A stretch of 64,000 nt of DNA from Oehlia diaphana. Lineage: Eukaryota > Glomeromycota > Glomeromycetes > Glomerales > Glomeraceae. The DNA lies in NCBI GenBank assembly GCA_003833135.1, contig QZLH01000366.1, forward strand, positions 6,436 through 70,435, given 5' to 3'. Of this stretch, positions 1 to 64,000 are shown piece by piece. Within the stretch, counting starts at the first letter, position 1, and every line of letters starts with the position of its first letter. Made by a program: the position numbers and the translations under genes. The notes beneath the pieces were generated by a model that saw only the letters and a list, made by a program, of their open reading frames with translations, ran no database searches and was not told where the DNA came from.

Positions 1-221
1 AGTTTCTCACAACTTTTAACTTGCTTTTTGGTCTAATTTTATGAATAAACTATGACAAAAACTATACTATTTGATAGACCTTAACTCTAAAAACCAAAGT
101 GCAAAGTTTTGTTTGAGTTTCGTGGGTCAAAAAATTTTTTTACTAGTAACGAGTTTAGATTTGACGATTTTTGCCATGATCTTCATATGATCACGTGACT
201 TAGCATATCATACTCTTAAAC

Positions 222-604
222 GCAAATGTATCGTTCTTATACGATCAGCAGTGTGTAAAATCTAAACCAAAAGTCATGTGCACAATGTGCACATTTTTGT
301 GACGTTCGATGTGCACAAAAATTTTTAATGTGCACAAATTTTTTATACTATATATATAATATGTTAAAAGAAGTAAAGAACATATGTAAAAAGAAAGATT
401 GGAAATATTATTATAAAAATTTCTATGTGCAAAATGTGCACATTTTTGATGACATCATATGTGCACAAAAATTTTCAATGCACATTGTGCACATAGATTT
501 TACACACTGACGATCAGGTGCTATGTTCTTATACGACGTATATGTCACACAATATAGGTCGTATAAGATAGTATGTCGTACACGTATAAGAACGATACAT
601 TTGC
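222..604. mobile_element. MITE-like element with 22-bp perfect terminal inverted repeats
   Basis: Positions 222-243 (gcaaatgtatcgttcttata...) and 583-604 are exact reverse complements over 22 bp. Inside, a second inverted pair (cagtgtgtaaaatcta at about 248-263 and its complement ending about 509) encloses repeated TGTGCACA words. The 7-mer cttaaac lies directly before the left end (215-221) and again two bases after the right end (607-613), so it may be a target-site duplication. No coding potential is visible. The superfamily cannot be assigned. Confidence 0.7.
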
Positions 605-1856
605 CCCTTAAACCCCTACCTCCTATGAAATGACGTCATTTAGGGCCCGAAAATAAAAGAAAAATTTAATTTTCTAACCTAACCATAAAAACATTAGATC
701 AGCCGCAGATGAATCACTCGAGTCACAGTGACATGAATTTTTTAATACATAAAAAGTACAATAGACATATTATTTCAAAGAAAAAAACTCTTTCGTAATT
801 GTTCATTTTTGATTTTTGACGAAGAAAAAAAACTTGGACAATTTTAAAAAAAACTTAGATAAATTGTTTATCATTAATTTTACAGAAAAAATTTTTATAT
901 TTGATACTAAAAAAAAGTATATTCTATTGTACTCTTATCATTTTGGTATGATTTCTGATTTTCGTGACGAAAAAAAAAATCTTGGACAAATATAATTATG
1001 CCTTTGTTTATTTATTTAATTAATAAAGAGAATCTTAGATAATTATTTATTATTAATTCTGCAGAAAAAAATTGTAATATTTAATAAAAAGAATATATGC
1101 TATTGTACTTTTTATCTTCTAGATACATTATTAATAAGTTTTTTTATTTATTTTTTTTATTAGTAAAAAAATTAAATTTGATCTTATGATTTAAGCGAAA
1201 TTGATCGTTTAATGATCATTTTTTATGGCATTAGATATAATAGTGAATTCACTCAATCATCCGGTAAATCTATTGCTCCAAAAAATGGTAGCCTGATTCA
1301 TTTTGCCAGGTTACATATAATATTATGGATGTGACAATTAATGGAAGAGTAACACTACGTGACAAATTACTAAAGATGCCTACTAATTAAAAGTTACGTG
1401 ATAGTTCGGTATTATAAATACCGTTGGCCATAAGATAATTATTTCTGAAATTATTGTTTAATTTAGATAATCTTTAAAGTAAAACATGAAACCCCAATAG
1501 TGAAACCTATAAATAAATAAAATTTTTTTATGAAAATTTAAATAAAGTGAATGTAATTATTACGTACTTTACTAAAATTATTTTATGTCCTATCATTTTT
1601 AATTTTATTTGTCGTTCTGTCGTGAACTAATAAGTGTGCAGCAATAATACTTGTGTCACGTCAACCAGTCAACAAGCACGTCACCTCAGTTAGAACATGG
1701 GATACTAACTAAATATGTGTATCAAAGAAATTTTCATTCATTAAGAAGCGTGAGAAAAAATTTTCCCTTTTTAAGTTAAAATAAAATTTTTGGAAACGAA
1801 TACGATCTTCTACTTTGTTTCAAGAATTATCTTTAAAAAAGAAGAAAAAAGATATA
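605..1856. repeat. AT-rich gene-free stretch with an imperfect ~146-bp tandem duplication
   Basis: No gene is visible. Roughly 811-956 and 957-1110 are two diverged copies of one unit. Both start with a gatttt...acgaa-A-run-cttggacaa block, continue through cttagataa and a ttattaatt...cagaaaaaaat block, and end in a stretch with ctattgtact. The remaining bases are AT-rich with no recognisable element. Confidence 0.5.
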
Positions 1857-2020
1857 CAGTCAAACCTTTATATAACGATATGTCGGGACATATATGAAAT
1901 TTTTAGGAAATATCGTTATATCATGTTCTCACATATAATGGGAAAATAAAATTTTATCGGTATATCAAGTTTTAAATAGTATATCGGTATATCGAATATC
2001 GGTATATCGAAGTTAGACTG
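1857..2020. mobile_element. pogo/Tigger-like MITE with TA target duplication
   Basis: The left end reads TA|CAGTCAAACCTTTATATAAC and the right end is its imperfect complement, ...GTTAGACTG|TA. CAGTCAAACCT...TATAACGA is the familiar terminus of pogo/Tigger elements, and TA duplication is the family rule. The 164-bp interior contains repeated ggtatatcg words and no ORF, so it is non-autonomous. A pogo-type transposase relic lies in the same window at 36.2-37.3 kb. Confidence 0.75.
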
Positions 2021-2258
2021 TATAATACAAAGTTTTTTATTATATGAATAAAAATATATAAAATTTATAAAATTACTACTTTATGTAAATGCCAACGGTA
2101 CGTCCCGTAAATAATACATAAACAATAATAAATAACACGTATAATACGTAACACCAAGCCACACCTAGAAAATAGCATGTATAAAAAAAATATATATATA
2201 TTTGCAAAAAAAGTTCGAGTTTTTTCATTTCTTATTTAAAAAAATTGCACACACTTCA

Positions 2259-3760
2259 ATGTCTCAAATGTCTCAACACGCTGGATCCAGAAAGAGTTTT
2301 GATAAGTGTTTTGATTGCGAACGAACAGCAGTAGCATGGTGTAAGAATTGCGATATTGCATTTTTAAAAGAAAATTCTCATAATTGGACTAGTGGAAACT
2401 CTAAAATAGATGAACTTATTAAATATATTCAGTTAAATGACAGAGAGAGTATGGGTTACCTTGAATGGATTGATTTTGATCAATTCGACTTGATCGAAAA
2501 TATTAATAAACGAGGCGCTTTCAGCTCGATTTATTCAGCAGTATGGATGGATGGTCCAAAATGGAATCTTGACGAAGAAGCCAAAATATGGACTCGTACT
2601 GGTCCAATTAAGGTGATTCTAAAACGATTAGATAATTCTCAGAACATAGATCAGGAATTTGTAAATCAGGCAAGTAAACAAACAATTTTGATTAGTAACA
2701 TGATTAAGATACGTGACCAGTTCGAAATATGATGATGATTGAGAAACTAAATGACGTTATTTCTGAAAAGATCTATAAACTTAAGTAAATTCTAAACAAA
2801 TTTAGTGTTTCTTAGATAGATTTGTTAGGATAACGAAGGTTGTGACTTCTACCCGGAAATACATTTAACCGTCCAAAATTTCTAATTCACATGAAAATGA
2901 TTGCGTATGATAACTATTGATATTAACCCTATTATTGTTTTTCTTTCTTTTTTAATCTAATAAAGTTATATAGATATCATAAATGCTTACAAAGTGGAGC
3001 ACTTGCAGATTGTTTTGGTATAACCAAAGATCTAACATCATGCTACATACTCGTTATGAGATATTATAAAAATGGAGATTTATACTCATACCTTGGAGAA
3101 ACTATGGGGATTCTTTGTTGGAGAGATATTGTAGACATGCTATGGTCAATATCCGCAGGTCTAAATTTTATTCACAAACATGGTCTTGTTCATGGACATT
3201 TACATGGAGGAAACATATTAGTCGAAAGTAATGTGAACTCTATTGATATTAAAATCACGGATACTGGATTACACGGACCTTTTGATAATCAAATATCGTC
3301 AAAACAAATTTACGGTGTAATTCCCTTTGTTGCGCCAGAGATCTTTGATGGAAATACACCAACTAAAGAATCCGATGTCTATAGTTTTGGAATGGTCATG
3401 TGGATGTTATCGGCTGGTGTGCGGCCTTATTGTGATAGACCTCATAATAAACAATTAATTCATGAAATCTGCTTAGGATTAAGGCCAAACATCGTAGATG
3501 GAACTCCACCTGTTTTCTCCAGTTTAATGTTACAATGTTTAGATGCAAATCCATCAAATAGACCAACAGCATCACAACTTGATGAATGTTTTGGAAATTG
3601 GGTCATAGCAATTTGTGATGACCCTGAACCATCCGATTTATCAAATCAATTTGACGCTGCTGAAAAAACCAAATTCTCAAACTTAGAAAATTCTAATTTT
3701 AATACTTTCGAGAGTCACGTAAAAGCATTTTATTTCAGTCGTCCGTTATTAGATGCTTAA
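2259..3760 (+). CDS. TKL-type kinase-like protein, probable pseudokinase, with N-terminal Cys module
   Basis: Two exons, 2259-2669 and 2966-3760, give about 401 residues. I chose the ATG at 2259 (MSQMSQHAGS) because the frame upstream has no ATG. Residues about 14-30 carry two CxxC pairs, followed by NWTSGNSKIDELI, a module shared with the broken paralogues at 17.4 and 29 kb. The kinase domain starts near residue 75. A degenerate Gly loop (RGAFSSIYSAVW) and a candidate ATP lysine (VILKRLD) are visible. The catalytic HRD is replaced by HGH (LVHGHLHGGN) and DFG by DTG, while APE is kept (VAPEIF). These changes predict loss of phosphotransfer, so it may bind or scaffold instead. The intron has a GC donor (caG|gcaagt), and the acceptor ...taaag|TTATAT keeps the frame. 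The tail ends YFSRPLLDA. No disabling mutation is visible. Confidence 0.82.
2670..2965 (+). other. GC-AG intron of the kinase-like gene
   Basis: Exon 1 ends at cag and the intron begins gcaagt, the standard extended donor of the rare GC-AG class. The broken paralogues use a GT donor (gag|gtaact) at the same phase-0 place. The 3' end has a pyrimidine-rich tract before taaag. No GT donor nearby keeps the frame. Confidence 0.7.
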
Positions 3761-4842
3761 AGAATTGCGCTTCTTTTTTTTTTTTAATTCTCGTGCGTTA
3801 AACGTATTTTCGATTTCTTTAGTTTTTAATTTTATTATAATTTACATACAATTTTATCGTAGAATTTAATCAGAAATTTAATTCCTTCTATCGTCTCTAT
3901 TTATTCGTTTATTCCGAAATCACAAACACAAACTCATACTTATAATATGTTTCATAATTTAAGATTTTCTTAACAAATTAATTAAGCTAAACCCTCATTT
4001 CGTTTAAAATAAGCAATTATTATACGTAAACACTATTATTTTTTTTTGAATCGTTTACATCGTTATAATAAGTCAAAAATATATGACAGTAAGTTTTTAA
4101 AATAGTCTCATATATGAATTTGAATTTCTTTTTCAAAACAATGTATCGTATCTTATTCTGTTTAAAGAATAAAAATATCATAAAATTTTTTTTATTCGAT
4201 AACCGTAATAAAACGAATACTGTTTACCCGTCAATTATGATAAATTAAATACTCTTACTTCTGGTTAAAATTGCCCTTAAAGAGCTCGATCATTGATATT
4301 TTTCATCAAAGTCATATTTGACCAGAATCATTCCGTACTCTTTGATATTTTTTCTTTTTTAAAAAAAAAATTCTCTTGTTTTTAACCCAAGATTATTTTT
4401 TCGCGTTATATCGTTATATTTATTTTTCTATTTTTAGCTATATTTCTTTTTACATTTGAATAAGTTTTTTAACATACTGTATATAGAATTAATTTACCAA
4501 CCAGGTAAATATTATAATATTTAAATGTTGACAAATCGGACGTTTAATATGTTAAATTTCGAACATAATAACCAAAGAAGTTCCGAATAGTACAAACAAA
4601 TAATCAAATTTGACGAAAATGAAATAATTTTTTCTTGAAATCCGAGAATTCTTTCATAAAATTCATAAAACCGAAACACATTAACTAGAGAATCTTAGCA
4701 TTTCACGCAGTAAATATCCAGATGATCATCATGTTTATCATTTCATGTGATGTGGCGTAAATATTTGTATGGCAAACGGAATTGCCACGGAACTTTATAC
4801 TCCTTTTTTTCCTCTTCTCTCTTTTTCGTTTTAATACTTTAT
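3761..4842. other. Gene-free spacer, AT-rich
   Basis: This holds the 3' flank of the kinase-like gene and the 5' flank of the F-box gene. It is AT-rich with long T runs, and I see no gene, clear inverted repeat or RNA gene. A hydrophobic open frame from 4750 to 4842 is continuous with the F-box gene but is more likely 5' UTR. Confidence 0.5.
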
Positions 4843-6249
4843 ATGACATATTCAAAGATATTTTCAGGAGATTTACCAGAATTATTAAATGAAATTATAC
4901 AATATTTTCATCATGATTATAAAACATTACATTCATGTATATTGGTTAATAGATTATGGTGTCGTTTAGCAATTCCATTATTATGGGAAGACCCATTTTC
5001 AATCCCTACCTTAAATTATCGTTTTATTGATATTTATTTATCTTATTTAAATGAAGATTGTAAATTAAAATTAAATGAATATGGAATTAATAATAATTTA
5101 TTTCCTTTAAATACATTCTTTAATTATCCAAGTTTTATTCAACATTTGGATACACGTAAAATTAGTAATTCTATCGAAAATTGGGTGACACAATTAAGTT
5201 ATTCAGTACAGAATAATAATTTACAAATATCAAATTTCACAAAATTAATTTGTAGTTCACTTTTTTTAATATTCATTGAAAATGAAGTAAAATTATGTAG
5301 TTTAGAAGTTTCATTACTTTCACATCAAGTATGTGAATATTTTGATGAAGCATTTGAATTAATCTTAAAAAATCCAAATTTCATTCGTGATATCAAAATT
5401 TTGAAATTAGATTTTTATGTAGCAGCTGAAACTATAACGAAATTATTATTATTTCTCAATTCTAATTGTAATTCAATTTCTTCACTTTATTTTTTATTTT
5501 CATCATATTACAATAATTATTCAATGAATGAAAAAAGTTTATCCTTAATTATTGATTTTCAAGAAAATCTTAAAAAAATTTTACTTGGTTATAATAATTT
5601 TCCTTTATATCACTTATTATTATCATTAAAGAATTCTAATTGTTCAAATACATTAAATACAATTGTATTTTATTGTATTGATTTTAATAATATAATTGTT
5701 TTTAATGAAGTATTCAATCAATTGAATGTTTTAGAATCAGTTCATATTATTTATTGTCTTTCTTTAGATATTAAATTTATTCAACAAATAATTAATGTTA
5801 CTAAACCATTTAAATTAAAATCTTTATTTTTAAATGAATTATTAAATATTGAATCATTAAAATTATTAATACAAAAATTTGGTAATAATTTAGAAGATTT
5901 TGGAATTTATATAACTAATATAACAAATCTATCACAACAATTAATTCAATTATTTGAATCAGTTTTAAAATATTGTCAAAAAATTAAATTTTTATATTTA
6001 CCTTTTGGTTTAAATAATCAGAATATTAATTTATTATTTAATTTAATTGATAATATTAAACAAAATCTTAACTATCTTAGAATTGATGCCCTTAATTATG
6101 ATAATCATTTTAGTTCAAATATATTACAAAATTTAGGAAAAATTCTTCCTTTAAAATTAGAATATTTAAATTTGGGTCTTGTAATTAATAATAATGGAAA
6201 TGATTTAAGAGTATTCTTAAAAAATTCTCAAAATACTTTATTTTATTAA
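4843..6249 (+). CDS. F-box protein (cyclin-like F-box with LRR-like region), 3' end frameshifted
   Basis: One continuous frame of about 468 residues from MTYSKIFSGDLPE. Residues about 8-50 form an F-box (LPELLNEIIQYFHHDYKTL, then CILVNRLWCRLAIPLLWEDP), the pattern that binds Skp1 in SCF ubiquitin ligases. The rest is a long leucine- and asparagine-rich repeat region, as in the expanded F-box families of Rhizophagus, and probably selects the substrate. An ATG at 4750 would add a hydrophobic leader, but the F-box register favours 4843. The frame stops at 6247, yet the next frame continues without a stop to TAA at 6497-6499 and reads like the usual C-terminus (YIREYIMKKKRVKYLAI, KELELYDI). A 4-bp TTTA duplication within ctttattttatt near 6238-6250 would explain it. 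The gene is therefore either truncated by about 80 residues or a young pseudogene. Confidence 0.8.
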   Translation: MTYSKIFSGDLPELLNEIIQYFHHDYKTLHSCILVNRLWCRLAIPLLWEDPFSIPTLNYRFIDIYLSYLNEDCKLKLNEYGINNNLFPLNTFFNYPSFIQHLDTRKISNSIENWVTQLSYSVQNNNLQISNFTKLICSSLFLIFIENEVKLCSLEVSLLSHQVCEYFDEAFELILKNPNFIRDIKILKLDFYVAAETITKLLLFLNSNCNSISSLYFLFSSYYNNYSMNEKSLSLIIDFQENLKKILLGYNNFPLYHLLLSLKNSNCSNTLNTIVFYCIDFNNIIVFNEVFNQLNVLESVHIIYCLSLDIKFIQQIINVTKPFKLKSLFLNELLNIESLKLLIQKFGNNLEDFGIYITNITNLSQQLIQLFESVLKYCQKIKFLYLPFGLNNQNINLLFNLIDNIKQNLNYLRIDALNYDNHFSSNILQNLGKILPLKLEYLNLGLVINNNGNDLRVFLKNSQNTLFY

Positions 6250-6499
6250 AAAATTATTAATTAGAAATAAAAAGGAAAATGAAAGTGATGATATTTTCCC
6301 TTATATAAGAGAATATATTATGAAAAAGAAAAGAGTTAAATATTTGGCTATTTCAGAAACTATTAATGAAAAATGTTTAGATTTATTTTCTTTAAAAGAT
6401 AAAGTAAAGGAATTAGAATTATATGATATTCAAGTTTTATATTATTATAATTTATATATTGATATTTATTGTTTTGTAAAAGAAAATTATTTACAGTAA
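6250..6499 (+). pseudogene. Out-of-frame C-terminal tail of the F-box gene
   Basis: The frame offset from the upstream gene stays open from about 6240 to TAA at 6497-6499. It encodes a lysine-rich, family-like tail including REYIMKKKRVKYLAISE and LYDIQVLYYY. It has no start codon of its own at the right place and makes sense only as the former end of the F-box gene. A sequencing error cannot be excluded. Confidence 0.65.
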
Positions 6500-7540
6500 T
6501 AATATAAATGTAAATTGCATATTAATTAACTCAATAAAATATATTTGAATATAATTTCAAGTTTTGAAAATCTAAGCATTATATGGGATTATATATTGTA
6601 AATTATAAATGTTATTACCAAAACTAAAAGATTAATTTTATTAAGTATACAACTTATTATTATAATTACGAAGAATGAAAGAATGGTATTTATTAATGAT
6701 GTTACATAAAGTGAAGTATTGAAATTTTGACATACAGTATATCTTAACAAAATAACAATGTAATTTTTTTTTCTTCACGTAATTGTGCCATAATTATAAA
6801 TTCTTATTTTATTTTGCAAAATTTAGTAAATCAGGTAAATTGATTTATTTGGAGTGATTTATTATTTTTATTAATAGTTTTCTCGTCAAATTCGTCTAAT
6901 TTATTTGTTTCTAATAATAGATCTCAATGAAGTAGAAAGTTTTTCAGAATATATATAGTCAAAAAATTTTTATTAGTAGCCTATATTTTATTTACTTTAA
7001 TAATATATTTTAGTGGCAGAACCAAATAAGCATAAATAAATGAATATATATATACTGTATATTAAATACATTATGATAAAAAGAGACGTTCAACTTTGAT
7101 TACAAACGTTAGAAAGCGAAATGCTGGCAAAAATTAATTTCTTCCTCAAGATCAAATCAATTTATATATTATTTTTTTCTAACTTAAAGTACTAATTAAA
7201 ATGTTTTTCAAAATTTTCAGACTCTTTTTAAAAGAAAAGAAAATTCGTGAACTTTTTTTCGTGTAATAGCAATGATAATTGTATCCGCATTCCGCAATAA
7301 TCTGGCGATTTATATTTTATTTTATTAATTATTTTATATTTTTCTAAACTAATGTTTAAATAAATAATTTTTATTACAAAGATATTATAAGTTAAAACTG
7401 AAAGAAAGTATAAAGTTACTTTTATGATTATTGGTATACATAAATTTCTTTAATATGGAATACTATTATACCAAAAAATTATGAGATACACATTAAGTTA
7501 AATGGTATTTTTTACCACATTTAAGTGAAAAGATTTATGA
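6500..7540 (+). pseudogene. Relic of the 3' end of a kinase gene plus shared downstream repeat
   Basis: About 6820-6950 matches the terminal small exons of the kinase relic near 18.9 kb. Both have TTTAGTraATCAG|gtaaa, an intron containing taatagttttctcgtc, and an acceptor taataatag followed by ATC. Downstream, gttaaaactgaaagaaag at about 7393 and the words around aattgtatccgc at about 7280 recur near 16.85, 16.43 (inverted) and 19.52 kb. I see no kinase domain here, so only the end of a copy survives. Confidence 0.45.
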
Positions 7541-7549
7541 AATCAATAA

Positions 7550-8230
7550 ATGGGGAACAAAATCCAATTTATATTTCAAATCTAACTCATTTCAAAATTA
7601 CATACTATTGGCTTTTAAAATATTGTCCAATCATACCCAAATATTTGAATTTATGATAAAATGCTAAATCTATTAATAACAAAATCATACCCTAATTTAA
7701 GATATCTCAATTTGTGGGATAGCAATGAAATGTCTATGTACGGTCACGAGATTATGCTAAAAATTAGAGTATCTAAATATCAATTATTGCAATGCTTGAG
7801 ATCGAAGCACGTGGGATCACGGATAAATCTATAAGTTGCATCATAAACAGATTCTAGTAAGTTAATGACGTCTCAATATAGAGTATCTAGATTTTAGTGA
7901 TGACATGCCTTTTCGAGATGATGCAATAATTGTAGCTATCATCAGACTCTCTCCGAAATTAAAAGAATTTAGGGCTAATGGTAATGAAATTATCAATGAT
8001 GAGATTATTGAAGCACTAGCCCTGTAGCCCATACATGTAATAAATTATAAGTTCTTGATCTCGCACTTGTGATTTTATTAGTGAGCTATCGATTTGTAAT
8101 GTTGTTCGTTTCTGCCCAAATCTCCGACATCTCAACCTAATATTATTAATGTAGCTTATGTCTCAGTTTAAAACTTCTTGATTTGGAGGGGTGCAATAAT
8201 ATTATCAAAAAAGATGTAGATTAGCTTAAT
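7550..8230 (+). pseudogene. Decayed leucine-rich-repeat protein gene (RNI/F-box-LRR type)
   Basis: Broken frames on the plus strand translate into clear LRR units. These include SYPNLRYLNLWDSNE near 7685, IEYLDFSDDMPFRDDAII near 7875 followed by LSPKLKEFRANGNEI, and LKLLDLEGCNNIIKKDV near 8170. Stop codons and frame changes interrupt them (for example taa near 7831 and tag near 8025). The spacing of L-x-x-L-x-L motifs matches AMN1-like repeats that are abundant in Rhizophagus. No start or F-box is recognisable. Confidence 0.6.
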
Positions 8231-9345
8231 CCAAATATCCATATCGAGAATTTAAGGAAGATTATTTTGAACGGAGTAGCTCTGAGGAGAGTATGATGTT
8301 GAAGAATTTACCTATGGTAACAATGTATTTCTTCCAATTTTTCATGGCATTGGTAGTTCCAGTATTTTCAATCAGGTAAATCAGGTAATTGGTTTTATCA
8401 CCGCATTTAGTGATTATATTAAGTCAGTATTACCCAATTAGAATTTGGCGCAGTCTGGAAACAAATTTCTGTGCAATGACATATGGGTGATCACACGGGA
8501 AGGTCTGTGTAACATGTTAATTTTCTAAAATAAACATGCTAAGATAATTTTAGTTATTTCAAGTTAGGGGGTAAACTGTAACACAATTTTCACGAAAGCA
8601 ATAAAGATCATTCATCGTCCCATATTGAGATTGATTTAATACAATAACAACAATTATTTTCAAACTTTCTTTATCTTCTTTTTACGGTGTGTGGTTTACG
8701 CCAAATCCTGAGAAGATAATCTACTTTCATAGGCATTTTGTAATGGTCCGATTCACTTTTATGAAAATGATAAAGTAACCCGTTGCGTTGCGGGGATGGG
8801 ACTTTCCTATTAAGCCAAGAGAGTAATCACGTGAATAGATCTAGTTTTTACTATTATTATGACGGAATTAGTAAGTAATAAATGTAATTAATTTATATAA
8901 TTTATATGCTTATACAAATATTAGTAAATTGTGTGTGTGTTACACATTATATGAAATATTATTATTAAATAATTCAACCTTTTTTTTCGTTGATCTTGTG
9001 TGTTTCAGTGAAGTCATTATTAAATGATATTATGTGATATATTAATGGAAAATCAACGCAAATATTATTTTTTATACGAAATAAATGTTGCAGCACGTGG
9101 AATTTATTATTTATTTATAAATTCATTACAAAAACAATTTTGAATAAGTAGTCTATTGTTACAAAAAAAAATCATTTATTTTTTTATCTTAAAAAATTCA
9201 TTATAGCGTTCTATTGTTACAGAAAAAAAATATCTCACTAATCACATGAAAAAAAATCCCATAAATCACATGTTCACAATTCAGAATTAATTTTACAGGC
9301 TAAATTATATATATAAATTGTTTAAAAATTATTTGATTCAATGCC
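8231..9345. other. Gene-free stretch
   Basis: No gene is visible. The DNA is AT-rich with A and T runs and one TCACGTGA-type motif near 8836. Short open frames are composition-driven. Confidence 0.4.
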
Positions 9346-10001
9346 GTTTTCAATTTAGTGCGACCCTAATTGTGTAACCAGATGTAAATTTAATTTGATT
9401 TCCCGATTTCCTCCATTTTTTTTCTAATAAAAGTTTCTTGTTAAGTTTATTTCTCGTAAATTTCCCATGATTTTATAAACTTTTTATGACAAAATATACA
9501 CTTACAAGGTTATAGGTACGATATTTATCAGGTAAGAGTTGGTTTTCAAGTTATTAAGTTTTACAGATTTCCTTCGACTTTCTTTTTATGTAAAAGTTGT
9601 ATTAAAAGTTATAATTCCGAACAAAAATATTACTTTTATTTAATTATATAAAGTTAAACAAGTGTTAATTAAGTATTTTTTCATTTATTTTAATAGGTTT
9701 AAGTTTTATTGAATAAACTATACATTTCACATAATTTATGTTTTAATTAGTATTATGTGGGTATAACTATGTATAGTCATGTCAGATTAAGACAATTTTA
9801 AAGTATTAGGACAAGCTTTGTTTGTTCTTTTAGAATATTAAAAATTATTTAAATTGAATCACAGGAAACATAATTATTAAATTTTAAAATTATACTTTTT
9901 TCTTTTTTTTTCGCTCGAAATTAATCACGTGATACAGCTAATTTTATTGGCTTCTCACTATATGATACGCGTCCTGATGGAGGTCGCACTAAATTGAAAA
10001 C
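9346..10001. mobile_element. Inverted-repeat-bounded element, 656 bp
   Basis: Positions 9346-9365 (gttttcaatttagtgcgacc) and 9982-10001 are exact reverse complements over 20 bp. No convincing target-site duplication is seen and the interior has no ORF. It is most simply a non-autonomous TIR element, though two solo inverted copies of another repeat are possible. Confidence 0.5.
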
Positions 10002-10719
10002 AGCGATAATTATATTCGCTCAATTCTGTATAAATTTTTTTATTTTGGCCGTTATTGTTAAAAAACAAGGTTAATCTTTTGATCTTTTTGAATATTAATA
10101 TGGGTAGATCGTTATTCTAAAAAGGAAACAGGATGCTTTAACATTCCCTCCGTACAAATATTTATTTATTTGAAAAAATAAATATAATTATCATGAGTTA
10201 CCACAGTCCACAGCTAGTTACATTCAATTGGTAAATTAGCCTTGCAAAACTCGGGGCAACGCCCACAACTATTATCGATTTTTTAAAAAAAGTTATAGTA
10301 ATGGTAATCTGGGAAAAAATTTGTCCATGTCCTGTTTTTAAAGCAATGCAAACAAAGAAATGGGCGTAATCGCATCAGTTTGATTTTATCGATTCTTTCA
10401 TTAGAGATGGCCCATTCATTCTTTAAAAGGAAATCCTATTTGTTGATTATCTGATTATTCAATGGATAACGAATAAAGGTTATATTATTTCATTTTCTTT
10501 TGCTGCTGACTAATTTATTTTAACGAATTTTCTAATTGACTAACTAATTTTATTTAAATAATGATAGAATTATAACCGGTTGTTAAATAAACTATCCTTG
10601 AAAATTGATCCTTGTGAATTTTTTGTTACTTAAAGGAGCACAAATTCCGTGTATATCTCTGATATTTATATAGGCTACATACTAACAGATATACACTATC
10701 AAAAAAAAAAAATAAAAAA
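10002..10719. promoter_or_regulatory. 5' flank of the VWA-TLDc gene
   Basis: No gene is visible. The last 120 bp contain gatatttatatagg, an A run just before the ATG and no recognisable VWA-coding sequence. That supports translation starting at 10720 rather than in a missed upstream exon. Confidence 0.35.
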
Positions 10720-12449
10720 ATGGATACTCAGATAGGTTGCGCTATCAAAGCTAGTAATGAACTAGTGAAAAATTTACATCGTGATGGATTTGATCGTGGA
10801 TGTATTGCGACATTCAACGATTATATGACGGTTAGGCAGGTGAATGATATTTCCCTTTTAATCCCGTATTATGTACTGTTTTTGTATGATTTTTTTTAAA
10901 TAAGTTACGTTCTTTCTATTTATGTATAAGCCCTTCACTAATAATAAAGCATCCCTTCATCGTTCTCTTAACGGGATAAATAATGCTAGAAATGACACTC
11001 GTCTTTATGACAGTATTGTTGACGTCATACAAATCTTTCGGAGTAGAGGTGACGTTTCTCGTCCCTGGATTTTGGTTGTCGTAACTGATGGAGTTGATAA
11101 TTTAAGCAGTCGAAGCTTACATAAATGCGCTCAAGAAATATCAAGTCTATTTACTAATGAATCTAATAATTTCTTGTTCCTTGTCGGAGTTGGAGATGGT
11201 GTGAATTCAGAAAGGATGAATGAGGTATTACCATACTTTTTGTTTATGAATAATTTGATATTTAAATCACGTAACTATGCTTTTTAATTAGATGGCTAGT
11301 GCTGGCAAATTCATCTACATCCATGCCAAAGATTTTTTCCTCCTTGAACTTATATTTTTGAAAATTGCCAACAAAATTACCACTTCTTTGTCTCTTTCAC
11401 TTGGAAACCTCACCGTCGGTGACCATTCCGCGTCATGGGCCGAAGTTCAAAGACACAGAAATCTCAGCAAAGTAGCAATGGATTATGCTCTCTTGATTGA
11501 CGTATCGGCATCCATGAATAGTCGTGTAATAAGTTCAAATAGTGTAACAAATCTGAATAATATAATAACTCATACAACTCGTGCAATAGGACAAATAGGA
11601 CAATCTTTTGACTCTAGGATTATTAATACTACAAATGTAGCATTATTAGCAAGTTGGATTGATAGGAAACGAGGAAATCCTTATAATTTTAGTGATATAC
11701 CTTTTGAATTTAAGCTTATTTATCGTGCTAGTCGTGATGGTTTTAGGAATGACAGATTTCATGACAAATGTGATAATAAGGGGCCAACCATCGTTGTTAT
11801 TAAAGTTAAATATTCAGGAGAGATAATTGGTGGATATAATCCATTAGAATGGCGTTGTGATAAAATAAATGAATGGAGTACTCTATTGCCTAATAATCAT
11901 GTTGATCAACAATGTAAAACGTCAAAGAGTTTTATATTTTCACTAACAAATCAAACAATTAGTCGAGTAACTTTAAATAACGATGCGATCATTTGGAATA
12001 GAAACAAAGGACCGTGTTTTGGTTTACAAGATTTATGTATAACAAATAATTTTGGTAAAAGCGAACAGCGTTCATACGAAAATAGAATTATTAACAAAAC
12101 AAATTTTGAAATAGAAGAATATGAAGTATTTCAAGTTATTGATAAAAGACCTAGATTTTCTATTTGTTACTATATTTATTTGTGGATTTTTATGGGGATT
12201 TTTAGCATTTTTAAGTTTATATTTATGGGAATTTATTGGGCGGGTTATATTGTATATCGGATTATATATGGGATTATATATTGGACGGTTATAATACTAT
12301 GTTGCGTTGCAGGTATAGGGCTGATTGTTTCTATTCTTGCAATTCCTATTATACTGTATCTGTATCTGGAAGTTGAGATAGCTTGGGTTATTCTTTCTGC
12401 CTTATTTATATATGCTCCAATTTTGGGGCTAATTGGGGAATACTTGTAA
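10720..12449 (+). CDS. VWA-TLDc-transmembrane protein with permuted-looking VWA domain
   Basis: Three exons (10720-10839, 10931-11224, 11292-12449) give about 523 residues. Residues 1-190 look like a von Willebrand factor A domain that begins just after the MIDAS loop: MDTQIGCAIKASNELVKNL, then CIATFND, the MIDAS threonine region (NDTRLYDSIVD) and VVVTDGVDN. The DxSxS motif expected before residue 1 appears instead near residue 205 (YALLIDVSASMNSR). A TLDc domain follows at about 240-415 (WIDRKRG, FKLIYRASRDGF, VVIKVKYSGEIIGGY, EEYEVFQV). The last ~95 residues form about four hydrophobic segments, so the protein is probably membrane-anchored at its C-terminus. TLDc proteins are linked to oxidative-stress resistance and V-ATPase regulation; VWA domains bind proteins through a metal. 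The splice signals and frame are clean. The function of this fusion is unknown. Confidence 0.82.
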
Positions 12450-13433
12450 TTTGATATTCAAGTCATGTGACAATATTATATGATTCAGATTTTGTTTTTA
12501 GTCAAATACGTATTTTATGATATATATATATACATGTATTTTTTTATTTCATTTATTCTGTATTAAATTCATTGATTAAAACTCGAAATTATTATCTTGA
12601 ATTATTATCTGAATCTGACTAAATAACAAACTACAATAAGCAAATCAGTATCTCTATTTTTCCCGAACAAATGCAAAAAAAAATGTGTAGTTGCGGACAG
12701 ACTTGCGGTACAGTTGGGCATGTGACATACTGTAACTACGCCACTGTATCATATATTGTTTTCGCATTACGATCTATAGGTCATGCATTTTTCGATTTTT
12801 TTACTCGAAAGTTCTGGTATATTTTTATTACGCAAGTCGAATTTTTAATAAAAAAGCTTCCCCTTGATTTACATAGATCGTGATGGTAAGCAGGGTGTTG
12901 TTAAAATGAAACAAGAATGGAAATTGAACGATTAGAATCTACGTTTGGATAAAACGGTAAATTTTTATCTTTAAATTACGTGTATAGGCTAATCACACAT
13001 TAATCCGTTTTTGAATAGGAATTAGTCTCATGCAATTTTCTGTTTTTTATCTTAGAAATAAACGGTAAATTTTTGTAAAAAAAATACGGCATACCAATTT
13101 GTCATAAAACCGTAGTTCGTCGGATTTTCTTTTAAGCACTATTGCCTCAAATTCAAGGAAAGAAATTTGTTATTATTAGACGGGATCCAGGCCATTATAA
13201 TTGCTTTAGATGAAAAAATTGTAATTATGAAAAATAAAATAACGTATTATTTATTAAATCTGGTTAAATTCTCATTTCCATGTGCAGTATAAAAGAATCT
13301 TCTTTTCAGCGCATTTGCTTAAGATAACTACTTCTATTAAAAAATTCTGTCAAACCAACTTGATCCACTAATAAGCTCACTTCTCAATAAATTCAATGCG
13401 CATCATCGCTTTATCTAAACATGTCCACTTTAG
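12450..13433. other. Gene-free stretch
   Basis: A 70-codon open frame at 12671-12883 is not supported by any family pattern. I see no gene, tRNA or clear repeat here. Confidence 0.4.
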
Positions 13434-13971
13434 TAGGATCCAGAAATATATATAAGGGTCAGGTTGCGAAAAATTTTTTTACTATGAGCAGTACGCAGTG
13501 ACTTTTTATATTAGTACGCATAATTGACACTCGATATTGAAAATCCTGCAAAAATTCGCAAATAAAATTTCAGACATTAAGTTATAAATTATTTTATCAT
13601 GATTTCTATATTATTTATAAACCCAAATACTAATGTGAAAAAATAGAATTTATTTTAATTTACCATTTTTACAATAATATTTTCTAAAATTCCACTTTTT
13701 AACCCTTAGAAATTTCTTTCAATTAATACTAAATATGTATTACAATGCGGTTAACGTACAGCAAATATATTATATATAAAGATTAGCCCAAAAATACGCA
13801 AACTAGTTTTTTACATATAAAAATTTTGATAAAAAATACGCAATCTTGATGCCTAACTATGGATGAAAAATTCTTAAATTGTACGTAAATCAAAACTTTA
13901 CTCCGTCTAATTCCACTATGATGGCGACGCAACTGTGTACCCTACCCCTGTATGTATATTTCTGGGTCCTA
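13434..13971. mobile_element. Tc1/mariner-like MITE, about 534 bp
   Basis: The left end TA|GGATCCAGAAATATATATAA is mirrored by ...TATATTTCTGGGTCC|TA at the right end. The imperfect inverted repeats run about 35 bp, with further matching blocks ending in ...gttgcg and cgcaac. TA at both ends suits the Tc1/mariner superfamily. The interior is AT-rich with several acgca words and no transposase. Confidence 0.6.
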
Positions 13972-15153
13972 GTTTAGTATCGTTCAACGCTTTGGAAAGC
14001 GTGCCATTTTTGGCCTTACCCGTTGTTTTTTTTTGATCGTTAACGTTTATTAATGCGGAGATGATAAAACGGGTTGGTTTTGTTACTTTACGATTTTTTT
14101 TCGTTTCTACGTAACATGTTCTGATGCTTGTACACTTCGAAAATAAAAATAAATTAAGAATGAAACCACCTTAGTGTTCCTGGCGTTTTACATTGGGTTG
14201 GTTAATCAGTTTGTTTTTGTACTATTTTCGATTCTTGTGTCAAGTTTCTGATGTTTCTGTATAGTCTTTACTGATTCCTGTTCACTTCGATAATAAAAAT
14301 AAAAATTAATTCTATGAACTCTCTGCACGTGACACTTAAAGTCACCAATGAACTCATCGCACGCTTATCCGGTAGGGTACCCCGGGTATACGATATTATC
14401 CCCACTTTCTTAAATATGATTGGCTCAAAATCGAGTCACAAATTTTCATTTCGTGAAAAAAAGTAGGAACGAAAGAAATAAAAGCAAGAACACATAAAAG
14501 AAAAAAACTTTCAAAAATTTTTAACATTTGACACGTATATTAAAGTTTATTATAATTTTATTTGTACTTTATTAAATTTTAATAAATAAACATAAGACTC
14601 ATTCATATATACATGGTGAATTTTATTATAATAATATTAATTAACTCTATTGATACTGAATCAAGACAATAAAAATTAACTTTTGAATATTTTCATATCC
14701 ATTAAATGACTTTACTTATTAGCAAAAGTTAGTTTTATTTGACCAAAATGTTTAAATTACGTGACAAAATATCTGCACGAATTATAACAAAAATTAAGAA
14801 CAACTTCTTCATGAATATTCAAAATGACTTGATGAAAATTAATAATTAAATAGTCTCTCATATAAAATAGCCTTTGAAAATGCGTTTGCTTTGGTTAAGT
14901 TGTTGTGACTATATAATAAAGTTAAAGAACAGGCGCGGCAAGTTTTAATTCAATATATTTAAATAGTTTAATAAAAAATTAATAAAATTTACATACCTTT
15001 ATACCTGCTCAAACAATTTTATTTAAAAAAAGAAAGGGCAAAGGGGAAAGAGAAGAGTGAGCGAAAATGTATATTATCATATAATAAACAAATAAATTAG
15101 TGTATGACGTAAGAGGGGGTACAGAATAAGAGTGTATACCCTAAAAACAGGTT
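13972..15153. repeat. Gene-free stretch with a diverged direct repeat
   Basis: About 14071-14162 and 14195-14316 share the same order of blocks: gggttggtt, a tacgatt/ttcgatt block, a ttctgatg block, and cacttcgaaaataaaaat-like ends. No gene is visible. The block may be an old tandem copy of an unknown element. Confidence 0.4.
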
Positions 15154-15752
15154 AATCCGGTAACCGCGAAAATCAACTCACGTAATGCCAACTACGCCAA
15201 GAAAATATTGGAAAGACTTAATATATTCGAAGAAACTTATCATAATAATTTTAACAGAATCTCGCGTCAATCTATGCTTCTACCGAAGCTCTACAAAATG
15301 AAATAGATCAAAGTCATGCAATCGCTCAAAGAATTCAGCCGGTTGCATCTTATGAATCCAATCAGAGTGTGTCTGAAGCTTCAAACCAGTCATGTGGAAG
15401 CTCTTCTTCCGGAAGCTCTGGTAAGAAAAAAAACGGAATTAATACTTTACATGCATATGTGATCATATTTTTTTTTACTAATATACATGTTGATTGTAGG
15501 CTCAAGCCAAAAATTCGCAAATATCATTTCTGTAATCCGAGAACAATTTCCGGATATCTTTAATAGTGTTAAGGGTGCGAAGGGTTATTCTTTAGATCAG
15601 ATGTGTGCTGTTGTATCGGTTGATATTCTTAATCTTGGGATGGGAGTAATTGGAAAAGATACGATAAAAAGTTTTTACCATGGGGCTAATATAAAAAGCG
15701 AAAACTTAGATAAAAAATAGGTGCTTGGATAGATCACTATCATATATACCAC
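15154..15752 (+). pseudogene. Unknown helical protein gene with two frameshifts
   Basis: An acceptor aaaacag precedes a frame VNPVTAKINSRNANYAKK ... EETYHNNFNR (15154-15262). It shifts by one base to ASIYASTEALQNEIDQSHA ... and a Ser-rich stretch ending at the donor near 15420 (agctctg|gtaag). The next exon after ttgattgtag (about 15500) encodes FANIISVIREQFPDIF ... GYSLDQMCAVVSVDI ... VIGKDTIKSFYHGANI and stops at 15718. In the next frame it continues AWIDHYHIYH to TGA near 15750, so an A-run indel probably removed the true end. The C-terminal helices with a KDTIKSFYHG...AWI pattern recall a helix-turn-helix, which is inference. A degenerate twin with the same splice junction lies near 35.63-35.79 kb. 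Confidence 0.5.
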
Positions 15753-17413
15753 TGAGTAGCAGGGAAGGGACTGCCATTCTCGCTTTAATAAATTAATTTA
15801 ATAAATTAATTTTTCTATTTTAAGCTCTCTGCCATGTTTAATGTTTACTTGTTTATAATAAATAAATTAATATAAAATATTTCAATTATAAAAATATATA
15901 CATAGTATAATTTTACGAGTTGATTAATCACATGATCGATTATATTTGATTAATTGATCAAGCTGTTTTTGGTTAATCAAAATCACTACCATCCAGGGTG
16001 TCTTACTGCGCTTAAATACCTTACAATCCTTTATAATTATGAGAACGAACGGATGAAATCATTAATTATTTTAGAACACAAAACTTAATTAAGAGAAGAA
16101 AGAATCTAAGATATCCAAAAGAAAAATGGTAGAGTTTGACATTATATTATTCAAAATTCCATGTAATGTTTTTTGCATTTCTCATATGATTTGCAACTTC
16201 AACAATTAAGATCATAATCTCACCTTGATAATTTTGATTTTAAAGAAGAGAATTTTGGAACACGCATATTTTATCGATTTGATTTTTTTTTAAAAAAGAA
16301 TTTAATAATGCGTGAAACATTATTTTATTCTGCTATTTATTGTTAACGGGCTAACACGTGATGATCGATCGGACCCTAGTACTTCATATTATTAAATTGT
16401 TTATTGTACCGCAGAAGAATAAATGTTGAATGCGGATACAATTGTTATTATTATTTCACGAAAAAAGCTCATTTTTTTTTAAAAAAAAATAATCTGGAAA
16501 ATTTGAAAAATAATATTTAAATGTTTTGTAAAAAAAGAAATTTTACATTTAATACTTTAATTCAGAAAAATAATAAATAAATTGAATCGATTTTAGGGAA
16601 GAAATTAACTTTTGCATATTTTTAATTTAATCTCAAAAATGGAAAAAATCATGCTGTTACGGATTATGATTTAGAAAGTGACTTACTTGCCAAAGGAAAT
16701 TATTGCCAAAGGTGTTTTATTTATATTTAATTTATAATTATACGGATTATCGTTAGAAAGATATTGTTGAATCTTAGTAATCGCAAAGTTTGCAATAATG
16801 GCGATCTTTATTTATTATTAATTATTTTATTTTTTTTTTTATTACAGTTAAAACTGAAAGAAAGCATAAAGTTACTTTTATGATTATTGTTTTAATATGG
16901 AATACTATCAGCTATTATACTATTATCTTTTAAAAAAATTGTAATACCAATTGCCATACATACTTCAGTTTATAAAATGTATAATTAATATCACTATAAA
17001 AAAAATTGATGATTTCTTATTTTAAATGGTTTCAAAATGTTTCGATTAAGGTAATGACAATAAAAATGTGCGAATCTGATTGGTATGGATTCTAGTCTCA
17101 GATATGCATAATACATTGGGTTTCGCCCCTAGTTCCATTGATTCTGGCCGTCCGGTTGATCACATAATCATCCGGACCCATGACTTCTGCCGTCATTACG
17201 TGAGCGAAAATTAAGTATAGCCTAATACATTGTACATAATTTAGCTCTGAGCTCTATAATTTTACATTCACTAAATTTGTTTTAATAATTTTCAAGTAAA
17301 TAACAGTACTACACATATATATAATTTAAATAAATGACTTGTATATTTTAATCATTTATTTAGACTCATGTTACAATTTCTTCAGCTAAAAAATCAGAAA
17401 AAATTGATGATAT
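15753..17413. other. Gene-free stretch with pieces of the kinase-flank repeat
   Basis: No gene is visible. The 16.43 kb block (gcggatacaattgttatt) and the 16.85 kb block (gttaaaactgaaagaaag) are copies, in opposite orientations, of sequence downstream of kinase copies at 7.3 and 19.5 kb. An AACACGTGAT motif lies near 16.36 kb. Confidence 0.4.
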
Positions 17414-19028
17414 ATGGACGAAATAGAAAAAAGAAAAGAAGTATTGGAGAATGTAATGAACCTAGCACAGGAAGTCATTGGTGTCAACCTTGTAATGCAA
17501 AAAGATTTAAGGAAAATTTTAATAATTGGACTAGTAATAATAAAGATCATATTGATGAATTAATACAACATTCACAACTTAATGCTGTACAATATAAAAC
17601 GTGTCTTGAATGGATACCTTATGAGAAATTTCAAAATGTTACTTATATTACCAGAGGAGGCTTTGGTAAAATTTATTCAGCTGAATGGCCTGAAGGATGT
17701 ATTTGTCATTGGGATATTGAAAATCAAAAATGGTACCGATCCACAGGCCAAAAAGTTGCATTAAAAAGCTTGGATAATTCTTCTGAAATTAGTACAGATT
17801 TTTTAAATGAGGTAACTAAATAAAAAATTAATTTATCATGTTATATTTAATTGACATTACATTTTATTAAATTTTTTTTTTAAATTTAATTATTAGATCA
17901 AATCTTATCTTCATATTTATATTTGGAATATTGTTTACTGCTATGGAATAACTCAAGATCCAAATACTAAAGATTATATGATGGTTTCATATTATTGTAG
18001 AAATGGAAATTTAAGAAATTTCTATGATTCTGACACTAATTTAAAACTTAATAGATTATTAAGTATTGCAAATGTACTGTTCAGTATTCATAATGCTGAA
18101 AAAGTTCATAAAGACTTTCATTCAGGCAATATATTGGACGATGTGGGTACATATATAAGTGATTTAGGAATGTGTCAACCAGAAAATAACAAATAAAAAA
18201 GAAGGAGTCTATTATATATATGGCACCAGAAGTTTTACGTGGATATAAACAGCTGATACTTATTCATTTGGAATAATTATGAATGAATTCCCTTTCTGAA
18301 GAAATTCCTTTTAATGACATTCCTCATGATCATATTTTAGATGTTAAAATATGTAAAGGACTTAGACCAAAAATTTCTGAAGATATTCCAAAATTTCTTA
18401 TGGATTTAATTATGAAATGTTGGGATGCTAAAACAGAAAATAGACCAACCGCTAAGGAATTGTATCAAATATTAAAAAGATGATGTGAAGAAAAAAAGAG
18501 ATTTAATAGTGAAATCTATTCTCAAATGAGGAAATACGGAAGATATATAGAAAAGAAATTGAAACCCAGATTAAATGAAAATAAGTCTGAAAGTATTAAA
18601 ACTCATCCATCTATACAAGTAGACTTTTAAATTTCAAAAATCTTCCAGGACCAGTAAATTCTTCAGATTTATCATCATTTAAAGTTAATTCAGGTAAAAT
18701 TTCAATTTTAATTATGAAAAAATCTTATTCAAGTTTTAACAATGTCCAATTTTTTTAACAATAGATTATATCCCATCAGTATCAGAAAATCTAAGTTTAA
18801 TCATTATTTATTTTTGTAATTATAAATTTACCGTATATTTTATTTTAACATTACGTTATTGTTTAATTTATAGTTTCAGAATGTTTTGATGTTCAATTTA
18901 GTGAATCAGGTAAAATAATTTATTATTTTATTAATAGTTTTCTCGTCTAAATTCATGTACTAATAATTATTTAATAATAGATCAACGAAATTAATCAAGA
19001 CGACGACAATTTGAATGATGAGTCTTAA
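17414..19028 (+). pseudogene. Broken TKL-type kinase gene, copy A
   Basis: The exon plan of the family is intact but several lesions are present. The start ATGGACGAAATAG at 17414 is followed by an apparent 10-bp deletion relative to the 29-kb copy. It removes the first Cys and shifts the frame before CNEPSTGSHWCQPC. The frame then reads NNWTSN, a Gly loop RGGFGKIYSAEW and VALKSLD, ending at a GT donor (17812). Exon 2 starts at 17897 and contains HKDFHSGNIL (catalytic Asp present) and SDLGMCQP. A stop follows at 18194-18196, the stretch before MAPEV is deleted, and there are frameshifts around 18255-18300 plus a TGA in place of Trp near 18481. Small 3' exons are still visible to about 19028. 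It cannot encode a full kinase as it stands. Confidence 0.8.
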
Positions 19029-20559
19029 ATTTATTTTTCGAAGATAGTCAGAGTAATATTTAATAATTTTAAAGATAGTATTTAAATAATTTTATTAACT
19101 TAGTTTATATCTTTATTTACTTTTGTATTATCTTATTTATTGGGAGGGTTTTGTGTTATAAAGAGATGCTAGCCACTAGAAAATAAAATGCTATGATAAA
19201 AAAATTTTGATAGAAATCTTAGGTTAGCCAAGAACTTATCTATTTAACATTAAGAAAACTTAAAACTGGTTGTAAACAAACAAATAATTTAAATTTGTTA
19301 TTATCTTTGTATTTAGAAGTGATTTATTTTTATATTTATTATTAGTTTTTTTTTATCTGAATAAATTTTAAATATAAAATTTTTTTTCTTTATTTTGAAG
19401 TTATTTAAGACTTTAATTGATTCATCTTTAATTATTTTTGAGAGTTAAATAAAATTCATACATTTATTTTTGAGAGTTAAAAAAAATTCATACATTTTCT
19501 TTCATGTAACAGAAATTGTAATTGTATCCGCAGTAATCGCCACAGAAAAATATATCATAATATGATAATTAATTTTATCCCATCACAATAAGTTTGATAG
19601 AATATATTATGTATACAATTTTAAAGGACAAAATTAATAAAATTAGCCAAAATTTGATTCAGAGGAATTTTTAAAGAATAAAATTCGCAATTTTCTTCAC
19701 GCAATTGTGACCGAAAAAGAAATTCCAAATATCATTGAGCTTATTGTCAGGCTTTGGTGTTCTGACCTTAACCTAAAAATGATTAAGCTTGTTTAATATC
19801 ATGTGAAAAATATAAAAAAAATATATACAACATTTAGAGTTTAGATCAGTCAATCACATTTTTTGTCTCCAATAACAAGCCAATCTGCAAATAAGCAACC
19901 CACAGTCGAGCATAAGGTAAATGAACAACCTATGGCAATTGGGCATCCTGTGGGCGGTGACAAATGAGCTATCTGCAATGAATAAGCAAACCTAATGTAG
20001 AAGAAGAGTGTATAAGTGGCTAATTTATAGTTTTTTTACGAGCATCTGCAGTCGCATGTATCATGTATGACTGCTCGTGCAAAAAATAGACTTTCGTAAT
20101 TTTTACTGGAAATTTTCTATATTTTAAAATTAATTAAATTTAATAAATTGTCATAATAATGTAATTTCAAATTAATAATTCACTTATACGTATATTAAAA
20201 ATTGATTTAATATTACACTGGAACAAAAAAGACTATCAAATCATGCGCAACATGTGAATTGCGTGCATCAATTGTGTATAAATCCATTCAAAATGCGCAT
20301 TTGTCCATCACTAAACTTGACGCCCGATACGTTCGATGAAGAGTTAAGTTTTTTTTTAATTTGTTTTGAATAAATACCGAATTTCGGCGCAAGTTAATAT
20401 AAAAGGAAATTTGCAAATATTAGATTTATCTCCGGTACTTTTCGTGTAACAATCGTACTAATAAAAAGTTAAACAGCCTCTTTTTTTTCATTTTTTCATT
20501 TTTTTATTTATTTTCTTTTTTCATTTTTTTTTAAAAAAAAAAAATAAAAAGAAAGAAAG
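19029..20559. other. Gene-free stretch upstream of the BTB gene
   Basis: This contains the kinase-flank repeat (aattgtatccgc near 19.52 kb, preceded by a short duplicated tttttgagagttaaa block near 19.43-19.48 kb) and AT-rich DNA. Long T and A tracts stand immediately before the BTB start codon. No gene is visible. Confidence 0.4.
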
Positions 20560-22017
20560 ATGACCTTAACTTTTCATTCTAGTCTTTCAAAAGATTTTTC
20601 CTTACTATTAAATGATGCTGACGACTACAACGTTATTATTCAAGTCGGTGAAAATCAAAATACAAAAGAATTTCGTGCACATTCTGTTATTTTGCGTGCT
20701 CGTTCTCCATATTTTAAAAGGGCTCTTTCAACTAATTGGATTATTAAAAAAGATAATATGATTACGTTTAATAAACCAAATGTTACTCCAAATATTTTTG
20801 ACATAATTTTAAAGTAAGTGGTTTTGTTAATTTTAAATTAATTTATTTAAATAATTATTATATTTATATTATTTTAATTAAGATATTTTTACACAGGTGA
20901 ACTTGATTTAACTAAACACTCAGGTAATGACATTCTTGATTTATTAGTTGTATCTGATGAATTACTTCTTGAAGAGTTATTTGGGCATATTCAAAATTAT
21001 TTAATCGAAAAACAAAGTAATTGGGTCCATGAAAATAATACCCTTGTTCTTCAAACTGCGTTTAAATTTGAAAGTTGCAAATTAAAAGATTATTGTCTTG
21101 AGTTTATTTGTGGGAATCCACAACTTCTTATCGGTTCAAAAACTTTTCTTTCACTAGATAAGGAAATCCTTTTTAGTTTACTTAAAAGAGATGACTTACA
21201 AATTGAAGAAGTTGTCATTTGGGATTATCTAATTAAATGGGGTATTGAACAAACTCCGGATCTTGGAAGTAATAGAGTAGAGTGGAATAATGAGAATTAT
21301 AAAGCGTTAAAAAAAACATTAAATCAATTTATTCCTCTTATTAGATTTGTGGATATTTCTCGTAGTGATTTATTAGTAAAAGTAATTCCTTATAAGGCTA
21401 TTATTCCTAGTCATATTTATGAAGAAATTGAGAAATTTTATTATGAGGATATTTTGCCAACTTTACCACACAGAACAGGAAAAATCCAATCAAATATTAT
21501 AAAACCAAAACTTGTAAATATAATTGCTAATTGGATGGATAAAAATTCATCACATAAATTTGATCTCATTTATCGTGGTAGTCGTGATGGAATTGACAAT
21601 GAATCATTTAAAAATAAATGTAATGGTCGAATAGCGGGTTATGTTTTAATTAAAGTAAAACAATCAAACAAAATATTTGGTGGATATAGTTCTATTGGAT
21701 TTAGTTCAATGGATAAGAATCTACGTAAAAATGTATCTTTACCATTTTATTATTCTTTAGATAACTTTATTTTCTCATTTGAAAATAATGAAGATACTGA
21801 AGATACTCAAAATATGAAAATAGGACGTGTAGTAAATTATTCCGAAGCTATGGTGGATTATAATCGTACAGCATTTAATTTTGGTTGGGGTGTACTTTAT
21901 ATGAAAGATAAAATTTTATATGTTAATAATAATCAAAAAACTTATGAAAATATTTTTGGTACATCTACGTCTTATATTATTGAAGAAATTGAAACTTTTA
22001 CTATAGTCAACAATTAA
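20560..22017 (+). CDS. BTB-BACK-TLDc protein
   Basis: Two exons (20560-20813 and 20883-22017) give about 462 residues. The BTB domain spans roughly residues 10-115 (DYNVIIQVGE, FRAHSVILRARSPYFKRAL, YFYTGELDL). A BACK-like helical region follows to about 240 (ESCKLKDYCLEFI, VVIWDYLIKWGIEQ). A TLDc domain fills about 270-460 (ANWMDKNSSHKFDLIYRGSR, VLIKVKQSNKIFGGYSSI, NYSEAMVDYNRTAFNFGWG). BTB-BACK proteins usually serve as Cullin-3 substrate adaptors, so this may bring a TLDc target to ubiquitination; that role is inference. The family is heavily expanded in Rhizophagus. The frame and splice sites are intact (donor gtaagt, acceptor ttaag). Confidence 0.88.
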
Positions 22018-22711
22018 TATTAAAATAACTGTTTAATAAATACTTTTCATTAATAACTTGAGTATAAGAATTATAATATTTGAAAATTAAAACGTAGTTA
22101 TTTATTTATCGTTACCGTGATGATCAGAGGCGTGAAATACTATTACATACCACACTCCTCTTCGAGGAACTTTTAAATTTTTTTTATTTTTTTCGTTACA
22201 CTTGTTATCATCTACCTCGCACCTTCGTTTCCTTGTAAAGATTCATCAATTTATGAGTTCATGAGTGCATCTTGGTCTCCTATTATCAATAAAACCACAC
22301 AAAATAAGAATTGCTCTTGTAAATTCTGTATTAATGGCCATTTAAAACTTATCAAGACATACAATCACTTTCAGTGCTAATGTTGGAAGTCTTAATAATT
22401 TTCATCACACCACCTCCCTTTTTGATTTGTTACACCATGTGCATTATGATGCCTAATTTCGGCCTTGAAAGTTTTAAGTAGAAATGGAGGATTTTTGAAT
22501 ATAACTATACCTTCTTCAGCTGATGTTGTTTGATCCATGTAATAATGTTTGGTCTTGTCCAAGTGCAAATAAATAATTAAGAAGACATAAAAGAACTGCA
22601 TCTGAAAAACTATCCTTTTTCGGTGGGTTACATTTTGATACAAATATACATTTTGGTTTTTTTATTAATAGAAACGTTTTTAACGTTTCGTTTATTATTT
22701 TTTTTTTGCAG
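22018..22711. other. Gene-free stretch
   Basis: Open frames on the minus strand at 22392-22852 show no domain pattern, and I do not call them genes. The sequence is less AT-rich than its surroundings and of unknown origin. Confidence 0.35.
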
Positions 22712-23090
22712 GTATCGATTATAAACGTTAGAGTTTTGAAACGGGTAAGTTTCATTACGAAATTTATGAAACCTACCCTTTTTTGTAGGTCCATGATCGA
22801 TCAGGGAGCACTTGAGATTAGAAATGGTAAGTTTCTTTGCGAAATTTACCATTTCTTTCTTTTTTTTTTTTTAATATAAACGTTTATTAATGTTTATTCT
22901 TCTATTTTGTAGGCTCCATGATTTTAGGGTTCGGATACTAGAGATGAGTAAGTTTCACAACTTTCATTTCATTGTGAAACTTACTTTTTTATTTAAACCG
23001 TTATTTAACGCAGGAATTGTTTGTTTTCTCTTGGAGTCTAAGTTTGTAGGATTCTGGAGTTTTCAGAAATGGAAAAACATCAGAGTAATT
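22712..23090 (+). repeat. Row of short exon-like units each closed by gtaagtttc and a hairpin
   Basis: Three units of 33-38 bases (22712-22744, 22789-22826, 22913-22947) are each preceded by a pyrimidine tract plus cag or tag. Each is followed by gtaagtttc. Each intron-like spacer starts with a short inverted repeat (for example gtaagtttcac...gtgaaacttact near 22948-22984). A fourth unit starts at 23014 after aacgcag. The unit sequences are only weakly alike and have no common long frame. It may be a non-coding microexon transcript or a decayed repeat. Confidence 0.4.
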
Positions 23091-23389
23091 AATTTAAATA
23101 ATGTATAAATTAATTATTATTGAATAAAACAACTAATTAATCTAACGATATTTAACAAATGAATAATTTAACATTATCTAACAATAAATAATTTAACGAT
23201 TTTTAACTATAAGATAATTATCGTAATCTAACGATACTGATAATTATTGTCAATATAACCTAATTTATCCACATCGGTATATCTTGACGAGTCTGATATA
23301 TATCAGTGGCATTTTCATCGATATACTGTATATCCCCTTAAAAAATTTCCTGATGAAGACTTGAATGTATTGTCAGTATATTTAAAATT

Positions 23390-23690
23390 CATCCCGGATT
23401 GATATGTTTAATCGACGCTCAAGGAAATTTAAGAAGTATAATTCTTGATTATAATATAAATGGTAAAAAAAATCATACAGAACTTGGCAAAGCATTATTA
23501 AGAAAGAATAATACACTAGAATATCTTGAGTTAGGACCGATTTGCCCTATTCCACCTTCGTTTTAACATCATTCAAATAGTATTCACATTTCTTTCTTTA
23601 GATTTAATTGCATAAATGAATTTGAAGCTTTTGAGGGAAAGAAATTTAAAGGAAAAGTTTAAGGGAAACCTGATGATAATTTAATATATT
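23390..23690 (+). pseudogene. Fragment of an F-box/LRR-type gene
   Basis: The frame near 23405-23565 reads LIDAQGNLRSIILDYNINGK then ALLRKNNTLEYLELGP and stops at taa. The next frame continues FRFNCINEFEAFEGKKFKG. This looks like the middle of the Rhizophagus F-box proteins. There is no F-box and no start codon. Confidence 0.5.
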
Positions 23691-23699
23691 ATTGAAATG

Positions 23700-24713
23700 A
23701 TAATTTTTAAGAAGTTGTTTGTCATAACAAGAAGTGGAAATTGCTGAAGTTAAGATTTTATTATTGTATTACATACGGCAAATGTAACGCATTTAGGCTA
23801 ATAAAGATATCAATAATAAATAGTAGTTAGAGGCTACTGATACCTTCTTATCACATGATAAATTTACAAATGAATTTTTGCGTGTCAAGGCGCTAATAAT
23901 CAGAAAATTTATCATATATCATTGTTAGTGTAAGACAACAATTATTTTCTCTAGACAATTTCGTCCAATAATCATTTTTCGCTTATTTATTCTTTTAACA
24001 ATTAAAATTAGGGCCTTGTATTTGGATCAAAAAACTCTAATAAAAGAAAACACAATCATCGGTAATCATGTGATATAACCAAAAAAAAAAAAAATAATCT
24101 TTTATTATATAGAATCGAACGCGTTTGTTTATAAAAAATTAAATTTCATAGTTTTACAAAAGTTTGTTCGACCTAATTAATTGTGACATACAGTATCTAA
24201 CGCTAACTTTTCATGTTATTTTGCAACTAAGCAAAGATGATAGGCTTGATAGCCAAAAAAAACGTGAAATTTTTTATGTATCCTAAAATTCAAATTAAGT
24301 CAAACACTTTACATTAACATATTTAAATTAATACACATTATATACTGTATTGCACTGCCCAAAATATCTCAGATATTGTACAGTGCGGTACGGTATTCCT
24401 CTAATCTTTCCATAACGATATACTACAAGTATTAGCCGAATGAGAATTTCAAATTAATAATAATAATAATAATAATAAATTTTTCAAATAATTTTTACAA
24501 ATTGTTACGATAAGAATATTTAAAAGGACATACCAAAAAGATATTAGTTTATACTATAAATTATACCATAAATTAAAAGTTTTGACCTTACAAATTTTAT
24601 ATAATTATGAAGATATTACTACTACATCCAAGTTTTTGCTTTGTTGATATTGACATTACCATTTTTACCATTTTTTTTTCCTTTTTTAATTTCGCATAGA
24701 AGAATTTCCTTCA
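23700..24713. other. Gene-free stretch
   Basis: No gene is visible. It is AT-rich with a short aat trinucleotide run near 24457-24478. Confidence 0.4.
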
Positions 24714-25782
24714 CCTGTTTTAAATTTCACATTCCAAACATTCTGAAACTGTAATTAAAATATAATATTAAATAAATAAAATAATGAATTTTTCTAACTA
24801 TCATCGGGGGTGATGATCACCGGTGACTGAAATTATAATGATTAAAAAAATATAGTGCCGGTAAAAATTGATAATTCTGGCCAACGGTGATGAACACCCC
24901 CGGTGATTTGAAGTAAAAATCTAATATGATATTATCATCATCAATGATTAAGCATCTAAAAATAAAAAATAAACGTAAATAAAATAAAAATAAATTTTTT
25001 TGTAATTAAAACTTTAAAAGATTTACCTGAATAAATTTTAAATGATAATAAATCTGAAGAATTTGCTGGTTCTGGAAGATTTTTGAAATTATAAAAGTCT
25101 GCTGATATAGTTTGTTTGAGAATGAGTTTTAATGATTTCAGGCTATTTTCACTTGACCTTTTTATTAATTTGTTTTCTTTAATTTTTTTATATTCTTACA
25201 TTTGAGAATAAATTTCACTATTACTATCAACTTCTTCTTCATCCCATTTTTTTATAATTTGATATAATTCTTTAGCAGTTGGTCTATTCTCTGCTTTAGC
25301 ATCCCAACATTTCATGATTAAACTTGCAAGAAGTTCTGGAATAATTTCAGAAATTTTTGGTCTAAAACCCTTACATATTTCAACAGCTAAATATTCATCA
25401 TGAGGTATATTATTAAAAGGAATTTCTTCAGAAAGAGATTCATTTATTATAATTCCAAATGAATAAATATCTGATGCTTTTGTATATTGATACCCACGTA
25501 TAACTTCTGGCGCCATATAACTATATAAGGTAATACTCCATAAACTCCTTCTTTACCTGACATCGCATTTGCTGGTTGACACATTCCTAAATCACTTATA
25601 TATGCACTCAAACTATTTAATATATTACCTGAATGAAAGTCTTTATGAACTTTTTCAGCATTATAAATATATAACAGACCAAATGCAATTATTGATAATG
25701 TATAAAGTTTTAGAGTATCATTCTCAGGCTTATTTAAATAGTAATTTCTTAAATTTCCGTCATTACAATAATATAAAACCAT
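24714..25782 (-). pseudogene. Broken TKL-type kinase gene, copy B, lacking the N-lobe
   Basis: Reading from 25782, the homology begins abruptly at MVLYYCNDGNLRNYY, the middle of exon 2. The Cys module, Gly loop and ATP lysine are absent. HKDFHSGNIL and SDLGMCQPAN are intact. An 8-base insertion near 25520-25530 (tatatagttatatgg) breaks the frame before MAPEVIRGYQYTKASDIYSF. The C-lobe then runs well to IYSQM, where TAA at 25196 replaces a Lys codon present in the 29-kb copy. Later tail sequence continues to a donor near 25027 and a small exon near 24715-24750 (tttcagaatgttt). It is 5'-truncated and frameshifted, so it is not a working kinase. Confidence 0.8.
24802..24906. mobile_element. Short foldback element
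   Basis: catcgggggtgatgatcaccg (from about 24802) pairs with cggtgatgaacacccccggtg (to about 24906) with few mismatches, leaving a ~60-base loop. No target duplication is obvious. It lies in the 3' intron region of the minus-strand kinase relic. Confidence 0.5.
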
Positions 25783-28700
25783 CGGAAATTTGATAAAAAA
25801 TTCTCTGTTTTTATTTAAATCACGAAGGAAAATACCCTTCTTTAACGAAAATTTAAATTTAGTTATATTGCATCAATTAAAATAATAATTGATAACATAT
25901 TGTTTTAAATTATCAATTTTTATATATTACCTTTGGTTTTTTTGATCAGCTAGTCCAAATTTAAAATTTTTCTACTGTAATCTTCCAATAAAGTTATACA
26001 CAGCTAAAGTAAATAGTTCAGATTTATTCATTTGAATTTGTCCTTATGGTTTTTTGGAAGTTCCATCTTTACGTACTAATTTTAGATAATCTTTTAAAAT
26101 GTACTATACAATCTTGTTGGGCGGTTCAGTCTCATGGACTAAGTATTGATAGCGTTAAACCAAACGTATCAATTATATCATGTGATCATGTCCCTTTTTA
26201 GTAGGGAACGTTAAAATTAATCTGTTACATTGTCATTGTATTAAAAGGAATGATTAATGCTACTAGCATGTGACCACGCGATTATATGGTTATATGATAG
26301 AAGCAGATTTCTTGTTGCACCTAGTTTCTAACTTGTCACTTTATTTCAACTACATTTAAAAAATCAAAAGAAATTTATATTTATGTTTTGTTTTCTTCGA
26401 ATAATGTTAAGAAATAATATTAAATAATATTCATATTAATTGGATATCTGGATATCTACTAGCTATCCATTACGAATGGTCGGATGACCGATTATCATCT
26501 TTTTTAAAAAAATTTAATCGTAAAATTATTCCTGATATTATATTTTACAAAGAAAAATTTTAAAATTTGTGCAAAAAACTTATATTTTTTCTCCTTCCAC
26601 CAACTCCTATACCTTCTGATCCCTGAAGATAACATTGTCATTTGGATTTAGTAATAGGATTTGTCAGCGGAAAATGGTTATGATGGAAATTCAATTTTAT
26701 TATACACAGATTAAAGTTCAACAAATCTAATCTAATTTATAAGTAAAGGTCAATATAATTCAATAATCACTAATCAGTTGTGACATTATTAATTAATAAA
26801 TTAATCATTGAAGAAACAAGAAAATTACGAGAAAGAAAATAACTACATACCATGATACTATGTCAACTTGATTTCGTTTTGAATTTCTTAAACTTTCGAA
26901 CTTTTTGCTATGTAAAAGATGATCCAAGAGATGATAATTCCAGTCGAAAGAAATCCAATAGTTAAGAATAGTCCTTGACTTATTATGAAACTTGTAGCAC
27001 TTACAAAATCTAAAATAAATTTTTTTAAAATTTGTAAACTATTTCCATATAAAAAGGGAAGAGTGATGACTAAAAAAACAGAAATTAAAATCAATGCAAT
27101 TCATTTAACTTGTTCCTAATGAAAATTACCAATTAATAACAACATATATATTACTAGATCAGTACAAATAATTTACCATCTACAGATAGAATAGGATCGG
27201 AAAAATTGATTGTAAGAAAGACATTTTTCCGTTATTTTTAAAATTGTAGATAGAGCACAGTATTTTTGAAAGAAAAGTAGAGACTTATTTTGAACGAGAA
27301 TAACGTGCATTATTTATATAAAAAGATACCATTATTTTACATGCTAAATTTATACAATGTTTTAAATAAAATTATAAGCGTATTTATGACTTAATTGGAG
27401 ATCAAATGTGAGATGTGATATCCTACAAATTTTCGTTCACTTCGTAATAAAAAAACAAATGGTATTAAGAATTGATTTCCAGTGGGAATCGATATTCAAG
27501 CTGTAACTTAATTAAGATTTAGACAAGCAATGGTTTTTGATATCTTTATAATAAAATTATTGGAAATGAGAATGATACATAGCAAAATTTATCCATTGGC
27601 TAAAAAATGATCTGATTCCGGATAACTATTACATATTCACAGCGATGTACGCATTTATAAAATTTCATTTTCTGAACTTATTAAGAATAATATTCATTGT
27701 TAAATAACTTTCTCACTAACTTTGCGACACTGGTGTTGCTTCTGAAGTGCTGATAACAGTGAATTAGTAGAATGATCTGAATTGATCTGAGGTTTTTTCC
27801 CCAGATACGTATTTAAACCAAAATCCGGTTTTTTTTTCGTAGTCATCATTTGAAATTGGTATCTTCGTAATCGTTAACTGAAACTTTACTCTGTTAAAAT
27901 CATCATGTGAAATTGGACATTTTAACCATGCTTTAACTCATTTATTATAAAATCGGCAATGTGACTCTTAATATTCACATATCAGTGGAATTTTGCTGAT
28001 TATTCTGAGAAAACGAAAAATAGAATGTTCTCGTTTTCTAGACTCTTTGTGAGGTTTTCTCGACCTGCACCCCGACCGGTAGCCTTTTCTCGTCTACTTC
28101 AACATTATTTGAAAAGATGACACGAGAATTAGTTAAGGAAATGCTTAGGAAAAATGGGTCACACATAATTAAACATAACGCATCTCTATATATATAGGTT
28201 TTTACGAGAAGTGATGTTTAAGGCACTTAAAGTGGACTTCTAATCTGCCGTGTGCAGTAACCAAATCTATGATGCGTCCTAACATTTGCATCTCTAAAAC
28301 TCAGAAATCACCACCGTTCATCGGAAGATGACAGCAAATACTGAATTTTTGATTAAGATGACAAAAACGACCATGATTATTGCTGTGGAGGTCGTCAATA
28401 TTTTTTTTCTGACAGGACCATATTTATTTATTCATTAACTTGACAGCACTTTAACAGGATAACCATCTCGCAAGCCTTTGAAAAGTTACCTAAATCGTCG
28501 ATTATAAATAGAGATAATTCGTAAAAAATTAAATTTATCGTGACCTTAAGTACTGCATTTCTATAGATCCATTTTGATTTAAACTATTATTAACTCTCAA
28601 ATTGTATAGATTACTATACTATTAAATGATAAAATTTAAAATGAAGTTTTTTATTTGGTCTATTTTAATGATACAGTACTTAATTAAACAAATTATATGT

Positions 28701-29023
28701 TCACATGATTAAGTGTGGATCATATGCTTGCAAAGTTTATTCGATAAATGTTATAATTAAAAATTATTCTCGCCAAAAACATCTTAATCAAAAATGACAA
28801 TCACAAATAAACCATCCAAAAAGTTGATTTTTGAGAAATTTATGGAAAAGAGTTAATTATAATAAATATCAAGTAAATGTACAGAAATTTATTTTATCAT
28901 TTATCTCAAATAATATGGTTTAAATAATAATTTTTTTTTTTTTATTCGTTTATTTTAAAGTTGCATGTTACAATTTCTTCTATTGATTCAAAATCAGAAG
29001 AGATAGATGATAAAGTAGTTTAT
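25783..29023. other. Long gene-free stretch
   Basis: About 3.2 kb with no gene I can support. A 68-codon hydrophobic frame on the minus strand at 26888-27094 begins with a non-ATG codon and has no clean splice context. The last 60 bases are homologous to the 5' flank of kinase copy A (atgttacaatttcttc). Confidence 0.4.
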
Positions 29024-31015
29024 ATGAATGACATAGAAAAAAGAAAAGAAGCATATGGTATATGTGGAGAATGTAATGAACCTGGTACAGGAGAAGAATG
29101 GTGTCAACCTTAAATGCTGAAAGATTTAAAGAAAATTTTAAAAATTGGACCAGTGGAAATAATGATATTGATGAATTAATACTATAATTTATATAAAATG
29201 GCTTGAATGGATACCTTTTGAAAATTTTCATGATGTTACTTATATTACCAGAGGAGGTTTTGGTAAAATTTATTCGGCTAAATGGCCTAATGGATGTATT
29301 GGTTATTGGGATATTGAAAATCAAAAGTGGATAAGTGGATTAGAGGTGCAGAACGTAAAGTTGCTTTAAAAAGTTTGGATAATTCTTCTAATATTAGTAC
29401 AGATTTTCTGAATGAGGTAACTAAAATAAGATAAACAAAAAATTATTTTATATTAATTTTTGTCAATTATATTTATTTAAGATTTTATTTTTTTTAAAAA
29501 AAATATTATTACTAGATTAAATCCCACCTTCAGATCTATACTTGGGGTATTGTTCAATGTTTTGGAATAACACAAAATTTAAATACCAAAGATTATATGA
29601 TGGTTTTATATTATTGTAAAGATGGAAATTTGAGAAATTATTATTTAACTAAACCTGAAGAAGATACTAAAAAACTGTATAATTTATCAAGAATTGCAAA
29701 TGGACTATTAGATATCCATAATGCTGAAAAAATTCATAAAGACTTTCATTTAGGTAATATATTGCATGGTAGAAATACCGTATAGTTCTGAAATTAAGCA
29801 ACCTTTTTTTATTATAGAGTTGCTTAATTTTGGGGTAGTTTTTTTTTGAATAAAAATCTGAAAAATCTGAAAAATCTGAAGAAAACTGTGCATTTAAATG
29901 ATCAAATAAATGATCTGTACAATATTGTGATCTATAAATCAGCCACGCATTCTTGTTTCTCATGTTTCAGTTAAAATTCACTACACAGTATGCCACAAAA
30001 AAGAGAAGACATTATAGCAACATTAGAGAAAGAGTTGTTAAGAGTTACTGTAATTTGGAACAATTTGCATAATTAATGTTTATAATACTTAATAAAATTG
30101 TCTATCATTTGAAGTGTTAAGTGATTTTAGCAATATTAAATGTTTCTTTATTACGTTTATTGATTTTTTATTACAGAAGTTCGTGAGTTGCTTATTTTCA
30201 GAATTATAATAATTGGAAGGTTGCTTATTTTCAGGGGTTGCTTAATTTCGGAACTATATGGTATATATATAAGTGATTTAGGAATGTGTCAATCAGCAAA
30301 TAATGAAAATAAAAAAGATGGAGTTTGTGGAGTATTACCTTATATGGCACCAGAAGTTTTACGTGGATTTCAATATATAAAATCAAGCAGATATTTACTC
30401 ATTGGAATAATGATGAATGAGTATTTTTCTGAAGAAATTCCTTTTAATGATACTTCTTATGATGAATATTTAGCAGTTCAAATATATAAATTAAGACTAA
30501 AAATTTTTGAAAGTACTCCAAGATTTCTTGCAGATTTAATTATGAAATGTTGAGATGTTAAAGTAGAAAATAGACCAACTGCTAAGAATTATATGAAATA
30601 TTGAAAGAATGGAATGAAATACAATATAAAGATAATAAAATTTATTCTCAAATAAAAGAATATGAAGAAACTAGAAAAAGCAAATTAGAAAACAGATCAA
30701 ATATATTTGAAAATTTAAAATTCATCCTCAAGCAATTTATACCAGTAGATTTTAAATTTCAAAAATCTATCAGAGCTAATAAATTCTTCAAATTTATTAT
30801 CATTTCAGATAAATTTGGGTAAATATTTAATTTTGATTATAAAAATTTTTATTTAAATTTAAATTTATATTTTTACATAATAAATCCTATTTTTAAAATC
30901 TAATTAAAGTAAATACTAATGCCTTTAATGATTACTTATATTTATAATTTATATCCCATTAATATTATTTTGTTATTTAGCTTATAGTTTCAAAATGTTT
31001 TGATTGTAAAATTGA
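29024..31015 (+). pseudogene. Broken TKL-type kinase gene, copy C, split by a transposon
   Basis: This is the most complete start of the three copies: MNDIEKRKEAYGICGECNEP then WCQP, followed by a frameshift near 29112 and NWTSGNNDIDELI. A Gly loop (RGGFGKIYSAKW) and VALKSLD remain, with an extra indel near 29330. Exon 2 (from about 29515) has HKDFHLGNIL and then stops inside a 484-bp TA-flanked insertion (29778-30261). After it, the frame resumes at YISDLGMCQSANNENK and GVLPYMAPEVLRG. Nonsense (TGA for Trp near 30551) and frame changes follow, and the small 3' exons (near 30985) are recognisable. Comparison with copies A and B shows the insertion site lies between the catalytic loop and the DFG position. 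Confidence 0.85.
29778..30261. mobile_element. Tc1/mariner-like MITE inserted in kinase copy C
   Basis: The left end TA|CCGTATAGTTCTGAAATTAA is mirrored by ...TTAATTTCGGAACTATATGG|TA. The inverted repeats span about 26 bp with two mismatches, and TA duplicates at 29776-29777 and 30262-30263. A second gttgcttattttcag copy lies inside the right end. Removing the element and one TA restores the continuous kinase frame through ...GRN-I-YISDLG, which fixes both borders. No transposase is encoded. Confidence 0.85.
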
Positions 31016-31131
31016 GATAAATAAAATATAATATCTATTTTACATAATATAGTCAAACTTAAAAATGTTAGCCTTAATTATTTTTTAAAAAATTTTGAAT
31101 TACAGCTATAAGATTTTTATAGCCTTAATTA

Positions 31132-32376
31132 CACTGGTAAAAAAATGGTCTATCCTACACATATCCTACACATATCTTACATATATCAGGTACTCAAAAT
31201 GTAGAAAATCATACACAAATAATACATATATCATACATATATCGTGTACTAATATATATATCATATATATATCAAGTACCTGATAGGTATACAATATATA
31301 TAAGTACCCGATATGTAAGGTTGCTTGCCGAAACCTTCTTAATAACTGCCGAAACCTATACGGAAAATGCCGAAACTATATTAAATCATATTAAAAATCC
31401 TGCCGAAACTTTGCCGAAATGCCGAAACCCCNNNNNNNNNNNNNNNNNNNNNNNNNNNNNNNNNNNNNNNNNNNNNNNNNNNNNNNNNNNNNNNNNNNNN
31501 NNNNNNNNNNNNNNNNNNNNNNNNNNNNNNNNNNNNNNNNNNNNNNNNNNNNNNNNNNNNNNNNNNNNNNNNNNNNNNNNNNNNNNNNNNNNNNNNNNNN
31601 NNNNNNNNNNNNNNNNNNNNNNNNNNNNNNNNNNNNNNNNNNNNNNNNNNNNNNNNNNNNNNNNNNNNNNNNNNNNNNNNNNNNNNNNNNNNNNNNNNNN
31701 NNNNNNNNNNNNNNNNNNNNNNNNNNNNNNNNNNNNNNNNNNNNNNNNNNNNNNNNNNNNNNNNNNNNNNNNNNNNNNNNNNNNNNNNNNNNNNNNNNNN
31801 NNNNNNNNNNNNNNNNNNNNNNNNNNNNNNNNNNNNNNNNNNNNNNNNNNNNNNNNNNNNNNNNNNNNNNNNNNNNNNNNNNNNNNNNNNNNNNNNNNNN
31901 NNNNNNNNNNNNNNNNNNNNNNNNNNNNNNNNNNNNNNNNNNNNNNNNNNNNNNNNNNNNNNNNNNNNNNNNNNNNNNNNNNNNNNNNNNNNNNNNNNNN
32001 NNNNNNNNNNNNNNNNNNNNNNNNNNNNNNNNNNNNNNNNNNNNNNNNNNNNNNNNNNNNNNNNNNNNNNNNNNNNNNNNNNNNNNNNNNNNNNNNNNNN
32101 NNNNNNNNNNNNNNNNNNNNNNNNNNNNNNNNNNNNNNNNNNNNNNNNNNNNNNNNNNNNNNNNNNNNNNNNNNNNNNNNNNNNGAAACCCTGCCGAAAC
32201 TATAGTAAACATATAGTAAAATCTTGCCGAAATTTATCGCAGGATTTTGGAGAGGTTTTGGCAAGCAACCTTACCGATATGTATATGATATGTGTATTAT
32301 TTGTGTATGATTTTCTACATTTTGAGTATCCGATATGTGTAAGATATGTGTAGGATAAATCATTTTTTTACCAGTG
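31132..32376. mobile_element. Long-TIR element with GCCGAAAC array and assembly gap
   Basis: The left terminus cactggtaaaaaaatgg...and right terminus ...catttttttaccagtg are inverted repeats. They extend well over 100 bp (shared block tactcaaaatgtagaaaatc) up to gtaaggttgcttgcc. TTAATTA flanks both ends (31125-31131 and 32377-32383), a 7-bp target duplication. Inside, gccgaaac recurs at least eight times at 15-30 base spacing on both sides of a run of N. The superfamily is unknown. Confidence 0.8.
31432..32184. other. Run of 753 N (assembly gap)
   Basis: All bases are N. The gap falls inside the GCCGAAAC array, which is consistent with a collapsed or unresolved tandem repeat. Any reading frame across it is meaningless. 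Confidence 0.99.
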
Positions 32377-32439
32377 TTAATTATAGCATATAAAAATTTT
32401 GTGTTATGATACTTTTTTGAATTATGGCTAACATCTTTA

Positions 32440-32600
32440 ATCAAACCTTGATATAGTGAATTTTTCAAACAACTATAATAAATTTCCCTCTTACTATAAC
32501 AAATTAACCAATCAAATCTCTTAAATCTTTACTATAGCCCTATAGTGAAGTTGAGATCTGGAACTTAGGATTCATTATAATAAGGGTTGCCTGTACAATT
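32440..32600. mobile_element. Degenerate pogo-type MITE
   Basis: tcaaaccttgatatagtgaa near 32441 and tcattataataagggttgcctgta near 32572-32596 resemble inverted CAGTCAAACCTTG...TATA termini. The outermost left bases are lost. The call is weak. Confidence 0.3.
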
Positions 32601-33163
32601 ATTTGGATGAAATGAACTTTACAACATTTTATACCTTAATAAAGTCAGACATTCATCTCTTGCACAGTCTAAATCAAATATTAAAATGAATTATTTTTTT
32701 TATTTAATTTCTTTATGCAAAATTAATCTAAAACTTTAAAAATAAAACATATTTTACACAATAAATTTACAGTATATTATCTTATCTAATCATATCCAAT
32801 TTTGCTTTTATCAATGTTTTAAAAAACATACCATTTTTTGCTTCTTTTTTTCTTACTAGATCAGTAATATTTCTCATAAAAATTTTCATATATATATATA
32901 TTAATAATATTTTACCATATAGTAGTAAAAAAAATTATTTAATGATCTTGATGTATTTTAAATTTAAGCAGTAGTAGAATAGGCTAGTATTTTAGCATCA
33001 CTTTCAAGATTATCAACTGTAATATAAAAATTACAGTGTTTAAAGTTATTTGACCATTTAAATAATTTATAAAATCATTTACTATCATTATTTATAATCA
33101 TTTGTCATTTAGTCATTTCAATCATTTGATTTTGATTTGCTAATATTTAATCACATAAATAAT

Positions 33164-33330
33164 CATATGGGCACTTTGCAGTAGAAAGGGACGAAACTAC
33201 TAAAAAAATTCAAATTTTCTTTTATATGCTAAAAATATTCTAAATGCTATAATTTGTTCAGATTTTATATTAACTCATTTTTTATTTTTTTTAGTAGTTT
33301 CGTCCCTTTCTACTGCAAAGCGCCCATATG
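33164..33330. mobile_element. Foldback MITE, 167 bp
   Basis: catatgggcactttgcagta... and its near-perfect complement ...tactgcaaagcgcccatatg form arms of about 42 bp (one mismatch) around an AT-rich loop. The arm contains gaaagggacgaaactac. No ORF. Confidence 0.75.
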
Positions 33331-33522
33331 ACTATAATTAAAAAATAATGAATAAATCTAGCCAAAATTACATTCAAATAATTTATTATTTGAACATTAA
33401 AATAACATATCATTTGTTATTTATTATTTGCATTTCAAGTCATTTACTAAATACTAATAAAAAGATCTATTTAATTTTAATATATTATTATATGATATTA
33501 TGCTAATATAATTACGAGCATC

Positions 33523-33662
33523 CTTAACATACATATCATGTGTACGATATTAACGTACGAACTGGCTCAAGTTTAGGAGTTATGCACTTGCACATGATAG
33601 CATTAAACTTAACTCTCAGCTGGTATATACATTAATATTATATACATGATGCGTATGTTAAG
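33523..33662. mobile_element. Foldback element, 140 bp
   Basis: cttaacatacatatcatgtg...gatattaa and ttaatattatatacatgatg...gtatgttaag form arms of about 31 bp with a few mismatches. The loop is less AT-rich (gaactggctcaagtttagg). No ORF. Confidence 0.6.
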
Positions 33663-34289
33663 AAACTTCATATAATTACTATATATGATTCAAAGTTACT
33701 AATACATATAATTTGAAAATTAATGCCATAAAATAATACTGGCTATGCTATTGCTAAAGTAAAAATTTTTTATCAATAAGCAATAATATGACTACAAGAC
33801 TTAATACTTTCAAAGAAGTATGCTATAATAAATTTGACTTAATAGAACAATTCATCAAATTACTCTTTACCCTTCTTGTGTGAATTATTTAACCATTTTC
33901 ACAAATAATATAACTTATTATATATAATAATGATCTTCACAATCAATATAACTTTGCTTTATTAAATAATATTTCTTGACGAGTTTTTCACATATAATAC
34001 AAAATTTTCTATCAAAAAAAATGAGGAATTTCATAAAACTATAAATACAGTTCACTGAATTACAAAGATATCTAATCTTAATACATAGCAAAGAAATAAT
34101 CAGTTATTCTATAATGGACAAATTATCAATTAATGAAGGTAACTTAACCTTTTGAAGTAGACCTAAATGCCAGATATCCTGTATTTTTCAATTTAATTCA
34201 TATACATTGTAATTATAATCTAAAATCAAATAGGTGAGAGATATTACAAGAATACATCAAAAAAAATTATGATTTAAATTAAACTTACT

Positions 34290-35506
34290 GAATAAATGAA
34301 CTCTGATAGTGAAAGGATTGCAAAACTTATCTGAATCTACACTATTATTTTCTATTCTTTCATTTATCAACACATCCTATAATATAACTGCTAAATCCAC
34401 TTTATCAATCCATTTTTTGGATTTTAAAGTTAAGAAAAATCACCAGATCTCAAACTAATTAATATTTCAAATTAATTATAACTGACTTTAAAATCCAGTA
34501 TTTGTTTAATTAAGCTATCAGTAGATTCATTATTATCATCACTATCAGTATTCCTCATTCTTGTATTTCTTTTAAGTATATCTTTATTTAATTTTTACGT
34601 AAAACCTTTAAAAAATTAAAAATTATTAAAATCATTTCAAAAAAAAATAATAATTATATATTTATATTACAATTACCCAAATATTAATTGACATCATTAT
34701 CATCCTCTTCTTCATTGTTACACTTTATTTTTATTATTCTTTTTGGCATATTTTTGTGCATATTTGTGATATGTAAAATTTATTTCAAAAGATTAAAAGT
34801 AATTCAAATTGACCAAATATTCAATAAATATAATCTTGTTTACCTTTATCATCATCTTTAGCATCTTTAGTAAGATCTCAAAAAATATATAAATAGGTAA
34901 GATTTCAAGTTGCTTAGAATTTGCAAAAAAAATTGTGTAAATCTTTCCTTTTTAGATAATACTGGCTGGAAATTTAATTTCCTTATTTAGAAACTGGCTA
35001 GTATTATTATAATTCTGAGTTTAGAGTTCATAGTAAAATTTTTTTGGCTGGATCCTATCTATTTATGTATTTTTTGGAATCTTTCTTTAGTGCTTCCTTA
35101 ACTCTTGTTATTTTTGAAATGTCTTTGTGAATTGATGGTTCTTTGTGAGTTGATGATTCAAGTGGAGAGTCTTTTTCTAAAAATTTAAAATAAAAAAAGA
35201 TATTTATTTCAGAATTTCTAATTATCTATAAATTATTACAATTACCTATAATTTCTGATGCATTATTGTTATCATAATCATCATTCTCAATAATAATCTC
35301 TATGTTGTTTTGCATGTCTTTGATAATGATGAATTCAAATTCTTACTACTCACATTTAAGTTTCTTGTATTTTTATGTATTGGTGTTTGTTTATTTATCA
35401 CATTATCTCCTGTTACTTGGCTTATATCAAGAACAAATAGGTCATAGGCATGAGTTTTGACTTCTTCTTCTATCACATAATTTGTAAATAATTTACTCAA
35501 TCTCAT
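34290..35506 (-). pseudogene. Decayed multi-exon gene of unknown family
   Basis: From ATG at 35506 a frame of 68 codons reads MRLSKLFTNYVIEEEVKTHA ... and stops at 35300. Shifting frame gives an acidic stretch (EIIIENDDYDNNNASEII) ending at a gtaatt donor near 35246. Further minus-strand pieces with exon-like borders are Lys/Asp-rich (near 35170-35060, 34880-34845 and 34740-34690), followed by NTDSDDNNESTDSLIKQIL near 34540 and a last piece ending near 34290. I do not recognise the family. Stops and shifts suggest decay, but a low-complexity gene with more introns is possible. Confidence 0.35.
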
Positions 35507-35599
35507 CTAAATTCACTTTGTTCTCCAAATCAGATTAATTCAATGTTATCTTTATGCAATTGCCTAAAGAATTTAGCTGATCAATAAAGTATTACTAGC

Positions 35600-35800
35600 C
35601 AATCCAAAGCTTTATTTATGTCAATTACATGAAAGCTCTTCTTCCAGAGGTTCTTTTAATAAGGAAAAATCAGTCTTTTGATAACTTACTGCTTTTCATT
35701 TCCTACCCTCTGGAATCTGGATGGTTTTATTAATATATATCTGATTGCAGGCTCAGGTCAAATAACATTTAGAGGCATTAGCCTAACTATCTGAATCCAA
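35600..35800 (+). pseudogene. Degenerate copy of the 15-kb unknown gene
   Basis: gaaagctcttcttccagagg near 35631 and ttattaatatatatctgattgcag|gctcaggtcaaata near 35728-35765 align with the Ser-rich exon end and the next acceptor of the gene at about 15.40-15.52 kb. Only this junction is recognisable. Confidence 0.45.
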
Positions 35801-36174
35801 TTTTGATCGAATTAGGGCCAAAAAAAGACTACAGTTCAGGGGTTTATGAAAGAAATATTAAGAAGGATAGGCACATGAATGCATTAGATGATGTCAGTTT
35901 TATAGGTAGATAGTAAATTTTACATCAATTTAATAAATATTTTTTTGCTTTTGATTTTAATAATATTGACAATTATAAAGAGTCAAAAATTCCATAAGCA
36001 ATAACTTCCAAACTATCCCCATAAGTATTTTTAATATGTTTAATCATTTTAATTTGAAATGAACTATTTCCTTGGCTAGAATTATGGCAGCTCAAAAATC
36101 AAGGACTTACTATTGGTATTGTACATTGGAAATTTGAATTTTATTTTTTTTCTGATTGGAAGCCTGCTTAGGAT

Positions 36175-37330
36175 TTAATTCTCCAACAAATAATTAATTT
36201 TGTAATCAATCATTTCTAAATATTGATTCATTTCTTCTAAGGACTTATCCGAAACATTTTTAATAGGTGAAAACTGTTGTAAAAGGAGATCAATACCCTC
36301 TTGATCCCCTTGACCTACCATTTCTTGTGATTAAAGCTTGTTTGAATACTATCATAATCATCATCATTTTGACAATTGCATTGAATTCCAAGCTTGTGCA
36401 ACATATTCCATAGCTTCTTTGACGTTAACTTTGTTGCGATATAAATATAGTAACAAAAATGAAAATTACAATAACTTGAATATCTTTTTAAACCCACATT
36501 TGTTCAAACTGATGAATAATATGTCGTATGTAATGTTGTTACGTTTAATTACTTGATTTTCATGGTCATCAGGATTAAATGAAATGAAGCATTATCTATA
36601 AGTAATAAAAATTTTTCGATTTTGTGCTCGAAATTTGTTATTATGATGATCAAGCCATTCACCAAAAATATCATTTCGCATCCAGGCGTTGAAATTAGCA
36701 TAATAAGAACGTGGAAAAGAATTTCTATTGACTCGATAAAAACATCTAGGGTTCTTTGAAGAACCAATTACAAGTGGGTTTTTGAATACCAATAACATTT
36801 GTTGCTAAAAGAACAGTAATGCGAGTTTTATCCTAAAAACAATTTAATTAAATAAATAATAAATATACAATGAAATTTAAAATTAAAAAATTAATTAATT
36901 TGCTCACCAGTTTGGTACCTAGAGTGGTTGCTGATGCAAGAGTTTGATTAGGTACCATACGAAAAAGAGACCAGTTCATCTGCATTGAATATGTTATTAA
37001 GTGTATAATCTTACAAAATTGATCGCAACTTTCTCCTTTCCTCAAAAAAAGTTTCTAATGGCGCGCTATTTGCTTCACCATGTAAGCGATAGCAACGAAT
37101 ATTATTGCGTCTCTTATCAAAATAATATATTTTCATGTGTAATGTTAAATTCCAGTGCAAAATAAAAGCTTTCTATTTAATCAATTCTGAAACTGAAAAA
37201 TTATTAGCATTTGCATTTCAACCCATAACTCCAACGTCTTTTCAATTTGGATTGTAACAGAAATAATAATCTTTATTTAATATATATTTTGCCTTATTGT
37301 TAATTATTGTTTTAGATTCATTTTGGTGGA
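36175..37330 (-). pseudogene. pogo/Tigger-type (CENP-B-like) transposase relic
   Basis: Minus-strand fragments appear in the order of a pogo-family transposase. A DNA-binding-domain remnant comes first (LHGEANSAPLETFFEERRKL near 37090). Next is the first catalytic region, whose expected NADE-T core is now NADE plus a shift (near 36970, then FRMVPNQTLASATTLGTKL). DKTRITVLLATNV follows near 36830, then FYRVNRNSFP, FNAWMRNDIFGEWLDHH, LLLIDNASFH (second catalytic Asp), the C-terminal VNVKEAMEYVAQAWNS and a last helix ending ...DYKINYLLEN at TAA 36175. Several frameshifts, a stop (tag near 36749) and a probable intron (donor near 36905) are present. It is inactive as it stands. The superfamily matches the MITE at 1857-2020. 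Confidence 0.8.
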
Positions 37331-37919
37331 ACTCAAAACTACATTTTAAATTAGAGTAAATCTGTGTAACAAATTTTGCACCCATGTGATTTGTATTTTT
37401 TGTCCGAACCATTTTATTACAATTAAATACATTAATTTCATTTCTTTATTTGAAAAATGTTATTAAATTTTAACGCATCTTTTTATTTTTAGCTGACGTG
37501 AAAAAATAGGAACTCCATAAATTAAATTATAGAGAAAAAAAAAAGAAAATATAAGAAACGTTAGTACGTTGATACGTTGAAGTCGGATCCTAAAGTATTA
37601 GAGAAGGTCAGAGAGAAACGCGAAAAGAAAATGCTTCGATAGAACTTGATACAATTTCATTAATTTTTAGTATTTATCAAGGATGGAAAGAGTTTATTTC
37701 TTTCATATATTAATTAACAAATAAAAGAATATTTTTTCCACAAAAGAAATAAAAATAAGATCCTTAAGGGATAATTAATTAATCTATGGGGAATTGCCAT
37801 TGTTTCAATAATTTAACTTATTTTTAAGTACTATATATATACAGTATTTATATATGTACTCACATATACTAATACAATGTATAGTGTATTTCAATATTTT
37901 ATCACTTTTCTATATAGCT
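37331..37919. other. Gene-free spacer at the accessory/core border
   Basis: No gene or clear repeat. It holds the 3' flank of the transporter gene on its right side. Confidence 0.4.
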
Positions 37920-39630
37920 CTAAAAGTTCACACAAAGAAATCCACCAACTATCATAAAAACCCCAAGCCAATATTCTTTACTCATTACAAGTCCTTTGAA
38001 AAATATATCACCAATTAACGCTATAGGTATCGTCAAACTTAATCCAAGTGTAGCAGTCAGTGGAGATGTTAGCAAAACAGCTAGAAGCCAAAGATAATCT
38101 GATAAGAAGGTGCCTATTAATGCATTAATTGCAATCATTGTCCATATTGTAGTATTTGGTGGAAGTTCAAATAGTTCTAATCCAGTAAAATGTAGCAACG
38201 GAAATATCGGCCAAAGTAAAATTATATTAAATATCCCAACAAATCCAAAGAATAATGGCATATTAACATGAGATTCATTTTGGATACGTAACTTCAACAA
38301 AATTGTATAGCTTCCATAAAAAAAAGCTCCCATTAGAGCAAGAAGATTGCCAAATAATGGATTAGTAGGAATATCATCATCAGGTTCATCAGAACTGAAT
38401 TCATCTCCATTCGAAATTAAGAAAACACCAAAAATGCTAAAAAGTAAAGTTAATTGAATGAGTATAATAATTTAGCTAATATAAAAATTTAAATTTACCT
38501 TATAAGAACTGCTGCTAATTTAATTAATGTAAACTTTTCAACTCCAAAAAGAGAACCAATAATTAAAGTGAACAATCCTGTAGCAGAAGAGGTTAAAAAT
38601 CAAAATTAAAGTTGAAACATTTTAAGGATTTTATTTTTAATCGTAATTACAAACCTGATGTTGAAGATAAGATTGTGCTACTTGCAACAGACGTATACGC
38701 GATAGATGCATTGGTACTCCAGTTAGCTAAGTATTATTTTAATTAAATTATGTAGGATTCAAAACAGGTAGATTTTTTTAAAAGAATAACAATACCTGCA
38801 AACCATAAAATACAAAAGGTAAATCCCAATTCGGCAACCTATAAATACAATTTTTTTAATATTCAAAGTAAAGCGGCTATTTACACTACACATGTAAAAT
38901 CTATAATTCAAAAAATCAATACCTGTCGAGTTGTTAATTTTTCCTCATCATGCATGGAAGAAAGCACATCATGAGGGTCAATATGAGGATGATTATCTGA
39001 TGTTTTACGAAGAGATGTTAGTTGTGATCGTACAAAAAAAGAATTATCACTAGTTAGTACTAATCCGACTTCACTATTATCATGAGATAATGTGGGTTGC
39101 AACATAATGTTTTCTTGAGATTCCTGATATATCAAAACAAAGGACTTACTTAGTCATTGAATCATTAAACAAAGCAACTTGAAGTTTAAAAACTTACATT
39201 CATACCATCATTTGAATTCAATGAACGTTCACTTGACGAACGTGATAAAACATCATACAACGCAGTGTTAAATTTCGTTATTCTGTGATAATAATGAGTA
39301 TTAGAAGTGTTCTTAAGTTTTAAAATAAACAAAGCTTAGAAATATATACCTTTGTTTGTCTATATGCCGTTTCTTATTACAAATAAAGTATAGTAAATAT
39401 AATGAAAAAGAAGCTGTACATGTATATGTGATAACGAATGGCTTGTTATACTTTTGATTTGCAAATATATTCTAAAATAAAATAAAAAATTTATTTCGAG
39501 TTTCGTCGAAGAACTAAATAACGATTACGAAACTTACGTTCATCAAAAAAGAAGATCCGACCCAAATAAATACTACGCAAAGTAATGTGAGAATGCCAAC
39601 GGCATAACGATGCCGCTCTGTAAAATACAT
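37920..39630 (-). CDS. SLC35F5-like drug/metabolite-superfamily transporter
   Basis: Eight exons from ATG at 39630 to the stop at 37920 give about 403 residues. Exon 1 is 39538-39630 (MYFTERHRYAVGILTLLCVV, first membrane span), exon 2 is 39350-39471 (YNKPFVITYTCTASFSLYLL, the KPF-x-x-TY motif of SLC35F5), and the last exon runs from about 38433. A hydrophilic Ser/Asp-rich loop (exons 3 and 4) separates the first two spans from about eight more, ending GVFMIVGGFLCVNF. The C-terminal half matches yeast YML018C/THI74-type and animal SLC35F5 proteins, which lie in vacuolar or endomembranes; their substrate is not settled. All introns have GT-AG borders. It starts 190 bp from NDUFA12 in head-to-head orientation. 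Confidence 0.9.
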
Positions 39631-39820
39631 TTCAGACGCAAAAAATATCTAAAGTTTCGAACTCAAAATGCGAGTAGCTTTAAACATTGATAGCCAATCA
39701 ATATGGATAAAAATAAAACGACTAATATAGTATGAATGGTTGTGATTACTTTTTATGGTATGTAAGAATAATTTGCGTTTCATTTCTTTATAACTGACAT
39801 TTAACTGATTTTAACTGAAC
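39631..39820. promoter_or_regulatory. Shared bidirectional promoter, transporter / NDUFA12
   Basis: Only 190 bp separate the two divergent start codons. The interval holds agccaatcaata (a CCAAT box near 39690) but no other motif I can name. Confidence 0.55.
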
Positions 39821-40528
39821 ATGTCTTATCCTACTCGAACTATTAAGAACTTCCTTAAAATAGGCCCCAAAGAATATTTGAGACAATTATTGTATATTGG
39901 AGACACTAAGGCTGGGAAACTTGTTGGAACAGATAAGTATGGAAATAAATATTACGAAGATAAAGAAGAATTTTTCGGTACGTTCTTGTTTTATTTTAAT
40001 AAAAGACTCTTGTTGAATATGCCTGTATATATTCGACTTAAGTCTGAAGTTAGAAGTATTAATAACCAAATTTTACGGAATAAACTCAATATATATTTGA
40101 AACAAATCTAAATGTTTGTTTTATACTTTATTCGCTGCTTCGGACGAGTTTCTTAATAACTCTTTTTTTTTCTTTTAACAAAGGTCGAGATCGATGGGTA
40201 AATTATGCTGAACACTATGGTGATGCTAGCCAGATTCCCTCTCAATGGTAGGTAATTTTTATCAATTTTATCTATTTGAATCGTTCACGTTTTTAAATAT
40301 TTAAAGCGGGCGCTTTGAGATTTATTTCAATATTGATTTGTATAACATAGGCATGCCTGGATGCATAAGATTGTGGAGCATCCTCCCACTATTGATCCTC
40401 CGCCGAGCCCGAAGTATCTTTCCCCTCATACTGAAAATGTTACAGGAACCCGTAAAGCTTTTAGAACATATAATACAACAGCTCCTAAAATTCTTGCTTG
40501 GGAACCAAAAGTTAATCGCAGAGAATAA
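39821..40528 (+). CDS. NDUFA12: NADH:ubiquinone oxidoreductase subunit NDUFA12 (B17.2)
   Basis: Three exons (39821-39977, 40184-40247, 40351-40528) encode 132 residues, the usual size. The family core is present: LVGTDKYGNKYYED, then GRDRWVNYAEH, then ASQIPSQWHAWMHK and HPPT. It is an accessory subunit of mitochondrial complex I, on the matrix side near the Q-module. The frame is kept by splicing at TG|gtaggt with G|CATGCC after acatag. There is no cleavable presequence, as is normal for the family. Its presence implies a standard complex I, consistent with COX6A at 60 kb. Confidence 0.95.
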
Positions 40529-41195
40529 TATAAATATTTTAAACCTCTTATTTATTTTATTTCATTAGTTTTTATTTTATTTTATTTTTTTTTTTTGATT
40601 TGAACAAAATAGATTATTATAATGTTTTACAAACAATATAATCAAGAATTATAATCAACATCTAATGACCATCTAAAATTAGTAAATTAGAAATCAATAA
40701 AAACTATATTGCTTTGTGTTCTGATACAGAAAGATGAGATGCAAATCCGATTACCTTATTTCATCATTATGTGTAAAACTTGCCTCGAAAAGTTAGAGAA
40801 TGAATGTTTTAGCTATATGCTGTGATGAGCAAATGTCCTGTGCAAGGGCGTGAAAAGAATTTTAAAAATATATATAGCTTTAAAAAAATCATTAGTTTTT
40901 TATATTGATTATACGGTTTATACCTGTATCCTGATGTCATAATACCCCTTGATTCAACTAAACAGTTTCCTCAAACATAATCATATAAAGGCTATTGTTT
41001 CACAAGTAATTCAGCCGATACTCCTTAATAGAGTAAATCTCTTAGTCCCGAAATAAAAAATTTCTGCGTTCTTACATATAACGTGGATATTAACTTTCAA
41101 CAAAGAATAAATAATTTGCTACTCTTTGATTTTTCCGGATTTTTTTAACTCTAAATTTCTATTACCTTGTGCAAATTTGATTAACTAGAATTACA
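40529..41195. other. Gene-free spacer
   Basis: 3' flank of NDUFA12 and promoter of Rab7. T-rich, with no gene or repeat seen. Confidence 0.4.
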
Positions 41196-42375
<1,180 letters not shown>

Positions 42376-43115
42376 GAAAGATTCTTTTGGCCTTCAGTTA
42401 TAAATTTTTAGCCGAAGGAGTATGGTTGGACAATTTAAGTTAAAACAAGGATGCTGTTTTTAGGACAATGAAACTTCTTAATTTCTTTTTTTTTTCATTG
42501 AACTATATATGTCATCAAAGTTTCAATCAGTGTTTCTCTTTATTTTATTATTTCATCTTTATATTATTAATTCTCATTCCTTATTATGATATTACTGGAC
42601 ATTTATAATAGGAGTGAAGAATTAAGGTAACATTATGCACATACACACTTTATTTTTGTACAATTATCAATTTGATCTTCTGATATTTCTATTTTATTTT
42701 ATTAACTATGTAACTTGGATGTTTTATTTGGTTTTAGTGTTGTATTGGTTGTGGGTTAAATAAAAAAATTTCATAATACTACGTTATATGTGAATTACAA
42801 TGTTGTTATTCAGTTGATTCGATATTTTATGAGACATCCAATATTGAAATCAGTATTGGTAGCATTAATTCCTTTTGGTCACTGCAGTATTCCTAATGAC
42901 CGACCAGTTATGGGGGATATCCAATATCTTTATTCCCCCACCCTAATTATTTACGATAAACCGTAAAATTGTAACTTACCGGATTCCTGGAGTTATGGTT
43001 GTGTAATAAATAAGCAGGTTACACGACATCATGATTTTATCATGTGATAATAAAAACTTTACAAAAGTTACGTTTCTGTTGCTTATGTTAAATACTACTC
43101 CGTATTTCTATAATA
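42376..43115. other. Gene-free spacer
   Basis: 3' flank of Rab7 and promoter of ATG16. An atcatgtgat motif near 43038 lies 75 bp before the ATG16 start. No gene seen. Confidence 0.4.
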
Positions 43116-46100
43116 ATGTCAACTTTCTCACCTACAGGCGCTTCCGCTAATAGTACTCCTGCTGGTAACTGGCAAGGTGACTTGCTTGTTAAGCTACTGG
43201 TGAGAGATAGACGAGAAAAAGCATTTACGGATTTTGTTGAGTCTTGTAAGTTTCCTTTAAGCAAACAACTAGATTGGTATTTTTTGGTGAAAGGGACTGG
43301 TTAGATCTAATTCCGGCCCATTTAAGAAATATTAAACAGGCTGGTCTTATTTCTAACCCGATCCAGAGGAATAAGTGTTAGTGGAGTTTATGTTAATGGT
43401 GTTCTTGTTTGCAATTTCTTATATTCGGATACCAACTTTTACGTGAAAAGGCGATAATTTAACGAACTAAATTACTTTAATTAATTTAATTTACTTTCTA
43501 TGTTCAATTTCTATCGAATATCTAGATAATTCTCTCGTTCAGAAACTTGGAAAATTCGCGGAAAGAAATACAGCATTGGAGTTATCAGAAAAGTCTGCAA
43601 CAGAAAAACATACAAACCTATTACGTGAAGTAGACATTTTGAGAGAGCAAGGGTAATTGATCTTTTTGTCAGCTATAAGCTGTTATTAATTATTTATGAG
43701 CATTATACGAGTTTAAATAATTTATTTATTAAAATTGAATAATTAAATATTATTCTACCTTTGACAACCTATAGGAGTCCATCAAATCAAAAGAAAACTG
43801 CGGAATTAGAACAGCAAATACAAGCTCTCAAAGAAGAACTCGCAGATTTGTATAAAACGCGAGGACAAAATGCTCAGCGTTTATTAGATATGAATGACGT
43901 TTTACGAAGTCATGAAGAAGCAGCAAAGAAGAATCAAGAGGAGTATGTTGGATTTTTTATTTATTTGATTATTGTTTAAAGATAAAATAAGTTTTGGTAA
44001 ATTGTATATTTTGTATCTAGAATTCGAAGATTAGCGGAGTTAAATCAAGCTTTATCCGCCAAAGTGGACCTTCATCCTCAAGCTATTCGTGAAAAAGAAG
44101 TTACAATACAGGTAAAATTAAAGATTATTATTGTATGTTATTTGATGAAGCAATTTGTTAATTCATTTTCTTTGTGTAAATCAGCTGTTGCAAGATGAAA
44201 ATGCTACTTTGCAATTGGAGATAGGAAAAATTGATGAGCGTATGAAAGATTTAGAAAGAGAAAATGGTCAACTTTTACAACGTTGGTTGAAAAAGATGAA
44301 TGAAGAAGCCGAGAAAATGAATGAAGCAAACCAATTTTATGAGAGGTTTGTCCAAAGATATTTGGAGACTTGAAGCTTTTATAAGATTTGTAATATTAAT
44401 TTTCATTTAATTGTAGTGCTCTGGAAGTTCATGCTAAAGCTTTAGAATTCCAGAGTGGAGTTGTAATTGTTGACAAGGAATTTACCCCAATGAACAATGT
44501 ACCAAAATCAATCACATTTCCAGAAGCTGGTACTGGTACTATAAGGTGGTTTAATATCTTTTAACTTTTGATTTGTTTTTTATGTTGTCCTCGATTTTCA
44601 CTTGCATAAGTTCAAAATTCAAAGCATCTAAGTATTTAATTCATTATGTTCTCAATTTAAATTTAATTCGGTTTATTTAATAAGTCATATTAGGCAATTT
44701 ATTATATAATTCATCAAACAAATTTTGAAATTATAATGTATATACTATATATTATTATTAGCATATTGATTTTATAAATATTTCTTTCGTAAAAAGATTA
44801 TTTATACAAAATTTTACCATTAGTTCTGTATAAGACGCCAACTTAAAAATATATGCAGGTAAAATCGAGGCACGACAATCGTCATATATGATTTAACCTA
44901 TCATTTTGCTGACTTTAATATTATTTTGAATAGAACACGTGGCAAAGACTTTGGTCCCGTTATAATACCGACGGCCGTGGTTAAAAAAATTGTAAACATT
45001 TAATTTATTTTATTATTTAAGAATATTTTCTTGTTATTCAATTTTAAGGTTCTTTTCTCTATTAGACACCACATGATGGCGAGATACATTCAATTGCTTC
45101 GTCTTATGATGGAAGTATGTTTGCCACGGGTAGTGCGGATAAAACTATTAAAATTTTTGACTCCACAACAGGTTGGGTAAAATTCACATGCTTGAATTCG
45201 TTCTTTGATATATTACCCATATTAACATTTACTATATTCAGGCCAGGTAAAACAGACGTTGTCGGGATCAATACAGTCTATTATGCATGTTTCTTTTAAT
45301 AATACAAACGAAATGGTCGCTGGCGCTTCAAATGACAATGCCGCAAGGTTATGGCATTTAAAAACTGGACGGATAAGGGTTTGTGAATAGTTTTTTGTTT
45401 ATTGTTATTACTATTATGTTTAATCCGGTAAGAATATTTTTCAATTTCTTAGCTTACTTTAACCGGTCATGTTGGGAAAGTATACTCTGCTAGATTCAAC
45501 GGAGATTCCACTAAAGTGGTAAGAAACACACCAAATTTTATGTGTTGTTTTATATGATTATAATGTTCATTTAATTTTTATCGTGCTTTCTATTTAACAG
45601 ATTACAGGCAGTCACGATCGTACAATTAAAGTGTGGGATCTACAAAAAGGATACTGTACGTGAAATCATTTATTTAAAATTTCAAGTTATATATTCATTT
45701 TACACTTATTTTATCGAATATTTTAGGCATTCGGACTATTTTTTCATTTTCTAGCTGCAATGATGTAGTTCCCCTAGACGATGAAGGGTAAAATTCATCT
45801 TTAGATTAATGAATTTGTTAATGGAAAATGAAGCTAATTTATTTTTATGTTATGTTAGTACGACACTTGTAAGTGGTCATTTGGACAACAATTTACGTTT
45901 CTGGGATGTACGATCTGGCAAGGACATTAAGGAATTGACTGGAATTCATCTTGGACAAATTACTTCTGTTTCTGTCTCCCCAGGTAAATCCATTGTTTCA
46001 ATTTTATGATACAGATTTGTTGCATGATATAGTATTTGCTAAGTTCTTAATCTTTTTTTTCTTTTTTTAAAGATGGTGCCAAAGTGTTGACCAATTCACG

Positions 46101-46713
46101 TGATAATACGCTCAAGATAGTTGATCTAAGGACTTACGATGTCGAACAAACGTTACAGTATGCTATGTTTTTATTTGTTTCAACCTTTTTTTCCATTAAT
46201 GTGTTAATGTGATTTATATATTGCCTAGTTCTGATGGATATAAAACTGGTGCTAATTGGGCTAGGGCTTGTTTTAGGTAAAAATAATTTTTTTGTTCTTT
46301 ATAAGGATAAACGATAATATGCTAACTTTATAACGTTAACGTTAACAGTCCTGACGGGAGATATGTAGCAGCAGGTTCATTAGGTGAGTATAAAAAAAAA
46401 GCTTCATCCTATCTACCAAATGAAAAAATTCCTAATTAAAATATAATTAATATTATCAATTAGATGGGACAATTTTCTATTGGAATATCCAGAAGTCAAA
46501 GTTAGAAAAGACGACAAAAGATCATATGTATGTATCGTTAATTTGTTTTAATTATTATTTTGATTTCTCTTTAAATTTCTTAATTATTTATTTATTATTA
46601 TTTATTTTATTAGTGCACCTATATGTGGTGTATCTTGGAGTCCACGAGGTGGACAATTATTTAGTGCAGATAAGGATCGGACAGTTTGCATTTGGACAGG
46701 AGGATTAAGGTGA
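43116..46713 (+). CDS. ATG16: Autophagy protein ATG16 with C-terminal WD40 propeller
   Basis: Eighteen exons give about 581 residues. The N-terminus (DLLVKLLVRDRREKAFTDFV) fits the ATG5-binding helix. Residues about 45-250 are a coiled coil (AELEQQIQALKEELADLYKT, ENGQLLQRWLKKMNEEAEK) expected to dimerise. From about 300 onward are seven WD repeats, with IASSYDGSMFATGSADKTIK, NDNAARLWHLKTG, LTGHVGKVYSARF, GSHDRTIKVWDLQKGYC, LDNNLRFWDVRSGKDI, SRDNTLKIVDL and a last DKDRTVCIWTGGLR. ATG16 with ATG12-ATG5 forms the E3-like complex that attaches ATG8 to lipid. This is the long form seen in animals; yeast Atg16 lacks the propeller. All exon joins keep the frame and the summed coding length is a multiple of three. 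Confidence 0.94.
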
Positions 46714-47190
46714 CCCTGAAGACCTTTTAATTATTTGTTGGTAGTTTTTTTTTTTTAATAAAAAAAACCTAGGGTAAAATAAGTCTACATCTTACTTAGC
46801 TCAGGAATTGATTATATTAAGGATTTTTATTTGGAAATATTTATATTTATATTTTTTAATTGTTATTTTATTACGTTTCAAATTAATGTTGTAAGAGCAA
46901 AAGGAAGTAATGTAATAGAAAATTACCTTTAATTGTAATTATTATTTTGATAATCACGGTTACGATTTCATAATTATCAATCGATTAACCACACAACAAT
47001 CATACCAGTTAATTTATTATTTATTTATTTGTTTTGTTAATTAATTTTCATTACATTTTCGTGTATTATAGATGATGAATTGAGAAGGAAGACAATATTA
47101 TTGATTTATTTAATTGTAACAGTCATAGAATTTTTGTAAACTTCGTATAAATAAGAAAAAAAAAAAGGAATAAAGTTATTACTATTTAAA
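46714..47190. other. Convergent 3' spacer
   Basis: It separates the ends of ATG16 (+) and the dioxygenase gene (-). AT-rich, with no feature seen. Confidence 0.4.
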
Positions 47191-47761
47191 TTATAGATTA
47201 TTATTATTATACTTTTCCATTAATATCGTAAATCTATCTTTAAATTCGCTATATTCTATATAAGTACCTTTAAGATGCCTTTGACCACTACGAGAATCAA
47301 ATGATTTTCTTCCATGTAAAACACGTCTATTAGCAAAAATAGCCAAATCACCAGGTTTTAAAGTTAATTCAAATATCAAAGAAGGATCTTCAATACAAAT
47401 ACAAAATTGTTGATAAGCCTTATAAAATTCAGTTAAATTAATTTCATCATCTAAGTTAAATTCAATAGGACCTTGAAAAGGAGGAGCATAATTAACATTT
47501 AAAGTATCATTATATTCATCTATTACAATAGCGGGACGATTATAATGCATATGATGACCATTATTCTTATAATGAAATGTTATAGGAAATTTTGTTAAAA
47601 TATTAAAATAATTTGGATTTGTAAGTTTTAAGTTATTAATTGCTTTGAATGAATCTGAGAAAATACTTTGACCACCAGTAACTGAATTTTTTATACAGTG
47701 CAAAAATTGTAATCCAGGTGGTGCATCATAATACCTTAAAAAAAAAAAAAAAAAATTTAAT

Positions 47762-47792
<31 letters not shown>

Positions 47793-48699
47793 AAAAATGA
47801 TTATCATACTTACAATAAGTCCATATGTAAACCTAAATGTAAATCAGTATAAGCAATATTATTAGCAGCAGGTTTAGATTTAACATCAAATAGTTTGCCA
47901 TAAAAAGTAGACTTAATAGTTCCAATTCTTTCAGCAACACTTAAAATTCCTTTATCATCATCATTAATAGGAACATTTTTAACAATTACTAAACCATAAT
48001 CCCAAATTTGTTTTAAAGTATCAAGCAAATTTTTATTTGACTTCATATAATCATAATAAGTAGTCCAAAGATTTTGAGAAGATTTGAGAAGAGATGAACG
48101 ATCCCATAATACTGGTTTTAAATGATTATAACGTAACTTTGAAATATTTTGTTTTGTAGAATATGAGTGAAGGAATGAAATTGGATATGTACTCTCATGA
48201 GGTTTATGTACAGAATTATTGTTAGCATGATTCTTGTAAGTTATAGATTGTAATCCTTTATCCCAAACGATTACAAGTTTATCTGAATTGGAACCGATTG
48301 AAAGTGGTTTTATATCAATAGGAACTTCCGAACTTGAAAATAGTTTCTGACGATTATCAGGATGAATACATAGAGGACATTGACAATTATCACGTAACCA
48401 AATATAATTAAATTTTGTAAAAGAATTTGAATTTGACCATTTTATGGAAAGAGAAGTTGGATTATTTATTATCTCTTTGATAAGTAATCCAGAAGTTTTT
48501 GTAGAATAAGAATAAACCGAAACATTTTTTGATTGATATTTATTCGATTGGATAAGATTTCGAAATAATAATGAGGATGATGCAGATTTATTAATAATAT
48601 TGTTTGCTAGTGATAATTTATGAAAATAATGAAGATGGCAAGAATTTTTTTTATTATTTTTTTTGAAATTCAAAAATCGAAAATAGTTTACTAATCTCA

Positions 48700-48700
<1 letters not shown>
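47191..48700 (-). CDS. Gamma-butyrobetaine dioxygenase-like 2-oxoglutarate/Fe(II) oxygenase
   Basis: Two exons (48700-47814, 47734-47191) give about 476 residues. After a basic, Ser-rich leader of about 75 residues, probably a mitochondrial presequence, comes the zinc-binding DUF971-like module (WLRDNCQCPLCIHPDNRQKL). The TauD-type catalytic domain follows. The iron HxD is at HMDLLYYDAPPGLQFLHCI and the distal His is in NRRVLHGRKSF. The HCIKNSVTGG stretch is closer to gamma-butyrobetaine dioxygenase than to trimethyllysine dioxygenase, so the likely role is the last step of carnitine synthesis. Yeast AIM17-type proteins are an alternative. The single intron has an extreme T tract next to the acceptor (47737-47790). 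It is head-to-head with RPP40. Confidence 0.88.
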
Positions 48701-48742
<42 letters not shown>

Positions 48743-49482
48743 CGGAAAGAGGGGTAATATAGATCTCTTTTTTTTATATACATATTTAGGTATATCGGAA
48801 GTTTAGTTGATTTACATATAAATTTCCCGAAACTTGCATTTGTTAAACATAAACTAATTTATAAATTTTTTGTTGTAATAATAATTGACTTGCATTAGTG
48901 ATTATTTAATTTAAACACTTTATAAAGCATACGCTAAAAAATCGCGCAATAATTTTAATATTTGTGAAAATGGTTTACTTTCATACTTGACGTGGGTTAA
49001 TCCAAATATGCGTGGGACACTGGGACACGATAACTATCTATATCCAGAGAGTTTGTGAGCAAGATGAAATTTACTAATAGCGATAGTGAAATAAACTTGA
49101 GATTATGATTAGGAAATAAAAGAATTAGGAATGGAATTGTTATATTTCTTTATTAATGTTGATGTATTATTACCTTATAATCTGAAATCGTAAGTACATT
49201 ACATTTTTACAAAGACCTAAAGAGTGTATTATTAATATTGCTATTCATTATAAATAGCTTTTGCAGAAATTCAACTGTTAGAAGGTTTATTAGCATGATT
49301 TGTTATCATCTGAAATCAATGATACTCAAAGTATATTAGAACGTTCTTTTAATAAAAAATAAAAGCTTTTTTCATATAGCTAATATAGGCCAATGGAAGT
49401 AGTGTTTCTTGTCACGTGATACACGTGAAACTGAATGTGAATAAAAAAGTAAAATCAGGAAATCAGAGAACTTTTTGTAAAA
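48701..49482. promoter_or_regulatory. Bidirectional promoter, dioxygenase / RPP40
   Basis: The 782-bp divergent interval carries a ggccaatgg CCAAT box (about 49388) and two CACGTG boxes only three bases apart (about 49413 and 49422), 55-70 bp before the RPP40 ATG. A 33-base A run (about 48709-48739) stands next to the dioxygenase start. CACGTG is a bHLH-type site, and the factor here is unknown. Confidence 0.55.
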
Positions 49483-50978
49483 ATGTCAATCTTTATATCA
49501 GAACCAGTAAAATCAAAACTTTATATTTCACATTCATCCATTACATTAAAAAAATCTCGGCATGAACAAATAATATTAGATCATCCATTTAATAATAATT
49601 TAGATATTTTTTTCCCTTCAATAATTAATTCCAAAAAAATCACCAGCTTATTTAATAATGAATTTTTTTATTATAAGGTAGATTTACCTTTATCATGGTT
49701 TATTGAAAGAGATTTTATACGAGATTACGTTAAATCAGGTAAATAAAAAAGTCATATCTATTTTTCCGTAAAAATAATAATAAATAAATCTTCTATTTAT
49801 AGGCTGTGTTGTTGCTTTAAGTTTAACCGAAGGAATTGATATTGCGAACGTAATCGCGTTAGATTCATTAGGTAAAAAAAGAAAATTTATTTTATCGGTT
49901 AAATTCATTGAAAAATCCTTTTTTTTAATTGTTAACATTTTAGACAAACATCTTTAGTTGTATTTTAATTAGGAACTTTGATATTAAATTTAACGAAAGA
50001 TACATACGAAGAACTTGGATTAGATGGTAAATCAACAAAATTTGGTCCAGATAAGCAAAGATTTGGTAATTTAATTATATACATTAAAATATATATAAAT
50101 ATTTATTTATCATTTCGCTTAACTTATTTATGCTTTCTTTTTAGTTGTTCAAATTGATTTAAAAGAAAAATCATTAATTCCGGGGAAAAAGGGATATGAA
50201 AGAATTAAATGGTGTTTTAATAATACGTTAACAAAAAAATTCACGTTTTTAATTTCTTTTGTAAAATCGGGTACAAAAAAATCAAGTGAAATTGATTTTC
50301 CATCATTATTTAATGCGGAAAAAATTTTGGGAAAATTTGATTTTAATAATACATTTGATAATATTTTGATTCCTGATTTGAATATGATTAAAAATATTTC
50401 AAATGAATTTCAATGGAGATTGGACGCTGTGGAAATTTATGATTGGATCGGATTAGCTTCTATTCAAGCTCAAAGGTATTTTTTTTTTAAAAAAAAATAA
50501 TTCACATATATTATATATATTTAGTCAATTGATTTGTTCTTTCTATATTTTAGAATTAAATCACACGATCAAGTTGATCCGTTTATATCTGTTTATAAAC
50601 CTCCTGAACCATATTCAAACGGAAATGGATCATTTATTAAATATACGGGATTCATCCCATCTTTGACCATTAAAGAATTATTTGATTCAGTTTCGTATGT
50701 ATTTATTTTCCATTTCTTTTTTTTAACAATCATACTAGACTTATCAATCAAATAACTCCTTTATGCCAAAAAAAAGAAAATTCCTTCGAGAGGATGCAAG
50801 TAATAATATTCCATGGGCTATAATTAATGTATGGGGATTTAAAGATTCTCCGATTTCTTGGAATAAACATGAACATGGATATTTTATGAATGGTGAAAAT
50901 AATTACAGTTTTATCGTTTATAATGATGGAACTTATATTCTATATCAAGCTCTTGGTACTTACGATACTTACTCTTAA
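49483..50978 (+). CDS. RPP40: Ribonuclease P/MRP subunit RPP40
   Basis: Six exons (49483-49738, 49803-49871, 49973-50065, 50145-50475, 50554-50694, 50777-50978) sum to a multiple of three and give 363 residues. The C-terminal block is diagnostic: PWAIINVWGFKDSPISWNKH, then EHGYFMNGENNYSFIVYNDG, as in animal RPP40. DAVEIYDWIGLASIQAQR corresponds to the conserved WLG region. RPP40 is a protein subunit of nuclear RNase P and RNase MRP, which process tRNA and rRNA precursors. The last acceptor (ccaaaaaaaag) lacks pyrimidines and is the least certain join, but other acceptors there give stops. Confidence 0.87.
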
Positions 50979-52568
50979 AAAATCATCCTTAATTAAATGA
51001 TTATGCTATTTGAAAAACTGTGACACGTTCTAGTCGATATAAAAGGCAAAAGGAAATTAGACAATATATATATAATAATATCAACAAAATTTTAAATTAC
51101 CATGATACCTGATCAATAATTTAATTGCAAGAAATTGGTTGTGATGCTAATAATACTTCCCAAAACGTAGCTAAGAATATTAGAAAAACTTTGAGATCAA
51201 TTTTAAATCTAATTATTGAGAATCTGAAATCATTCAGAAGCGTAGTAAAAATTTTTAATACAATCCATTTATTGTAACTTTTCAGAAAATTTTAACAATA
51301 TTTTTAAAACATTATAAAGTTATTGTAACAACAATAAATTGAACGAATATTAAACAATAAAATGTATATTATATCTGAAATATATTTATTATTTTTTTTT
51401 AATTTTGTCAGTATATAATACAAGTTGAATATTACTAATGAAAAGGTTATTTCACTTCTTCACTTCATTTTATTTTACCTTTTTTTTAATTATAATTTAT
51501 TATAAGAAATTTGTTTATATTATTGTATTATTAAAATGTAATTGAAAAAAATAGGAAGTAAAAATTTTTAATCAAATATATACAAATTTATTTGTTATTA
51601 ATACTATCACAATATTAGATATTATAAAAAAAAATTCATAATGATTAATAATTAAGTTTATTATTCTTTCAAAATTTTGCAGATCTATATAAATTTAATA
51701 GTTTACTACAAATTAAATTTACAAAGTTTTAGGTTTAATTTTCTTTTATTTTTTTTTGTAATAATTTTAAATAATTACACTTTAGGCTATTGTCTTATTA
51801 AAAAATTATAATTAAATAAAAAAGTTATTAATTATAATAAAGGCTATAATACAAATAAAGTAAATAATAATGATTGTAAATAGAAAAAAAAAAATGAAAA
51901 TATACATAAAAATTTTTATTAATAATTATATTTAATTTTACCATTATATAATAATTAATAAAATGCAAAAAAATCTACTATTGTAATATAATTAATTTTC
52001 ATCTTTTTAAAAATTAAAATAAGAAAAAAATATAATTATAATATAATATATCTGTACATCTTGTACTGTAATATTTTATACTAATACTTTTAGTTTAGTT
52101 ATTTATTTTATTTATTCTAAAGTATAGTAAATATATTATAATAATAAAATATTAAATTTTGAAAAATAATTATTATATAATATAAATAAAATACAAATAA
52201 ATTGTTGTTTTCTATTTATAAAAAAACTTTGAAATTTTATTTTAATTATAATTAAAACAATTCTAATCCAATGACTTACTTTATATAAAATAAAATATAA
52301 TAAAATTATTTACATCTTTAGGTATTAATGGAATTTTACAACCAATCTCTTAAGCATAAATCGGTTTATTATTTAAAAATCTCATAATTGATTCCTTTTT
52401 TGATGTAATGATACTTTATACATCAAGAAATATAGAAAGATCAATTATAAAATAGTGATATTTTATTGGCATTATAATAAATGATAATAAATAGAATGAT
52501 ATAATTAATGAATCAAAACGAGTCAATTGTTAGATTAAAATTGTTTTAATTAAGTATGCATATGATTT
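50979..52568. other. Convergent, extremely AT-rich spacer
   Basis: 1.6 kb between the ends of RPP40 (+) and the CHMP7-like gene (-). It is made largely of poly-A/T and taa/tta words. No gene or structured repeat is visible. Confidence 0.45.
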
Positions 52569-54506
52569 TCATTCCGAAGTAAGAATCATTTCTTCCCTTT
52601 GTTTAGATTTGCTATCAGAAGTTCTTGGAGTATGTTTAGGTGCAGGTAAAGCTTCTAACTCTGCAAACATTTTCTCTAGTTCCTCCAGTTCTTTATCTTC
52701 AACATTTGAGATTGATCGTAAAGTTGAAAGAGGCGTTTTGTCTGGTTGATCGATTTTCTTCGCTGTAGATTCCTTGATTGGCCGAAAACTTGTAGACTCC
52801 GTAACTGGTTGAGATACTGGCCGTTTTTCCGGTGTTGATATAGCATTCTCTTCCTTCAACAATGCCTCTAGTTCTTCCTCCAATTCCTCATCTATTCCAA
52901 ATGATGTTTCAATCAAAGTCTGATTTATTTGCATTGCGTCTTCTATTTCTTTTTGATCTGCGAGAGCATCTTGTAATTTGTCCATTGTCGCGTCCACAGT
53001 TTCAGTTGTGAGCCCTTCTGAAGCTAAGACACCCTTTAAGGTACCTGCTCCAAAGCTATATATATCAATAATCTTTGATATATATATGAATGCGTTCATT
53101 AGGTACAGTTATCAATCATTAAATGAATTAAAAAATAAATAAATAAATAAATAAATAAAATTTTTTTACTCTTACTTCGTTATCGCTCGCAGCACCTTCA
53201 ATTTTCAGAAGGATCCCTTCAATCGTACCCAAAGAACTCAATCTTTCTAATAATATCTTTTCAAGATTCTTTTTTTGCTTTAGGGAATATTTTGCTTGCA
53301 CTTTTTGTTTACGAATCAAGTATCCACTTATCTTCTTATTCAAACTAAAATTTCATATAGGGATTATGATAAAGAAAATATAGTGCACTTTTTTTAATAT
53401 GTTTAAATTACTAGGCTATTCTTACTCTGCAATTTTTTCCTCAACACTTTCGACTTGTGTATATAATTTCTTTCTCGTTTCCTTAATACAAATAATACCA
53501 CGATCTATTTCTGAAATTTCAAGTTTGGAAATATTTTTTTCTTTTCTGCTCCGTATTTTAATTATCTAATTAAATACAACAAATATTTAATAAAGAACAA
53601 AATAAGGAAAATCATGTATTTTACATATTTTATGTTATTCTCACACATTCTTCCTTTTTCTCATCTGACATTTCATGCAAAACTTCCGTAATCAGCATTT
53701 TCAGTTCAAATTCTAAATAACATAGTAACACTTTTAAGTCAGTTTCTGATAATACGACGTTCGGAATTGCTACTGCAGCATACTCGGCCTTAAATGAAGT
53801 TAAGGTAAACAAATTATCAGTGATTCCATGGACTGCATTTTTTTCGTGATATTGAAGGACGCGTTCTGCAGCTTCTTTTAAAGTAGGCATTATCACCAAC
53901 TTTTTCGCGACTAAAATATTATTGGATCCAGCCACTTTTTGTAGTCCCCAAAATAACGACTGCAAGATCCATCCTGACCATGTCTTACAAGAATAAAATT
54001 CTTCAATTGGAATCAATTCTGATGTATGATACATTTCTTGCTAAAATTTAGAGAAAGTAAAGGAACAAATTCGATAATTTGTTGATGCAAAATTAGTTAA
54101 TAGCCCGAGATTGTTTAGCAAATAACATAATCACTACATAATATTATAACTTTACAGTAACACAATTAAATCCTGCTGGAGAGACTCCATTATACACAGA
54201 AAATGTTTCTTCTAAATGTTCACGATCAAGGCAAAGAATATCTTCGCCCAACCAACCGCGTTTACTTGTTTCGATCAAAACATTTGACCAAAACTTAAGA
54301 ATATCATTAAATAATTTTGGATTGAAATGTTTTTGATTTGAAAAATCGCTCCAGAACCAAGCCTCTTTATCTAAATCTTTAACTCGTAAATCAGGATGCT
54401 TTTTGAGATAATCACGGATATCTACTTTCTTTGCGATGTTCATGTTTTCTATTAACGACAAAAAATGAAGGACATTATTCCATATTTCCATTAAATGATG
54501 TGTCAT
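52569..54506 (-). CDS. CHMP7-like ESCRT-III protein
   Basis: Five exons (54506-54156, 54040-53645, 53565-53426, 53344-53176, 53072-52569) sum to 520 codons. The N-terminal half (KAWFW-like KEAWFWSDFSNQKHF, KTWSGWILQSLFWGLQKV) fits the tandem winged-helix, membrane-binding half of CHMP7. The C-terminal half is a Snf7 domain (EISEIDRGIICIKETRKKLY, RLSSLGTIEGILLKIEGAAS, YSFGAGTLKGVLASEGLTTE). An acidic tail follows (DEELEEELEALLKEE, then ELEELEKMFAELEALPAP), a likely MIM-like segment for VPS4. CHMP7 recruits ESCRT-III to the nuclear envelope and endosomes. The ATG at 54506 is the first in frame. Naming as CHMP7 rather than another Snf7 protein rests on the two-part layout. Confidence 0.85.
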
Positions 54507-55493
54507 CAATAACACGTGATATTAGATGCGGTAATTCTGCCCACATTCACCTATAATTCGATAATTAAGAACACATGACAATGTTAAATGAATTTCTAAA
54601 GTAAGTTGATGAGTGATGTAATGCATGCAGTAGGTGATCTTCGATTCTTCGTGCGACGCTTCCGCCCGGTTTAGTAAATATAAATTTGTAATTACTATTA
54701 TTTTGAAAGTTTCGCAAGGACTCAAAAAACGGATCATATCATTGTAATCTTTTTTGCCGTATAAAAAATTACGGTTTGCAATGTAAACCAAGACTTTAGA
54801 TGTAATTTATTGAGACATTAAAGACATATCGAGTATGCTAATTTGATGTCAGAAGTTATTACATAATACAATCTATTCTTTTGATGGACTGAAACTTTGC
54901 TTGCATATTTGTTTATTATAAAGCCACAGATTAGGTAGTTAAGTTACACGAAACTAGTCTGATTTTTTCTTTAAAACAATGACGATTCTCAAGAATTTAC
55001 TTTACAATAAAATAGTGCGAACAATTGAATTTAAAGTTCTCTATGTAGAAAATTAAAAAAAAATCTTTTATTAAATCATGTAAACGTTCTTATATAACTG
55101 AACATTTATAATAATTTTAGTTTGTAAATTATTCTTAATAGTAAGAAATTTAACGCTGCGGACTGCGTGTTGTGAGATTTTCATGTGCAATCCTATAGGT
55201 TGAAAAAAGGAAAAAAGGGGGTGTTAACTTTTAAAAAAAAATTTTTTTTTTTATACGATATCTCGAAAATATTCCTTATATATCAACAGTAGACCTTTCG
55301 TTTGCCCCAATTCTTGAAAGTATTTAGTTCACAAATTCTGCAAAGAATTTTACTAAAAGCATCCGACTACTACTTTCGCAGACTATTGAAGCAAAATTTT
55401 CTTCTATCTTTATTTTATTTTATAAGAATAAGCTCGTTTTTTATTTTAATTCATTTGAACTGCATTGCATATTTCTAAAGCGGCATTTTACTC
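54507..55493. promoter_or_regulatory. Divergent spacer, CHMP7-like / CTK1
   Basis: About 990 bp. An aacacgtgat motif (about 54510) touches the CHMP7-like start. No gene is supported; minus-strand open frames at 54522-54791 have no family pattern. Confidence 0.4.
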
Positions 55494-58330
55494 ATGCAAA
55501 CAAATACTATGGATAGTTTTAGACCACCAGAAAATCCATATGGTCCGCCAGCACCTCCACGTTCAGAAGCACCTTCACAACGAGGATATCGGGGAGGAAA
55601 TCGTGCAAGACAACAGAGATCGTGGAATCAACGATCTAATACAGGGGGAAATAATAATAATAATAACAATGTTGGTAATAACAATATTGGGGGTGGTAGT
55701 AATGGGAGAGGAGGACGTAGAGGTAGTTTTTATGAGCGAAGACCTAGAGATAAAAGCCAAGATAGTTGGAGAAGACAATACAATGATCGAAACTCACGGT
55801 CATATCGTGATGGTACAACATACAGAGACGGTGCATATTGTAGGGATGGGACAGCATCTCGTGACAGGAGGGATAGTTGGAGTCATCGACATTATAATGA
55901 TAGGTCCTCACAACGTTATGGACGTGATAATCACGGACCGTCAAGAAACAGACAACAACAAGAGAGACAACCTCCGTGGCACCAGGATCGGTACCAACAA
56001 TACCATCAAAATGGTATTGCACAGAATAATTGGAATACTACAGGTATTGCTGGATCACATGGACATCAAGGATCACATCCACCTGTATCACACGTTCCAG
56101 TTCCAGGACAGCATGCGCCGGGTTTATCACCACAACTTGGACCGCCAGGAGTATCCGGGCACGTTAATATGCATGTTCCTCCAGTGCCGCCTGGCCAAAT
56201 TGGTCAGCAAGTTCAACACAATCAGAGTCAATCAGGACATTTGGGAAATTTGGGACAACAAGGACAACATGATCTTGAGAGGCAATCTGCACAAATTGCT
56301 CAGCCAGGCGCACCTGGAACGCACCCAGTACTTCCTCCGTACGAACAATCATATCAAGAACCTGCCCCATTTCAAGGACAATTACCCCCTCAGATACCTG
56401 CTTGGGATCAGAGTATTAACTATCATCCACAACCTCCGGGTCATCATTACCCAGAACCATATTATCCGCATGCATACGATCATTATCAAGCTCAATATAA
56501 CCCTTACATGAATGGCACTGACAGTATAGGGTATAATCATCCTGTGGAAAATAAGCACACGATACCGCCACAACCTCCTCAGCCTCCTCAACCACCAAAT
56601 CCATCAAATTCTAGCACTCATACAAATAATTTGCAACCGACCACTCAATTACGATCACCAATATCTCCGCATACGGCCTACCCACAAATACCTATCCAAT
56701 CGATACAGCCAACTCAAGTATTGCAACAACCATCAGTAGGATCGAGATCAGTGAAGTCTCATGTGTCCCCGATTGAAGTTACTCCGGTGACCGTTAAAAA
56801 GTGTGCCGAATTGTATGAAAACTTAGGTCAAGTAGGAGAAGGCACTTACGGGTAGATAAATACCTTATAATTTAAATTTAAATGTTCATTTCAATTATTT
56901 ATTCTTGCTCATTTTTATTCTTGCACTTCCATTAATGTTTATAGTAAAGTTTACAAGGCAAGGAATCGTGAGACAAAAGAAATAGTAGCATTGAAAAAGA
57001 TACGTATGGATCCAGAGAAGGAAAAGGAAGCTGGGGTAAGCTGATGAAATTTTTTTTTTTGAGACTATATTTTTGTTTATATACTTAATGTTTATCATTT
57101 TAGCAGTTCCCTCTCACAGCAATACGTGAGATTAAGCTTTTACAACAATGCAAACACGGAAATATCGTGCAACTAAAAGAGATAATGGTCTTCCAAGGTG
57201 GTAAATTAAGTGCTTGTTTTGTTTTAAGATGGTTTAATACAAAACTAACTAATGTGAATTCTCAAATAATCAAACCGTTATCGATTATAGGCTATGTGTA
57301 CATGGTCTTTGAATATATGGCTCACGACCTAACGGGTGTTCTCGCGAACCCAAAAGTCGAATACAAACCACGGCACGTAAAGTGCCTTATGAAACAAATT
57401 TTGGAAGGTTTGGCCCACCTTCATGAAAACGGTATTTTACACCGCGACATAAAAGGTAAATTTCTTCACGTTCTGGACATAATTATCGAATAATTATTTA
57501 CGTGTATATGTTTAGGATCAAACATTTTATTAAACAATCGTGGTGAAGTAAAATTGGCAGATTTTGGACTTGCCCGCCAATTTGACATTAAATTTAAACG
57601 TGATTACACTAATCGTGTAATAACATTATGGTATCGACCCTCAGAACTATGTCTTGGAGCAACAGAGTACGGTTGGGAGGTTGACATGTGGAGCGTAGGG
57701 TAATTAATATATAAATCTTTTAAGGATAAAAAATTTCTAAATTTACGACCATACCTGAAAATCATATTACTTTTTCTTAAGATGCATTATGATGGAATTA
57801 ATAACGGGTAAACCGTTGTTCCAAGGTAAAGACGAGTTTTCACAACTTGAAAGCATCTTCAGCTTGATGGGTGTTCCAAACAAAAATGAGTGGCCCGAAA
57901 TAGCAAATTTGGCGTGGTACGCAATGGTCAAGCGAAACGGACCAAAGGTGTCCAAATTCCGTGAACAATACGGGCAGTAAGTGCTACGTTAGAATTTGTA
58001 TTCTTTTATTATTTTACGATAATTATATCCAAATTCTTATAATTTTTTTATAGCATGTTATCTTCAGGTGGTCTCGAATTAGTTGAGGCTTTACTTTCTA
58101 TAAACCCAACAAAGAGGCCATCAGCACGTGAAGCATTGAATTATGCTTATTTCAAGGTCGAAGTTCCACTTGCTTGTTCACCTGCCGAGTGAGTACACGC
58201 TTTAATACATCTATTATATTATGTATGACCTTCCTTTATTTATATATTTATTTTATATAGACTCCCCGAAATATCGGGGGATTGGCATGAATATGAATCA
58301 AAACAAAAAAGCAAGAAAGCCAATCCATAG
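55494..58330 (+). CDS. CTK1: CTK1/CDK12-type RNA polymerase II CTD kinase
   Basis: Eight exons (first 55494-56851) total 764 codons, giving 763 residues. Residues 1-430 are low-complexity: RG/SR-rich (YRDG repeats, [12 protein letters not shown]), then Pro/Gln/His-rich. The kinase domain starts near 440: [28 protein letters not shown], a PLTAIREIK cyclin helix (PITAIRE class), [21 protein letters not shown] and the T-loop [20 protein letters not shown]. It ends with [19 protein letters not shown], the tail of fungal Ctk1/Lsk1. Its expected role is phosphorylating Ser2 of the Pol II CTD with a cyclin K/Ctk2 partner. Exon 3 follows a tagcag tandem acceptor, so a one-Gln variant is possible. An alternative ATG at 55509 would shorten it by five residues. 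Confidence 0.93.
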
Positions 58331-60006
58331 ATAGTGAAACTCACAACTAATATTGCTTTTATAATCCGCATTTCTGGACGGGTATGTTCATGTTGTCCTT
58401 CAAGACAGCTTACGTAAAAAAAAAAAAATTATTTCTAAATTTTAACTCTTCTGTTTTTTCCTGTCATTTTTTAATCAGTATCCGCCAATTTGCCATTGTC
58501 CTTTTTGAACTACTTACTCCCTTCGGAATTAGTAATAGTATTAACTACTATGGATGAATATCTCAGGCTGATGTACTTATTAGTACTCGAAATAATATAA
58601 TGTGATGTGATAGTAATATTAATAATTATAAGAACGATTAAAGTATCTCTTGTATAATATATAATGCAATCAAAAGTGAGAAAGAATACCGTGGATACTT
58701 AAATCTTATCATAAAGCTACATAAAAGTATATATATCTTGCATTCATTCAAAATCTTTGCGGTTATTATTATAGGGAGGGTATTATAGATAATTGTTAAG
58801 GAATTGGTGGTGTATTATTCATTAATTGCGTTTGCATCAAATATAGTCTCGAAAGTTTACAATGTTATCGCAAAATAGAATTGAGTAAAGATTAGCCGAG
58901 AAAAGGTATAAAGAAAGACGAAATCTGAGTACATTGATTGTATTCTTTATTAGATTATATATACATGTTTAGATTAATATTAATTTTGTAAATAGTTAAT
59001 AGTGTAAATATAAATATATAAATTAATTGTTAGATAAAAGTAATTATTCTTAATAAAATCAATTTCTATTGTAATTTTTTTAACAGTTAGGATATACTAG
59101 CCTAGCTAATAAACCATTTTGTGATCTATAAAGCAATCAAATTATATTTATTAGTATAATCATTTAAGTCATTTTAATCAAATTTAAATAGAATAAAGAT
59201 CTAATTTCAAGATCATTGATGAACCGAACTTTTAATTTCTACATCCTTTTTCAGTACGTGCATACAAAATTTTTTTAATCATTTCTTATTATTTTAAGTA
59301 ACAAATTAAATACTTTCCTTTTGACCAAGTAGAAATTATTTTAATTTCTAATAATGAAAAGGTAAAGAAATTAATAATTTTTTAATTGTTCATTAAAAAA
59401 GATTGTTTTTTTTTGGGAATCAGAAAATAGACAATCGACATGATATTATATTCCGTCCGCCCGTCTAATTTTCATCATATTACAAATTAACTAATTAATT
59501 GAAAAAGAAAGTTTACCAATTGATTCCAAGAACTATGTCTGCCTTGATTGACTCTGTATATTTAAAACAAAAAAACGGATTACCATAATAATAAATGAAC
59601 AAAAGCTCTCAATTTTTTCGTCTCTTTTTATCAGACAAGGCTGAAACTATTTATTTCAACATACTAATTTTATTCTGAGTGTAGGATAAGATTTATATCA
59701 TCACGTAAAATTTTGAATATGTACCAAATAACAATAAAAAACTTACCTATGTCAATAACTTGAAAAAATATTTTCCGCAATTTAAAAAATTTTTTTCCCG
59801 ATCAAAAAGATAGGATTGTGTTAAAAATCGGTAAAATCATGTGATTAGCCGCGAAAATGTGAACTTGGCTTTCACGTGTCGTATGGAGCACGTTTGTCGC
59901 ATGTGTACCAATGACTAACGGTTAAAGCAAGGCAACATAGTACAATCTTTCAATTCTCTTTTACGTAAATTTGCATTTTTCTCTTGTTATATACTTACTT
60001 CAAATT
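58331..60006. other. Gene-free spacer
   Basis: 3' flank of CTK1 and promoter of COX6A. The last 180 bp include atcatgtgatt and ttcacgtgtc motifs (about 59836 and 59871). No gene or repeat seen. Confidence 0.4.
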
Positions 60007-60515
60007 ATGGCTAGTCGGTTTCCTTTAACCCGTTTCTCTGTTACAGCTGCAACAGCAACTCGTAATAGAGTTGCTCATATTACTCGTCGTAACTTTGCTG
60101 CCGAAGCTGTTCCGGAAGGTTTTGTTGCTAAACGCAAGAGTGTTGAGGAACATGCAAAATGTAAATTTAGAAAAGTAAAAATATTTATTTATTATCAAAT
60201 GTTAAATTTTATTTAAATTTATTTTAGCTAGCTCCGATCTTTGGAAGAAAATTTCGTTGTACGTTTGTCCCATAGCTTTGATTGCTAGTACTGCTAATGC
60301 TCTCATGATCATGAAACAACATGCTCAACACCATCATGAAGCTGAAGATCACCCTCCTTTTGCTTATCAAAAACTTAGAACTAAGGTATTTAATAGTCAT
60401 TTAATCATATATTTTATTCAAATAATATTAAGCTTTTTTATATATTTATTAGCCTTTTTGTTGGGGAGATGGAGATCATACTCTTTTTCACAATACTGCT
60501 ATCAATGGACCATAG
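60007..60515 (+). CDS. COX6A: Cytochrome c oxidase subunit 6A (COX13/COX6A)
   Basis: Three exons (60007-60160, 60228-60385, 60453-60515) give 124 residues. An Arg/Ser/Thr-rich mitochondrial presequence (MASRFPLTRFSV, THITRRNFA-like THRR region) precedes one membrane span (SLYVCPIALIASTANALMIM). The family end follows, with PPFAYQKLRTKPFCWGDGD and TLFHNTAINGP. It is a nuclear-encoded subunit of complex IV, at the inner membrane and facing the intermembrane space. Convergent with TAF13, with 310 bp between the stops. Confidence 0.94.
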
Positions 60516-60825
60516 ACGATTCGTATTGAATAGTTGAGATATTTTATATATTTTGCTTTCATTCTTATATTATAAGATCCGTTCAATTCTTGATAAAATT
60601 TGCTAATAAAACTATTATTTAACGGAATTAAATTTATATTTACGCAACTATCTGAAATCTAAATTATAATAAATTTAAAGTATTATCGAAATAATTCTAC
60701 AATTAAAAATATTAATAATTAATTAAAAAGCAAATAATTTATTAATTACAAATAATAGGGATATATACATATTAAAAAAAAAAAATAAAATAAAATAAGA
60801 AAAGAAGCAAACCTTCCGTTGTTTA
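60516..60825. other. Convergent spacer COX6A / TAF13
   Basis: 310 bp of AT-rich 3' flank. Nothing else is visible. Confidence 0.4.
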
Positions 60826-61301
60826 TTAATTTTCAATTTCATTAACGTCGAAAGTTTTTCTTGCAGTTTTAATATCTTTTTCCATAAATAATAATTCTTC
60901 GACACGTGCAAGTTTCTTTGAATCATTTCTTAAAATAAATTTAAAATCTTCAACAGTAACCTTGCGATCTTTAGCTACTTTTGATGCTTTCAAACACTGA
61001 ATTCACAAAAAGCACATAATTAGTAAAAATAAAAATAATAATAATTTCTAAGAAAATTTTAATACCATTTCAGTAATGTAATCATTTACAAGTTCCTCCA
61101 TTACGTTTACCGTATCAGGTGCTGGGTCAGGTTCATCTCCAAACCCATACATTAATAAGCGTACTAAAAAAAAATAAAAAGATCTGCTAAAACTAAATCT
61201 TGAACAGCTATTTTACAATTCTGAAAATTATACTTACAATCTTTCGTAAACACACCCTTATTGCCTTTAGGCGGTCGTCCTCTTTGCTTGTATTCAGCCA
61301 T
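60826..61301 (-). CDS. TAF13: TFIID subunit TAF13
   Basis: Three exons (61301-61238, 61163-61066, 60996-60826) give 110 residues. The histone-fold core is clear: GVFTKDLRLLMYGFGDE, then VMEELVNDYITEM, then KVTVEDFKFILRNDSKKLAR and a basic tail. TAF13 pairs with TAF11 in TFIID at Pol II promoters. The length matches the short TAF13 of fungi and animals. The ATG begins MAEYKQRGRPPKG, an AT-hook-like basic start. A tatcacgtgatt box lies about 115 bp upstream (61418). Confidence 0.93.
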
Positions 61302-62289
61302 AATAACGATTTGTTAAACTAAAGGTGTTGCAATCTATTTAAATTTTATTCTAACTTGAATTTTATTCTAACTTTCACCAGCTTCGTGACGTTAATAAAT
61401 ACCATTTTTTAGTTTATCACGTGATTATGAAAATCATTTGCCCACTAATCATCTAGTGAAAATCTATCTTTCTAGCTTTGAGTTATTTTATATAATATCA
61501 GGAAGAAAAGCTTTCTTGCTGTTTTATTATGATCTCTATATCTTATAGTAGCAATACCAGTATAAAGTCTAAGCTTTGTTACTACAGTAGAGCAATTTTG
61601 GGGTTCTAGCCCGAAATTTTCACACATCAAACATGTATAGAAAATTCACAAACTTGAGGCGAAAAAATTTTTTTTTTCTTCACAACTTCAACGAGTTATC
61701 TCTTGCAGAGGCATCTATGATAATTGCTCAAATGTGGCGAGAAGATCAGTTTTATTAAATTTATTAGTATAGATAATATTAGAACTTCGTACATATTCAA
61801 TTCATTTTTTTTATAAAAAATAAACTTTAATAGGAAGCTTTAGTCTCCTGAAATCATTCTACTGCTTCACGACTTTAACTGTGGAAGAAAACATTTTTTA
61901 ATTCACAGTTTTAACTTGGGCAAAAATATTTTTTTTCTTCACAACTTCTGTCAGTGAGAGAAGCTTTAGCCCCAGAATATATTCTACTTCCCAACTTTAA
62001 GCTTATTTTTTCATCACAACAACTGCATGTTAATCCTCCATATTGCTAATATTAGTCCCCAGTATTGCCAATACATTAGTATTAGGTGCGTATATTTCGA
62101 TGTCGAATTTAATTTAATCATCTAGTTCAATTATTTTACAAGATATAGTTTATGAATCAGGAAAATTTTTCTAGACAAACTTATTGGTGATATTTTCAAG
62201 AAATTAGTTTGTATCTACAGTCAGATGTTCATTTATAAAGACAGAAGAATAAAAGATTATTCAAAGGGTGCAAGATACCATACTTTATA
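61302..62289. repeat. Gene-free stretch with diverged short repeats
   Basis: Between about 61.62 and 62.00 kb a unit containing ttttttttcttcacaactt recurs (near 61667 and 61931). Related blocks ttcacgactttaactgtgg and ttcacagttttaacttgg lie near 61868 and 61902, and ggaagctttag/gagaagctttagcccc near 61834 and 61957. It is a decayed tandem array of about 60-bp units. No gene is visible. Confidence 0.4.
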
Positions 62290-63527
62290 ATATGTTTTGC
62301 TGGGCCTTGGATGTGTATTAGGGGCTGTTTATTTCGAAAAGCCAGTTATTGAACCTCTAACAGCTTTTGAACCTCTCATCTTTACCAATGATCGAACCCT
62401 CATCGAGAAAATTGTACGATTAATGCCTTGGCCTGCTTCCGGATCTTCTTCCCTTTGGGTCAAGACCTTTTGTTCTCTGGTAAAAATGGACGACTTATTA
62501 AAAAATAAAAATTATTTATTAAAAAAAAACATGGATCAACAATACCAAATATCCATTTGTTTTTGTTTTCCTATACGCTCCATTCTTCCCTTTTTCATTC
62601 TTCACCTTTTCCCTCTCTTCATTTTTCCTTTTTCCTTATTTTCGTTCTTCCCCTTTCCCTTCTTCTCTAGTCAAAATGGGTGACCTAAATTATTTATAAA
62701 AAAACATGGATCAACAATATCAAATCCATTTGTTTTTGTTTTTAATTTTATTAATATATAAATGGGTCTCTCCTTGTTTTTCAATAAATCACGATAATAT
62801 TATTAACTTTTAATTTTCATAGAATTAATTTCATGAATTTATCATGATAATATAATTAACTTCTATGGAATTAAACATTATGAATTTATATCAGTAGTAA
62901 CTTTTCTAAGCTTTTTTTATCCCTCTCCCACTTTCCCTTTCTCATTCTTCATCTTTTCTCTCTCTTCATTTTTTCGTTCTTCTTTCCTTTTTTCTTCGTC
63001 TTCTTTTCCCCCTGCGCTTGGGGAGTGATAGTCTGAAGAATTATTATAATTCACTGCCATATACTACAGTAAGTAATGGAGATCCTCAACGGGTTTACCC
63101 TACTCTCGTCAAGCCGATATCGTTGGAGAGTTCTTTTGCAGAGATAAACTTTTTAATGAAAAACTTTAGAAGGCTGAGACGAACGAAGGTGGTCAACAAA
63201 TTGTTGTTAAGTATATGCACAGGTATAACAAAGATGCAATATATCGAGACAAGAGACTACGCGATTGTAATTTGAAATGTTCCGAGTATAAGAAAATTAT
63301 CAAATATATTGAAGAGGCGGTTTTACTTCTACACTCGTATGATATAATTTTTTTAGATCTCCGTGACTCTAACATTTTAGTTATCCAAGGTGGAAATAGT
63401 GAGTATTGTGAGATGTTGGTAGATTTTGATTGGGCTGGCACAAATAATGTAGATAACTACCCGTCTTTAATGAATCCTGATATTAATTGGCCGACTGGAG
63501 CTAAAAAGACTTATAGTTCCAATTGAG
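62290..63527 (+). pseudogene. Broken kinase-like gene (Crinkler-associated kinase type)
   Basis: An N-terminal piece near 62310-62460 reads CVLGAVYFEKPVIEPLTAFE then LIFTNDRTLIEKIVRL. After two pyrimidine-rich intron-like blocks, a C-terminal piece starts near 63020 (NSLPYTTVSNGDPQRVYPTL). It shifts frame near 63190 to VVKYMHRYNKDAIYRDKR and goes on to KYIEEAVLLLHSYDIIFLDL, RDSNILV, MLVDFDWAGTNNVDNYPS and WPTGA, ending at 63525. LDLRDSNIL and VDFDWAG stand where a kinase has HRDxxxxN and DFG. This is the kinase-like end found in many fungal proteins related to Crinklers. The middle is shortened and one frameshift is present, so I call it non-functional; the family name is moderately sure. Confidence 0.6.
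62480..63010 (+). repeat. Duplicated pyrimidine-rich intron block
   Basis: aacatggatcaacaatacca (about 62529) and aacatggatcaacaatatca (about 62703) begin two copies of one segment continuing ccatttgtttttg. Each is followed, directly or after an insert, by a long C/T tract (about 62570-62670 and 62915-63010). The tandem copy lies within the broken kinase-like gene. Confidence 0.55.
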
Positions 63528-64000
63528 AATTTTATAGATCCACTTGAGTAATTATATTTATAAAGGCTAATCATTTAAGTGATACAGTTCAAACTTGCGA
63601 TTGAAAAATAATAAATTTCTTCATTATATTCATATTCATGCATTTTTTATTTCACGAAGAGAAATTTATTAGATCTACTTTGTGATATCGGAACACCCTT
63701 ATTTCATTAATAAAGTGTAAAATATTGCCTTTCTGAAAATACTATCTGAAAATAATAAAGTTGAGCTTTTTAATTTGTATGAGTATGCATACAGTATATA
63801 GGTGTGCGTCGGAATAATAAAAAAATACAGTTTGCCGAGTCTTTTTTATATATATAGGCTACGCCCCGACTTTGTATTTATTTTCATCATTGTATTTATA
63901 AAAAAATTTCATGCGCACACATGCATTTAAAAATTCAAATAATTATGTCTTTATAATATAAAGAAGCTGGTTGACTAAGTAAAATGAAACGGGTAGTGGA
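63528..64000. other. Gene-free end of window
   Basis: AT-rich; no gene, RNA or clear repeat seen. Confidence 0.4.

What the first reader, a model, noticed from the sequence alone, without database searches (positions are those of the whole stretch)
10720..12449. VWA-TLDc-membrane protein whose VWA metal site is out of order
Seen: the protein starts exactly where a VWA domain would continue after DxSxS (MDTQIGC...), contains the later MIDAS residues (T in NDTRLYDS, D in VVTDGVD), and carries its only DxSxS (LIDVSASM) about 200 residues downstream, followed by a TLDc domain and about four membrane spans. Known: MIDAS needs DxSxS first, then T and D. Inference: a tandem VWA array lost its outer parts, leaving a permuted domain that might still fold, now fused to TLDc. 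I know of no described VWA-TLDc membrane protein.
Basis: partly seen in the sequence, partly recalled or inferred. Interest (0 to 1): 0.75.

Follow-up and report, generated by a model that had tools for sequence, protein, structure and literature searches.

The report
Circularly permuted VWA domain fused to TLDc
This fungal gene carries a metal-binding VWA domain whose parts run in a rotated order, a rearrangement that is not an accident of this gene but is shared by relatives in other fungi and in some bacteria, and that here is joined to a TLDc domain and a probable membrane anchor.

Summary
A three-exon gene (10720-12449, +), in an assembly that matches Rhizophagus diaphanus, encodes 523 residues: a VWA domain starting at helix alpha1 with its DxSxS strand last (residues 200-213), then TLDc and a hydrophobic tail. 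The order is inherited: Glomeromycotina proteins with a zinc finger, a Cladochytrium protein, and Chloroflexota proteins (stand-alone or behind a kinase and TPRs) share it. All five MIDAS positions are kept in 44 of 44 aligned non-GNAT rows, none with an earlier DxSx[ST] (rows picked by late motif). Moving the last strand to the front raises Pfam VWA scores by 9-14 bits in 5 of 5 pairs; 7 controls do not. Models of two homologs give a confident late strand, and their alignment to the integrin alphaM I domain starts just after DxSxS. Best reading: a natural circular permutation with chain ends at the metal site, fused to a TLDc-tail module. Four searches of the open library gave no published permuted VWA. 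Function (metal-dependent adaptor on a V-ATPase-type TLDc regulator) is inferred.

The parts
10720..10839 (+). exon 1, residues 1-40: start codon, helix alpha1 and strand beta2 of the permuted VWA domain
   Evidence: frame opens at 10663 after a stop; donor supported by VRQ being present in P0003, P0005 and others
10931..11224 (+). exon 2, residues 41-138: middle of the VWA domain with T63 and D93
   Evidence: the open frame around it alone gives Pfam VWA 21.1 bits, below the cut-off of 23.8
10997..10999 (+). T63, MIDAS threonine
   Evidence: T in 47 of 47 aligned rows; role by analogy with VWA/I domains
11087..11089 (+). D93, MIDAS aspartate (TDG)
   Evidence: D in 44 of 44 fungal and bacterial/unknown rows, lost in 3 of 3 aligned GNAT-fused rows
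11292..12449 (+). exon 3, residues 139-523 plus stop: end of VWA, connector, late DxSxS strand, linker, TLDc and hydrophobic tail in one uninterrupted frame
11412..11474 (+). connector 179-199 with a predicted helix, joining the former C-terminus (after alpha7) to the former N-terminus (beta1)
   Evidence: Helix 185-194 in the P0002 model; similar connector, mostly with the Trp, in bacterial/unknown rows
11475..11516 (+). late strand beta1 and DxSxSM (residues 200-213; D208, S210, S212): first half of the MIDAS at the end of the domain
   Evidence: predicted strand, block pLDDT 95 and 93, in two homolog models
11517..11606 (+). linker 214-243 between VWA and TLDc, low predicted confidence in the ortholog
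11607..12137 (+). TLDc domain, residues 244-420
12156..12446 (+). hydrophobic C-terminal region, about residues 427-523, three or four likely membrane helices
   Evidence: Hydropathy, AF2 helices of the ortholog

Best explanation
The gene encodes a natural circular permutant of the VWA (Rossmann-like) domain. The chain begins at helix alpha1, just after where DxSxS would be, runs through to alpha7, and returns through a short helical connector to place beta1 with DxSxSM last. The five MIDAS residues (T63, D93, D208, S210, S212) come together as in an ordinary VWA domain, but the chain ends lie at the metal face instead of the opposite pole. The permuted domain is older than this gene, probably of single origin, and is used as a module: before a C1-type zinc finger in Glomeromycotina, alone or behind a kinase and TPRs in Chloroflexota, and in Rhizophagus fused within one exon to a TLDc-hydrophobic-tail half like that of BACK-TLDc-tail proteins. 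Most likely working (inferred): no signal peptide is apparent by eye, so the VWA and TLDc parts sit in the cytosol, anchored by the tail; the MIDAS binds Mg2+ and an acidic residue of a partner, and TLDc contacts the V-ATPase, so that partner binding places or gates a V-ATPase regulator at a membrane. Shown here: order, conservation, fold match of homologs, fusion. Inferred: sheet closure in space, metal binding, V-ATPase contact, topology. The confidence below is for the permutation and fusion; for the V-ATPase mechanism it is about 0.3.
Against: No coordinates were available: distances between MIDAS residues and the place of the late strand in the sheet were not measured. AF2 knows VWA folds and could complete a sheet by habit; the alignments had 31 and 35 rows; pTM 0.63 and 0.48. 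The window's own spliced protein was not folded; P0002 lacks VRQ through its gene model. Two short deposited R. irregularis models, P0132 (184 aa) and P0175 (151 aa), lose the connector and late strand after SLSLS, and both lack the VVTDG stretch with D93: gene-model error, alternative splicing or decay in some strains, not told apart here. In the fusion orthologs P0002-P0004 the connector (100, 100, 90%) is better conserved than the late strand (94, 94, 81%). Rows were picked by an expression that fixes S210, S212 and M213, so those counts are circular. The bacterial family is rare: 3 loci among 84,980 species genomes with strict patterns; 1 of 400 (the centre itself), 2 of 47 (the centre and a partial match) and 2 of 298 genomes (both already known). 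The tree has no root. No expression, metal-binding or localisation data.
Confidence: 0.85

Rival explanations
1. Annotation artefact: an upstream exon supplies DxSxS and the VWA domain has the ordinary order, the late DxSxS being a second, truncated copy.
For: Fungal genes with introns are often mis-modelled; P0001 and P0002 skip VRQ. RNA-seq was not available. Two textual DxSx[ST] lie 2-3 kb upstream at 7822 and 8606.
Against: Those two lack a hydrophobic strand before them, and there is none from 9000 to the start; the frame opens after a stop at 10660-10662. Nine of the 18 rows of A1 begin M[ED]T[QRK] and five more begin with a short extension without DxSxS. The broken copy on C3 begins at an ATG preceded in frame by TAA, in the same exon. 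Intron-less bacterial frames L023, L024 and L025 have DxSx[ST] only at the end; 0 of the 44 non-GNAT rows have one before the T motif.
Confidence: 0.04
2. Decayed leftover: the N-terminal part is a broken VWA without beta1, and the late DVSASM is a useless remnant of a second repeat.
For: This is what loss of outer parts of a tandem pair would leave; native Pfam scores are weak; two short R. irregularis models lack the late strand.
Against: The late segment is the best conserved one against five zinc-finger relatives; T63, D93 and D208 kept in 44 of 44 non-GNAT rows; D93 and D208 lost together in the three aligned GNAT-fused rows; late strand predicted with high confidence.
Confidence: 0.05
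3. Strand-swapped oligomer: the late beta1-DxSxS completes the sheet of a second molecule, so that the metal site forms only in a dimer or chain.
For: The termini lie at the metal site, and the start of the connector has low confidence (block pLDDT 42 at 181-190 of P0006, 37 at 171-180 of P0002), so it could open.
Against: AF2 gives the strand high confidence in a monomer, but coordinates were not seen, so this does not exclude it.
Confidence: 0.08
4. The permuted VWA is real but the TLDc part does not act on V-ATPase; TLDc is a scaffold inherited from a family expanded in these fungi.
For: TLDc-like places are numerous in this genome (125 matches to the TLDc-tail query, a lower bound), and the yeast study leaves open whether disassembly activity is conserved in other organisms (passage).
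Against: The same study takes V-ATPase binding as the conserved role of TLDc (passage), and the ortholog model matches TLDc proteins solved with V-ATPase.
Confidence: 0.5

Closest known systems
VWA / integrin I domains with MIDAS (Pfam PF00092, PF13519)
   Different: Beta1 and DxSxS come last, not first; chain ends at the metal face
TLDc proteins of yeast and animals: Oxr1, Rtc5/mEAK7, NCOA7
   Different: N-terminal module is a permuted VWA; the anchor is a C-terminal hydrophobic tail, not a myristoyl group
BACK-TLDc-tail proteins of Glomeromycotina (loci L005, L008, L010 of this genome; P0030; P0022 with BTB listed)
   Same: TLDc plus hydrophobic tail: BACK and TLD above cut-off in L005, L008, L010 and P0030, tails by eye in L005, L008, L010, hydropathy peaks in P0030 and P0022; the likely source of this half
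   Different: Their N-terminal half is BTB/BACK, not VWA. Other close BTB-BACK-TLDc hits (P0020, P0023) have no hydrophobic tail
cpRAS, circularly permuted RAS-like GTPase (PMC2430557)
   Same: Natural circular permutation of a Rossmann-like switch domain with scattered distribution; some members also hold a VWA domain (passages)
   Different: The GTPase, not the VWA, is permuted there

Membership tests
VWA domain superfamily | VWA fold (alternating helices around a six-stranded sheet) | tested here: met
VWA domain superfamily | MIDAS residues DxSxS, T, D present | tested here: met
   T63, D93, D208, S210, S212
VWA domain superfamily | Order beta1-DxSxS first, then T, then D | tested here: not met
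   DxSxS last in the window and in 44 of 44 aligned non-GNAT rows, which were picked by a late motif. A topological variant, not an ordinary member
VWA domain superfamily | Divalent metal binding | not testable with these tools
   Needs purified protein
TLDc family (PF07534) | Sequence match above the curated cut-off over the whole domain | tested here: met
   70.1 bits against 24.5, profile 3-169 of 170
TLDc family (PF07534) | V-ATPase binding | not testable with these tools
   Reported for yeast and mammalian members (passages); not for this one
Circularly permuted VWA family (proposed here) | Starts at alpha1, ends with D-Y-A-x-L-I-D-x-S-x-S-M after a connector, no earlier DxSxS | tested here: met
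   rotation test

The most novel reading that the evidence does not exclude
A single ancient circular permutation created a family of VWA domains, shared by bacteria and fungi, whose chain ends sit at the metal site, so that whatever is fused behind DxSxSM (zinc finger, or TLDc and tail) hangs directly off the ligand-binding face. Ligand binding would then move the effector at the metal face instead of through alpha7, a signalling geometry that I do not know for ordinary VWA or I domains; in Rhizophagus it would couple such a switch to V-ATPase control at a membrane.
Probability: 0.3. Interest if true: 0.82.

Novelty: new variant of a known kind. Interest (0 to 1): 0.7.

Why it matters
VWA and integrin I domains are among the best studied metal-dependent adhesion and scaffold folds, and their allostery is usually explained by alpha7 moving at the pole opposite the metal (recalled). 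A natural permutant with its ends at the metal site, found from Chloroflexota to mycorrhizal fungi, would be a ready test of which parts of that mechanism are required. It also shows why such proteins score weakly in order-bound domain libraries, and adds a new partner to the TLDc family in obligate plant symbionts.

Tried and rejected
Upstream exon with DxSxS: none between 9000 and the start in forward frames; two unlikely textual matches at 7822 and 8606. A published permuted VWA: 'circularly permuted' + 'von Willebrand factor' (21 papers, 15 listed), 'circular permutation' + MIDAS + VWA (none), 'permuted' + 'VWA domain', 'circularly permuted' + vWA. I saw titles and starts of abstracts; of these papers only PMC2430557 and PMC8195603 were opened, as passages. 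TLDc, or TLD domain, with Rhizophagus (irregularis): no papers. Solved structure: best PDB sequence match of the bacterial profile is integrin alpha-X, E 0.0034, over profile 31-105. A phage home: 16 stretches matched a pattern, none a relative, in viral contigs. NCBIfam: no model reached its cut-off for any of 6 proteins. A shared operon: frames around L023 and L025 were listed and no common neighbour was apparent by eye; not searched further. Other VWA_2 matches in the own genome: five, none at this gene or C3, all starting at profile positions 1-7, not examined further. An intact second permuted gene in G000: only the broken C3 copy was seen, although P0005 is listed for R. diaphanus, so G000 may be incomplete or another isolate. 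Direction of transfer: the unrooted tree (47 rows) puts the 27 bacterial/unknown rows on one side (100/100) with Cladochytrium P0131 on a long branch beside them, so neither direction nor fungal monophyly is shown.

Full report
What is there. The window lies at C365:6436-70435 of a 108.8 Mb assembly. P0001, listed as Rhizophagus diaphanus, is 99% identical over 91%; by eye it differs only where its gene model skips VRQ and splices in the tail. The gene has exons 10720-10839, 10931-11224 and 11292-12449 with phase-0 GT-AG introns and encodes 523 residues. Exon 3 alone holds the end of the VWA part, the late DxSxS, TLDc and the hydrophobic tail in one open frame, so the fusion is not a gene-model join.

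The permutation. The protein has alpha1 first, runs to alpha7, then a connector with a helix, then DYALLIDVSASM. I aligned 18 rows taken from the first hit list: the window, orthologs P0002 and P0003, the TLDc-bearing metagenome piece P0004, and 14 others. D208, S210, S212 and M213 are invariant there. Nine of the 18 begin M[ED]T[QRK], one (P0017) has that start inside a partial protein, five have a short other extension, and three lack this region. The 14 others are about 300-370 residues long; PF03107 (C1) is listed for six of them and the cysteine pattern is visible in most. Their sources name Rhizophagus, Glomus, Gigaspora, Acaulospora, Funneliformis, Entrophospora, Ambispora, Diversispora and Cetraspora; one (P0010) is unnamed. 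A profile of ten of them finds 42 proteins, among them Cladochytrium tenue P0131, which also shows the start of a zinc finger, and unnamed metagenome proteins. A second profile, A5, which already held some of the latter, finds 66, among them P0154 from a Roseiflexaceae MAG and many proteins of about 220 residues that begin near K-I-[ED]-Y-A and end D-Y-A-F-L-[IL]-D-x-S-x-S-M plus a few residues.

Bacterial homes. A scan of 84,980 species genomes with two strict peptide patterns gave 7 stretches, of which 3 encode a relative: L023 and L024 (Chloroflexota MAGs) and L025 (a Ktedonobacterales complete chromosome). L023 and L025 are stand-alone frames; in L024 the domain ends an 822-residue frame with a protein kinase (5.7e-56) and TPRs. 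The frames stop 4, 5 and 4 residues after SM for L023, L025 and L024 and hold no other DxSx[ST]. The family is patchy: 1 of 400 genomes of the phylum (the centre itself), 2 of 47 of one class (the centre and a C-terminal partial match), 2 of 298 of another class (both already known).

Tests of the permutation. (a) MIDAS: in 47 rows T63 is T in all; D93, D208, S210 and S212 are kept in all 44 fungal and bacterial/unknown rows; none of the 44 has DxSx[ST] before the T motif. The rows were picked by a late-motif expression that fixes S210, S212 and M213 and allows D, N, V or S at 208, so the informative points are T63, D93, D208 and the missing early motif. In the three aligned GNAT-fused rows D93 and D208 are both lost; in all nine GNAT-type proteins the first Asp of the motif is replaced. 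Without a late D-x-S-x-S-M are also 13 fragments or short models and three ordinary VWA proteins among the proteins checked. Two of these count against: the R. irregularis models P0132 and P0175 run through the VWA part but leave out the VVTDG stretch and the late strand; I cannot tell gene-model error from decay. (b) Rotation: moving the last 16 residues to the front raised VWA_2 by 9.0-12.1 bits in 5 of 5 pairs and PF00092 by 10.2-14.4 in the four where it is reported, not for the window. On the window, three shuffled strands and four other segments gave 23.1-26.0 bits against 25.9 native and 37.1 rotated. (c) Structure: the P0006 and P0002 models put a strand on the late segment at block pLDDT 95 and 93. 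Sequential structural alignment covers P0006 residues 9-184 and P0002 residues 1-173 against integrin alphaM 146-324; with the alphaM MIDAS at 140-144 (recalled), beta1-DxSxS is left over on the target side and the late strand on the model side. I did not see coordinates, so closure of the sheet by the late strand is inferred. (d) Conservation: against P0005, P0006, P0007, P0013 and P0018 the late segment is the best conserved; against the fusion relatives P0002-P0004 the connector is.

Origin. The same break point and a similar connector in fungi and bacteria, and the ranking of permuted relatives above the ordinary VWA proteins P0141 and P0142, favour one permutation. The tree (47 rows) groups the window with P0002 and P0003 (100/100) inside the Glomeromycotina rows, separates the 27 bacterial/unknown rows (100/100) and leaves Cladochytrium on a long branch beside them; it has no root. 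The TLDc-tail half resembles BACK-TLDc proteins of this genome that end in hydrophobic stretches (L005, L008, L010; BACK is just under its cut-off in L003), and P0022 and P0030 elsewhere; other close BTB-BACK-TLDc hits, P0020 and P0023, lack the tail. The combined architecture was seen only in Rhizophagus proteins and in metagenome pieces (P0004; P0133 by its similar intron, by eye).

Verdict. I rate it a new variant of a known kind. I found no description in print in the open library with the searches; most subscription papers are not in it.

Noticed in passing
G000:C3:178178-178979 (-), locus L016: A broken copy of the cpVWA-zinc-finger gene with stops and frame breaks; its start codon is preceded in frame by TAA.
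   Followed up: partly
L024:4201-6666 (+): Chloroflexota frame of 822 residues: protein kinase, TPRs, then a permuted VWA at the very C-terminus.
   Followed up: partly
proteins P0139, P0140, P0164, P0167, P0169, P0170, P0172-P0174: Permuted VWA, in most with a GNAT acetyltransferase behind it; the first MIDAS Asp is replaced in 9 of 9, and D93 too in the three aligned. Source organism not known.
   Followed up: partly
proteins P0132 and P0175 (R. irregularis): Short deposited models of the same gene that omit the VVTDG stretch and the late strand.
   Followed up: partly
20878-22014 (+): Another TLDc gene in the same window, BACK-TLDc.
   Followed up: no
2927-3757 (+): Protein kinase frame (PF07714, 3.3e-34) upstream of the finding.
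   Followed up: no
31432-32184: A run of 753 N; long apparent frames across it are artefacts of the gap.
   Followed up: no
public records P0001, P0002, P0003: P0001 and P0002 skip the VRQ that P0003 and zinc-finger relatives keep, and P0003 lacks part of TLDc, which weakens their domain annotation.
   Followed up: partly
G000:C112, loci L005-L010: A cluster of TLDc-encoding places on one contig, several with BACK and ending in hydrophobic stretches.
   Followed up: partly
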